The notes below the pieces were generated by a model. It worked only from the letters and a program-made list of their open reading frames with translations, did no database searches and was not told the DNA's origin. This document shows, piece after piece, positions 1-37,354 of a stretch of DNA of 37,354 nucleotides. The stretch spans positions 1 to 37,354 of the IMG/VR virus record IMGVR_UViG_3300006810_000141; one strand, 5' to 3'. The stretch's first letter is position 1; every line of letters starts with the position of its first letter. The position numbers and the translations under genes were made by a program. This DNA comes from a virus.

Positions 1-147
1 CTCTCGCTCGTAGCCGCATTCGTCGCGGAAGTGGCAGCATTAGTTTCCGACGTAGCAGCGTTAGTTGCCGACGTTGCAGCGTTAGTCTCGCTCGTGGCTG
101 CATTTGTCGCACTCGTAGCCGCAGCGGTCGCGCTTGTAGCAGCGTTC
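1..147 (-). repeat. 21-bp (heptad) tandem repeats inside the tail fibre gene
   Basis: About seven degenerate 21-bp units encode NAATSAT, AAATSAT, NAATSET, NAATSAT, NAATSET and so on, up to the window edge. Units alternate between Ala and Glu at position six. Repeats like this vary in copy number and break short-read assemblies, which may be why the contig ends here. Confidence 0.75.
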
Positions 148-686
148 GTGGCCTGCGTAGTGGCTTGAGCCACCTGGCTAGTGGCGGCGGTATCCGTGTA
201 GTTCTTAGTGGCAGCATCTTGCGCCGAAACCGGATCACCAAGTCCGGTGATCTTGTTCGCACCAGCAGCAAGGTCGCCACCGAGAGTCGCAGACGTGAGC
301 GTCTTATTCGTCAGCGTTTGAGTTTCAGTCTCACCCACGACGTTCGATGTAAGAGCGAGGCCGTGAACATTGTTCGTTGAGTCCTCATGCTGGCGGGACT
401 CACGGAAATCACGGCCACTGAAACCATGCTCCACCTGGCAGCCCGCAGAATGAGCGACAGCAGTAGTGGAATCAACGCCACGAGTAATAGTTAGAATGGT
501 CCCCGAGACGTTGGTACATTCAACCAACTCTTCATCCACCGTGTCCTTATCAAGGATGATTGTGAACGGATAACTGGTCGGATACCCAGACGCCAAGGCA
601 ACAGTGATCGACGTGTCCGTCGAATTGATTGAGTTGACAAGCGTGGTCTTTCTCGCCGTCGATGAGTAGTAACGTGCCTGCGCCAT
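1..686 (-). CDS. Tail fibre protein, 3' end missing (runs off the left edge)
   Basis: Read leftward from ATG 686 with a GAGAGG ribosome site just upstream. The first ~100 residues look like a tail-attachment domain (SSTARKTTLVNSINSTDTSI, VECTNVSGTILTITRG). Next comes the fibre signature LTNKTLTSATLGG, then ITGLGDPVSAQDAATKNY, typical of phage fibre shafts. The visible C-terminal part is a heptad repeat of the type NAATSAT / NAATSET, a common trimeric coiled-coil shaft. The receptor-binding tip lies outside the window. It is the last gene seen at this end of the late operon, directly after the connector-like gene at 689-1570. Function by recognition of shaft motifs; receptor unknown. Confidence 0.8.
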   Translation of the reverse strand, partial: MAQARYYSSTARKTTLVNSINSTDTSITVALASGYPTSYPFTIILDKDTVDEELVECTNVSGTILTITRGVDSTTAVAHSAGCQVEHGFSGRDFRESRQHEDSTNNVHGLALTSNVVGETETQTLTNKTLTSATLGGDLAAGANKITGLGDPVSAQDAATKNYTDTAATSQVAQATTQATNAATSATAAATSATNAATSETNAATSATNAATSETNAATSATNAATSE

Positions 687-688
687 AT

Positions 689-1570
689 CTACCTCTCGTA
701 ATGTGCGCGGATCGGGTTCTCTGCCTGCTGCTGACGACGGACCTCTTCAAGGCGCGTCCGGTACAAACCGAGCAGGTACTTACCAAGGCGCTCACCCGCG
801 CCAATAGGACGCATGTTCGCCGCAAGATCAGCGGTTGCGCTCAAGCCACTAACCAGTGGCGTCTCCAAGTACGGGACCATCCGGTACGCAGCGCCAAGGC
901 GCACAACGTCAATCGCACTATCAGGTAAGCCGGTAGCACTGAACAGGTCAGTGTCTGCTGACAAAGGCTGCGGGGGACCAGCGGTACGGACGTGAATCTG
1001 CTGGCCGGGGACCGGCTGCTCGTACAGACTCAAAGCCGGACCACCAGACGTGTACGGACGAAGTTCATATTTACGAATGGGAACAAACTCAAGAGACGGG
1101 CCAACCTGCTTACCCGCCACGCGAAGCACGTGACGTGCATTCGTGTTCGTCAAAGTGAAGTTCACCTTGGTTGGGTCAGCCGTCAAGAACTCGTCAGTGA
1201 TAGCGAACAGATCAGGGTAGACAGCACTGATGCTGTCGTTCACGGCCTGGCGGACACTGAACCGAGGGAACTGCGGGGATGAAACCACTCGCGTGCCAGC
1301 CGCGTGTGTGGCAGCGTCAGTGCCACGGAAGCCACGGCCGTACGGGGGGATAGTCATGGTCTGCGAAGCGCGGTCAACATTGTCAACCTGGATCAGTTCG
1401 TAGCCAATCTCCACGACACCACGAGAAATACCCGATGCGTCATTAATCGAAGCCGTCAAGTCAGTGGTGTTTAAACCACCCAGAAGATACGTCGACTGAT
1501 CTTGTTGGTTGGTAAACCCAGACAGGTACAAGAGGGTGGAGTCAACCACGTCACCCAAGGTTGTCGTCAT
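689..1570 (-). CDS. Virion connector/adaptor-like protein (293 aa)
   Basis: Starts MTTTLGDVVDSTLLYLSG and overlaps the upstream gene by 4 bp (ATGA), so it is translationally coupled. The N-terminal half is beta-rich, with a segment resembling tail-fibre N-termini (YELIQVDNV, TIPPYGRGFRGTDAATHAAGT). The C-terminus is helical and charged (LYRTRLEEVRRQQQ). Position between the capsid/small connector genes and the tail fibre fits a head-tail adaptor or fibre-anchoring protein. I do not recognise a specific family; the role is inferred from position and size. Confidence 0.65.
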   Translation of the reverse strand: MTTTLGDVVDSTLLYLSGFTNQQDQSTYLLGGLNTTDLTASINDASGISRGVVEIGYELIQVDNVDRASQTMTIPPYGRGFRGTDAATHAAGTRVVSSPQFPRFSVRQAVNDSISAVYPDLFAITDEFLTADPTKVNFTLTNTNARHVLRVAGKQVGPSLEFVPIRKYELRPYTSGGPALSLYEQPVPGQQIHVRTAGPPQPLSADTDLFSATGLPDSAIDVVRLGAAYRMVPYLETPLVSGLSATADLAANMRPIGAGERLGKYLLGLYRTRLEEVRRQQQAENPIRAHYER

Positions 1571-1776
1571 GCTCCTGCCCTTCTAATGGCCGCCATGCTT
1601 GCCTCATGCGTAGACCGTTCCGGCTGCAAGCCAATAGACTTCGCGTAGGCGTAACTGTTCAAGTCTTTGTTTACTTTCGCTGCCGTCTCACCCGCGATAC
1701 GCATGTTGGCGTTACGAGCGCAAGCACCCCACGATCCACAATCCTGAGTAGGGCAACCAGTCCTGCATTTGCTCAT
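1567..1776 (-). CDS. Small Cys-rich phage protein (69 aa)
   Basis: MSKCRTGCPTQDCGSWGAC carries four cysteines in the first 20 residues, followed by a basic helical tail. Short proteins with this Cys-rich 'CRTGC-TQD-SWG' start recur in head-tail modules of many environmental podoviruses as I recall; their function is unknown, and metal binding is only a guess. The start lies directly after a GTTTAAAC palindrome (1778-1785) that overlaps the upstream gene's stop codon. It overlaps the next gene by ATGA. Confidence 0.7.
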   Translation of the reverse strand: MSKCRTGCPTQDCGSWGACARNANMRIAGETAAKVNKDLNSYAYAKSIGLQPERSTHEASMAAIRRAGA

Positions 1777-1779
1777 CGT

Positions 1780-2034
1780 TTAAACGTCCTCAATGTAGGC
1801 ACTGAATCCTGCGGCAGTAATCTCTGTCACCTGCGCATCCGTCAACTCGTGACGGTGACCACCCAGGTAGTACGAGTCCGCGAGTCGAAGTCGCTCAGCG
1901 GAAGGGAATGACACCAGCGAACCGACGCCACTTTCAATAACCAATGTCTTAGGAGTTTCGGTGGTGATAAGTACGCCGAACAAAGCGTCGTTCGCGTACT
2001 TCTCAGTAATTTTGGGAGTGCTAAGAATCTTCAC
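1780..2034 (-). CDS. Small head-tail region protein (84 aa), unknown
   Basis: The open frame reaches back to 2091, but the stretch before 2034 encodes a hairpin. GTG 2034 has a well-placed GGAG five bases upstream, so it is preferred. The product begins with KILSTPKITEKYAND and ends in an acidic SAYIEDV. It has no recognisable domain; size and position just after the capsid gene suggest a head-completion or decoration protein. The GLRLADSYYLGGHRHEL-type region is the most distinctive part. Its stop codon sits inside a GTTTAAAC site. Confidence 0.6.
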   Translation of the reverse strand: MKILSTPKITEKYANDALFGVLITTETPKTLVIESGVGSLVSFPSAERLRLADSYYLGGHRHELTDAQVTEITAAGFSAYIEDV

Positions 2035-2051
2035 TAAATCTCCGTAACGCA

Positions 2052-2079
2052 GGAGGGGCCGACCGAAGCCGACCCCTCC
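2052..2079 (-). terminator. Perfect 12-bp hairpin with UUCG loop behind the capsid gene
   Basis: On the minus strand GGAGGGGTCGGC pairs with GTCGGCCCCTCC around a TTCG tetraloop (with G-T wobbles). It starts 18 bases after the capsid stop. No T-run follows, so it may be a transcription attenuator or an mRNA 3'-end stabiliser rather than a classic intrinsic terminator. Confidence 0.6.
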
Positions 2080-2096
2080 CGTGTGATACACTGGAA

Positions 2097-3089
2097 TTAC
2101 GTTGCGTTAGTCGCAATCGTCGAACCCGACGTGATCTTGCGAAGCGCCTCAGTGCGATACAAGGACCACCCGCAAACCGAGTACCAGCCGATAGGCCGGA
2201 AACGAGAAAGTCGATCCACAACCGGACCGAGTTTCACGGACGGCTCCACGGCGCACGCCTCTGCGAGCGCCTGGTTGCCAATGACGAACGTGCTGTACTC
2301 GTCCTCACCACCGGGACCCGTGCCCGTAGCCATGGGTGCGCGGGAGGTTTCGACAACGTAAGTTCCGCCGAAAACGCCCGTGGTTTGTTCGAGGATAGCG
2401 CCGACATTCGGCTCGGTGTGCTTACGAATGTCCTCGAAGGACAGTGCACCAGTCTCGTTGCGAAGGTCGAACGCAACGTCAGGGTGCATGTAAGCCGCGT
2501 AGAGCGAGCCTTGGCGCGGAACAACATTGTCGCCACGCAACTTGGCAACAGCCTTACGGATAGAAGTACCCGTGATGACGTCGGCGTTCAGGTCCTCAGT
2601 CTGTCCGGCAGCAGCGCCGTCCAGAACCGCAGACACAACCGAGTCAAGGCTGTCGATCATGTTGAACGCAATGATGTTTCCGATAGCAGGGTCGATATCG
2701 GCAAAGGCAGTCTCCTGCACGTACCGAGTGTTAACCACAGCGTTGCCGTACTCCTTGAGCACAACACTCACCTGGTCAACGTCATCCAGCGCAGCCGCAT
2801 CAACGTCAGTTACCTCGGCCAGCGGAGTCGTAGCCTTCGCGAGGTCGTTGTACAGCGAGAACGTCACGGCGTAACCAAGCATAGCCTGCTGCACCGGACG
2901 CTTGTCAGCGAGGTCCCTAAATACGACCTGGGACCGCAACTGGAAATCAACCATCTTGTCATATGCACGCGCAACCAGGTCGTCAAAGCCTGTGCCCGAT
3001 CCACCTGCTGCGAGCGTGCTACTAACCGTCGGCGGAGTCTTGATGGACGCACCGGAGTTAGTTGCTGAGTCGATGAAATTGTCAGCCAT
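2097..3089 (-). CDS. Major capsid protein (N4-gp56-like, HK97 fold)
   Basis: 330 aa, the usual size. The pattern QQAMLGYAVTFSLYNDLA followed by TPLAEVTDVDAAALDDVDQV and then VVLKEYGNAV is characteristic of the N4-gp56 capsid family. Later segments (YAAYMHPDVAFDLR, IGNQALAEA) fit the HK97 P- and A-domain order. A purine-rich ribosome site (AAGGGGGTGA) lies upstream of the ATG. It follows the scaffold gene and is followed by a strong hairpin, a common arrangement for a highly expressed capsid gene. It should self-assemble into the procapsid shell with the 3131-3592 product. Confidence 0.85.
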   Translation of the reverse strand: MADNFIDSATNSGASIKTPPTVSSTLAAGGSGTGFDDLVARAYDKMVDFQLRSQVVFRDLADKRPVQQAMLGYAVTFSLYNDLAKATTPLAEVTDVDAAALDDVDQVSVVLKEYGNAVVNTRYVQETAFADIDPAIGNIIAFNMIDSLDSVVSAVLDGAAAGQTEDLNADVITGTSIRKAVAKLRGDNVVPRQGSLYAAYMHPDVAFDLRNETGALSFEDIRKHTEPNVGAILEQTTGVFGGTYVVETSRAPMATGTGPGGEDEYSTFVIGNQALAEACAVEPSVKLGPVVDRLSRFRPIGWYSVCGWSLYRTEALRKITSGSTIATNAT

Positions 3090-3130
3090 TCTTGCGATTC
3101 ACCCCCTTAAAGGGTTTAGTAGTGATTGGT

Positions 3131-3592
3131 TTATTTGACCGGACCATTCGGATTGCCGAACAAAATCTCATTCAATTCCTCGGGGGAACTGGCAGAGTCG
3201 ATACGACTCATAATGTCTCCCGCACTAGCGGCAGGAGCATGAGAAGTAATGTCAGCCATACGACTGGCGGCCTGGACTTCCTCAGAAGATTCTTGAGGAT
3301 CACCCGTACTAATGCCGAGAATGTCAGCGTTCTCGTTGAGCCACGCAGTAACATCATCAGCAGTTACTACCTCGGCTGGCATGAACTTCGCCATGCGAGC
3401 ATCCAAGCCATTCGCGGTCAGTGTGCCTTCAATGACACTGTTTCGATTAGCAGTTGAAAACTCTTCAACCTGCTTGCGCAGTTGCTCAATTTCTTTCTGC
3501 TTAGACTTGTAAGCCTTACGCAGTTGTCGAACAACATCACTGCCCAAATCGTCATCCAGGCTGTCAATATCGAAATCGTCATTCTCTGACAC
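3131..3592 (-). CDS. Scaffolding-like protein (153 aa)
   Basis: GTG 3592 is chosen because GGGAG lies seven bases upstream; the frame extends to 3634 without a ribosome site. The product starts with an acidic stretch (SENDDFDIDSLDDDLG) and continues with a coiled coil (RKAYKSKQKEIEQLRKQVEE). It then has a helical ALNENADI-type middle and an acidic C-terminus (SSPEELNEILFGNPNGP). Acidic, coiled-coil proteins directly before the capsid gene are typically scaffolds that are lost on maturation. The assignment rests on composition and position, not a motif. Confidence 0.7.
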   Translation of the reverse strand: MSENDDFDIDSLDDDLGSDVVRQLRKAYKSKQKEIEQLRKQVEEFSTANRNSVIEGTLTANGLDARMAKFMPAEVVTADDVTAWLNENADILGISTGDPQESSEEVQAASRMADITSHAPAASAGDIMSRIDSASSPEELNEILFGNPNGPVK

Positions 3593-3708
3593 GGTGTTAC
3601 TCCCTATCTCTATGTGAATCGCCAGCCACAACAAACACCTGGGGGAGTGCCGTTGGCTCTGACTACCGGACTACTACACGCTTAGGGCCGGTCGGTCTAA
3701 GTCGGAGT

Positions 3709-3789
3709 GGACGAGGTGGGAATCGAACCCACGTAACCCGGCCTACCCTCGTGGGGTCCTGAACCGGGTTCTTTCCAATGTTCTCGCCC
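3709..3789 (-). tRNA. tRNA-like element, amino-acid type not assignable
   Basis: Read on the minus strand, GGGCGAG (3789-3783) pairs with CTCGTCC (3715-3709) as a 7-bp acceptor stem, followed by A. A perfect T arm, GTGGG-TTCGATT-CCCAC, precedes the 3' half. The middle does not make a standard D arm or anticodon loop. Instead AACCCGG pairs with CCGGGTT in a long rod enclosing a smaller ACCC/GGGT hairpin. CCA is not encoded. Either it is an unusual or decayed phage tRNA or a tRNA mimic. It occupies the gap between the scaffold gene and the 370-aa virion gene. Confidence 0.55.
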
Positions 3790-3796
3790 TGACTAT

Positions 3797-4909
3797 CTAC
3801 CCTCGGTTGGTAGATAGAGATGAAGAAGAAATACCTGACGAGCCGCCGAACCGCGCTCGCTCACGGGACTGCAAGCCCCGCACCTTCTTCTTGGCTTCTG
3901 TATCCAAATCCATGCCAGCGAGCAGAGCCTCGCTGTCACTGAGGTCACTGCCCTCAATGTTTGCGAGACGCGCCGTGGCGTCACGGATAGCGGAAGCCTC
4001 AGTGAACTGCTGCGTGTAGTTTCCTACGCGAGCATCCTGATTGTCGGACAGTGAGGCAACTGTCTCTGCCGCCTCACGGTTAATGTCAAGACCGCTGCGG
4101 CCAGCAGCCCCACCCAGCAGAGCAGCATTAGCCATGCGATTGATCTTGTTTTGAGTGCGAACAGGATCAAGGACGAACTCAGTCAGGGTCGCCGTGTCGA
4201 TCCCGTAGAACTCCTGCAAAGCGTTGACGGTTTCGTCTGACGTATCAGCGATAACCCGGGCAGCGTCGTTTACACGCTCCCGAACCTCGGCAACGCTGAC
4301 GCTGTAATCAGCAACCAACTCAGCGATGGAATCAAACTGAGCCTGCGTACCATCGGTGCCAAGGAAGTCACGCATCCCTGCCTCACGGAAAACGGAACGG
4401 TACTCACGCTCAAGGCTCAAGTACTCAACCTCGTTGGAAATATCCGTTATGCCCTGTCGACGCAAGTCGATAAGCCCCTTAAAGCGAGTCTTGTACGTTT
4501 CCGTCTCAGGGAGTTTCGCAACAATTACCTCAATGTTGTTGCCCCACTCTTTGATGAGCCGGTCAAGATCGTCGATCAAACCCTCCATGCCACCCCACTC
4601 GCCAAGGCGAGCAGTCAGAATGGCTTTTGCTTCCTGGTTCTTTCGGTTCGTCTCGTCCTGCGCTTGACGGTTCAGGGCCGCATTAATGGCGTTCTGCACG
4701 TCCTGCTGGGTCACGCCAGAATTCCCGCCATTGGGAGGCGGCGGGGGAGGTGCGTTCCTCCGCTGCAACTCTTGGCTTTGCCGAACAAGGTCTTGCATGT
4801 AGAGATGCTGCTGATGCGCCCATTGTGGGTTGCCGTTAGCCAAGTGGATGTTCGCTACGCGCTCAGCGTTCGCGTAATTCTCGTCTATCTGTGCTTGCGT
4901 TAAAGCCAC
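3797..4909 (-). CDS. Helical virion protein (370 aa), unknown
   Basis: Almost entirely predicted helix: an N-terminal AHQQHLYMQDLVRQSQELQ coil, a seven-proline linker (around residue 55), then charged helices. The C-terminus is Gly/Ser-rich (ARFGGSSGISSSSL) after a KKKVRGLQSRERARF basic stretch. With the next two genes it forms a block of internal helical proteins between the giant protein and the scaffold, as expected for ejected internal virion (core) proteins of podoviruses. No catalytic motif is seen. Confidence 0.65.
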   Translation of the reverse strand: MALTQAQIDENYANAERVANIHLANGNPQWAHQQHLYMQDLVRQSQELQRRNAPPPPPPNGGNSGVTQQDVQNAINAALNRQAQDETNRKNQEAKAILTARLGEWGGMEGLIDDLDRLIKEWGNNIEVIVAKLPETETYKTRFKGLIDLRRQGITDISNEVEYLSLEREYRSVFREAGMRDFLGTDGTQAQFDSIAELVADYSVSVAEVRERVNDAARVIADTSDETVNALQEFYGIDTATLTEFVLDPVRTQNKINRMANAALLGGAAGRSGLDINREAAETVASLSDNQDARVGNYTQQFTEASAIRDATARLANIEGSDLSDSEALLAGMDLDTEAKKKVRGLQSRERARFGGSSGISSSSLSTNRG

Positions 4910-4914
4910 TCAGA

Positions 4915-5880
4915 TCACCCATATCCAAAGATGCGACTAACCGCGTTTAAACCACGTGTGTAAGTGGCGGCAGCGTCATCAGACTTCTGCCACTCGTCAG
5001 TGTTACGAATGAACTTCTCGGCTTCCCAGAGGGGGCGAGCCTTCCAGGTGCCGTCGGCACCCTGCGACTGCATCATCTCCTGCATGATCGGGTCATTCAT
5101 CGCCATATCGGATCGACCCAGCATCTTCTGCGCCACCGCACGGTACGGGGAAGCGAGGTCATAAATATCAATGCCAGCATTAATCTGCTCAGCCCACCCC
5201 GGGAACGCACCCAACATGTATTGGGTTCGCATCTCCTGCTTGACCTGATCCAAGGTCTTGTCACCGAAAGCGACAGAAGCCAGCATCCGGTCAGCGGACT
5301 CTTGATCTACCTCAAACCCATTACGCCGGGACCAGTTAGTGAGTTCCGCTGCTGCGGTCCCCAAAGTTCCGGTGAAGCCCTCGTTCTCTGCACTGGCTGT
5401 CAACTGCTCCGCGACCATTGGACGCAAGGCAGCATCAACCTCAAGAGCAGTCCAACCCTCACGCTGTGCTTGCGTAGCCAGTTCACTGAGTTTGTCCGGT
5501 TGAATCTGGAAACCCAGAACACGAGCACGATCAGCGATCAGATCGCTACGGTCAGAGACGTTATCCAGGTACTGCTCAGTAGTAGCCGGGTTGTACTGCT
5601 GACGATAAGACTTCCGCTCCTGCTCGTTTAAACCCTTCCACCACTCGTTGGTGAGGATTTCCTTTTCAAGCCAAGCGGAAGCGGCCTCGGCAGTCCTGAA
5701 AGCAAGGGGGTTCTTCTTATTGGTCAGGAGTTCCCTGAACTCATCCAGCAGTCGACGGAAAGAACCAGACTCGTCATTCTCAGCCATGCTGTACCACCAC
5801 TGGTACTCAGCCTTAAGTTTCTGACGCTCCTTGTTCTTCATGCTCTCAACGGGAGCCGGTGTACTAAATGCCACTGTCAA
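4915..5880 (-). CDS. Helical virion protein (321 aa), internal/ejection candidate
   Basis: Starts MTVAFSTPAPVESMKNKERQ and overlaps the preceding gene by 17 bp. Rich in Trp, Gln and Glu. The C-terminal part (LASPYRAVAQKMLG, MNDPIMQEMM, KARPLWEAEKFIRN) resembles a module I have seen in structural proteins of environmental phages with large internal proteins. The role as an internal or ejected virion protein is inferred from that module and from its neighbours. It contains exact GTTTAAAC sites at 4945 and 5626. Confidence 0.6.
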   Translation of the reverse strand: MTVAFSTPAPVESMKNKERQKLKAEYQWWYSMAENDESGSFRRLLDEFRELLTNKKNPLAFRTAEAASAWLEKEILTNEWWKGLNEQERKSYRQQYNPATTEQYLDNVSDRSDLIADRARVLGFQIQPDKLSELATQAQREGWTALEVDAALRPMVAEQLTASAENEGFTGTLGTAAAELTNWSRRNGFEVDQESADRMLASVAFGDKTLDQVKQEMRTQYMLGAFPGWAEQINAGIDIYDLASPYRAVAQKMLGRSDMAMNDPIMQEMMQSQGADGTWKARPLWEAEKFIRNTDEWQKSDDAAATYTRGLNAVSRIFGYG

Positions 5881-6721
5881 GCACCCCCGTCGCCTGGATT
5901 GCGTTGTTCATAGCGTCAAGGACACCCGTCGTCATCTGGTACTGCTCCCACTCAGGCTTCTCCCGAAGGACCTCCTGCAACACCTCTTGACGCTCAAGGT
6001 CAGTCATTCCAGTCTCAGTGACCTGGACACCACCCTCAATGCGAGTAGTGCGCGGAGACTCCATCTCTTCTTTACGGACACGCTTGTACATGCGTTTAAA
6101 CTCTTTGTCCGTAATGGTCCGGCCGATCATCTCCTGAGCCAAACTGTCAGCCAAAGCACGAACGTCAGACTCGTTGGCGTGCGTCACGAATGACGTCGGA
6201 CCACCACCAGTGCTACCGGCAGGCTCTTGACCGAAAATGTCATAAGTGCCGAACGCACGAAGAACGTCAGCGGTCGTCACACCAGCAGCGACAGCCTCCG
6301 GTGTAGCAGCCTGGCCAATCGCCTGGTAGTACATGTTCTGTAACTGCGATTGAGACGGCTTGTAATCCGCTTTCTGACGGTAACGGACGTTGTAAACCTG
6401 CCTCAACTGCTCCATCGCAACCGGGTTCTTCACAATGTCGAACCACTTAAGTTCAGCCGCACCCACACTCTGGTAGGCGTTCTGCTCATAGCGCGAACGC
6501 GCTGCGCCGGGAATGTAGTCAGAGAACCTGCCCCTGCTAACGACGTTCGTGCCGTACACGCTTACCGGGTCCTCGGCGTTAGCAGCAAAGTAACGCGCCG
6601 CAGCCTGGTTGTAAGCGTCCGGCGCTACACCAACAGGGTTGGGCCGAATACCACGATTCTGGTTCTGCTCAATGATGCGTTGAGCCGCACTCTTCCTATC
6701 GTCACCAAGTCCAGGAGCCAC
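5864..6721 (-). CDS. Virion-module protein (285 aa), unknown
   Basis: The GTG start overlaps the upstream TAG by one base (GTAGTGG), so it is coupled. The N-terminus is Asn/Ala/Tyr-rich (YNQAAARYFAANAEDP). The middle has SQSQLQNMYYQAIGQAAT and the C-terminus is an acidic helix (LERQEVLQEVLREKPEWEQYQ). No family is recognised. It lies in the same overlapping gene chain as the 321-aa and 111-aa proteins, suggesting a common complex. Confidence 0.6.
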   Translation of the reverse strand: MAPGLGDDRKSAAQRIIEQNQNRGIRPNPVGVAPDAYNQAAARYFAANAEDPVSVYGTNVVSRGRFSDYIPGAARSRYEQNAYQSVGAAELKWFDIVKNPVAMEQLRQVYNVRYRQKADYKPSQSQLQNMYYQAIGQAATPEAVAAGVTTADVLRAFGTYDIFGQEPAGSTGGGPTSFVTHANESDVRALADSLAQEMIGRTITDKEFKRMYKRVRKEEMESPRTTRIEGGVQVTETGMTDLERQEVLQEVLREKPEWEQYQMTTGVLDAMNNAIQATGVLDSGI

Positions 6722-7056
6722 TACGCAGCCTCTTCAATCTCAGACGGCCAAGCGGCACCAATGTGTAAAGTCATAGCCTTCATCGCATTCATCATCTGAC
6801 GGTCATCCCCATACTTAGCGGCATAGTCCGTGATCGTCTGCTTCCAGATTGCTCGCTCTTCTTGTGCGAACTTGTCGTACTGCTTGTTGAAGTCAATCTT
6901 CGGAAACAACTTCTGATACATGTACTCGTTGACGGAGATAAGTTCCATGAGGTCCTTGTCTCGCTCGCTCCGCAAGACACCCTTGTCCTCAAGAGCCTGA
7001 CCAGCCTGACGCATACGAGCCACGGCAGTGTTCTCGTACTCAGCCCCGCCGTACAC
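6721..7056 (-). CDS. Small helical virion-module protein (111 aa), start uncertain
   Basis: GTG 7056 is the only usual start, but it has no good ribosome site. The frame is open back to the TAA of the giant protein, in the same frame, and the 18 codons between (EQGGKQTIQVPSAAQWVYGG) look coding. The gene may therefore begin at a non-standard codon, or be reached by stop-codon readthrough. The product is acidic and helical (SERDKDLMELISVNEYMYQKLFPKI). It ends one base into the next gene's GTG. Confidence 0.55.
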   Translation of the reverse strand: MYGGAEYENTAVARMRQAGQALEDKGVLRSERDKDLMELISVNEYMYQKLFPKIDFNKQYDKFAQEERAIWKQTITDYAAKYGDDRQMMNAMKAMTLHIGAAWPSEIEEAA

Positions 7057-7110
7057 CCACTGAGCCGCACTAGGAACCTGGATCGTCTGCTTACCGCCCT
7101 GCTCTAGGGG

Positions 7111-10100
7111 TTACTGCTCTTTGAGTGCCCGGTTCGTTGCCTGCCAAACTTCTGGCTTGACCAGTTCGTTCAAGTAATCCCGGTCGTAGGCAGCACGGTT
7201 CACATCCCGAACCAACTTGTATTCCGCAGTTAGCACTCTTTCGAGGTACGTAAGAGGTGTGCCCTGCGCAATCAGGTCGTTTACACGCAACGTCTCCAAG
7301 CCACGCAAAGTAGTCGTGCCCTTCTGCGGAGCGAAGAAACTAAGACCCAAGGGGTTCTCGTCAGCAATCTCCTGATGCTCCTGGATGAACTCATGCGTCT
7401 CTTGGAAACTCAACCAAGAGCCTGAGTTCTCCGTAGGTGCACCCTTACTGACGGTGGCCACGTATGGCGACTTACCGTCGGGGTGCATCTGCATCCACAG
7501 GACTACCGCCTGGTCCTTATCACCGGTCGCCTTGAGCAAGGCAATGAACTCCTGCCGTAGGTCCGTGTAACCCAGGCTTCTGGCGAAGTCGCTACCACTG
7601 AGCGTCTCCATCTTGAGAGCCGCAGGAATCACGGGGGACAGGGCAGTCTTGAGAGCCATGACCCAGATGGAAGTCCGGTCGATCCTGCGCAGCAGGTCAT
7701 CCCGATCAATGCCCTGCTCTTCCCAAGACTTGCTCTCATCCCACCATCCGGCCGCAGCAGCGGCCTGGATCGTTGACATAGTGGCGCTGTACTTAGCCCC
7801 ATCAATGCCAGTTCCCAACCGGTCAAGGCTGTCCCGAATCTGCTCGGGGTCCGAAGCGAAGTAGTCGTCGACCTCCATGGCCAACTGCGCTGCACGCAGG
7901 GCATGAGGCGGGACCGCCGCAATCAGCGGGTTAGCCTCCCTGTCCGCGTACTCGCCAAACAGTTCGTCACGAAGGTCAATACCGAATAGACCCTCGGCGG
8001 CAATGACTATCGGCATCGCCGCGATGGTGGCGTACCAGCCGCTGAACGTCGGGAACACCGCATTGGGGTCAGTTGACGGAGTAAGTTTCGTGACCCCGCT
8101 GCTGTAAGCGGCAGGCATTGAATCCGTGTACATACCGTTACGGTCGAACACGTTGTTCATAAACCAGTTCAGGCTACGGAATACCAGCGGTGAACCAGGC
8201 CAAATGAAGTACTTGTCCCCGTAAGAGTCCTGCCAGAACAGTCCACTGTTGTCGATGACACGCCAAGCAACAGCGGCCTTAACGATGCTGGACGGCTCAT
8301 TGCGCACTGCTCGCTGTGTGCGACGGAAGAAATCCTCCAGTGCTCGGTAGAAGCGAGCAACGTTGCGGACCTGCCAAGCCAGGTGGCTACGGATAGCCGG
8401 ATTATCAACGTAATCAAGAGTGGCGAAGAAGGCACGCTCGGTGGCCATTTCAGTAGCCCACTGCTTAGAAGCGACAGTCGCCTCATCAACGGTCATACCG
8501 GCGGCGATTGCACGCTGACGCATCTGATCCTCAAGCGGCTGCAACACCTTGCGAGCATCAATGTAGTTGCCGATGAAGATTGGTTCACGAGTCATGCGAG
8601 CGAGGCTGCGACCCATCGCACCCCACAGGGACTGAGAAATGCTTGTGGTCTGGGTAAGACCCTGTGCATTCTCAGTGTTCATAATGATCTGGTCGGGAGC
8701 GAACCCGTCACCTACCAGTTGTGCAAGGAAGTTATCGTCAATCAGGTATTCGTCACCGTCACGGATTCCCCAAGCCGTGACCTGCTGACCATCGACCTCG
8801 GTAGTGAACCGGACCCTGTTGTACAAGGCGCGATTCAGTTTGCCGTTCTTCGTACCGAACCATGCACGCAAGTTGTCCATGGTTGCTTGCGCAAGGGCAG
8901 TAGCACCTTCCGATGAACCAATGGTCATCTGCGTTAGGTACGGCCAGTTACCGACACCATCGTCAGCGAGGCGCTGCTGACGGGTAATAACGCTGGCTAT
9001 CTCAGCAATGATTCCCTGCTGAGCCTCTATGTCACCTTCCCTGACGGCCTTGATGTAGGCAGGCAGTCTGCGCAAAGCGGCGGTCGCCTTGGGTCCATCA
9101 GACAAAGGCATGGCTTGCGCGATTCCGTTGAACCACGCCCGAACCTCGTCTGCACCCCCGGTCATGCGGACGCTTTGCCAACCGGCTTCCGTCTTGACGC
9201 GCTTCTCCCAATGACCAGGCTTTCCCTCTTTGGGCTTCACCCAATAAAGGTGACCGACCGGGATGCGACCATCTACGGGCGCAATCGGAGCACCATCAAA
9301 CAAGTGGCCAGCAGTCTCAGAAACCTCATCCATGGCACGCAGCGTGTCGTTAAAGATGACCGAATCTTCTAAGTACTCAAGAGCCTTCACAGCCTCGTCA
9401 GATAGTTCTTCTTTGCCAAAGAACTTCTGGAAGTACGGGTGTCCACGCAAACGGCTACGAAGCCAGATAGTCCCGATCAACGCCGCAAGTTTCGTCCTGT
9501 CGCCAGCAGCGACCGCTTCATCAGCGGCCTTCAACTGAGCCGGGGTTGCGTTGTTCGTAATCAACGCAGCCATGACGTCGACCGAAGCGTCGTAATCTTT
9601 ACCCTTGAAAACCTTAGAAAGAGCCTTTACCAGGCTGTATGTGCCTGACTTAACAATGCCAAGTTTTTGCGAACGATCAGCCTCATCAGGTACCGGGTTC
9701 CCATCAGCGTCATACTTAGGCTCCCGGTACACGCGATCCTTACCAACTAACCCTGCGCGACCCTGGGCTTTCGTCCGCATCGACCCTTTACGTATGGCCT
9801 GCGACATTTGTCGACCAGTCTTAAGGTCGCCCAGGTTCCCGCCAGTTAGCAGGTAGAAGCCAATATCTTCAAAACCAGAACGCAACTGGAACCGGGGGCC
9901 AGCAAGCGTGCCGAGGGTCCACCAGTCAGTGGCCCACCCAACCGCATTGTTGTTGCCCAGCAGGGCAGCGAAGGTTGATTCGCGTCGCGCTAAGGCGTCC
10001 ATGGCGGCGATGTTCGGGAACGCCATTTGGTTCGTGGTCTGACCGAACACGACAGCGTTGTGGTTGCCACCAACGGACAGGCTCGGGTCAATGCGACCGC

Positions 10101-13100
10101 TGTCCACGGAGTCACGGAACTTGGCTAATGCCGTACCAACCTGGCGACGAACATCCATATCAATATCTGGTGTCGCAAAGGTTGCGCGGTCAGGAACGAC
10201 AGGCGCGGCTGCCGCCCCGGGGAATCGTTGGTTCTGCGATATGATGATCTGCCCGGGCCGGAAGGACCTATCCGAACCGTGGAACAATATGTCAGGATCG
10301 TTAAGAACCTCGGGGGGCAAATCTTCAATATCACCAATGACCTCAAAGCCCTCACGCGACATAAAATCAGTTCCAGGCTCATTACCCAAGAATCGGTCGT
10401 GTTCCATCTGTCCGACAGGCCGTACCGCATGAACGTTATTTCCGTAACTCTGCGCGGCCTCTAGTTCCTTTGTGGCAAAAGCGAAATCAAAAGCGTCATC
10501 GACTTCATCAGCAACTGGTGCAGCATCAAGCCTGCGAGTGATTTCCTCACTATTGGCAACCTCCACGTCACCAATATCTCCACGAGCCTTTAGCAGTTTC
10601 TTCTGCACACCCTGCAACTGCTTCTTGTCGGACGCCCGAAGTTTTATCTCTGCCTCGTCCAGGTAATACGTAACGTCATCCAAGAGTGCTTGAACTTGAG
10701 CGCGAGTTAAGGTGACAGACACGGTGCTGCCTGCACCCTCGGGCATAGGAATGTCGATTAGGTCACGAGCGATAGCATCGGACAGGTAGTCACTGCTAAT
10801 GCGGAAGGTGGCCGCTTCTTCTGGAAGTTCAGCGGGAGCGGCTTCGGCCTCCATTCGTGCCCGCACCTGAGCGTCCGTCTGCGCCCCTGCCACGGCCTCC
10901 TTACGAGTGCGGAATGGGCTTCCAATGACTTCATCAGTCGGCTCACCCGCCTCGTCAAGGCGAGTCATGTAAAAGCGGTTGTTCGCCTTCGTTAAGTAGT
11001 AGCGACCAGTTTCGTCAGTGACCGCTGAGCCACGGGGGAAAACCAGTTCGGGTACTTCCACTTGCGGCTGGGATTGAAACTCCTCATTCAGCCGCCGTAT
11101 CTCCGCTTCCTCAGCATCCATGCGGGCAAGGGTCGACTCTAGTTCATCAGCGAAGGAAACGGGTGCGGGGGCCGGAGCGGGGGCTAGAGCCTCAACCGCA
11201 CGCTGCTGAACCGCAAGCCCACGTTCGTAAGAGGACACCAGGGGCACGTCATCAGCGACGTAAATACCTGCGAACGATTCGTCATATGCGTAGAACACAA
11301 CATCGGGACGACCGTCGTTAAATCGGGCAAAGGTGTCGTAATCCCAACCCGGGGGAGCGTACTCGTCATCGAACGCAACACGAGCGACTGGATACATGCC
11401 CATGCGGGTGTAGAAAGTCGGAAGGACCGTGGCGAAAGAATCAGCCCTACGTCCACCCTCTTTAACTCCCAGCGTCATCGCAGAGATTGAGAATTGCTCA
11501 GCAGTACTGGCCGGGGCCTTAAAGACACTAATAACGTCATTACCTTGAAGGGCGAATCCCGATAGACCATCGTCGGTTACAAAGAAGCGTGCACCCGCAT
11601 ACTCGTCAGCCGAGTAGATAGTGACAGCCGCACCGTAAGGATTGTTCGCTTTCGCGCTGCTTATGAACCCGATGAATGCTTGAACGTCATCAATCTCGTT
11701 GAAAGGAACTAGGTCGAAGGGGAGATATGCGTTTGCAGCAGGGTCAGGGTTGAAACGGGCAACAACATTTACCTCAGTTTCACCTAGAACTCGTAGCCCT
11801 GTTGCTCCATCTCTAATCCAGACTTCATCGTAGGTTCGTCCATAATCTTGTCGTAGTCGAACCGTTGCGGCTCGCGTCCGCGCATCAATACCTCGTTGAG
11901 TTGCCTTTGCTCTTCCTTCGTCAGTCTTATTGTTGGTTGCTGACTTGTCGGCTCGCTTGGCTGTGGCATCCCATTGCTTGACATAATCATCAAGTGTACT
12001 CGCAATCTCGTCATCACTCAAACGCAGCGGCGGGGGAATGTTCGGGTAGTTCCCAGACTGCGGAAGAAGAAGGTCCTTACTAATCGTCTTGTCGCCGGTG
12101 CCCTTTAAACGCACCCCACCACGGTTTGTCACCGTGGCAACGGTCATCGACTTCCACTGACCGGCATCCTTGTCCCACATGAAAACTTCGTCGCCAACCT
12201 GATACTGGTTGACTTCGCGCCCCATCTCACCGAAACGGAGCGCACGCTCGGACTCGAAAGACTGACGTATTTGTTGTTTAAACTGCTCCGTCAGTCGGGC
12301 GTCCTCGGCTAAACCGTCAAAAAACTTAGGCGAGTACTGGTCCTCACGAGGGATGCCAGCGAACCGGGCGAGCACATCATTGCCACCAGGAACCTGATCT
12401 ATGCCTCTCGCCTTCAAGCCCTGCTCAATGATCCCGGGCAGCATTTGTGTGCGCTGCGCACCGGTCGTCGCCTTATCAGCCCAGATAAGTTCGACGCCGC
12501 GAGCGAAGTGGCGGGGCATACCAGCCCACTCAAGGAAGTCACCTACGCGCTTGGCATGGCGTCCATCGGCAGTCCAGATAGGACCACCCTGCATGGGCAT
12601 ACGCTGACCGATCCGGCGCTTGCGCTCCCACCAACGGCGGGAAGCCAGGAATCCGCCCTTAGTGCGCCAGCCGTAGCGAGCGCCGATGCGCTTATTCGCC
12701 TTCAATGCTGTGCCCGTGAATGAGCGGACCATCTGTCCGTCGACCCAGACGAAATCACCCAGGATGCGTGCTATCTCGTCGCCGTTCTCGCTTGCCTCGG
12801 CAAGAGCCTTAGCGAGAGCCTGCACACCTTCCTCGGGCATGGAGTTTGTGTAACCCGGGCCGACCAGTTCGTCGACGTACTGGTACGCGGACTCTGGTGT
12901 GTACGTGAAGCCACGCGCCGCCATACCCATCTTCTTGGCCAGCACTGTGGCTGACGTCATGTGGGGGACGACCAGTTGACGACGACGGCGAGCGTGCTGA
13001 CCGACAACCAACTGCACCAGGTTCTCGTTCTCCATGAAGTAGTCACGGAAAGCCTCGGGTGTGTAGGCGTCGTCACCGAGTTCTTTCATGTACAGGCGCA

Positions 13101-14943
13101 TATCGTCAAGTGCCTCGGGACGGAAGTAACGCTTCCACCGCGCTTCGACGCTCTTACGCAACTCACCAGCGCGTGAGACACCAGCCTGGTTGATTGCTCG
13201 CAGGTCACCACCGAGACTGTTGAAAGCGTTTTGTACCGCACGCTGCTGCCACATGGAGGTGAACTCTTCGGCGCGGTTCACTCCACGAGCCTCTGCGGAA
13301 AGGATTTTCCACAGTCCGTAACGTGCCGTCATCGCTGTCTTGACGGGGCCAGTCAGCAGCAGCGGGTCCAGGGCGTATCCAGCGACGTTACCTATCGTGG
13401 ACACCGCTTTGTACGTAAGGGACTGTCCCTGCTCTAGCCGATCCTCGGCCGACGGTTGCCCATACAATCCGACAGCGAGAATGTTGCCTGTGTTGCCGGT
13501 GCGAGCGAACTGCAACTCGTCAAAGACCTGCATCGCTTCTACGTAACCGTCACCGCCCGGGAACTGAGTGACACCAAGCCACTCCATAAGTTCGACCGCC
13601 TGCGTGTCGCCTTCTTGCGCCTGCTTCCCAAGTTCGATCAGGATTTCTGGCAGGCGTGTCGTGTCACCCTCGGCTTGGGCTTGCATGATTTCGACGGCGA
13701 TATCGGTCTTGCGCTTGCCGTACTTGGCAGAAATCTCAGCGACCATCTTCGGGTCCATGGCACCCAACTTGGCCATGGCCCACGCATTAGAGAACCCGAC
13801 GTTGTAACCCATATCGGGGCCGGTCACGCCAGGAATGTCTGGTAGTGAGTCGACTGCGAGTGCGCCAGCGCGTGCTGCTTGCTGCAAGAACTCGTTGGTC
13901 TGGTTGAAAACTACGTCGAACGCCCAGCCAGCGGTCCAGTTCCACAGGTACTTGGTGTTGGTAATGACCGTGTTACCGGTGTCCTGCTGACCGATGACGT
14001 CGTTGCGAGCCTTACGCTCGGCAACCTCACCGATCATCCACTTGGTGGGGGAGAAGCCCCCTTCGGGGCCGGACGTTAAGTCCTCAACTACGTCGGCACG
14101 ATACTGCTCAATCTGATCCGCGTAATCCTGATCGGTGACGCGAAGGGTGCCAGCCTCGGCTTCCTCAACGGTTTGCTCTTGCCACGCCTGGGCAATGTCA
14201 CGAACCAGCAGTTGCTGCGGCTCACTCATCCGGCCGAAGAACGCTTTGGCCTGATCGTCGGTCATGTTCACGTTGTTCAGGAAAGCGGCGGCATCGAAGG
14301 CGACAGCGAAGTTGATTGACTCGCGCATCTCACGGTCTGTGTAGTTACCTTGCGCCAAACCCATCGCAAGAAGCGGGTACTTGGAGGCGATGAACTCGTT
14401 GCGGCGCTGCTGACCCTTCATTGCCGTGATCGGCGGGTCATCGAACAGGTTGCGCAGGTCACCCTCAGACTCAAGCCACTCAAGGTCTTGCTCTAGTTTC
14501 TGCTGCGCCGCACCCTCACCGAGAGGGTTGAACATGGCGTTGTAGTCAGCGTCCTCTATCGGATCAAACTCACCGCGCTCCACACGGTTGCGGTCCAGTT
14601 GGGCCTGCAAGTTGAAGCCTTCGGTGTACTCATTAGGCAGAGCGCCAGGGTTGTACTCACCGGGACCGACGAGAATGTCGTCGACGTCCGGCACGGGGCT
14701 GGTGATGCGAGTGAAGCCGGGGCGCTTACCAGGGTTGAAGTTCTCACGGATGTACGCCTGCCGAGCAGTGTCTACTTTCCGATCAAGACGGTCGATCTTT
14801 TCGTTAAACGCAGGGTCCACAGTCGACAACGGGGGTGGAGTCATCTGCGAACGCATCTGATTCATGCGACCGGCAGGATTATCTGGCGTCCCCAGGGCAG
14901 GGTTACTGCGCCCAACTGTTACGGAGGCTCTACTGCGTTCCAT
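7111..14943 (-). CDS. Giant 2610-aa polyvalent virion protein
   Basis: One uninterrupted frame of 2610 codons, a fifth of the window. N-terminal ~1000 residues are largely helical. A Tudor-like segment (GDEVFMWDKDAGQWKSM) is near residue 900. Residues ~1050-1235 form a mixed alpha/beta domain (AGARFFVTDDGLSGFAL, FYTRMGMYPVARVAF, DVVFYAYDESF) resembling domains of phage large polyvalent proteins. An Ala-Pro linker sits near 1254. LFHGSDRSFRPGQII near 1557 recalls the start of ADP-ribosyltransferase-like folds. The C-terminal 700 residues are helical with one hydrophobic segment near 2300 (AAMPIVIAAEGLFGI). It is probably packaged and ejected. No polymerase or lysozyme motif was found. Confidence 0.7.
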   Translation of the reverse strand: MERSRASVTVGRSNPALGTPDNPAGRMNQMRSQMTPPPLSTVDPAFNEKIDRLDRKVDTARQAYIRENFNPGKRPGFTRITSPVPDVDDILVGPGEYNPGALPNEYTEGFNLQAQLDRNRVERGEFDPIEDADYNAMFNPLGEGAAQQKLEQDLEWLESEGDLRNLFDDPPITAMKGQQRRNEFIASKYPLLAMGLAQGNYTDREMRESINFAVAFDAAAFLNNVNMTDDQAKAFFGRMSEPQQLLVRDIAQAWQEQTVEEAEAGTLRVTDQDYADQIEQYRADVVEDLTSGPEGGFSPTKWMIGEVAERKARNDVIGQQDTGNTVITNTKYLWNWTAGWAFDVVFNQTNEFLQQAARAGALAVDSLPDIPGVTGPDMGYNVGFSNAWAMAKLGAMDPKMVAEISAKYGKRKTDIAVEIMQAQAEGDTTRLPEILIELGKQAQEGDTQAVELMEWLGVTQFPGGDGYVEAMQVFDELQFARTGNTGNILAVGLYGQPSAEDRLEQGQSLTYKAVSTIGNVAGYALDPLLLTGPVKTAMTARYGLWKILSAEARGVNRAEEFTSMWQQRAVQNAFNSLGGDLRAINQAGVSRAGELRKSVEARWKRYFRPEALDDMRLYMKELGDDAYTPEAFRDYFMENENLVQLVVGQHARRRRQLVVPHMTSATVLAKKMGMAARGFTYTPESAYQYVDELVGPGYTNSMPEEGVQALAKALAEASENGDEIARILGDFVWVDGQMVRSFTGTALKANKRIGARYGWRTKGGFLASRRWWERKRRIGQRMPMQGGPIWTADGRHAKRVGDFLEWAGMPRHFARGVELIWADKATTGAQRTQMLPGIIEQGLKARGIDQVPGGNDVLARFAGIPREDQYSPKFFDGLAEDARLTEQFKQQIRQSFESERALRFGEMGREVNQYQVGDEVFMWDKDAGQWKSMTVATVTNRGGVRLKGTGDKTISKDLLLPQSGNYPNIPPPLRLSDDEIASTLDDYVKQWDATAKRADKSATNNKTDEGRAKATQRGIDARTRAATVRLRQDYGRTYDEVWIRDGATGLRVLGETEVNVVARFNPDPAANAYLPFDLVPFNEIDDVQAFIGFISSAKANNPYGAAVTIYSADEYAGARFFVTDDGLSGFALQGNDVISVFKAPASTAEQFSISAMTLGVKEGGRRADSFATVLPTFYTRMGMYPVARVAFDDEYAPPGWDYDTFARFNDGRPDVVFYAYDESFAGIYVADDVPLVSSYERGLAVQQRAVEALAPAPAPAPVSFADELESTLARMDAEEAEIRRLNEEFQSQPQVEVPELVFPRGSAVTDETGRYYLTKANNRFYMTRLDEAGEPTDEVIGSPFRTRKEAVAGAQTDAQVRARMEAEAAPAELPEEAATFRISSDYLSDAIARDLIDIPMPEGAGSTVSVTLTRAQVQALLDDVTYYLDEAEIKLRASDKKQLQGVQKKLLKARGDIGDVEVANSEEITRRLDAAPVADEVDDAFDFAFATKELEAAQSYGNNVHAVRPVGQMEHDRFLGNEPGTDFMSREGFEVIGDIEDLPPEVLNDPDILFHGSDRSFRPGQIIISQNQRFPGAAAAPVVPDRATFATPDIDMDVRRQVGTALAKFRDSVDSGRIDPSLSVGGNHNAVVFGQTTNQMAFPNIAAMDALARRESTFAALLGNNNAVGWATDWWTLGTLAGPRFQLRSGFEDIGFYLLTGGNLGDLKTGRQMSQAIRKGSMRTKAQGRAGLVGKDRVYREPKYDADGNPVPDEADRSQKLGIVKSGTYSLVKALSKVFKGKDYDASVDVMAALITNNATPAQLKAADEAVAAGDRTKLAALIGTIWLRSRLRGHPYFQKFFGKEELSDEAVKALEYLEDSVIFNDTLRAMDEVSETAGHLFDGAPIAPVDGRIPVGHLYWVKPKEGKPGHWEKRVKTEAGWQSVRMTGGADEVRAWFNGIAQAMPLSDGPKATAALRRLPAYIKAVREGDIEAQQGIIAEIASVITRQQRLADDGVGNWPYLTQMTIGSSEGATALAQATMDNLRAWFGTKNGKLNRALYNRVRFTTEVDGQQVTAWGIRDGDEYLIDDNFLAQLVGDGFAPDQIIMNTENAQGLTQTTSISQSLWGAMGRSLARMTREPIFIGNYIDARKVLQPLEDQMRQRAIAAGMTVDEATVASKQWATEMATERAFFATLDYVDNPAIRSHLAWQVRNVARFYRALEDFFRRTQRAVRNEPSSIVKAAVAWRVIDNSGLFWQDSYGDKYFIWPGSPLVFRSLNWFMNNVFDRNGMYTDSMPAAYSSGVTKLTPSTDPNAVFPTFSGWYATIAAMPIVIAAEGLFGIDLRDELFGEYADREANPLIAAVPPHALRAAQLAMEVDDYFASDPEQIRDSLDRLGTGIDGAKYSATMSTIQAAAAAGWWDESKSWEEQGIDRDDLLRRIDRTSIWVMALKTALSPVIPAALKMETLSGSDFARSLGYTDLRQEFIALLKATGDKDQAVVLWMQMHPDGKSPYVATVSKGAPTENSGSWLSFQETHEFIQEHQEIADENPLGLSFFAPQKGTTTLRGLETLRVNDLIAQGTPLTYLERVLTAEYKLVRDVNRAAYDRDYLNELVKPEVWQATNRALKEQ

Positions 14944-15005
14944 AAAGAATCGAACTCGGCACTGAGAACAGACTTCCCGGCGAGTTTCTTGTCCTTCTTA
15001 GCCAC
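14919..15005 (-). CDS. Possible 28-aa basic peptide
   Basis: A GTG start at 15005 with GGGG six bases upstream encodes a Lys-rich start (AKKDKKLAGKSVL) and ends SLWNAVEPP. It fills the space between the 144-aa protein and the giant protein and overlaps the giant gene's start, which otherwise lacks a ribosome site. Translational coupling would explain the overlap. Too short for composition alone to prove coding. Confidence 0.4.
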   Translation of the reverse strand: MAKKDKKLAGKSVLSAEFDSLWNAVEPP

Positions 15006-15440
15006 CTAATACCCCATGCGTCGTGCTATCGCAGCCATGGTGGTCAGTTCGCTATCAGGATTCTTTGCCGCCATTTCTGCGTACACGTCGCTCAGTCGTC
15101 GGGCAGGAGTGATGGGTTGGTTGCCCATGCCGGGGCCGAAGTCAACGCCAGCAGTAACTGGCTCTTCGGGTCGCTGCGAGGGAGAGAACAATCCAGTAGT
15201 CGATGGAGTGCCACCCCCGGCCTGCGAAGGATTTGAGTTCATGGCAGGACCGGGAGTGGCCGCTAAAGGTGCACTTGACTGCATTTCGTTGAAATCGGCG
15301 TTTTCGCCATAAGGCAGGCCGGTCATATCTTGTGTCACCTGTGCAGGACCACCATCTGTTCTACGACTGAGGGACCCAGGGTTCGACACGGGGGCCGGTT
15401 TACGCGGCTTCTGATAGCCACCTCTAGCCAAGGTCGTCAC
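15006..15440 (-). CDS. Pro/Gly-rich virion-module protein (144 aa)
   Basis: Low-complexity N-terminal two thirds (KPRKPAPVSNPGSLSRR, SQAGGGTPSTTGLFSPSQ), ending in a short helical region (RLSDVYAEMAAKNPDSEL, AAIARRMGY). Probably mostly disordered. It overlaps the 91-aa gene by 17 bp. Such proteins after a portal gene are common and unassigned. Confidence 0.6.
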   Translation of the reverse strand: MTTLARGGYQKPRKPAPVSNPGSLSRRTDGGPAQVTQDMTGLPYGENADFNEMQSSAPLAATPGPAMNSNPSQAGGGTPSTTGLFSPSQRPEEPVTAGVDFGPGMGNQPITPARRLSDVYAEMAAKNPDSELTTMAAIARRMGY

Positions 15441-15699
15441 CCCATTCCTCTACAAAATGAACAATGTGTGGTGTCTGCAATTCACGTTCTGGAAGCGGTC
15501 CGATTTCGTCCTCTTCTTCGTCCTCGTTATCCAACATGTCGAAATCGTCAAGCGAAGCAATCGCTCCGTGCCACATATCTAGGGCACGGCGCGTAATGTC
15601 GTCGGCAATGTCAGGCGAGTAAGAAGCGCCACTAGCGACAAAGGAGACAGCAATCTCACCCATGCGGATACCGGCCATTAAGTCTTGATTCCTAGCCAT
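15424..15699 (-). CDS. Small acidic protein (91 aa)
   Basis: Helical first half (NQDLMAGIRMGEIAVSF) and a strongly acidic stretch near residue 60 (DNEDEEEDEIG). It sits between the portal C-terminal frame and the 144-aa gene. Function unknown. Confidence 0.6.
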   Translation of the reverse strand: MARNQDLMAGIRMGEIAVSFVASGASYSPDIADDITRRALDMWHGAIASLDDFDMLDNEDEEEDEIGPLPERELQTPHIVHFVEEWGDDLG

Positions 15700-15708
15700 T
15701 TCTGTCTC

Positions 15709-16569
15709 CTAGATTGGAAGCCTGCGAGAAACACCTGCTTGAAGATTCGGCTCACCACCGCTGCCCAGGGAAGCCATGAGCATTTGTAGGTCGGGCCTAC
15801 CGCCCGGTCCCATGCCTTGCTGACCCGGTGCGACTCCGCGCATGGTCCCGTCTGCGTTTAAACCAGCGGGGCCGCCACCCATCAGGGAGCCAGGATCAGT
15901 GGCTTCTATTCCTGCCTGGTCAGCCCCGGCTGGTGGTTCATCTGGCGCGAAAGCCTCCATGACAACCTTCTCAATCGGTTGCCCTTTCTCGCGTCCAGCA
16001 ATAATTTCTGCGACCCGCTCCAAAATGTCAGCGGGGTCCTGCCCTTGTGAAGCGAGCGCGGGTATCGCTTGCGCGTAACCGGCTACGGCGTTCTTAAGGG
16101 AGTCGCGCATCTCTTCAATGTCGACCATCTGCTCTTCTTCTGTGGCGTCAAGAGCGAACGGCATCTGACGGCGCAGGAAGTCACGGGATATCAGTTTGTC
16201 TCCACGTGCCTGCAAGCCGAATACGAGCGCACGGTTGGGGTCAAGCCCAGCCATGAGTCCGTACTGCACGTCAACGGTGTAGTCACCCTTGATATCACGC
16301 GCAGGCTTGTACTTGATTTCGTACGGAGTGCCCTGCATGTTCCCGCGCATGGTGCGCTCAAGATCGGAGTAGATTTTGTCGTCAAGTTCCAGTGCCTTGG
16401 ACACCAAGTTCTCAAGCGTCTTGGCGAACATCGCTTGCCCAGCGCGTATCTGAGTATCGAATCCGCCCATGAGTGCTTGCACCCCTCGGCCGGTCACGAT
16501 GCTGTTGTCGGTGTTACCGGTACGCACCTCTGGGTAGCGGGAGCCATTACGCAGTTCCATCCAGAACAC
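15709..16569 (-). CDS. Portal protein, C-terminal part (separate frame)
   Basis: The first recognisable sequence, ELRNGSRYPEVRTGNTDNS, then SIVTGRGVQALMGGFDTQI, continues exactly where the 16547-17521 product stops matching a portal. The two frames overlap by 23 bp and differ by +1 when read leftward. The frame opens at GTG 16569; ATG 16560 with AGGG eight bases before it is a better start. The helical middle (DLERTMRGNM) and the Pro/Gly-rich tail (GGGPAGLNADGTMRG) fit a portal C-terminus. Separate translation, frameshifting and a sequencing indel are all possible. Confidence 0.7.
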   Translation of the reverse strand: MFWMELRNGSRYPEVRTGNTDNSIVTGRGVQALMGGFDTQIRAGQAMFAKTLENLVSKALELDDKIYSDLERTMRGNMQGTPYEIKYKPARDIKGDYTVDVQYGLMAGLDPNRALVFGLQARGDKLISRDFLRRQMPFALDATEEEQMVDIEEMRDSLKNAVAGYAQAIPALASQGQDPADILERVAEIIAGREKGQPIEKVVMEAFAPDEPPAGADQAGIEATDPGSLMGGGPAGLNADGTMRGVAPGQQGMGPGGRPDLQMLMASLGSGGEPNLQAGVSRRLPI

Positions 16570-17521
16570 CCTGCTCAGCGAACGCAGACTGCGGCACCTC
16601 TAGCGGGATGCGCCGTACCTTCTCGGCGGACGCCGTACGCAGAACGCTGTCTGGTCCAAGTGCCAACTCTTGCGCGTCAGGGGGCAGCACCAGGGGAGCC
16701 TGGACGCTCTTGTTTGCCGCTTCAAGCGCCAGTAGCGCCATGCGTCCCTTAGCGAGTTGTACGCCCACAACATCGTCAAACTGCCCACGGGGTTCTCCGT
16801 CCACTGTCGGCCGGACGGTCCACTCAGCCAGACACATACCCACAGGGTTCGCGTACTGCTCCAGGATGAACCCGTCTTTCTCGGGCATGAACATGATGTT
16901 CTGCGTCGCACTGTGGTAACGCACGACTGTGTGCGTGCTCTTATCCATGTTGTACGAACCGGGCTGCGGCTTGAGCACGCGAGCGGCGCTCGGGTACTTA
17001 TCCAGCAGTTCATCCTTGGTCAGGGTGTAGGAGAACATCGCCTCCTTAACCTTGCCCCAGCGGTCAAACACCGGGTAGGCACCGAGAGCGTCGCAGAACG
17101 TGATGCGGGGCATCTTGTTCTCGTCGTCAATCTCAATCAACGAGGGAACGTGACCGTACGTGAAGTACTGGTCAGCGGCGCGGTACATCTGGCGACCCAG
17201 GTCGCTATGCGACACGTATCCCTGAACAATGAGGCTGCGCTTCTCAGCGAACTTTCGTGCCGAATCGCTTACTGATTTGGATGATGCACAGTTAAACGCC
17301 GGAAGCGGAGCCAAAACCTCTGCCAAGTCGTGGGCAGCCACGTCGATCATGTTCGCAACGATGCCCATGTTCAGTGGGCCAGCCGGGAACAGGTCAGGGT
17401 AGACCTCGTTCATGCGTCCTTGGCGGATCATACGCACTAGACCCATGCGAGCATCGCGTGATGCGTTGTTAGACCTCAAGCGTTCGTACTTTTTCTTGAG
17501 GTCCTTACTGAAATCTGTCAT
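16547..17521 (-). CDS. Portal protein, N-terminal part (324 aa)
   Basis: ATG 17521 overlaps the terminase stop (ATGA) and has AGGAG four bases upstream; a longer frame exists but lacks this site. Helical start (FSKDLKKKYERLRSN), then portal-like segments (VYPDLFPAGPLNMGIVANMID, YFTYGHVPSLIEID). The end VRRIPLEVPQSAFAEQGVL is where other portals continue into the ELR-GSRYPE block; here the frame reads GTA and stops at 16547. Normal portals of this type are a single ~600-residue chain forming the dodecameric DNA channel at the capsid vertex. Confidence 0.75.
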   Translation of the reverse strand: MTDFSKDLKKKYERLRSNNASRDARMGLVRMIRQGRMNEVYPDLFPAGPLNMGIVANMIDVAAHDLAEVLAPLPAFNCASSKSVSDSARKFAEKRSLIVQGYVSHSDLGRQMYRAADQYFTYGHVPSLIEIDDENKMPRITFCDALGAYPVFDRWGKVKEAMFSYTLTKDELLDKYPSAARVLKPQPGSYNMDKSTHTVVRYHSATQNIMFMPEKDGFILEQYANPVGMCLAEWTVRPTVDGEPRGQFDDVVGVQLAKGRMALLALEAANKSVQAPLVLPPDAQELALGPDSVLRTASAEKVRRIPLEVPQSAFAEQGVLDGTA

Positions 17522-19422
17522 GCCGCTCCTACTGGTTTCCACAAACCATGCGCTTCTGCGTCAGTTAACGAGAATGTTCTTTGTTGCCGTAAGTCCCACG
17601 GAGTCAGGAACTCGTTTTTGCGGTGCGCCCCTCCGGTCCACGTCACCACACGGTCCCTGCACGCCAGTTCCGCGAACCAGAAAGCCATAACAATGTCCGT
17701 CTTTTGGCTCTTAGGTGCGGCAGGCTGCCAAGTGGACAACTGCTCTACCATTTGCCGCATTGCCTCGCTGTTCTGCGTCGAAGGCAACTCCACCATGCAC
17801 TGCTTGTCCTCATACCCAGCGAACAAGGCAGTCATCGACGCTACGCCAAAGTCAGCGTCATGCTTATTGACGCCAGTGAAGTGAGGCCGGATCATCGTGC
17901 CGCGATTAGCCGCGTACTGGTTCAACTCAGTGTCGTGAACCAAGAAACCCTGAAAGCCGTTCTTCTCAATACGAACCTCAGACAGGCCGTACGAGTCAAT
18001 AAAGCCAGTAATCATCTCCCGCATCTGCGTCGGCGTCGTACCAGCCTGGTTGTAAACGTCGATCACGTAGCGTTTCTGCGTTGCGACGTCCAAGCCCATC
18101 ACCACGGCCGCCGTGCAACCCGACGTAGCCGGGTCAACACCCATCACGTACACCAGCCCGTCACCGCCGCGCCCATCACGCACACTTGGCACGTTCCTGG
18201 GGACCGGCCCCGCGTACCGTGCACCGTTAACGGAGCCGGAAATCATATCGGGGGAGAAGATCGCCTCAGTGTTTACCTGTTCCTGTTGGTAAACCATCGC
18301 CCACGTTCGTGGTTGCATAAGGGCACGCTTCTTGTTTAAACGCTTCCCATCCCACTTTGGGTACAAACCGTCAGCATCAGGCTCAGCCATTTCACCCTTG
18401 GCACCAATTTCAGGGATATGACTTTTCGGCCACAAGGTCGTCCACTCTTGCGGGTCGTCCGTGTACTCCAACACCGCTGGCATCGACAAGTACGACCACG
18501 GGGAAGTCTCATCGGGGTACCGAGCCGGGTTACGCAACTCCACGTACAAGTCCTTCGACTGCAACCGGGTACCAACACACAGCAACATGCCACTGGCCGA
18601 GATACGAGAAATCACCTCAGATTGAATCCACTCAATCTGCTTCTCAAACTCGTGCGCGTTAGTGCCGTCAACACAGTCGTCCAAGATGATTATGTCCGCA
18701 CGCGATCCATAAACGTGCCCACGAACGCCCAGCGCCTGAACCGTAGGGTCCTTCTCGCCGCTATCCCGCGAATCCGAGTTCACGTAAATCATCGACTGCG
18801 ACCACGACTCCGAGTTCGCGTCATACCCGCCCTGCGGCCCCCACGTCTGCTGCATCTCCGCGTACTTCGGGTGCGTCAACCGGGTCTTAATGCCATACAA
18901 GAACTTGTTAGCCATGGCCTGCGTCTTAGAGATAACGATGATCCTGATGTTCGGGTCCTTCACGATCCGGTAACACAGATAATTCATCGTCAACACAGTC
19001 GACTTGCCATGCTCCGGCGGGACGTTACAAATCACCAAGTCCGGCTCGTTACGCTCCCAATTCATCGCCGGATGCAACCAGCCGGGATCACGGCCCTCCA
19101 ACAAATCCACCACATTCTGCATATGCGGAAAAACCGGGGCATCCAAATACTTCTCACTAAACTCAGGAAACTCCGGCAACCCACCATCACGCAAAACCGC
19201 CAAAGCATCCGAGACGCGGCCCCGAAGGTTATCCACCTTCCCAGCGAAAACCTTGTCCGTCGCACGCCAATTCTCGTAAGCCTTCCGGCCGCGATCCACA
19301 GCCGCCAAAGCCTCACCAATATTGCGACCCTTCTGAATCTCATCCAGAAACTTCGCCTTCACAGCCTCCTGAGACTGACCATCCTTCCTACCTCTAGGCA
19401 TACACAGTCCAATCCCGAACAC
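17518..19422 (-). CDS. terL: Terminase large subunit with N-terminal HTH-like segment
   Basis: DNA-packaging ATPase/nuclease. The Walker A-type motif is VPPEHGKST at residues 134-142, Walker B IIILDD at 244-249, and coupling motif VGTR near 284. The RNase H-like nuclease domain starts at VMGVDPATSG (Asp430). Residues ~15-65 (KFLDEIQKGRNIGEALAA, GRKAYENWRATDKVFAG) look like the helix-turn-helix of small terminase subunits, and no separate small subunit is found. The frame opens at GTG 19422; ATG 19401 (MPRGRKDG) is an alternative, and neither has a strong ribosome site. Confidence 0.88.
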   Translation of the reverse strand: MFGIGLCMPRGRKDGQSQEAVKAKFLDEIQKGRNIGEALAAVDRGRKAYENWRATDKVFAGKVDNLRGRVSDALAVLRDGGLPEFPEFSEKYLDAPVFPHMQNVVDLLEGRDPGWLHPAMNWERNEPDLVICNVPPEHGKSTVLTMNYLCYRIVKDPNIRIIVISKTQAMANKFLYGIKTRLTHPKYAEMQQTWGPQGGYDANSESWSQSMIYVNSDSRDSGEKDPTVQALGVRGHVYGSRADIIILDDCVDGTNAHEFEKQIEWIQSEVISRISASGMLLCVGTRLQSKDLYVELRNPARYPDETSPWSYLSMPAVLEYTDDPQEWTTLWPKSHIPEIGAKGEMAEPDADGLYPKWDGKRLNKKRALMQPRTWAMVYQQEQVNTEAIFSPDMISGSVNGARYAGPVPRNVPSVRDGRGGDGLVYVMGVDPATSGCTAAVVMGLDVATQKRYVIDVYNQAGTTPTQMREMITGFIDSYGLSEVRIEKNGFQGFLVHDTELNQYAANRGTMIRPHFTGVNKHDADFGVASMTALFAGYEDKQCMVELPSTQNSEAMRQMVEQLSTWQPAAPKSQKTDIVMAFWFAELACRDRVVTWTGGAHRKNEFLTPWDLRQQRTFSLTDAEAHGLWKPVGAA

Positions 19423-19437
19423 AGTGAGTAAGTAATA

Positions 19438-19466
19438 AACCCGGCGACGACTGTTAGAGCCGGGTT
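19438..19466. terminator. Tandem hairpin 1 of 3 (AACCCGGC/GCCGGGTT)
   Basis: 8-bp stem, 13-base loop, nearest to terL. Leftward it is followed by TATTACTT, rightward by AATGATTTAAAG. Terminator-like in shape, direction uncertain. Confidence 0.5.
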
Positions 19467-19488
19467 AATGATTTAAAGACACAAATAG

Positions 19489-19510
19489 GGGCGGCCCAAG
19501 GAGGCCGCCC
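19489..19510. terminator. Tandem hairpin 2 of 3 (GGGCGGCC/GGCCGCCC)
   Basis: 8-bp GC stem with six-base loop CAAGGA. Leftward it is followed by TATTTGTGTCTTT, which is T-rich and favours leftward termination. Confidence 0.55.
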
Positions 19511-19527
19511 TAATTAATAAACACAAA

Positions 19528-19556
19528 GAGCGCCGCGCTCGCGCCTAGCGGCGCTC
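19528..19556. terminator. Tandem hairpin 3 of 3 (GAGCGCCGC/GCGGCGCTC)
   Basis: 9-bp GC stem with an 11-base loop. Leftward it is followed by TTTGTGTTTATTAATTA, again T-rich. Rightward it is followed by ACTAATAAATAAATAAAA. Confidence 0.55.
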
Positions 19557-19980
19557 ACTAATAAATAAATAAAACACTCTCCACTTAAGTTAATACCTAC
19601 CTCAAGGGGGGTAGAGGAAGTCAAAACCAAAAAAAACTTTAAAACTGACCCAATATGTCCATATTTGCCCCCATTCCGAAATAGGCCACACATGTAAAGT
19701 GATACGTACAGTAAATAGCACGCGAGGTTTAAAATCGCCCGGGTCGATCGTTTACACCACCTCTCCTTCCATCCTTTCGATCCCGACACCGGTCGATTGC
19801 CGCTCAAGTTCCCCACCCATCCCGACCACCTCCGACACGAATCGACCCGGCCACCCACCATGTGCCACGAAATGCCAGGAACGGCCGGTAGGACAGTCAG
19901 TGCACCCACCTGGCGGGATCGGAGGTGGCGAGATTCGATTGGCCGAAGTGGTGCGTTTCAACGTGCCGAACATCGGGCAT

Positions 19981-19998
19981 GGTGTACCTTGCAATGGT
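19981..19998 (+). promoter_or_regulatory. Promoter-like element for the rightward operon
   Basis: GGTGTACCTTGCAATGG contains a TACCTT -10-like hexamer followed by GCAAT, matching the element found at 22316, 25927, 31087, 32275 and 33117. No -35 is obvious. It lies 50 bp before the first rightward gene, which has its own ribosome site. Confidence 0.5.
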
Positions 19999-20039
19999 GG
20001 GAATCGGACAGGTGGTCCGACACAACGAAAGGGGACCCG

Positions 20040-20432
20040 ATGAATCGGGAACAGTGGCTCGCAGGTTTGGCGAGCCGCATGACGAATGGGGAGCCGCTCG
20101 CGGTTCTTCCGTCCTACCCGGCACAGCGTGCCAGGTCGGGACGTGTGGCCGATATCGGCCGCGACGAAGATGGGCGCACTGTGCTGCTTGTGTCGCCTTT
20201 GTTGGCAGAGTCGGCAGAGGTGGCGACGGTCCTGGCGTACCTGATCGACAGAGTACGGATCGTCGGCACAGGTCGATTGACGGACCGTAGGGCAGGGTTC
20301 CTCCGGTCACGTGGATGGATCGTCGACGGGTGGACAGTGAACCCGACGGACGCTCGCGCCGAAGGCATCTTCCGGCAGGTGGATGACTACGTGGCGGAGG
20401 TCGGGGACTACCCGGCCGAAGCGATCCAATAG
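20040..20432 (+). CDS. SprT-like protein that has lost its metal site (130 aa)
   Basis: ATG 20040 follows GAAAGGGGACCCG. The block LLVSPLLAESAEVATVLAYLI aligns by eye with the segment of actinophage SprT-like proteins that normally reads '...SP.L.D..EV..TL.HELVHA'. The C-terminal RQVDDYVAEVGDYPAEAI matches the family's closing '...LG.YPH.A' element. Here HExxH is replaced by AYLIDRV and no downstream zinc His pair is seen, so protease activity is unlikely. It may be a structural or binding relic. The family call is my inference from short similarities. Confidence 0.5.
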   Translation: MNREQWLAGLASRMTNGEPLAVLPSYPAQRARSGRVADIGRDEDGRTVLLVSPLLAESAEVATVLAYLIDRVRIVGTGRLTDRRAGFLRSRGWIVDGWTVNPTDARAEGIFRQVDDYVAEVGDYPAEAIQ

Positions 20433-20459
20433 GGTCGACGTCGACAGACCGGGAGTCGG

Positions 20460-20606
20460 ATGCGTTTGGTGTCGTGCAGCATCCATGACGATGTGCGGGT
20501 TCGCCTGTCGTCGTCTCAGATCGAATCTGGCGCACCTCTGTGCGGCCGGGATCATCCGAATGGGACCGGCATTCCGTGCTCGCTCCGTCTGACGGAGGTG
20601 GCTTAG
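20460..20606 (+). CDS. 48-aa Cys-containing peptide directly before the amidoligase
   Basis: ATG 20460 has GGGAG at ideal spacing; the stop TAG lies three bases before the amidoligase ATG. The product begins MRLVSCSIHDDV and contains PLCGRDHPNGTGIPCSLRL, a compact two-Cys module after an earlier Cys. No family is recognised. Its fixed place before the amidoligase suggests co-translation and possibly a shared function. Confidence 0.55.
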   Translation: MRLVSCSIHDDVRVRLSSSQIESGAPLCGRDHPNGTGIPCSLRLTEVA

Positions 20607-20608
20607 TC

Positions 20609-21493
20609 ATGGCGCTCACGTTTGGGATCGAATTGGAAATGGCGTCACCGTTGCGCCATTCGCAGGTGGCAGATGCGTTGAATGCAGCGGGTTTAAACAT
20701 CCCTGCGATTCCCGCCTCGTACTCCGGTCGGGACTACACGAAATGGCAGGTGAAAGATGACGTGACCATTCCGACGAATGGCCGCCTTCCGTGGAAAGTT
20801 GAGGTGGTGTCACCGGTCCTGACGTGGGATGACCCGCGTCATCTTGAGGACCTGGCGACGGTCACCCGGGTGCTGAATGAGATTGGCGCACGGGTCCTCC
20901 GGCCACAGAGTGCACGTCGCACGGCCGGTTTGCACGTGCACATGGAAATGGCATCCATCGGGCAGGATGCTCTCGCCAGGTGGGGACGTATCTGGTCCTC
21001 TCGCCAGAACGTGACCGACACCCTGGTCCGGTCCGGTCGGGAACGTGGCGGCCGGTATTCCGAATGGTGCGCGGTCCTGTCGGGGTCCGCATGGGATCGG
21101 TTCGTAACGGCCGCCCAATCGGGTGACGCCCGGGCACTGACGGGCGTGGCGTCGTCTCACGGCTACGCGGTCAATACGCAATGGTTCCTTGAGCGAGGAA
21201 CGCTTGAGGTCCGGCAACGTGACGGTTCGATCAACTTCCGCAAGATCATGGGATGGGTCGGATACATCCGTGCCACCCGTCTGCACGCGGAGTCGAATGC
21301 AACGTATCGCACGACGAATGGCGACTACCTGTCCTGGTTGGTCGACATGGGGTTCCTCTCAGAGGATCACCGTCGATGGGCGGAGCGTCGGGGGACCGGA
21401 TCACCGGCACCGTCTGCACCTGCACCGACCGACCCGGTGGCACCGGCCACCACGGACCGGCTGGCGCGTCTGCGTTCGTTACAGCGCGTCTGA
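20609..21493 (+). CDS. Amidoligase (glutamine-synthetase-fold COOH-NH2 ligase)
   Basis: ATG 20609 with GGAGG upstream gives 294 aa. Family hallmarks: N-terminal FGIELEM (acidic metal site), the central GLHVHMEM His motif, and RQRDGSINFRKIMGWVGYIRA near the C-terminus. The last ~35 residues are a Pro/Ala/Thr-rich tail. Members use ATP to activate a carboxylate and join it to an amine, forming amide or isopeptide bonds on peptides or small molecules. It is followed by a class II glutamine amidotransferase and a GGCT-like enzyme, a set reported for predicted peptide or cell-surface modification (Iyer, Aravind and colleagues, as I recall). The substrate is unknown. Confidence 0.78.
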   Translation: MALTFGIELEMASPLRHSQVADALNAAGLNIPAIPASYSGRDYTKWQVKDDVTIPTNGRLPWKVEVVSPVLTWDDPRHLEDLATVTRVLNEIGARVLRPQSARRTAGLHVHMEMASIGQDALARWGRIWSSRQNVTDTLVRSGRERGGRYSEWCAVLSGSAWDRFVTAAQSGDARALTGVASSHGYAVNTQWFLERGTLEVRQRDGSINFRKIMGWVGYIRATRLHAESNATYRTTNGDYLSWLVDMGFLSEDHRRWAERRGTGSPAPSAPAPTDPVAPATTDRLARLRSLQRV

Positions 21494-21506
21494 CCACCAT
21501 CAGGGG

Positions 21507-21529
21507 ACCCCGGCTCACCGGGTCGGGGT
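21507..21529 (+). terminator. Hairpin after the amidoligase gene
   Basis: ACCCCG pairs with CGGGGT around a GC-rich interior; an alternative stem is CCCGG-CTCA-CCGGG. No T-run follows, so it is more likely an attenuator or mRNA-end structure than a full terminator. Confidence 0.4.
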
Positions 21530-21585
21530 TCCCGAATGGTTGCCAGATCGGTGACTAGATCGACAACGAAGGGGAGTGTTTAAAC

Positions 21586-22233
21586 ATGCCTAGGCGTATC
21601 GGGCAGGACATTGTGGCCGCCGACCATCTCCGGTGGCATCGGGCAGAGGACCGGAATGTTGACGTGCAGGGTGATTCGTTCACCCGGTATCAACGGTGGC
21701 AGTTGGTGATTCCCGAGGCACTTGACGGTTATTCGGTGTGGGATCGGAACCGTCGGTGGTGGGCGATGGAAAGGCCACGCTGGGCCGACGTGTCGGTGAC
21801 ACGTCGCGTGTCGCATGACCGCCAACCCTATTGGCAAGTGTCGTGGATGTTCCAACCTCACAGCGGGAGAATGCGGAGCGGGAGCGAAGAAACGCGCAAC
21901 CTCAACACCGTGTCGGAGATCGTGCACCGTTTTCAGAACGAGGTGATGCGTCGTTTCCAGGAGCGGTACGAGTGGCGGCCGAGTGGTCACATGGGTTTAA
22001 ACGCCGTGTCGATTCTGGACCGCACTTGGCATCCCGACCGGCACCCGCAACGGTTACGTCCCGCAGTGACGCACCGACCCGACCGCAACGGTGGTTCGTG
22101 GGTCCTGGACGTGTTGTGGTGGGAGCCGGAGCAACGGACCGAGACACCACCGGCACCGACGTATGAGGTGCAACGGGTGGAGGTCCGTCACCTGGGAAGT
22201 GGCTGGTGGCAGGAGCAGAGGGTGCGCGTTTAA
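21586..22233 (+). CDS. Unknown Trp/Arg-rich protein in the amidoligase operon (215 aa)
   Basis: ATG 21586 follows GGGGAG and a GTTTAAAC palindrome that lies between ribosome site and start. The protein is rich in Trp, Arg and His (RRWWAMERPRW, YWQVSWMFQPHSG) and ends VRHLGSGWWQEQRV. There is no membrane segment and no known catalytic motif. Unusually basic and aromatic composition suggests nucleic-acid or glycan contact, but this is only a guess. Its stop codon is inside a second GTTTAAAC that forms the loop of a terminator hairpin. It lies between two enzymes of the tagging cassette. Confidence 0.65.
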   Translation: MPRRIGQDIVAADHLRWHRAEDRNVDVQGDSFTRYQRWQLVIPEALDGYSVWDRNRRWWAMERPRWADVSVTRRVSHDRQPYWQVSWMFQPHSGRMRSGSEETRNLNTVSEIVHRFQNEVMRRFQERYEWRPSGHMGLNAVSILDRTWHPDRHPQRLRPAVTHRPDRNGGSWVLDVLWWEPEQRTETPPAPTYEVQRVEVRHLGSGWWQEQRVRV

Positions 22234-22245
22234 ACGCACCCTCTG
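22216..22245 (+). terminator. Intrinsic terminator with a GTTTAAAC palindrome in its loop
   Basis: CAGAGGGTGCG pairs perfectly with CGCACCCTCTG (11 bp) around CGTTTAAA, followed by TTTCCTCGTCTG. It overlaps the end of the 215-aa gene. The loop carries GTTTAAAC, so anything binding that site could affect termination. Confidence 0.65.
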
Positions 22246-22310
22246 TTTCCTCGTCTGTCGTTATCCGACGTTGGTCAACATCTCTGCTTACAACATGCCT
22301 GACATACAGG

Positions 22311-22330
22311 TGTGATACACTGCATTCATT
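22311..22330 (+). promoter_or_regulatory. Promoter of the glutamine amidotransferase gene
   Basis: TGTGATACACTGCATTCAT contains an extended -10 (TGA-TACACT) followed by GCATTCAT. TGACA lies 11 bases before the hexamer, the same spacing as at 25911. It follows a terminator and precedes a 30-base leader with AAAGGA, so it should restart transcription here. Confidence 0.6.
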
Positions 22331-22358
22331 ATCGGTAAGAAACGAAAGGACGGTAGTT

Positions 22359-23381
22359 ATGTGTGGAATCGGTGGGTTCTGCTTGAACCCCAAGGATCAC
22401 GGGCAGATCGACCCCGACCTGTTGGCCGGGTATCTGCTCATGGAATGTGAGGCACGTGGCAAGCACGCCAGTGGTGCAGCGTGGCTCAGTAACGGCAAAG
22501 TGCGCAGTAAGAAAGCCGCAGTGCCCGCATCGACGTGGGTCAAGCACGGGCACCACAAGTCCGAGGCGACGTCGCGCATCCTGCATACCCGGTATGCGAC
22601 CAAGGGTTCACCCGCTAACCCGCTCAATAATCACCCGATCAAACAGGGCACGATTATTGGCACCCACAACGGGACCCTGGACTACGGGCACGACGACGAC
22701 CTGTTCGCCATGCTGGGCGATGACGTCGACCGTCATGGTGAGGTCGACAGTGAAGCAATCTTCGCACTGCTGGCACACGGTGACCTGCCGGTGACCGATG
22801 CGTTAGAGATGCTGCACGGTCGCATTGCTCTGGCCTGGTACGACACCCGGGACAGTGTGGAAACCCTGCACCTGGCACGTGGTCATGGCTCACCGTTAGC
22901 GGTGGGGCAGACCAAGAATGGATCGTTCGTCTACGGATCAACGATGCACATTCTCAAGGAAGCAGTCGATGCGGCAGGTGTGAAGTTGGAGTGGACGCAA
23001 GACCTACCCGAGGGTACGTACTTGCAGATTCAACAGGGCGTCATCGTTTCGAGCGAGTTGTTCGAGCCGGTGCCTGCTGCACCACGGGTGCGTGTAAACG
23101 CATCACGTCCCAAGTCCAAAGAGTCCGACCGCTGGACCCTGGGTACCGGTGCTGCCAAGTCCAAGGCAAAGGGCAAGGCCAAGTCCAAGGGCAAGGGCAA
23201 GGCGCGTCGCACTGCTAAGCCGCACGTCATTGCAGGGTATGACTTCGCCAATGGTGTTTACACCAATGCTCCCGAGGTCACGCCCGTGTCTCCCTCTGAG
23301 TGGGAGTGGGATGACCGGGAGGCAGTCGCTGAGATGATGGCAGAGGCTGACGAACAGTTGATGTGGGGCGAGTCGCAGTAA
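22359..23381 (+). CDS. Class II glutamine amidotransferase with a Lys-rich segment
   Basis: Begins MCGIGGF: Cys2 becomes the N-terminal nucleophile after Met removal, as in PurF/GlmS/AsnB-type Ntn hydrolases. Further family features are HTRYATKGSP, NNHPI, GTHNGTLDY and EVDSEAIFALL, covering the glutamine site. It releases ammonia from glutamine, presumably for the amidoligase or a partner. There is no synthetase domain after residue ~250. Instead there is a Lys/Gly/Ser-rich stretch (KSKAKGKAKSKGKGKARR, about residues 268-286) and an acidic end (AEMMAEADEQLMWGE). The longer upstream frame is rejected because Cys must follow Met. Confidence 0.85.
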   Translation: MCGIGGFCLNPKDHGQIDPDLLAGYLLMECEARGKHASGAAWLSNGKVRSKKAAVPASTWVKHGHHKSEATSRILHTRYATKGSPANPLNNHPIKQGTIIGTHNGTLDYGHDDDLFAMLGDDVDRHGEVDSEAIFALLAHGDLPVTDALEMLHGRIALAWYDTRDSVETLHLARGHGSPLAVGQTKNGSFVYGSTMHILKEAVDAAGVKLEWTQDLPEGTYLQIQQGVIVSSELFEPVPAAPRVRVNASRPKSKESDRWTLGTGAAKSKAKGKAKSKGKGKARRTAKPHVIAGYDFANGVYTNAPEVTPVSPSEWEWDDREAVAEMMAEADEQLMWGESQ

Positions 23382-23397
23382 TGAGTCTGTTGCGCAG

Positions 23398-23416
23398 GTG
23401 TGGTACCCTGCTATCC
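23398..23416 (+). promoter_or_regulatory. Promoter placed for a leaderless start
   Basis: GTGTGGTACCCTGCTATCC: extended -10 TGG-TACCCT (23404-23409) ends seven bases before ATG 23417, so the mRNA would begin at or next to the start codon. No ribosome site precedes this ATG. Confidence 0.5.
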
Positions 23417-23680
23417 ATGATTCGACTGACGTTTGCCAGTGGCAGCGAGTACGTGGGGCGTGATGCGTCCCACGTGCTTCGCCTGCTGGCCAAGGCTCAG
23501 TGGACCAAGGATGCACGCGCTGACGTGAAGCGTGCGATCGCATGGCGGTACCACCTGGTAGACGGTAGCGATCCTCTGTCGATCCACGAATGGATGGACG
23601 ACGACGCATTCGTGACCGCCATGCACGACCTAGGAATAGCCGACGTAGAAAGGGGTAGCAGTGAGAATCACACCGAGTAG
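23417..23680 (+). CDS. Small unknown protein (87 aa), probably leaderless
   Basis: Starts MIRLTFASGSEYVGRDAS, with mixed helix and strand and an acidic C-terminus (IADVERGSSENHTE). No domain recognised. ATG 23417 is seven bases downstream of a -10 element and lacks a ribosome site. It overlaps the GGCT gene by 20 bp. Confidence 0.55.
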   Translation: MIRLTFASGSEYVGRDASHVLRLLAKAQWTKDARADVKRAIAWRYHLVDGSDPLSIHEWMDDDAFVTAMHDLGIADVERGSSENHTE

Positions 23681-24092
23681 GAATCGACCGGTGCCGTTGT
23701 TTGTGTACGGCACGTTGCGTACGGGGGAGCCGTTGAACCCGCACTTCCTGGACGGCATCGACCTGGTGCCAGCGCAGACCGATCCTTCTGTCGCGCAGTA
23801 TGAGTTGCGTGTAAACGACCTCAATGCAGCGTATCCATGGATGGTGCGCTCCCAGGACAGTTGGCAGAAGAGTGTCGTGGGTGAGGTGGCCTGGATCAGT
23901 GACCCCCAGGTGCTCGCGCAGGTGCGTGGCATGGAAGAGCGTGCCGGGTACGTGACCGAGTGGGTGAGCGTCCAGTTGGACGACCTGGCACCGGAGATTG
24001 CGAGCATCGACGCGCTTGCGTTTGTGTTCCCCGATCCGCAGGTTGGATTCCTGTCCATTAGCCATGGCGACTGGACCAAGTTCGGTCGTTAG
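23661..24092 (+). CDS. Gamma-glutamylcyclotransferase-like enzyme (AIG2/GGCT fold)
   Basis: The GTG start has GAAAGGGGTAGCA before it. LFVYGTLRTGE near residue 13 is the family's substrate loop (YGTL/YGSL), and VRGMEERAGYV carries the expected catalytic Glu. Length (143 aa) is normal. Family members cleave gamma-glutamyl amides to give 5-oxoproline and a free amine. Next to an amidoligase and a glutaminase it could reverse, trim or mature gamma-glutamyl linkages. The exact substrate cannot be read from the sequence. Confidence 0.78.
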   Translation: MRITPSRNRPVPLFVYGTLRTGEPLNPHFLDGIDLVPAQTDPSVAQYELRVNDLNAAYPWMVRSQDSWQKSVVGEVAWISDPQVLAQVRGMEERAGYVTEWVSVQLDDLAPEIASIDALAFVFPDPQVGFLSISHGDWTKFGR

Positions 24093-24130
24093 ATCTGATT
24101 GCAACGTATCCATCTAAGTTGGGAGCAGCC

Positions 24131-24754
24131 TTGGGACGCAAGTCACATGACCGGATCGCGTTTGAGCAACCACCGGGAGCAACGAAACCCAATCACCTGG
24201 GCGTCTGGCCGAGGCGCTGGTCGTGGCGTTTACACGAACGCTACGGCTGGCTCCTTGCAGCGTTGATGCCGACCATCGACTACGAACATGCGGCGTGCGC
24301 GGGGGAGTACGACCTGTTCTTCACCGAGTACCCCACCAACAGGCAACTAGCCGAGATGCAGGGGATGTGTAGCACGTGCCCGATCCTCAAGCAGTGCCTC
24401 AACTGGTCAGTGCACCAAGAAGAGTTCGGTTTCTGGGCAGGCACAACAGCGGAGGAAAGAGCAGACATACGACGACGACTCAAGGTCAGCGTCGTCGAAC
24501 CTACGAACACCCACTGGTTTGGTTTAAACGAGGACTGGCGTCACCAGTCACCTAAGAAGTGCAAGAACGGTCACGACCTCAAGCCGGACTACGACTTTGT
24601 GCGAGTCGCACAGCCAGTAGATGACCCGTACCGCCACGTTTACAGCATCAACTGTTCGCAGTGCTACTACGCCCGGTTTGAATCCCCCGAGGCGAAAGAA
24701 CAGCAGCGTGCGAAAGCACGGCTCGCCACCAAGAAACTTAACGAGGTCAGTTAA
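24131..24754 (+). CDS. WhiB-like Fe-S transcription regulator with C-terminal zinc-ribbon-like tail
   Basis: WhiB core: AACAGEYDLFF, then MCSTCPILKQC giving the remaining cysteines of the 4Fe-4S site, and GFWAGTT as the G-[VI/F]-W-G-type turn, followed by a basic helix. The family occurs in Actinobacteria and their phages and acts by binding the host sigma factor. An extra C-terminal part with CKNGHDLKP and INCSQCYYAR looks like a zinc ribbon. TTG 24131 (GGGAG five bases upstream) is chosen; TTG 24119 and an internal ATG near 24267 are alternatives. It probably controls the switch between phage gene sets. Confidence 0.82.
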   Translation: MGRKSHDRIAFEQPPGATKPNHLGVWPRRWSWRLHERYGWLLAALMPTIDYEHAACAGEYDLFFTEYPTNRQLAEMQGMCSTCPILKQCLNWSVHQEEFGFWAGTTAEERADIRRRLKVSVVEPTNTHWFGLNEDWRHQSPKKCKNGHDLKPDYDFVRVAQPVDDPYRHVYSINCSQCYYARFESPEAKEQQRAKARLATKKLNEVS

Positions 24755-25056
24755 TGGCTATCCGGCCGAAAGAACGTGACGCCATAGCCACGATCCTGGA
24801 CAGTCCCGCGCCTAGTGCCAACGACCTGGCGGTTGACGTCTTACGAACAGTAGATCGACTTCGTGCCGAGAGGACCGACTGGTACGTGCTGGTCGTTGAC
24901 CCAGGTGTATGCGTCCACCTGCACGGCCCATTCATTACCAAGAACGCAGCCAAGAAAGCAATCGACAAGGGCGTGGTCTTTGCAGCCAGCAAGAACGCAA
25001 ACGCCCTGATCCTGCAAATAAACAAGCACGACGAGGAAGGTAATGCCGATGTTTAA
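24754..25056 (+). CDS. Unknown small protein (100 aa)
   Basis: The ATG shares one base with the WhiB stop (TAATG). A helical N-terminus (PKERDAIATILDSPAPSAND) is followed by a strand-rich part (WYVLVVDPGVCVHLHGPF) and a Lys/Ala-rich end. Probably globular and cytoplasmic. Function unknown; coupled to WhiB and to the Rpf-like gene, with which it overlaps by 14 bp. Confidence 0.6.
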   Translation: MAIRPKERDAIATILDSPAPSANDLAVDVLRTVDRLRAERTDWYVLVVDPGVCVHLHGPFITKNAAKKAIDKGVVFAASKNANALILQINKHDEEGNADV

Positions 25057-25525
25057 ACGTAGGTCTGACCGAGTAGCAGCCGTAGTGCTCCCCGTAATCT
25101 TGGGTGCGTCCATGTTCATGGCACCCGAAGCCAGTGCAAACCATAAGTCCTCAACCGACCCGAGTGGCTACCCGCTGCCGCACTACTACGTGCAGTATGA
25201 GCATTGCGTGCGTATGCGTGAGAGCAACAGCCACTGGTGGTCCCGCAATCCAACACGGAAGTACCTGGGTGCATACCAAATGAACCAGCCATTGGCCAAT
25301 GGAGCGACCTATTGGATGGTACGCAGTGGTGACATTGCAACGTATCTTTCTACCGAATCCATGAAAGAGCAGCGAGCATTTGCGCGTGAGTTGCGAGCAA
25401 CATCAGTGCACAAGTGGGACCCGTGGCTCCAGACGAGTGCGTTTAGACGCACCCTTGACGGGCACCATGCCGATCGGCCGTGGGCAGGGAAGTTCCACTG
25501 GTACGGGGGACGTTGGACGTGCTAG
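25043..25525 (+). CDS. Secreted Rpf-like transglycosylase (muralytic protein)
   Basis: GAGGAAGG precedes ATG 25043. Signal peptide: basic start (FKRRSDR), hydrophobic core (VAAVVLPVILGASMFM), and APEASA-N cleavage near residue 33. The mature part has CVRMRESNSHWW, with the Glu of resuscitation-promoting-factor/lysozyme-like transglycosylases, then YLGAYQMN. About 125 residues remain after cleavage. Secreted transglycosylases open peptidoglycan from outside. Because it lies in the accessory operon away from holin and amidase, it may alter the lysogen's wall or aid spread rather than act as the main endolysin. Confidence 0.7.
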   Translation: MPMFKRRSDRVAAVVLPVILGASMFMAPEASANHKSSTDPSGYPLPHYYVQYEHCVRMRESNSHWWSRNPTRKYLGAYQMNQPLANGATYWMVRSGDIATYLSTESMKEQRAFARELRATSVHKWDPWLQTSAFRRTLDGHHADRPWAGKFHWYGGRWTC

Positions 25526-25926
25526 ATCACCCATTCTCAATGGGCAAGATTGTTGACGATCATCGGTGGGCAGGACCAACCCATGAGTGCTTGTGCGGGA
25601 ACACGATGTTCTATGCGTGCGTCGTGTTCGATCCCGACACAAGGCTCCCTGGTCTGTACCTGACAGACGGGATGTGCCCATCGTGCGGGTCGCTACTGCG
25701 ACTGCCGACTCCCGTAGATGACACCGCCAACAACCAGCCGACAGCGGAAGAACTTATCGAACGAGCATACGAGCCAGTGCGTTTAAACCTGACCTGTCCG
25801 CAGTGCTTGAGCGACGAGTACGTGGTCATCAAGGAAGGGGAACAGGGTGACATTGCGTCGTGCGAGTTCGTCACGTGCGGCGACATTGAATGGGACCCGG
25901 TGCAAGGTGATGACAGGCAAGTGTGA
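25519..25926 (+). CDS. Small multi-Cys protein (135 aa), likely zinc binding
   Basis: GTG 25519 follows GGGGGA and overlaps the previous stop; ATG 25540 is an alternative. Two paired-Cys sets are visible: HECLCG with MCPSCGS, and LTCPQCLS with CEFVTCG. They fit two zinc ribbons. Similar short proteins with an HECLCG start are frequent and unassigned in actinophages, as far as I recall. DNA, RNA or protein binding is possible. Confidence 0.6.
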   Translation: MLDHPFSMGKIVDDHRWAGPTHECLCGNTMFYACVVFDPDTRLPGLYLTDGMCPSCGSLLRLPTPVDDTANNQPTAEELIERAYEPVRLNLTCPQCLSDEYVVIKEGEQGDIASCEFVTCGDIEWDPVQGDDRQV

Positions 25927-25938
25927 TAGGCTGCATTC
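25911..25938 (+). promoter_or_regulatory. Promoter for a leaderless 47-aa gene
   Basis: TGACA (25911-25915), 11 bases, then extended -10 TGA-TAGGCT (25927-25932) and GCATTC directly before ATG. The layout repeats 22300-22330 nearly base for base. Position +1 would fall on the A of the ATG. Confidence 0.6.
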
Positions 25939-26082
25939 ATGCAGAACTGGAAGCGGCACGAACTTGTATCGGCGTACTGCAAGAAGTGGGTAGGTCAAGA
26001 GCCGGACCATGACCGTTGCTACGGGCGCAACGCAGGGTATCTCATTTGCAAGTGCAAGTGCCATGACAAGGAGGACAAGTGA
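25939..26082 (+). CDS. 47-aa Cys/Lys-rich protein, predicted leaderless
   Basis: Too short for usual ORF cut-offs. It starts MQNWKRHELVSAYCKKW, has a second Cys in DRCYGRN, and ends ICKCKCHDKEDK. The Cys-rich end suggests metal binding. It has no ribosome site; the -10 element ends six bases before ATG. Its stop overlaps the next gene's GTG (GTGA), which supports that it is translated. Confidence 0.6.
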   Translation: MQNWKRHELVSAYCKKWVGQEPDHDRCYGRNAGYLICKCKCHDKEDK

Positions 26083-26255
26083 GTCGCTACAAGATCGTTA
26101 AGCAGCCTCCCTTGAACCGTGCTCAACGCAGGGCAGCAAAGAGGGGCAAGGAATACATCCATGCAGGTTCAGGCAAGCGAGAGAAGGGGAGCGCCCTACT
26201 CAAGCCGTACTCAGAGAGTGGCCTGTTCTTCGACGAACAGAAAGGAAATGACTGA
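26079..26255 (+). CDS. Small basic protein (58 aa)
   Basis: GTG start in a GTGA overlap, preceded by AAGGAGG. Basic N-terminal part (YKIVKQPPLNRAQRRAAKRGK) and a C-terminal part with SALLKPYSESGLFFDE. Probably nucleic-acid binding by composition; no family recognised. The stop overlaps the next ATG (TGATG). Confidence 0.6.
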   Translation: MSRYKIVKQPPLNRAQRRAAKRGKEYIHAGSGKREKGSALLKPYSESGLFFDEQKGND

Positions 26256-26605
26256 TGCTCAAGTACGTCAAGATTAAGACGGACGGAACGTGGTCGGTGC
26301 ACAACTGGCCCCGTGACGAGAAGGCTCAAGCACGTCGGCTACGGGATGAAGTCGCATCCATGTGCAACGTCGTTCGCATTCAAGATGACTTGCTGATGTG
26401 GGTCGATGATGAAGGAATCCCCAAGGGCCTACCCATCAACGAGATTGCGTGGGGCTTAGGCCGCAGTGGACACCCGATTGTGGGTGACGTCATCGTCACC
26501 GGACCAGGCAAGCCTGACGGTTCGACACCTGGTCTTAAGGCTAAGGAACTGGACGCAGTGGTGAGGCGCATTGCCTTTCACCAGGAACTGACGGTTCCTT
26601 TCTAA
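26255..26605 (+). CDS. DUF3846-like protein (116 aa)
   Basis: MWVDDEGIPKGLPINEIAWGL followed by HPIVGDVIVTGP matches the conserved core I know as DUF3846 ('...GL..GLP.N..A..L...I.G..VV.G'). The family is common in phages and plasmids, with no established function. It is the last gene of the rightward operon; AAAGGAAATGACTG before the ATG supplies the ribosome site. Confidence 0.6.
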   Translation: MLKYVKIKTDGTWSVHNWPRDEKAQARRLRDEVASMCNVVRIQDDLLMWVDDEGIPKGLPINEIAWGLGRSGHPIVGDVIVTGPGKPDGSTPGLKAKELDAVVRRIAFHQELTVPF

Positions 26606-26691
26606 AGTCGCAACCCACGCAGGGATTTTCTCCTTTCACCTGCGATGTGGTGGTTGGGAGCGTGGCCCCGGCTCCTGCGCACACGGGGCAC
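26606..26691. terminator. Convergent-gene terminator region
   Basis: The 86 bp between two convergent operons hold GCAGG...CCTGC and GTGGCCCC...GGGGCAC stems (one bulge). No clear T-run is present on either strand. Its place between operon ends is the main argument. Confidence 0.4.
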
Positions 26692-27390
26692 TTAGAACGA
26701 ACCGTCCTCCATGCGAGAGGTGGAGGCGATAGCGGAGGCGTTGCTCTTGGAGTAGCGCCTCTGTTTCTTTTTGTCTCCGTCCAAGAACTTTTGCATCTTC
26801 CGAACGATGCTGTTTAAACGGAACCGTACGGCTCGTTGAGTTACCTCGTAATGCACGGCCATTACTTCGGTCGACAATCCACCATCGCCGTAACGCATTT
26901 GGATGTATTGGTAATCAGCATCATCCAAGTGCTGCAAAGCCTGCTGAATGTCAGCGACCATGGTGATGTATTCGTTGCCCTCATTCGGTGCACGCCTGCC
27001 ACGCATGACGTTCACATCATGGCTGCTACCACCAGGCATGGGTTCCGTATCGAAAGCATCGGGGATCAGGGCTTCGATCACAGCGGACGTGTAAACGTAG
27101 TAGTCACCAGGCTTCGTACCATCCTGCAACATGCGCTGCTTAATGCAATGCCGGTGCATGTGTGTGCGTAAGCGTGCGTAAATCCAACGGTCGAATGCCT
27201 TGTCTGCCATGGCTTCATCATCCAGGTTGTCCCACACCTTTTGCTCATGGTCCAGGACCCACAGCCAGCCCTCTTGAATCAGGTCATCGGTCGATGTGTA
27301 GCCCTCGTGCGACCGAGCCACACGCTTGGCGACCTTGGTCACGTTGCGTGCCACGATTGGTACAAGAGATACGTTGCGTTCACCACTCAT
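26692..27390 (-). CDS. Sigma-70-like factor (232 aa)
   Basis: ATG 27390 (GAGGG upstream, overlapping the phosphoesterase stop) is preferred to GTG 27405. TSTDDLIQEGWLWVLDHEQ is a region-2-like block (DL-QEG) and AFDRWIYARLRTHMHRHC its continuation. VADIQQALQHLDDADYQYIQM and LSTEVMAVHYEVTQRAVRFRL form a region-4-like HTH. It could direct host RNA polymerase to phage promoters, perhaps the repeated extended -10 elements. Last gene of the leftward replication operon. Confidence 0.72.
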   Translation of the reverse strand: MSGERNVSLVPIVARNVTKVAKRVARSHEGYTSTDDLIQEGWLWVLDHEQKVWDNLDDEAMADKAFDRWIYARLRTHMHRHCIKQRMLQDGTKPGDYYVYTSAVIEALIPDAFDTEPMPGGSSHDVNVMRGRRAPNEGNEYITMVADIQQALQHLDDADYQYIQMRYGDGGLSTEVMAVHYEVTQRAVRFRLNSIVRKMQKFLDGDKKKQRRYSKSNASAIASTSRMEDGSF

Positions 27391-28123
27391 AACGAGTGCC
27401 CTCAAACGTAAAGCCGTTCTTTACGACGGGCATGAGGGCTGGTGTAAACGTCGAACCCGTGGGATACAGCACAGTCCAGGCTTGCTGCCAGTTGTGTGTC
27501 TTAACGTAGGAAGCCTTGCTCACGTCCATGCAGTGACCGGTTTCGATACCGAACAAAGTCCGAGTGACCTTGCCGTTGATCGACGTCGTGTAAGGAACGA
27601 TCCCCGCCCGATGAGTGTGACCACACACCACGTTTAAACCAGTCTTATTGACAAGGTTCTTCGCCGTGGTCCCTGCTATCTGGCTGGTGCCTGCCTCATC
27701 ACCGTGCAAAAAAATGAAGTCCTTTAAACGCAACCCCTTCGGGTGGAAGGTGATACCGAGGTCCGGTAGGCGCATGAAGTTCGGCAGTTCCATCTCCGGT
27801 ACGCCCAGCAATCCAGGGACTTTCCGCATGACGCTGTTGTAGAGCCTGTCAGTGTGGTTGGACCGGATAGTGTCCGTGACTTGCAGGTCTTTGGCGACCT
27901 GAACCCACTCGTCACGTTCCTTCCCTAGTGCTTTCGTGTACGCCGCAGGAGTGCCGTCACTCCATCGTCCAATGCTCGTAAAGTCCAACTCGTCACCGAT
28001 AGTGATAACTCTGCTGATGCGCCCATGATTATCGTCAATGCACTGCGCCATGGCATCGCAAAATCCCTTCGATTGCAGGGGTATTTGAAGATCGGGTATT
28101 ACAAAGATCAGGTCGTCACTCAT
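27380..28123 (-). CDS. Calcineurin-like metallophosphoesterase (247 aa)
   Basis: Motif order fits the family: PDLQIP (usual D-x-H, here with Gln), IGDELDF, SNHTDR (GNHD/E-type), FLHGDEAG and VVCGHTHRAG. It needs two divalent metals; substrates in phages may be nucleotides, nucleic acids or phosphoproteins. The Gln in motif I is atypical. It overlaps both neighbours by a few bases, so it is coupled to the MazG-like and sigma-like genes. Confidence 0.8.
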   Translation of the reverse strand: MSDDLIFVIPDLQIPLQSKGFCDAMAQCIDDNHGRISRVITIGDELDFTSIGRWSDGTPAAYTKALGKERDEWVQVAKDLQVTDTIRSNHTDRLYNSVMRKVPGLLGVPEMELPNFMRLPDLGITFHPKGLRLKDFIFLHGDEAGTSQIAGTTAKNLVNKTGLNVVCGHTHRAGIVPYTTSINGKVTRTLFGIETGHCMDVSKASYVKTHNWQQAWTVLYPTGSTFTPALMPVVKNGFTFEGTRYEW

Positions 28124-28464
28124 ACTGACTCTTTCAATCGTTGTAGTTTGATCGACAACATCGCTGCGTAGTTCACAATGTCTGCCAGTTCTTCCTGTGC
28201 GTACGTGATGAGGGTGGGGAAGTCCAGGTCCTCAAACGCTTGGCGATCACCACGGTCGTACTGACGTAAGCCGTCGGTCAGTATGCGTTGCCGTGACCAT
28301 TCACTGAACTTCTGTTGGAAGGCGGCCAGTTCCTGGCTCGTCATGTTTTCGTCGGGAGCGGTCGGATAGTCAGCGTCTCCCTGTCCAGGTCCACGCTCAG
28401 GACTGTGAATCCGATCCGGTGTAACAACTCGCACATTGCTTGTGCTTCCGCCTTGTCCATTCAT
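28120..28464 (-). CDS. Possible MazG-like all-alpha protein (114 aa)
   Basis: The C-terminal half, RQAFEDLDFPTLITYAQEEL then ADIVNYAAMLSIKLQRL, has the EE-x-x-D spacing and paired helices of small all-alpha nucleotide pyrophosphohydrolases. The N-terminal 40 residues are low complexity. A similar short protein is common in actinophage replication modules. Activity is uncertain because only part of the metal-binding set is visible. Confidence 0.5.
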   Translation of the reverse strand: MNGQGGSTSNVRVVTPDRIHSPERGPGQGDADYPTAPDENMTSQELAAFQQKFSEWSRQRILTDGLRQYDRGDRQAFEDLDFPTLITYAQEELADIVNYAAMLSIKLQRLKESV

Positions 28465-29084
28465 ATCAACCTCAACATTGCTCGTACGCTTTCCTCACCG
28501 TGCGTGGTGTAAACGCTGTTGACGTCCTCACCATCAGGCATGGAGATTGCAGTTGCTCCCTGTATCTGGTCGGTCACTTGCCGACCGAAATCTCTCCCCG
28601 CTGCGTCGCCGTCACAGGCGACGATGACTCGTTCGTAGTCCTCAAACAAGAGCCTGTAATGCCGCTTCCACGCCTTCGCACCACTGACCCCGACCGCACT
28701 AATACCCATCTGGTTCAAGGTCATAGCGTCAATCTCACCTTCGGTGATGACCATGGTGTCCGTGTCATCCAGTAGCGAGGTGACGGAGAACAGAGTGGAC
28801 TCGTCCCCGGCGCGAGTCAGATACTTCGGTTCGCTGTGGTCGATGCTGCGGTATCTCACACAAACCACACCACCAGTCGTGATGAAGGGGATAGCCATGC
28901 GTCCCTCATACTGTTCGTCGCCGGGGAGACTGTGATTCGGAGGCACGTAGCCGAGGCGGTACGTACGGGCGGTCCGCTCTGAGATTCCCCGACTGTCCAG
29001 ATAGGCGAGGGCTTGTGGCAGATGAGAAGCGTAGGTCAGCGTCGTCTCTTCCAGAGAGTCGCGCTGCGTGGCTGTAAGCATCAC
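28461..29084 (-). CDS. DNA primase, TOPRIM part (207 aa)
   Basis: LAYLDSRGISERTARTYRLGY is the linker helix seen before DnaG-type TOPRIM domains. ITEGEIDAMTL carries the TOPRIM Glu, and VACDGDAAGRDFG the D-x-D motif. RMAIPFITTGGVVCVRYRSI fits the basic palm entry. GTG 29084/ATG 29081 start inside the zinc-domain gene, overlapping it by 179 bp. With that protein it should make primers for replication together with the helicase. Confidence 0.8.
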   Translation of the reverse strand: MMLTATQRDSLEETTLTYASHLPQALAYLDSRGISERTARTYRLGYVPPNHSLPGDEQYEGRMAIPFITTGGVVCVRYRSIDHSEPKYLTRAGDESTLFSVTSLLDDTDTMVITEGEIDAMTLNQMGISAVGVSGAKAWKRHYRLLFEDYERVIVACDGDAAGRDFGRQVTDQIQGATAISMPDGEDVNSVYTTHGEESVRAMLRLI

Positions 29085-29310
29085 GTGCGTTTAAACCTTC
29101 CTTTCGCATGACGATGGAGAGTGCGCTGCCTTTGAAACCGCAGGCGTGGCAGATGACTGCCCCCGCATCAGCACTAATCGTGGCCGACGCATGAGCATCA
29201 TCATGTTCACCGCAGCGGACGTTGACCCACGGTCCTCGGGGAGCGGGGAGCGTCCAGCCGTAGTGTTCGAGGATCGCGTAAATGTCCAGGTCCAGGTCGT
29301 TGTCATTCAC
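28906..29310 (-). CDS. Primase zinc-binding domain protein (CHC2-like, 134 aa)
   Basis: GTG 29310 overlaps the resolvase stop (GTGTGA). NVRCGEHDDAHASATI then AVICHACGFKGSALS gives a CHC2-type zinc site (Cys, His, Cys-x-x-Cys), followed by VMRKEGLNARDAYSHAARLSG as in primase N-termini. In related phages this domain is often fused to TOPRIM. Here it runs on in another frame for 60 residues over the TOPRIM gene, ending basic and Ser/Arg-rich (SPRLSGQSGNLR). Confidence 0.7.
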   Translation of the reverse strand: MNDNDLDLDIYAILEHYGWTLPAPRGPWVNVRCGEHDDAHASATISADAGAVICHACGFKGSALSIVMRKEGLNARDAYSHAARLSGRDDADLRFSSATSPRLSGQSGNLRADRPYVPPRLRASESQSPRRRTV

Positions 29311-29669
29311 ACGACCCCCTTCGCTCGCAAGAACTCCATGAACGTGGCCAATGGCATCGTGACGTAGGACTCCCCAACAGAACCCATGCGTTTCTTGTGC
29401 ACGACGGCAGGCCAAGACTCCACCTTGCGTTTGACCTCATGGTTGGCTGCCTCTAGGTCAGCCTCACGTACCCATTCTGCAAGATTGGTTTGCTTGCGAT
29501 TCTTGGCTTCCCACACCAGATATGACTTGTCAGACAGGCGCGTGTGTAGGTCGCCCTGATCTTCCTTGCCAGATAGTCGCAGCCTTTGAGTGTCGTAGCC
29601 GTTATCAATGAACCACTGCTCCAACTGGTTCTCATACATCGACCCCTTGCGTTTAGACGCGCTAGACAT
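29307..29669 (-). CDS. Holliday-junction resolvase-like nuclease (PD-(D/E)XK, 120 aa)
   Basis: RKGSMYENQLEQWFIDNGYD gives the N-terminal Glu, KEDQGDLHTRL the Asp, and VWEAKNRKQTNL the E-x-K of Hjc-type nucleases. Size is normal for the family. It would resolve branched DNA before packaging. It overlaps the helicase gene by 8 bp and the zinc-domain gene by 4 bp. Confidence 0.75.
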   Translation of the reverse strand: MSSASKRKGSMYENQLEQWFIDNGYDTQRLRLSGKEDQGDLHTRLSDKSYLVWEAKNRKQTNLAEWVREADLEAANHEVKRKVESWPAVVHKKRMGSVGESYVTMPLATFMEFLRAKGVV

Positions 29670-30459
29670 GTAGCAACTCCTGACCGGGTATCTCTTCGAC
29701 TACGCATCGGGCAGGGTCATACGTGAACCAAGTCGCATCGTTGCCGTCAGGGGAAGAGCGGCCATACCTGTTCTTCACCGGGCACACAGCAAGAAACCCG
29801 TCCTCTTGTGCACGCACCGTCAGCACCAGGGCTGGCGTCTGTGAAACTTTGCCTTGCAAAGACTGACGTGGTGGGCACTGGTTGTAACCCAGGGTGTACG
29901 CATCGGACGTGTGATGCAGCACCAGCACAGCCATGCCGAACTCTCGTGCAGCGAACTTGAGGTCTTTCATAAATGACCTCATGACACCGAACTCGTCACC
30001 ATCGACCACGCAGTCGGTCAGGTTGTCGACGATGAATAGTTCCGGTGGTCGGCTGGTAAGAGTGATGTGTGCTTCGACCTGCTCGTGAATGTCGTTGGCC
30101 GTGGGTGCTGAGTTAAACGACCAACGCATGAAGTCTTGTTCAAGCAGCGACTCCTTTGCCCACTCCTTGTCCTCCATCATCTGCTCCACCTGAGACTGTT
30201 CAGTCTTTGTCGCCAGTGCAATCAGACGCATCGACTGTGTGTGCAGGTGGGAGTCAGCGGACAGGTAGATCGTGGGGACCTTGCTGCGGACAGCAAGGGC
30301 GAGGGCGAACATCGACTTGCCTGCGGCTGGCAGGCCAGCAAGCATCGACACCTCTCCGCTACGGATGGATATGCCACGCTCGTGCAGTGACGTGAACATG
30401 TTGGGCAGCGCCGGGGCGCTCACGTCCCGCTGAGTAATGGCTCGGCTGAGAAGCCTCAC
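29662..30459 (-). CDS. RecA/DnaB-fold replicative helicase or ATPase (265 aa)
   Basis: SMLAGLPAAGKSMFALAL is the Walker A loop near residue 45; LFIVDNLTD is Walker B. VLVLHHTSD has the sensor-like His pair of DnaB/RepA-type ATPases, and SLQGKVSQTPALVLTVR fits the C-terminal core. At 265 residues it is shorter than full DnaB, lacking the N-terminal domain, as in RepA-like phage helicases. The GTG overlaps the zinc-ribbon peptide's stop. Confidence 0.75.
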   Translation of the reverse strand: MRLLSRAITQRDVSAPALPNMFTSLHERGISIRSGEVSMLAGLPAAGKSMFALALAVRSKVPTIYLSADSHLHTQSMRLIALATKTEQSQVEQMMEDKEWAKESLLEQDFMRWSFNSAPTANDIHEQVEAHITLTSRPPELFIVDNLTDCVVDGDEFGVMRSFMKDLKFAAREFGMAVLVLHHTSDAYTLGYNQCPPRQSLQGKVSQTPALVLTVRAQEDGFLAVCPVKNRYGRSSPDGNDATWFTYDPARCVVEEIPGQELLHV

Positions 30460-30560
30460 GAATACTGCCGATCACATTCGGTGTTTAAACAACGCATGAG
30501 GTATTTGCCTGACGGCTTGACCTCGGCCCCACAGTGGGGGCACGTCCACTTGTCGCTCAT
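30456..30560 (-). CDS. 34-aa zinc-ribbon peptide
   Basis: ATG 30560 has GGAGG six bases upstream. MSDKWTCPHCGAEVKP and MRCLNTECDRQYS form a single four-Cys ribbon. It ends in a GTGA overlap with the helicase gene, so its translation probably drives helicase translation. A GTTTAAAC site lies in its last third. Confidence 0.65.
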   Translation of the reverse strand: MSDKWTCPHCGAEVKPSGKYLMRCLNTECDRQYS

Positions 30561-30635
30561 GTTGCCTCCTTCGTGGATGGTGCGAGGTCGGGTGAAAGGA
30601 GGTAAGCCCCGACCCCGCACCGTCTGTGGACCTGA

Positions 30636-31061
30636 CTACGCCGGGTGGGTGTCCCACTCTGGACTGCCACGACGAATCCAGATGGGTTCGGCATAGCCAG
30701 GTTCACCCTTACGGGCGCTCGTCATCCATGCTTTCCATGGACCCTTAGCAGAAACGCCGGACTTGGCGATCCGTGGAGTTCCGTCGGGTCCAAGTGGCAC
30801 GTCCCCTGTGGGGGCCGCTGTTGCAGCAGCGACGGGGGCGGCCTTGGCAGCACCAGGCAAGGTGGGTGTGCTGCTGGGTGAGGCGACCGCGTAAGCGGCA
30901 TTGATCTTCATTTCGGTTTCGTAAATGGCAGCCACTACCTCGGCCTGGAACTCCGCCAGGAGAGTGGTGGCCTCGGCCACTGACTCCGCGTAGATGTTGT
31001 GTAAACCACCACTCGGGGTCTTGAAGTTGAACTGCATGACGGTTGAGTCAGGTGCACTCAT
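30636..31061 (-). CDS. Unknown protein of the replication operon (141 aa)
   Basis: Mixed N-terminal domain (VMQFNFKTPSGGLHNIYAESV), an Ala/Pro-rich linker around residues 60-90, and a C-terminal module (SAKGPWKAWMTSARKGEPGY, PIWIRRGSPEW). Proteins with this KGPWKAW-type end occur in actinophage replication regions without assigned function. An ssDNA-binding role is possible but unsupported. Confidence 0.6.
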   Translation of the reverse strand: MSAPDSTVMQFNFKTPSGGLHNIYAESVAEATTLLAEFQAEVVAAIYETEMKINAAYAVASPSSTPTLPGAAKAAPVAAATAAPTGDVPLGPDGTPRIAKSGVSAKGPWKAWMTSARKGEPGYAEPIWIRRGSPEWDTHPA

Positions 31062-31080
31062 TGGGTTTTCCTCTCTACTC

Positions 31081-31100
31081 TAGTGATACCTTGCATTCAT
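31081..31100 (+). promoter_or_regulatory. Extended -10 element pointing against the replication operon
   Basis: TAGTGATACCTTGCATTCAT shares TGATAC-CTTGCATT with the other copies. It sits in the 35-bp gap between two leftward genes but reads rightward, antisense to the nuclease gene. It may be an operator or an antisense promoter. Confidence 0.45.
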
Positions 31101-31888
31101 TCCGAAAAAACAGAGCAGTGCTGGCGCACTCCACACGTCCCGCACAGCATCCCCACGTTGGGCAGGTAAATCTCTGACTCAATGCCTCTCTTGGCTGATG
31201 CGAAATACCGGGCAATGGTTTCCATGGAGATGGACAGAGACTTCGGCTCAGTAGTGGTGCCTTTGCGTGCCATGTAGTACGCACCGTGGCTGGCGTGCAC
31301 GTCATGGACGACCTCAAGCAGATGCTGGTACACGTTCAGTTGCAGGCTGGCTGGCTCACGGCTGCCGGTCTTGATATCGACTACGTGAACCTCCCCATCG
31401 GGGGACACCATGATCCGGTCGATGAAGCCCTTGACCTCCACGTCGAACAGCGTCGCCGTGACGGGCACCTCAATGGCGTCCTCACCGCGTACCTGCAACC
31501 AGGACCATCCCGCATCGAACATTTCATTGCGCCAGTTGACGTAATCGGCTAACCACTGCGGAGCCTTGGCGTTCCAGAAGTCGGCGTCCTCCTTGTTCGG
31601 GAACTCCTTGGAGGCTCGCCCCCCTGCCTTAGTAGGCAGTTCGTCTAGGCGGTCCAGTTCCATGCGGAAGGCGTCGCTCCATGCCAGTTCCGGCGTCAGC
31701 GTGGTCCCACGATCCAGCCACTCACTGGCGGTATGGAATGCAGAGCCTGCTGGCAGCCACCAGCCCTGATCGGTGCGCACGCTTCGCACGCGCTCCCAAT
31801 AGAAGCGTTCCCCGCAGTCGGCGTACGTGGACAGCGACGAGAAGGACAGGTAGTCCCGTCCAGTCTGATCCAGCATGTTCACGGTCAT
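31097..31888 (-). CDS. RecB/Cas4-like PD-(D/E)XK nuclease with Fe-S cysteines (263 aa)
   Basis: SFSSLSTYADCGERFYWERV is the N-terminal 'S.S.l..y..C..ry' motif. AGSAFHTASEW gives the His, VKGFIDRIMV the Asp, and VHVVDIKTGS the D-x-K; QLNVYQHLL is the QxxxY motif. Cys in the first motif plus MLCGTCGVRQHC make the four-Cys cluster of Cas4/AddB-type nucleases. Expected to process DNA ends for recombination or replication. First large gene of the leftward operon. Confidence 0.82.
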   Translation of the reverse strand: MTVNMLDQTGRDYLSFSSLSTYADCGERFYWERVRSVRTDQGWWLPAGSAFHTASEWLDRGTTLTPELAWSDAFRMELDRLDELPTKAGGRASKEFPNKEDADFWNAKAPQWLADYVNWRNEMFDAGWSWLQVRGEDAIEVPVTATLFDVEVKGFIDRIMVSPDGEVHVVDIKTGSREPASLQLNVYQHLLEVVHDVHASHGAYYMARKGTTTEPKSLSISMETIARYFASAKRGIESEIYLPNVGMLCGTCGVRQHCSVFSE

Positions 31889-31892
31889 GGGC

Positions 31893-32135
31893 CTAACCCA
31901 CCCGCCTATTGGGGAGCACCATCACGGCAGGAGTAATGACGTACACCTCTGTACCGTCGGGCCTGATGTGGTAGTCGAACTTTTCAACCTCAATGTCCGG
32001 CAGGCGATTCCATACCCGGTCCCAATCACGCTTGCTTGCCCTTGGGTGGGCGATGACCATGATCGTGCCGTCGGCACGCCGACTGCTCAGCACGGTCGCG
32101 CCACCAAAACCAGTGAAGTCCATCACACTATCCAT
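31893..32135 (-). CDS. Unknown small protein (80 aa)
   Basis: ATG 32135 with GGGGAGG upstream; the longer frame to 32231 crosses a promoter and is rejected. The product (MDFTGFGGATVLSSRRADG, HPRASKRDWDRVWNRLPDIE) looks globular with a basic middle. It is the promoter-proximal gene of the replication operon. No family recognised. Confidence 0.6.
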   Translation of the reverse strand: MDSVMDFTGFGGATVLSSRRADGTIMVIAHPRASKRDWDRVWNRLPDIEVEKFDYHIRPDGTEVYVITPAVMVLPNRRVG

Positions 32136-32476
32136 TGCGCCTCCCCGCGTCGGATATCTAATCAAGCATTTCCGGTCTGCGGGACAAAGATACAGTGACG
32201 GTACCCTGCAATGCAAGGGTTCGTGCATCAATAGTTTGCCAACGTACGGTTTGACGCTGTAAAACGGTTAAAGTTACCTTGCATTGACGGCGTGTCGGCT
32301 GGACAATATTGGTGCGGAACATCCGTGGGGCGGAAACCTCAGTTGAGATGACGGCACATGAGCCGGACGAAACTAGGAAGCCCCCTCTGCCAACCCAAGT
32401 AAATCCTGGGGGGGTAGGGGGGGGCGTATTCCTAGTCTCGAATCCGGCAAGGGGGTATCCCGCCGCAAGGCGGGAG
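32136..32476. promoter_or_regulatory. Divergent promoter/operator region next to the repressor gene
   Basis: No gene in 341 bp. A leftward promoter reads TTGGCA (32242-32237), 16 bases, ACCCTT (32220-32215), then GCATT. A rightward one reads TTGACG (32251-32256), 18 bases, TACCTT (32275-32280), then GCATT. A further copy, GGTACCCTGCAATGC, overlaps the leftward one and makes an imperfect palindrome CCCTGCA-TGCAAGGG. Downstream are a long G-run (32406-32427) and the hairpin CCCGCC-GCAA-GGCGGG (32459-32474). The leftward promoter should drive the replication operon; the rightward one runs antisense to the HTH gene. Confidence 0.55.
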
Positions 32477-32917
32477 TTACTCAATAAACCTTATGTGTGT
32501 CTTATGGATCGGAACATCCGTCGGGTCCTCGGGTGCCCTGTCGACGTACCCGAATCCGACTTCGGGATCGTATGCGACGACCGCGTTGTCGTTCTCTAAC
32601 ATCTGAAGCCAGTTGTCCAATCGTGACTCTTCCAAATCGTTCAGCGTTTCTCCCGCACGCCTGCGGCCTAAGAGCCGCAGCATCCTGGGCTGATAGTCAC
32701 GCAGATGCTTGCCGCTGACTCGCCAAGGTATCTCGTCGGTGTACCGGTTCTGTGTCTCAGATAGTCCTGCCCTAGATATGGCGGCCGACACAGTAGACCG
32801 ACTTACTCGCTTACGTTCTTTGTCCCATACGTGTTCAACTATGTCGTCGTGGGTAAAGCCACGCTCAAGTAACCGTTTGAGTTCTTGATCGCTTGGAACT
32901 AACCTAGCCCGAGCCAT
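32477..32917 (-). CDS. HTH DNA-binding protein, immunity-repressor candidate (146 aa)
   Basis: ATG 32917 (AAGGAGGAACC) is chosen over the upstream start. VPSDQELKRLLERGFTHDDIV and RVSRSTVSAAISRAGLSE form an N-terminal helix-turn-helix. The body (IPWRVSGKHLRDYQPRML, LLGRRRAGETLND, LDNWLQMLENDNAVVAYDPE) resembles HTH proteins often labelled repressors in actinophages. Position beside integrase, attP and divergent promoters supports control of lysogeny. Which sites it binds is not known; the GTTTAAAC palindrome and the TGCATT elements are both candidates. Confidence 0.65.
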   Translation of the reverse strand: MARARLVPSDQELKRLLERGFTHDDIVEHVWDKERKRVSRSTVSAAISRAGLSETQNRYTDEIPWRVSGKHLRDYQPRMLRLLGRRRAGETLNDLEESRLDNWLQMLENDNAVVAYDPEVGFGYVDRAPEDPTDVPIHKTHIRFIE

Positions 32918-32981
32918 GGTTCCTCCTTCATTGCGATCCCCGTAACAATAGAATAGCACTACGTTGCAAATAAAAAAAGAA

Positions 32982-33017
32982 CCCCCGGTAGTTTGTTATT
33001 TAACTAACTACCGAGGG
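32982..33017 (-). terminator. Strong leftward intrinsic terminator
   Basis: On the minus strand CCCTCGGTAGTT pairs with AACTACCGGGGG (8 perfect bp plus three after one mismatch), followed by TTCTTTTTTTATTT. It would stop transcripts arriving from the integrase/late side before the repressor gene. Confidence 0.8.
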
Positions 33018-33044
33018 TCAAAAAGCGCCTCATAGCGGCACTTT

Positions 33045-33070
33045 GTGTCCGAGGGGGGACTTGAACCCCA
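33045..33070. other. attP core: 3' end of a tRNA gene
   Basis: On the minus strand GGGGTTCAAGTCCCC is a T arm (loop TTCAAGT) followed by CCTCGGACA, an acceptor 3' half. No matching 5' acceptor half is present, so it is not a full tRNA. Such tRNA 3' ends next to a tyrosine integrase are typical attP cores that rebuild the host tRNA on insertion. A 7-bp inverted repeat GGGCACC/GGTGCCC (33071-33096) flanks it and may be an arm site. Confidence 0.7.
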
Positions 33071-33110
33071 GGGCACCAATGTCCTCCGAGGTGCCCACGT
33101 ATCACTAATG

Positions 33111-33130
33111 TTGTGATATGCTGCATTGCA
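33111..33130 (+). promoter_or_regulatory. Integrase promoter
   Basis: TTGTGATATGCTGCATTGCA has an extended -10 TGA-TATGCT (33117-33122) followed by GCATT. A second copy, GATACCTTGCATT (33149-33161), overlaps the integrase ribosome site and start codon and may act as an operator. Confidence 0.55.
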
Positions 33131-33154
33131 ACAATCTAGCCACCGGAGGATACC

Positions 33155-34171
33155 TTGCATTTCTCTTACTCAGCCGCGATGAGCCAATACATGGATCACT
33201 TGCAGGCGTCTGGTCTTAAACCGAACACGATCAAGAACCGAACCCAAGTGCTGCGTAAAGCAGCACCTGTGTGGGGCAACAAGCCCGTGAAGCGTTTAAA
33301 CGCATCCGATATGGATACTCTTCTATCAACGTATGACTGGTCACCCAGGACCAGAAACCTCTACATCAGCAACCTGCGCCTGTTCTTCCAGTGGATGCGC
33401 CGGGTACGCATGGTCCCACGGGACTTCGATCCCACCGTGAACCTGTCCAACGTCAGGGTCCCACGGACCAGTCGTATGCGCGTACCAGTGGAGCAGTTTC
33501 CTGCCCTGTTGGATGCAGCCAAGCATCCACGTGACCGTGCAGTTGTGTCACTTGGACTATTCCTGTTCCTGCGTGGCAGCGAACTGCGCACGCTACAGAT
33601 TCAGGACGTCAACTTCACTGATGCCACCGTGCACATTTACCGGCACAAGACACAAGACGAGGACACGCTCCCGATGTGCCAAGAGTTACGGCAAGAACTG
33701 GACAGGTACCTGTCGTGGTACCGGCAGGATCAAGGCGACCTGCAACCCAACTGGTTCCTTGTGCCAGCCAAGTTCTCACAGAAGTTCACGTGGGTCGACG
33801 GGCAGCGGGTACTCCTGGATGGGCCAACCCCGTTGCGACCTGAGCGGCCCATGAGCCACCCCTACCGCCCCGCCAAGCGTGCCCTTGACGCTCTTGACCT
33901 AGATGCACCCGGGGAGGGGGAACACACCCTGCGTCGCAGTGGTGCTCGCGCATGGTTCAACGCACTACGAGCCGAGGGTCACAGCGGTGCCCTCATGCGC
34001 GTCAGTTCCATGCTTGGCCACTCCGACACCAGGATCACCGAGCACTACATCGGCGTTGACTCTGAGCGGGTGGAAAGGAACAACATCCTTTCCGGTAATC
34101 CGATGTTTCCCACCAATGTGCGCGACACGGATGAAGGCGACTCGTCTCAAGGCTTGAGACTGGTAACGTAA
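33155..34171 (+). CDS. int: Tyrosine integrase (338 aa)
   Basis: The TTG start has GGAGG five bases upstream; ATG 33179 is an alternative. The N-terminal SAM-like core-binding domain runs to ~residue 105. The catalytic set is complete: Arg140 (FLRGSELR), Lys165 (RHKTQ), His257/Arg260 (HTLRR), His289 (LGHSD) and Tyr298 (EHYIG). It recombines attP, located directly upstream, with a host tRNA gene. Its orientation, away from the repressor, and a motif copy on its start suggest control by the lysogeny circuit. Confidence 0.9.
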   Translation: MHFSYSAAMSQYMDHLQASGLKPNTIKNRTQVLRKAAPVWGNKPVKRLNASDMDTLLSTYDWSPRTRNLYISNLRLFFQWMRRVRMVPRDFDPTVNLSNVRVPRTSRMRVPVEQFPALLDAAKHPRDRAVVSLGLFLFLRGSELRTLQIQDVNFTDATVHIYRHKTQDEDTLPMCQELRQELDRYLSWYRQDQGDLQPNWFLVPAKFSQKFTWVDGQRVLLDGPTPLRPERPMSHPYRPAKRALDALDLDAPGEGEHTLRRSGARAWFNALRAEGHSGALMRVSSMLGHSDTRITEHYIGVDSERVERNNILSGNPMFPTNVRDTDEGDSSQGLRLVT

Positions 34172-34176
34172 CTGGC

Positions 34177-34401
34177 ATGGCAGATGTGACGACAAAAGTA
34201 TGCGACCCGTGTGGTGCAAGTGACGCCTTGACCGTAGTCATCAAAGAACACCGTCGTCAGGAGTTCACTGTCGACTTGTGTCCTTCCTGTTACCAGCCAA
34301 TAAATGACTTCCGATCCGTCGGCCGGACCCCCCAAGGGGGCCGGACCTACCGACGCTACAAAAAGATGCAGTATGAGGAGAGGCCAGACCAGCCCGAATA
34401 A
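34177..34401 (+). CDS. Small four-Cys protein (74 aa)
   Basis: VCDPCGASDALTVVIKEHR then VDLCPSCYQPINDF gives two Cys-x-x-Cys pairs about 25 residues apart around a beta hairpin, followed by a basic tail (GGRTYRRYKKMQ). Small proteins of this plan are common in Actinobacteria and phages. Starts five bases after the integrase stop. It could be an excision factor by position, but nothing in the sequence proves it. Confidence 0.6.
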   Translation: MADVTTKVCDPCGASDALTVVIKEHRRQEFTVDLCPSCYQPINDFRSVGRTPQGGRTYRRYKKMQYEERPDQPE

Positions 34402-34473
34402 GCCCTGAGAGCCACGCTAACGGGTTTTCAGGGTGCTCCTGTGGCCGAGTGACACCCTGCATATTCTAGCGTC
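34402..34473. terminator. Convergent terminator with one promoter-like copy
   Basis: CCCTGA...TCAGGG forms a stem at 34403-34431 after the small gene. GAGTGACACCCTGCATATT (34448-34466) is a one-mismatch copy of the -10/GCATT element, reading rightward into the end of a leftward gene. Confidence 0.4.
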
Positions 34474-36387
34474 TTAGATTATCCTCAACAAAAGGGTGGC
34501 AATCCCACCGTTATTCCCGTCGTTAGCCGCCGGGGGAGTGGTCCTCGTGTACGACACCCGTTCGATGTAGACATTCACCTTCTCGTCCGTCGTGAAGTCC
34601 GTAAAAGGAACCACAGCAAACTCCTGCTCCAATGCTTCCAGCAGGTTTAAACGGTCGAAGGCATAGCCCTCATAGCCCATAACACTTCCGGCCTTATCCG
34701 TCTCACGGTCAAACATCATCACCGGGACCTTCAACAAGCGTGTCCTGGAAGGGGCAGGAATGGCCCTCAAGTTGTACGAAGAGACAACAGGGGACTGGCT
34801 CAAATCAGTAGAAGCCGTCAACTCCAACGCCACGAACAAATCCGTCGCAGGCTCATTCGGGTTAGACGACACCTTGCCCGTCCGGTCATAGCGAGTCCCA
34901 TCCGTGAACACCACCTGCTGCCACGTCTCAGGGTTACTGGTTCCCTCGTCACGATTGGCGTAGCCAATGACAGAGCCACCCGAGTCAGGAACATTAAGCA
35001 CCCGCAAGTCACGCCACGTCTTAGCCTCCGCCGTACCCAAACGGATACGACCCGTCTCAATCCAACCCTCAGACACAAAGGATGACGACTGCTTGTAGAT
35101 GCCAGCCGCCCCCGTCACACCGAGAACAAGCACGTCATTTGAGTACGTCACAGACTCACATGAGCCAGTCACATCGACGAACAAGTCGTTCGCGTGAGCG
35201 AAATCCAGCGCCGAGTCATTGAGGTTCTGGCCCAAGTGAATGCGGACAAGACCAGGGGCAGTAGTTCGATTGCCCTTATTGCACTTACTGCCAACGGCTG
35301 CGTAAACGTACGACCCGACAGCAACAAAATCCTTCACACCATCATCCGACAGGTGCACCAACGGGCCAATCGTCAACGTCGCATCAGCGTTCAATGCGGC
35401 AACACGAGAACCCAACGCAGTACCGATCAGGAGGAACCCACCAACGTAGGCGTAGATGGTGTTTAAAGTCTCACCCCGAGGCATATCAGCGACCTGAACC
35501 AGGGCGCTCAAAGACACAGCACTAGACGTAGCAGTCGCATCAATCTTGTAGATCGCTGACGAATCACCAGCGTTCCCAGCCAAGTAGATAGCCGCCGGAC
35601 CCTCCGCAATGTCAACCCACGACCAGCCAGAAGGGAACGTAGTACCCGGGTCCAGTTGAGTCCACGTACCACCAGCACCCTCATGCACCGAGTTCCCATG
35701 CGTGGCGATCAAGCGGCCCTTAACCCAGCGAACCATCACGTTCGCTGACGAACCAAAACTCTTGTACAACGTGCCGCTACCAGCGGCATTAGTTCCAGAG
35801 TAAATCTCGCCACCGGTTGTGCCTGCATACCAGTTGTCACCATCAGTGGTAATCGAATGGATGTTCGCGTTCGCGTACGTCCACAACACCGACCCGGCAA
35901 GGGACGTCATGTGAACACCCGCATCGTCAGCAACCAGAATGCCCGACGATGTTCCAAGAGTTTCGATGTACGTCGTCGTAATAGATTCGATACTCTCCGT
36001 GGAGTTCAACAGCGATAGTTGCCCCGGTGTCCACGGGTCCACGCCACCGCCCTGCTTGTACCGGAACCGAGACTCGCTCTCATCAATCTCAAGAGGCTCA
36101 GCCGAGCGAAGCCCCTCACCTAAATGGAACGACTCTTGCGAGCGAATCCAGAAACCACTATCCAAAGACTGCTCACCCGGGGTGCGCTCAGTGTCAATGC
36201 GCTCCCGCCGGAAGTCAGCAGTCTCCCTCATCATCGGGTTCTGATCTGACATAGCAAACAGAAACGTCAAAGCGCCGAGGCTGCAATCCCAAGACTGTGA
36301 GTCCGGTGCAAAAACCTTGCCACCAGGTATCTCGTTTAAACCAAGCCGTTCAACGATTCGCTCTGTTATCTGGTTCAGGTTAGACAC
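34474..36387 (-). CDS. Propeller-like tail protein (637 aa)
   Basis: Helical N-terminus (NQITERIVERLGLNEIP) followed by repeated beta units with W/Y-x-G-type ends (GDNWYAGTTGGEIYSG, GRLIATHGNSVHEG, GSYVYAAVGSK). These resemble beta-propeller blades. The C-terminus is strand-rich (VPVMMFDRETDKAGS, NVYIERVSYT). Size and position beside amidase and holin fit a minor tail or receptor-contact protein. Assigned from repeat shape only. Confidence 0.6.
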   Translation of the reverse strand: MSNLNQITERIVERLGLNEIPGGKVFAPDSQSWDCSLGALTFLFAMSDQNPMMRETADFRRERIDTERTPGEQSLDSGFWIRSQESFHLGEGLRSAEPLEIDESESRFRYKQGGGVDPWTPGQLSLLNSTESIESITTTYIETLGTSSGILVADDAGVHMTSLAGSVLWTYANANIHSITTDGDNWYAGTTGGEIYSGTNAAGSGTLYKSFGSSANVMVRWVKGRLIATHGNSVHEGAGGTWTQLDPGTTFPSGWSWVDIAEGPAAIYLAGNAGDSSAIYKIDATATSSAVSLSALVQVADMPRGETLNTIYAYVGGFLLIGTALGSRVAALNADATLTIGPLVHLSDDGVKDFVAVGSYVYAAVGSKCNKGNRTTAPGLVRIHLGQNLNDSALDFAHANDLFVDVTGSCESVTYSNDVLVLGVTGAAGIYKQSSSFVSEGWIETGRIRLGTAEAKTWRDLRVLNVPDSGGSVIGYANRDEGTSNPETWQQVVFTDGTRYDRTGKVSSNPNEPATDLFVALELTASTDLSQSPVVSSYNLRAIPAPSRTRLLKVPVMMFDRETDKAGSVMGYEGYAFDRLNLLEALEQEFAVVPFTDFTTDEKVNVYIERVSYTRTTPPAANDGNNGGIATLLLRII

Positions 36388-37006
36388 TTACAACCCCATA
36401 CTTGGAAGCCCACTTACGCAAGGTAGACAACCTGTACTTGGAATCTACCTTCCTTTTCGGTGCCCACGTCTTGTGGTTTGGAAGGCGCATCCACATTCCC
36501 TTCCAACCAGCGGCATCCTTCATGGCGTTAGCCAAGGCACCCCAGGACTTCTTCTGAGCCTGCGTAAAGTCCTTCTTCAAGCCCTTGGAAACCATTTCCA
36601 CGCCAGCGAAATAATCGTTGCCCTTGTCGTCGGGTACGTTTAAACGAGCAAAACGGTCCACACCCTTGAATGAGCCACGGCCAGCGTGCCAGCAAGGAAA
36701 TGCCGTATGCACGTAGACCGTGCCGTCCCTGTCAATAGTGAAGTTCGCAGCGGGGACTCGGTAATGGTTTTGGACGAAGTTGACAACGCCTTTGTTTGCG
36801 CCTTTCTTATTTCCAGGATGATTAGGACGGGTGCTTGAGGTCACTGCCCCTGCTGTGTGGTGGCACATGAGAGCCACAGGGTTCTTCTTCCGTCGCCAGT
36901 TAATGCCCCGTGTCTTTTTGTCCCACGTACTCATGTATTCAACTTTGCCCGGTAACCGCTTTTCGAGAGCCTTCTCCAAGCGACGAGCGAAGTTCGTCTC
37001 AGGCAT
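36380..37006 (-). CDS. N-acetylmuramoyl-L-alanine amidase endolysin (208 aa)
   Basis: Amidase_2/PGRP-like: ALMCHHTAGAV gives the first zinc His with its neighbour, NFTIDRDGTVYVHTAFPCWHAG the core strand and second His, and PNHKTWAPKRKVD the closing ligand region. It cuts the bond between muramic acid and the stem peptide. ATG overlaps the holin end by 8 bp. No signal peptide, so release needs the holin. No separate wall-binding domain beyond the short basic C-terminus. Confidence 0.85.
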   Translation of the reverse strand: MPETNFARRLEKALEKRLPGKVEYMSTWDKKTRGINWRRKKNPVALMCHHTAGAVTSSTRPNHPGNKKGANKGVVNFVQNHYRVPAANFTIDRDGTVYVHTAFPCWHAGRGSFKGVDRFARLNVPDDKGNDYFAGVEMVSKGLKKDFTQAQKKSWGALANAMKDAAGWKGMWMRLPNHKTWAPKRKVDSKYRLSTLRKWASKYGVVSV

Positions 37007-37214
37007 CCTGGCGACCGAAGCGGTTGTTCTGCTTGTTCAACCAGTCAACAAGCACAACCAACGCCGGGGGCACAGCAACGACAAGCACCGGGGGCCAACC
37101 GAAGTCACCCACGTTGTCGATGACCCAGGTCAATCCAGTTGCAGCAAAGACCTTCAACGCCACACCCAGCGGGTGGTCGTTGATGAAAGTCATTAAGTCT
37201 TTCCACGAGTTCAT
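36999..37214 (-). CDS. Holin-like protein (71 aa)
   Basis: Two hydrophobic segments, about residues 16-33 (GVALKVFAATGLTWVI) and 43-58 (VLVVAVPPALVVLV), joined by a short polar turn, with a charged C-terminus (NKQNNRFGRQDA). Size and place directly before the amidase fit a small holin. The ATG overlaps the upstream TGA. Confidence 0.72.
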   Translation of the reverse strand: MNSWKDLMTFINDHPLGVALKVFAATGLTWVIDNVGDFGWPPVLVVAVPPALVVLVDWLNKQNNRFGRQDA

Positions 37215-37354
37215 TCCTTATCCTCCAAATGCCACGCGATGTGGCCGTCGATTTTTTTCTCAATACGGTCAACGGCGTCGCGCATCGACTGGCCGCCGTT
37301 AGGTTTCATCTCCCGCGTGATGCGGTTGATGCGTGCGTCGATGACGAAGATCAA
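37211..37354 (-). CDS. DUF2746-like protein, C-terminal 47 residues only
   Basis: The frame is open to the window edge: ARINRITREMKPNGGQSMRD, AVDRIEKKIDGHIAWHLED. The 'PNGG-S-RDAVDRIE' pattern is the end of small membrane-linked proteins often found beside phage holins. The 5' part, with the usual membrane helix, is outside the window. Joining position 37354 to 1 gives no better start. Confidence 0.6.
   Translation of the reverse strand: MIFVIDARINRITREMKPNGGQSMRDAVDRIEKKIDGHIAWHLEDKE

Follow-up and report, generated by a model that had tools for sequence, protein, structure and literature searches.

The window, the whole 37,354-nucleotide stretch of viral DNA analysed here, carries on its minus strand, in this order, a gene for a 370-aa protein, a tRNA-like element, a gap, a scaffold-like gene and the major capsid gene, which agrees with the original prediction of a tRNA-like element in the late operon immediately upstream of a scaffold-like gene. 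The 370-aa gene (3797..4909) matches phrog_8424, a family of unknown function (E 2.2e-41), and its stop codon is located 7 bases upstream of the element, which occupies 3708..3789 with its 5' end at 3789. A 115-base gap separates the element from the GTG start codon (3592) of the scaffold-like gene (3131..3592), which follows a GGGAG sequence; the gene matches PHROG head scaffolding at E 7.5e-4 and 3e-3 and the unknown family phrog_7813 at E 4.6e-29. The major capsid protein gene (2097..3089) matches the major head protein family phrog_1357 (E 7e-53) and PF13252. Capsid relatives were found in 38 phage records, including 35 Streptomyces phages, all with less than 60% identity, and many further relatives are IMG/VR contigs; searching bacterial genomes with the capsid gene revealed no host. 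At the place of the element, 19, 21 and 14 tRNAs are annotated in the Streptomyces phages Manuel, Stella and Abafar, respectively. Elsewhere the window contains a 2610-aa open reading frame (7111-14943, minus strand) with no PHROG match at E 0.01 and a gene (20540-21493, plus strand) matching Pfam Amidoligase_2 (E 2.9e-18).

The unconstrained fold of the minus strand places the 82 bases of the element in an acceptor stem, 12 unpaired bases, a rod and a T arm. The acceptor (3789-3783 with 3715-3709) has 7 of 7 pairs, one of which is G3.U70, and the T arm (3732-3716) has 5 of 5 pairs and a TTCGATT loop, so that both are as perfect as predicted. The D-loop-like stretch (3782-3771) has no stem, and the anticodon arm is replaced by the rod (3770-3735), formed by AACCCGG/CCGGGTT with an inner ACCC/GGGT hairpin. 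The identity positions are A73 at 3708, G3 at 3787 and U70 at 3711, and CCA is not encoded. The fold energy of -36.5 kcal/mol corresponds to a z of -2.73 and is equalled by 1 of 200 shuffles. The element is real, and the covariation of its acceptor and T arm within the family, given below, places it beyond chance. On the plus strand the fold has a z of -0.36, and a structure there was rejected.

To define the family, an acceptor and T-arm search over 318 loci, drawn from capsid searches with the best 80 loci of each, gave 80 distinct ARAGORN-negative elements. After the exclusion of 17 elements located inside genes or tRNA arrays, or without GG..CC-A ends, 63 variants remained. A cloverleaf with a D stem of at least 3 bp and a 7-base loop with U33 could be parsed in none of the 63, while the same search recovered 171 of the 258 ARAGORN-called tRNAs of the same loci with a 5-bp anticodon stem and 201 of them with a stem of at least 4 bp; the comparison is partly circular because the variants had been picked as ARAGORN-negative. 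The position of the GG points the same way, being 3-6 bases past the acceptor in 58 of the 63 variants and 9-10 bases past it in 192 of the 258 tRNAs; there is therefore no 5' strand for a D stem. In the window ARAGORN calls no tRNA, and the element lacks a D stem and a 7-base anticodon loop, despite a match to positions 1-71 of 71 of the Rfam tRNA model with 30.5 bits, just above the cut-off of 29. The predicted tRNA-like element without an anticodon arm is thus borne out by the missing ARAGORN call, the missing cloverleaf and the rod in the fold. A tRNA, ordinary or type II, whose anticodon is hidden was rejected for want of a cloverleaf parse, and an anticodon loop interrupted by a short intron was set aside on inspection by eye.

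The available text of PMC3968760 gives G3.U70 together with A73 as the alanine identity rule of tRNA-Ala and of tmRNA, the ribosome-rescue RNA of bacteria. G1-C72, G2-C71 and A73 are present in all 63 variants, as parts of the filter that defines the family, which partly fixes 1:72, 2:71 and 73; pair 3:70 is free of the filter, and it is G.U in 62 of the 63, the window element included. The pairs 4:69 to 6:67, by comparison, come in three or four forms each. A capsid-protein tree that includes 77 rows bearing the tRNA-like domain (TLD) has a single change at pair 3:70 and 8, 11 and 11 changes at pairs 4:69, 5:68 and 6:67, respectively. When folded without constraint, 60 of the 63 variants form acceptor, rod and T arm; the rod is variable, and the middle part folds better than shuffled sequence (median z -1.9). 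An alignment of 22 variants, made up of 16 of the 37 non-redundant ones plus 6 near relatives, has 99.2% pairing in the acceptor and T arm. Both sides have changed in 55 of its cells (12.2 when shuffled), and its covariation score is 0.589 against 0.137 for shuffled and at most 0.129 for slid alignments. The family is under selection, its arms being kept by compensatory change and its alanine identity being retained; since the paired arms covary and 3:70 persists while the neighbouring pairs turn over, it is not a product of decay. A natural variant at L017:3549-3617 retains an intact acceptor and T arm but no longer has the rod's 3' strand.

The combination of alanine identity, a reduced and stemless D loop, a T arm and a helix instead of an anticodon arm, all present in the element, suggests a relationship with tmRNA. 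In per-record searches the window element reaches E 2.2e-12 with the tmRNA model and 3.1e-6 with the tRNA model, with 30.5 bits in both. Archaeal control genomes also match the tmRNA model at E 0.001 or lower, and its best other match in ten related records that have tRNA arrays, a tRNA-Ala by position, has E 4.7e-9. As the model gives low E-values for these archaeal controls and for tRNA-Ala, bit scores against the ceiling of other matches are the fair test. That ceiling is 22.4 bits in the ten records, the L248 element aside; the window element lies above it and below the curated cut-off of 47, and two family members, in L248 (58.2 bits) and L340 (50.8 bits), exceed the cut-off. At E 0.001 or lower the tmRNA model matches in 11 of 15 TLD-bearing records and in none of 4 records with ordinary tRNAs in the same place, and its E-value is below that of the tRNA model in all 6 TLDs matched by both. 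Scans that keep a single top family from the tRNA/tmRNA clan returned tmRNA for 6 of 11 loci (L207, L210, L154, L218, L199, L149), 1 of 4 TLD loci (L365), 3 of 8 (L015, L007, L031), 1 of 4 (L392) and the window, and tRNA or tRNA-Sec for the ordinary-tRNA loci L250, L286, L057, L116 and L143. The remaining TLD loci had no reported match for the TLD in scans of this kind, and Rfam scans in E-value mode lose matches, since the L340 TLD and the near-identical one of L392 were each missed in one scan and matched in another. The D-loop motif GG..UCGAC, found in L248, L201, L207, L340, L365 and L392, resembles the GGaUUCGAC of the tmRNA model; the GGAAAG of the window is more distant from it. Because the window element alone scores 30.5 bits in both models and controls also have low E-values, the tmRNA reading is carried by the family, which, judged by sequence and fold, is very probably a TLD-only, tmRNA-like RNA. 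A complete tmRNA is ruled out, as the message part is missing: the 82 bases hold no mRNA-like domain, tag reading frame or pseudoknots, and about 290 positions of the tmRNA model are deleted.

Three bases downstream of the 3' end of the element begins a structured leader (3593..3707, minus strand) that extends to the start codon of the scaffold-like gene. It consists of a hairpin H1 (3704-3697 with 3685-3679), a pseudoknot PK1 between the H1 loop and CCGGTAG (3692-3688 with 3669-3665) and a long hairpin H2 (3663-3621) whose loop includes CCCCC (3645-3641), and it includes the ribosome-binding site GGGAG (3604-3600), with which the cytosines of the loop could pair. An alignment of 28 of the 46 non-redundant leaders, with the Streptomyces-type ones left out, has 90.8% of its cells paired, 160 cells changed on both sides against 53.7 shuffled and at most 34 slid, and a covariation score of 0.578 against 0.192 and at most 0.125, respectively. 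The leader is thus strongly supported as a structured RNA. The core pattern of the leader is present a single time in the window and absent from 100 shuffles, and a search independent of the capsid gene found it in at least 119 viral-contig stretches; no Rfam family matches the leader at cut-off. It accompanies phages with a TLD, with tRNAs or with nothing in the preceding slot. A 46451-base Streptomyces hoynatensis contig (L336, L393), equal in length to an IMG/VR virus, also has the leader, with no tRNA-like element seen in the slot, and a host link is possible. The TLD and leader of L160 matched no phage isolates.

The slot before the leader is interchangeable: it is occupied by TLDs, ordinary tRNAs or miniature stacks, or it is empty. 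Of 133 distinct slots flanked by a leader, 73 contain ARAGORN-negative acceptor/T-arm elements, of which, with the end filter removed, 66 have G3.U70 and A73; the exceptions at 3:70 are L065 and six that belong to a Streptomyces-type clade or are mis-parsed. Ordinary tRNAs with many different anticodons fill 31 slots, and 29 have neither by the strict search. Ten of these 29 (L119, L149, L203, L260, L267, L303, L029, L032, L035, L063) contain miniature acceptor/T-arm stacks at a fixed distance, compared with 8 of 5800 shuffles, and 17 were counted empty; two further slots, L159 and L169, resemble miniature stacks by eye. The stacks are roughly 43 bases long, with an acceptor of 5-7 bp and a T-arm-like hairpin whose loop is often TTCACGA or GTCAAG. 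By eye, L303 has an acceptor, a D arm and a T arm and misses the anticodon arm. L032 (about 4900-5350) and likewise L029 and L035 seem to have a small open reading frame inserted between a TLD and the leader, and the miniature stack, 3' of that reading frame, adjoins the leader. L340:629-899 has two ordinary tRNAs, then the TLD above the tmRNA cut-off, then the leader. Along the capsid tree the slot switches from one class of content to another 35 times or more. Another 47 leader loci, which include near-duplicates, have a slot with nothing recognised in 34 cases, a tRNA in 7, a TLD in 4 and a mis-parse in 2 (L376 and L396, marked as TLDs by the script); all 4 TLDs have G3.U70 and A73. The empty slots beside the leader, 34 of these 47 and 17 of the 133, weigh against the element being strictly required.

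A processing site here, as originally proposed, is plausible, since the spacing between the end of the slot element and the leader is almost constant, whether that element is an ordinary tRNA, a TLD or a miniature stack: A73 is 14-16 bases before the H1 loop in 65 of the 73 slot elements and in all 31 slot tRNAs. The acceptor (7) and T stem (5) of the element make 12 bp directly at its ends, the length of the acceptor and T stem ruler given in the available part of PMC11143913, which also describes RNase P cleavage of acceptor/T-arm hairpins and of some phage RNAs. The best explanation, to which we give a probability of roughly one half, is that the element is excised as an alanylatable TLD that competes for SmpB, while the capsid mRNA takes its 5' end from the cut. 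The TLD would be transcribed as part of the late operon and cut by RNase P at 3789 and by RNase Z or another 3' nuclease after 3708; CCA, not being encoded, would be added after excision, and the host AlaRS would charge the product with alanine. The charged TLD would bind SmpB through its D-loop/T-loop elbow, and the host protein would be the partner, since none of 15 phage records encodes SmpB; competition with host tmRNA late in infection would damp trans-translation. The same cuts would leave the scaffold-capsid mRNA with a 5' end three bases before the pseudoknotted leader, where the folded leader would stabilise or control it. The two parts of this explanation differ in strength: excision in cis is reasonably probable, and interference with trans-translation is the more tentative. 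For the latter, the accessible text of PMC4131195 describes strong inhibition of tmRNA by a molecule like the TLD of Mycobacterium phage DS6A; as that inhibition is reportedly independent of alanine, simple titration leaves the conserved alanine identity unexplained.

The element might act in cis only, as a tRNA punctuation mark that provides an RNase P/Z handle ahead of scaffold and capsid, with G3.U70 merely inherited and neither charging nor SmpB involved. That ordinary tRNAs and miniature stacks take the same slot at an equal distance to the leader is what such a role would lead one to expect. Processing has no need, however, of a 3:70 pair that stays G.U while its neighbours turn over, nor does it fit the slots with nothing recognised at most of the further leader loci. 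In addition, 10 of the 60 slots not occupied by a TLD have an intact alanine-type TLD further upstream, and these ten phages, keeping a TLD away from the leader, suggest a role in trans; we regard a purely cis role as rather unlikely. Still less probable is a function as decoy or substrate of a host defence directed against tRNAs or their charged forms. The missing anticodon arm, which leaves no loop for anticodon nucleases, the alanine identity and the finding that 13 of 14 further TLD-bearing records have no other tRNA at E 0.001 would all suit it, but no defence system is linked to the locus and the tmRNA-like D loop of several members is left unaccounted for. The simpler alternative named originally, a decayed tRNA, here taken to be the last remnant of an array like the 14-21 tRNAs at the same place in the sister Streptomyces phages, is largely refuted by the compensatory changes in the arms, by the folding of the middle part and by an alanine identity retained on deep branches, and is very improbable. 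Of the original prediction, the element, its place and its plausible processing stand, a setting of scaffold and capsid dosage is hypothetical, and decay is not supported; the tmRNA relation, the alanine identity and the structured leader had been overlooked.

The identity of the family as TLDs is well supported; its function is one that we infer. As far as the available sources describe, a phage TLD-only tmRNA was previously known from one phage, DS6A, and dozens are found here under clear selection. Given that their alanine identity is conserved and their position ahead of the capsid genes is fixed, phage attack on, or borrowing of, trans-translation becomes directly testable, and the leader, unmatched in Rfam, precedes a gene whose dosage matters in capsid assembly. 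Standard annotation overlooks both element and leader, since ARAGORN does not call the TLDs and Rfam sees a weak tRNA in the window. If the excised alanyl-TLD draws SmpB away from host ribosome rescue late in infection, capsid dosage would be coupled to trans-translation control; that a phage lineage thus carries its own tag-less tmRNA inside the capsid mRNA, in an interchangeable slot, is conceivable and somewhat doubtful.

In the parts of the literature available, DS6A and organelle cases are the only precedents for the TLD family or its leader. The tag-less tmRNAs found in mitochondria and in the plastids of Mallomonadaceae (about 65 bp), as given in the available part of PMC11915505, are likewise reduced to the TLD, but they are organelle genes and the element sits in a phage late operon. 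Bacterial tmRNA (ssrA, RF00023) shares with the element the alanine identity, the T arm, the stemless D loop and a helix in place of the anticodon arm, the rod resembling tmRNA helix 2, and two family members score above its Rfam cut-off; unlike ssrA, the element has no mRNA-like domain, tag or pseudoknot ring. The tRNA arrays of Streptomyces Beephvirinae occupy the same slot between the same two flanking genes, but they are composed of ordinary tRNAs (14-21 annotated in three phages) rather than TLDs, and L248 and L340 contain both. The closest parallel is the TLD-only tmRNA of DS6A, compared here by its description in the accessible text of PMC4131195 and PMC11915505, a phage RNA with little beyond the TLD of tmRNA and no tag reading frame. 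DS6A is, however, one phage, whereas the present family has dozens of members with a fixed place before the scaffold gene and adjoining a conserved leader.
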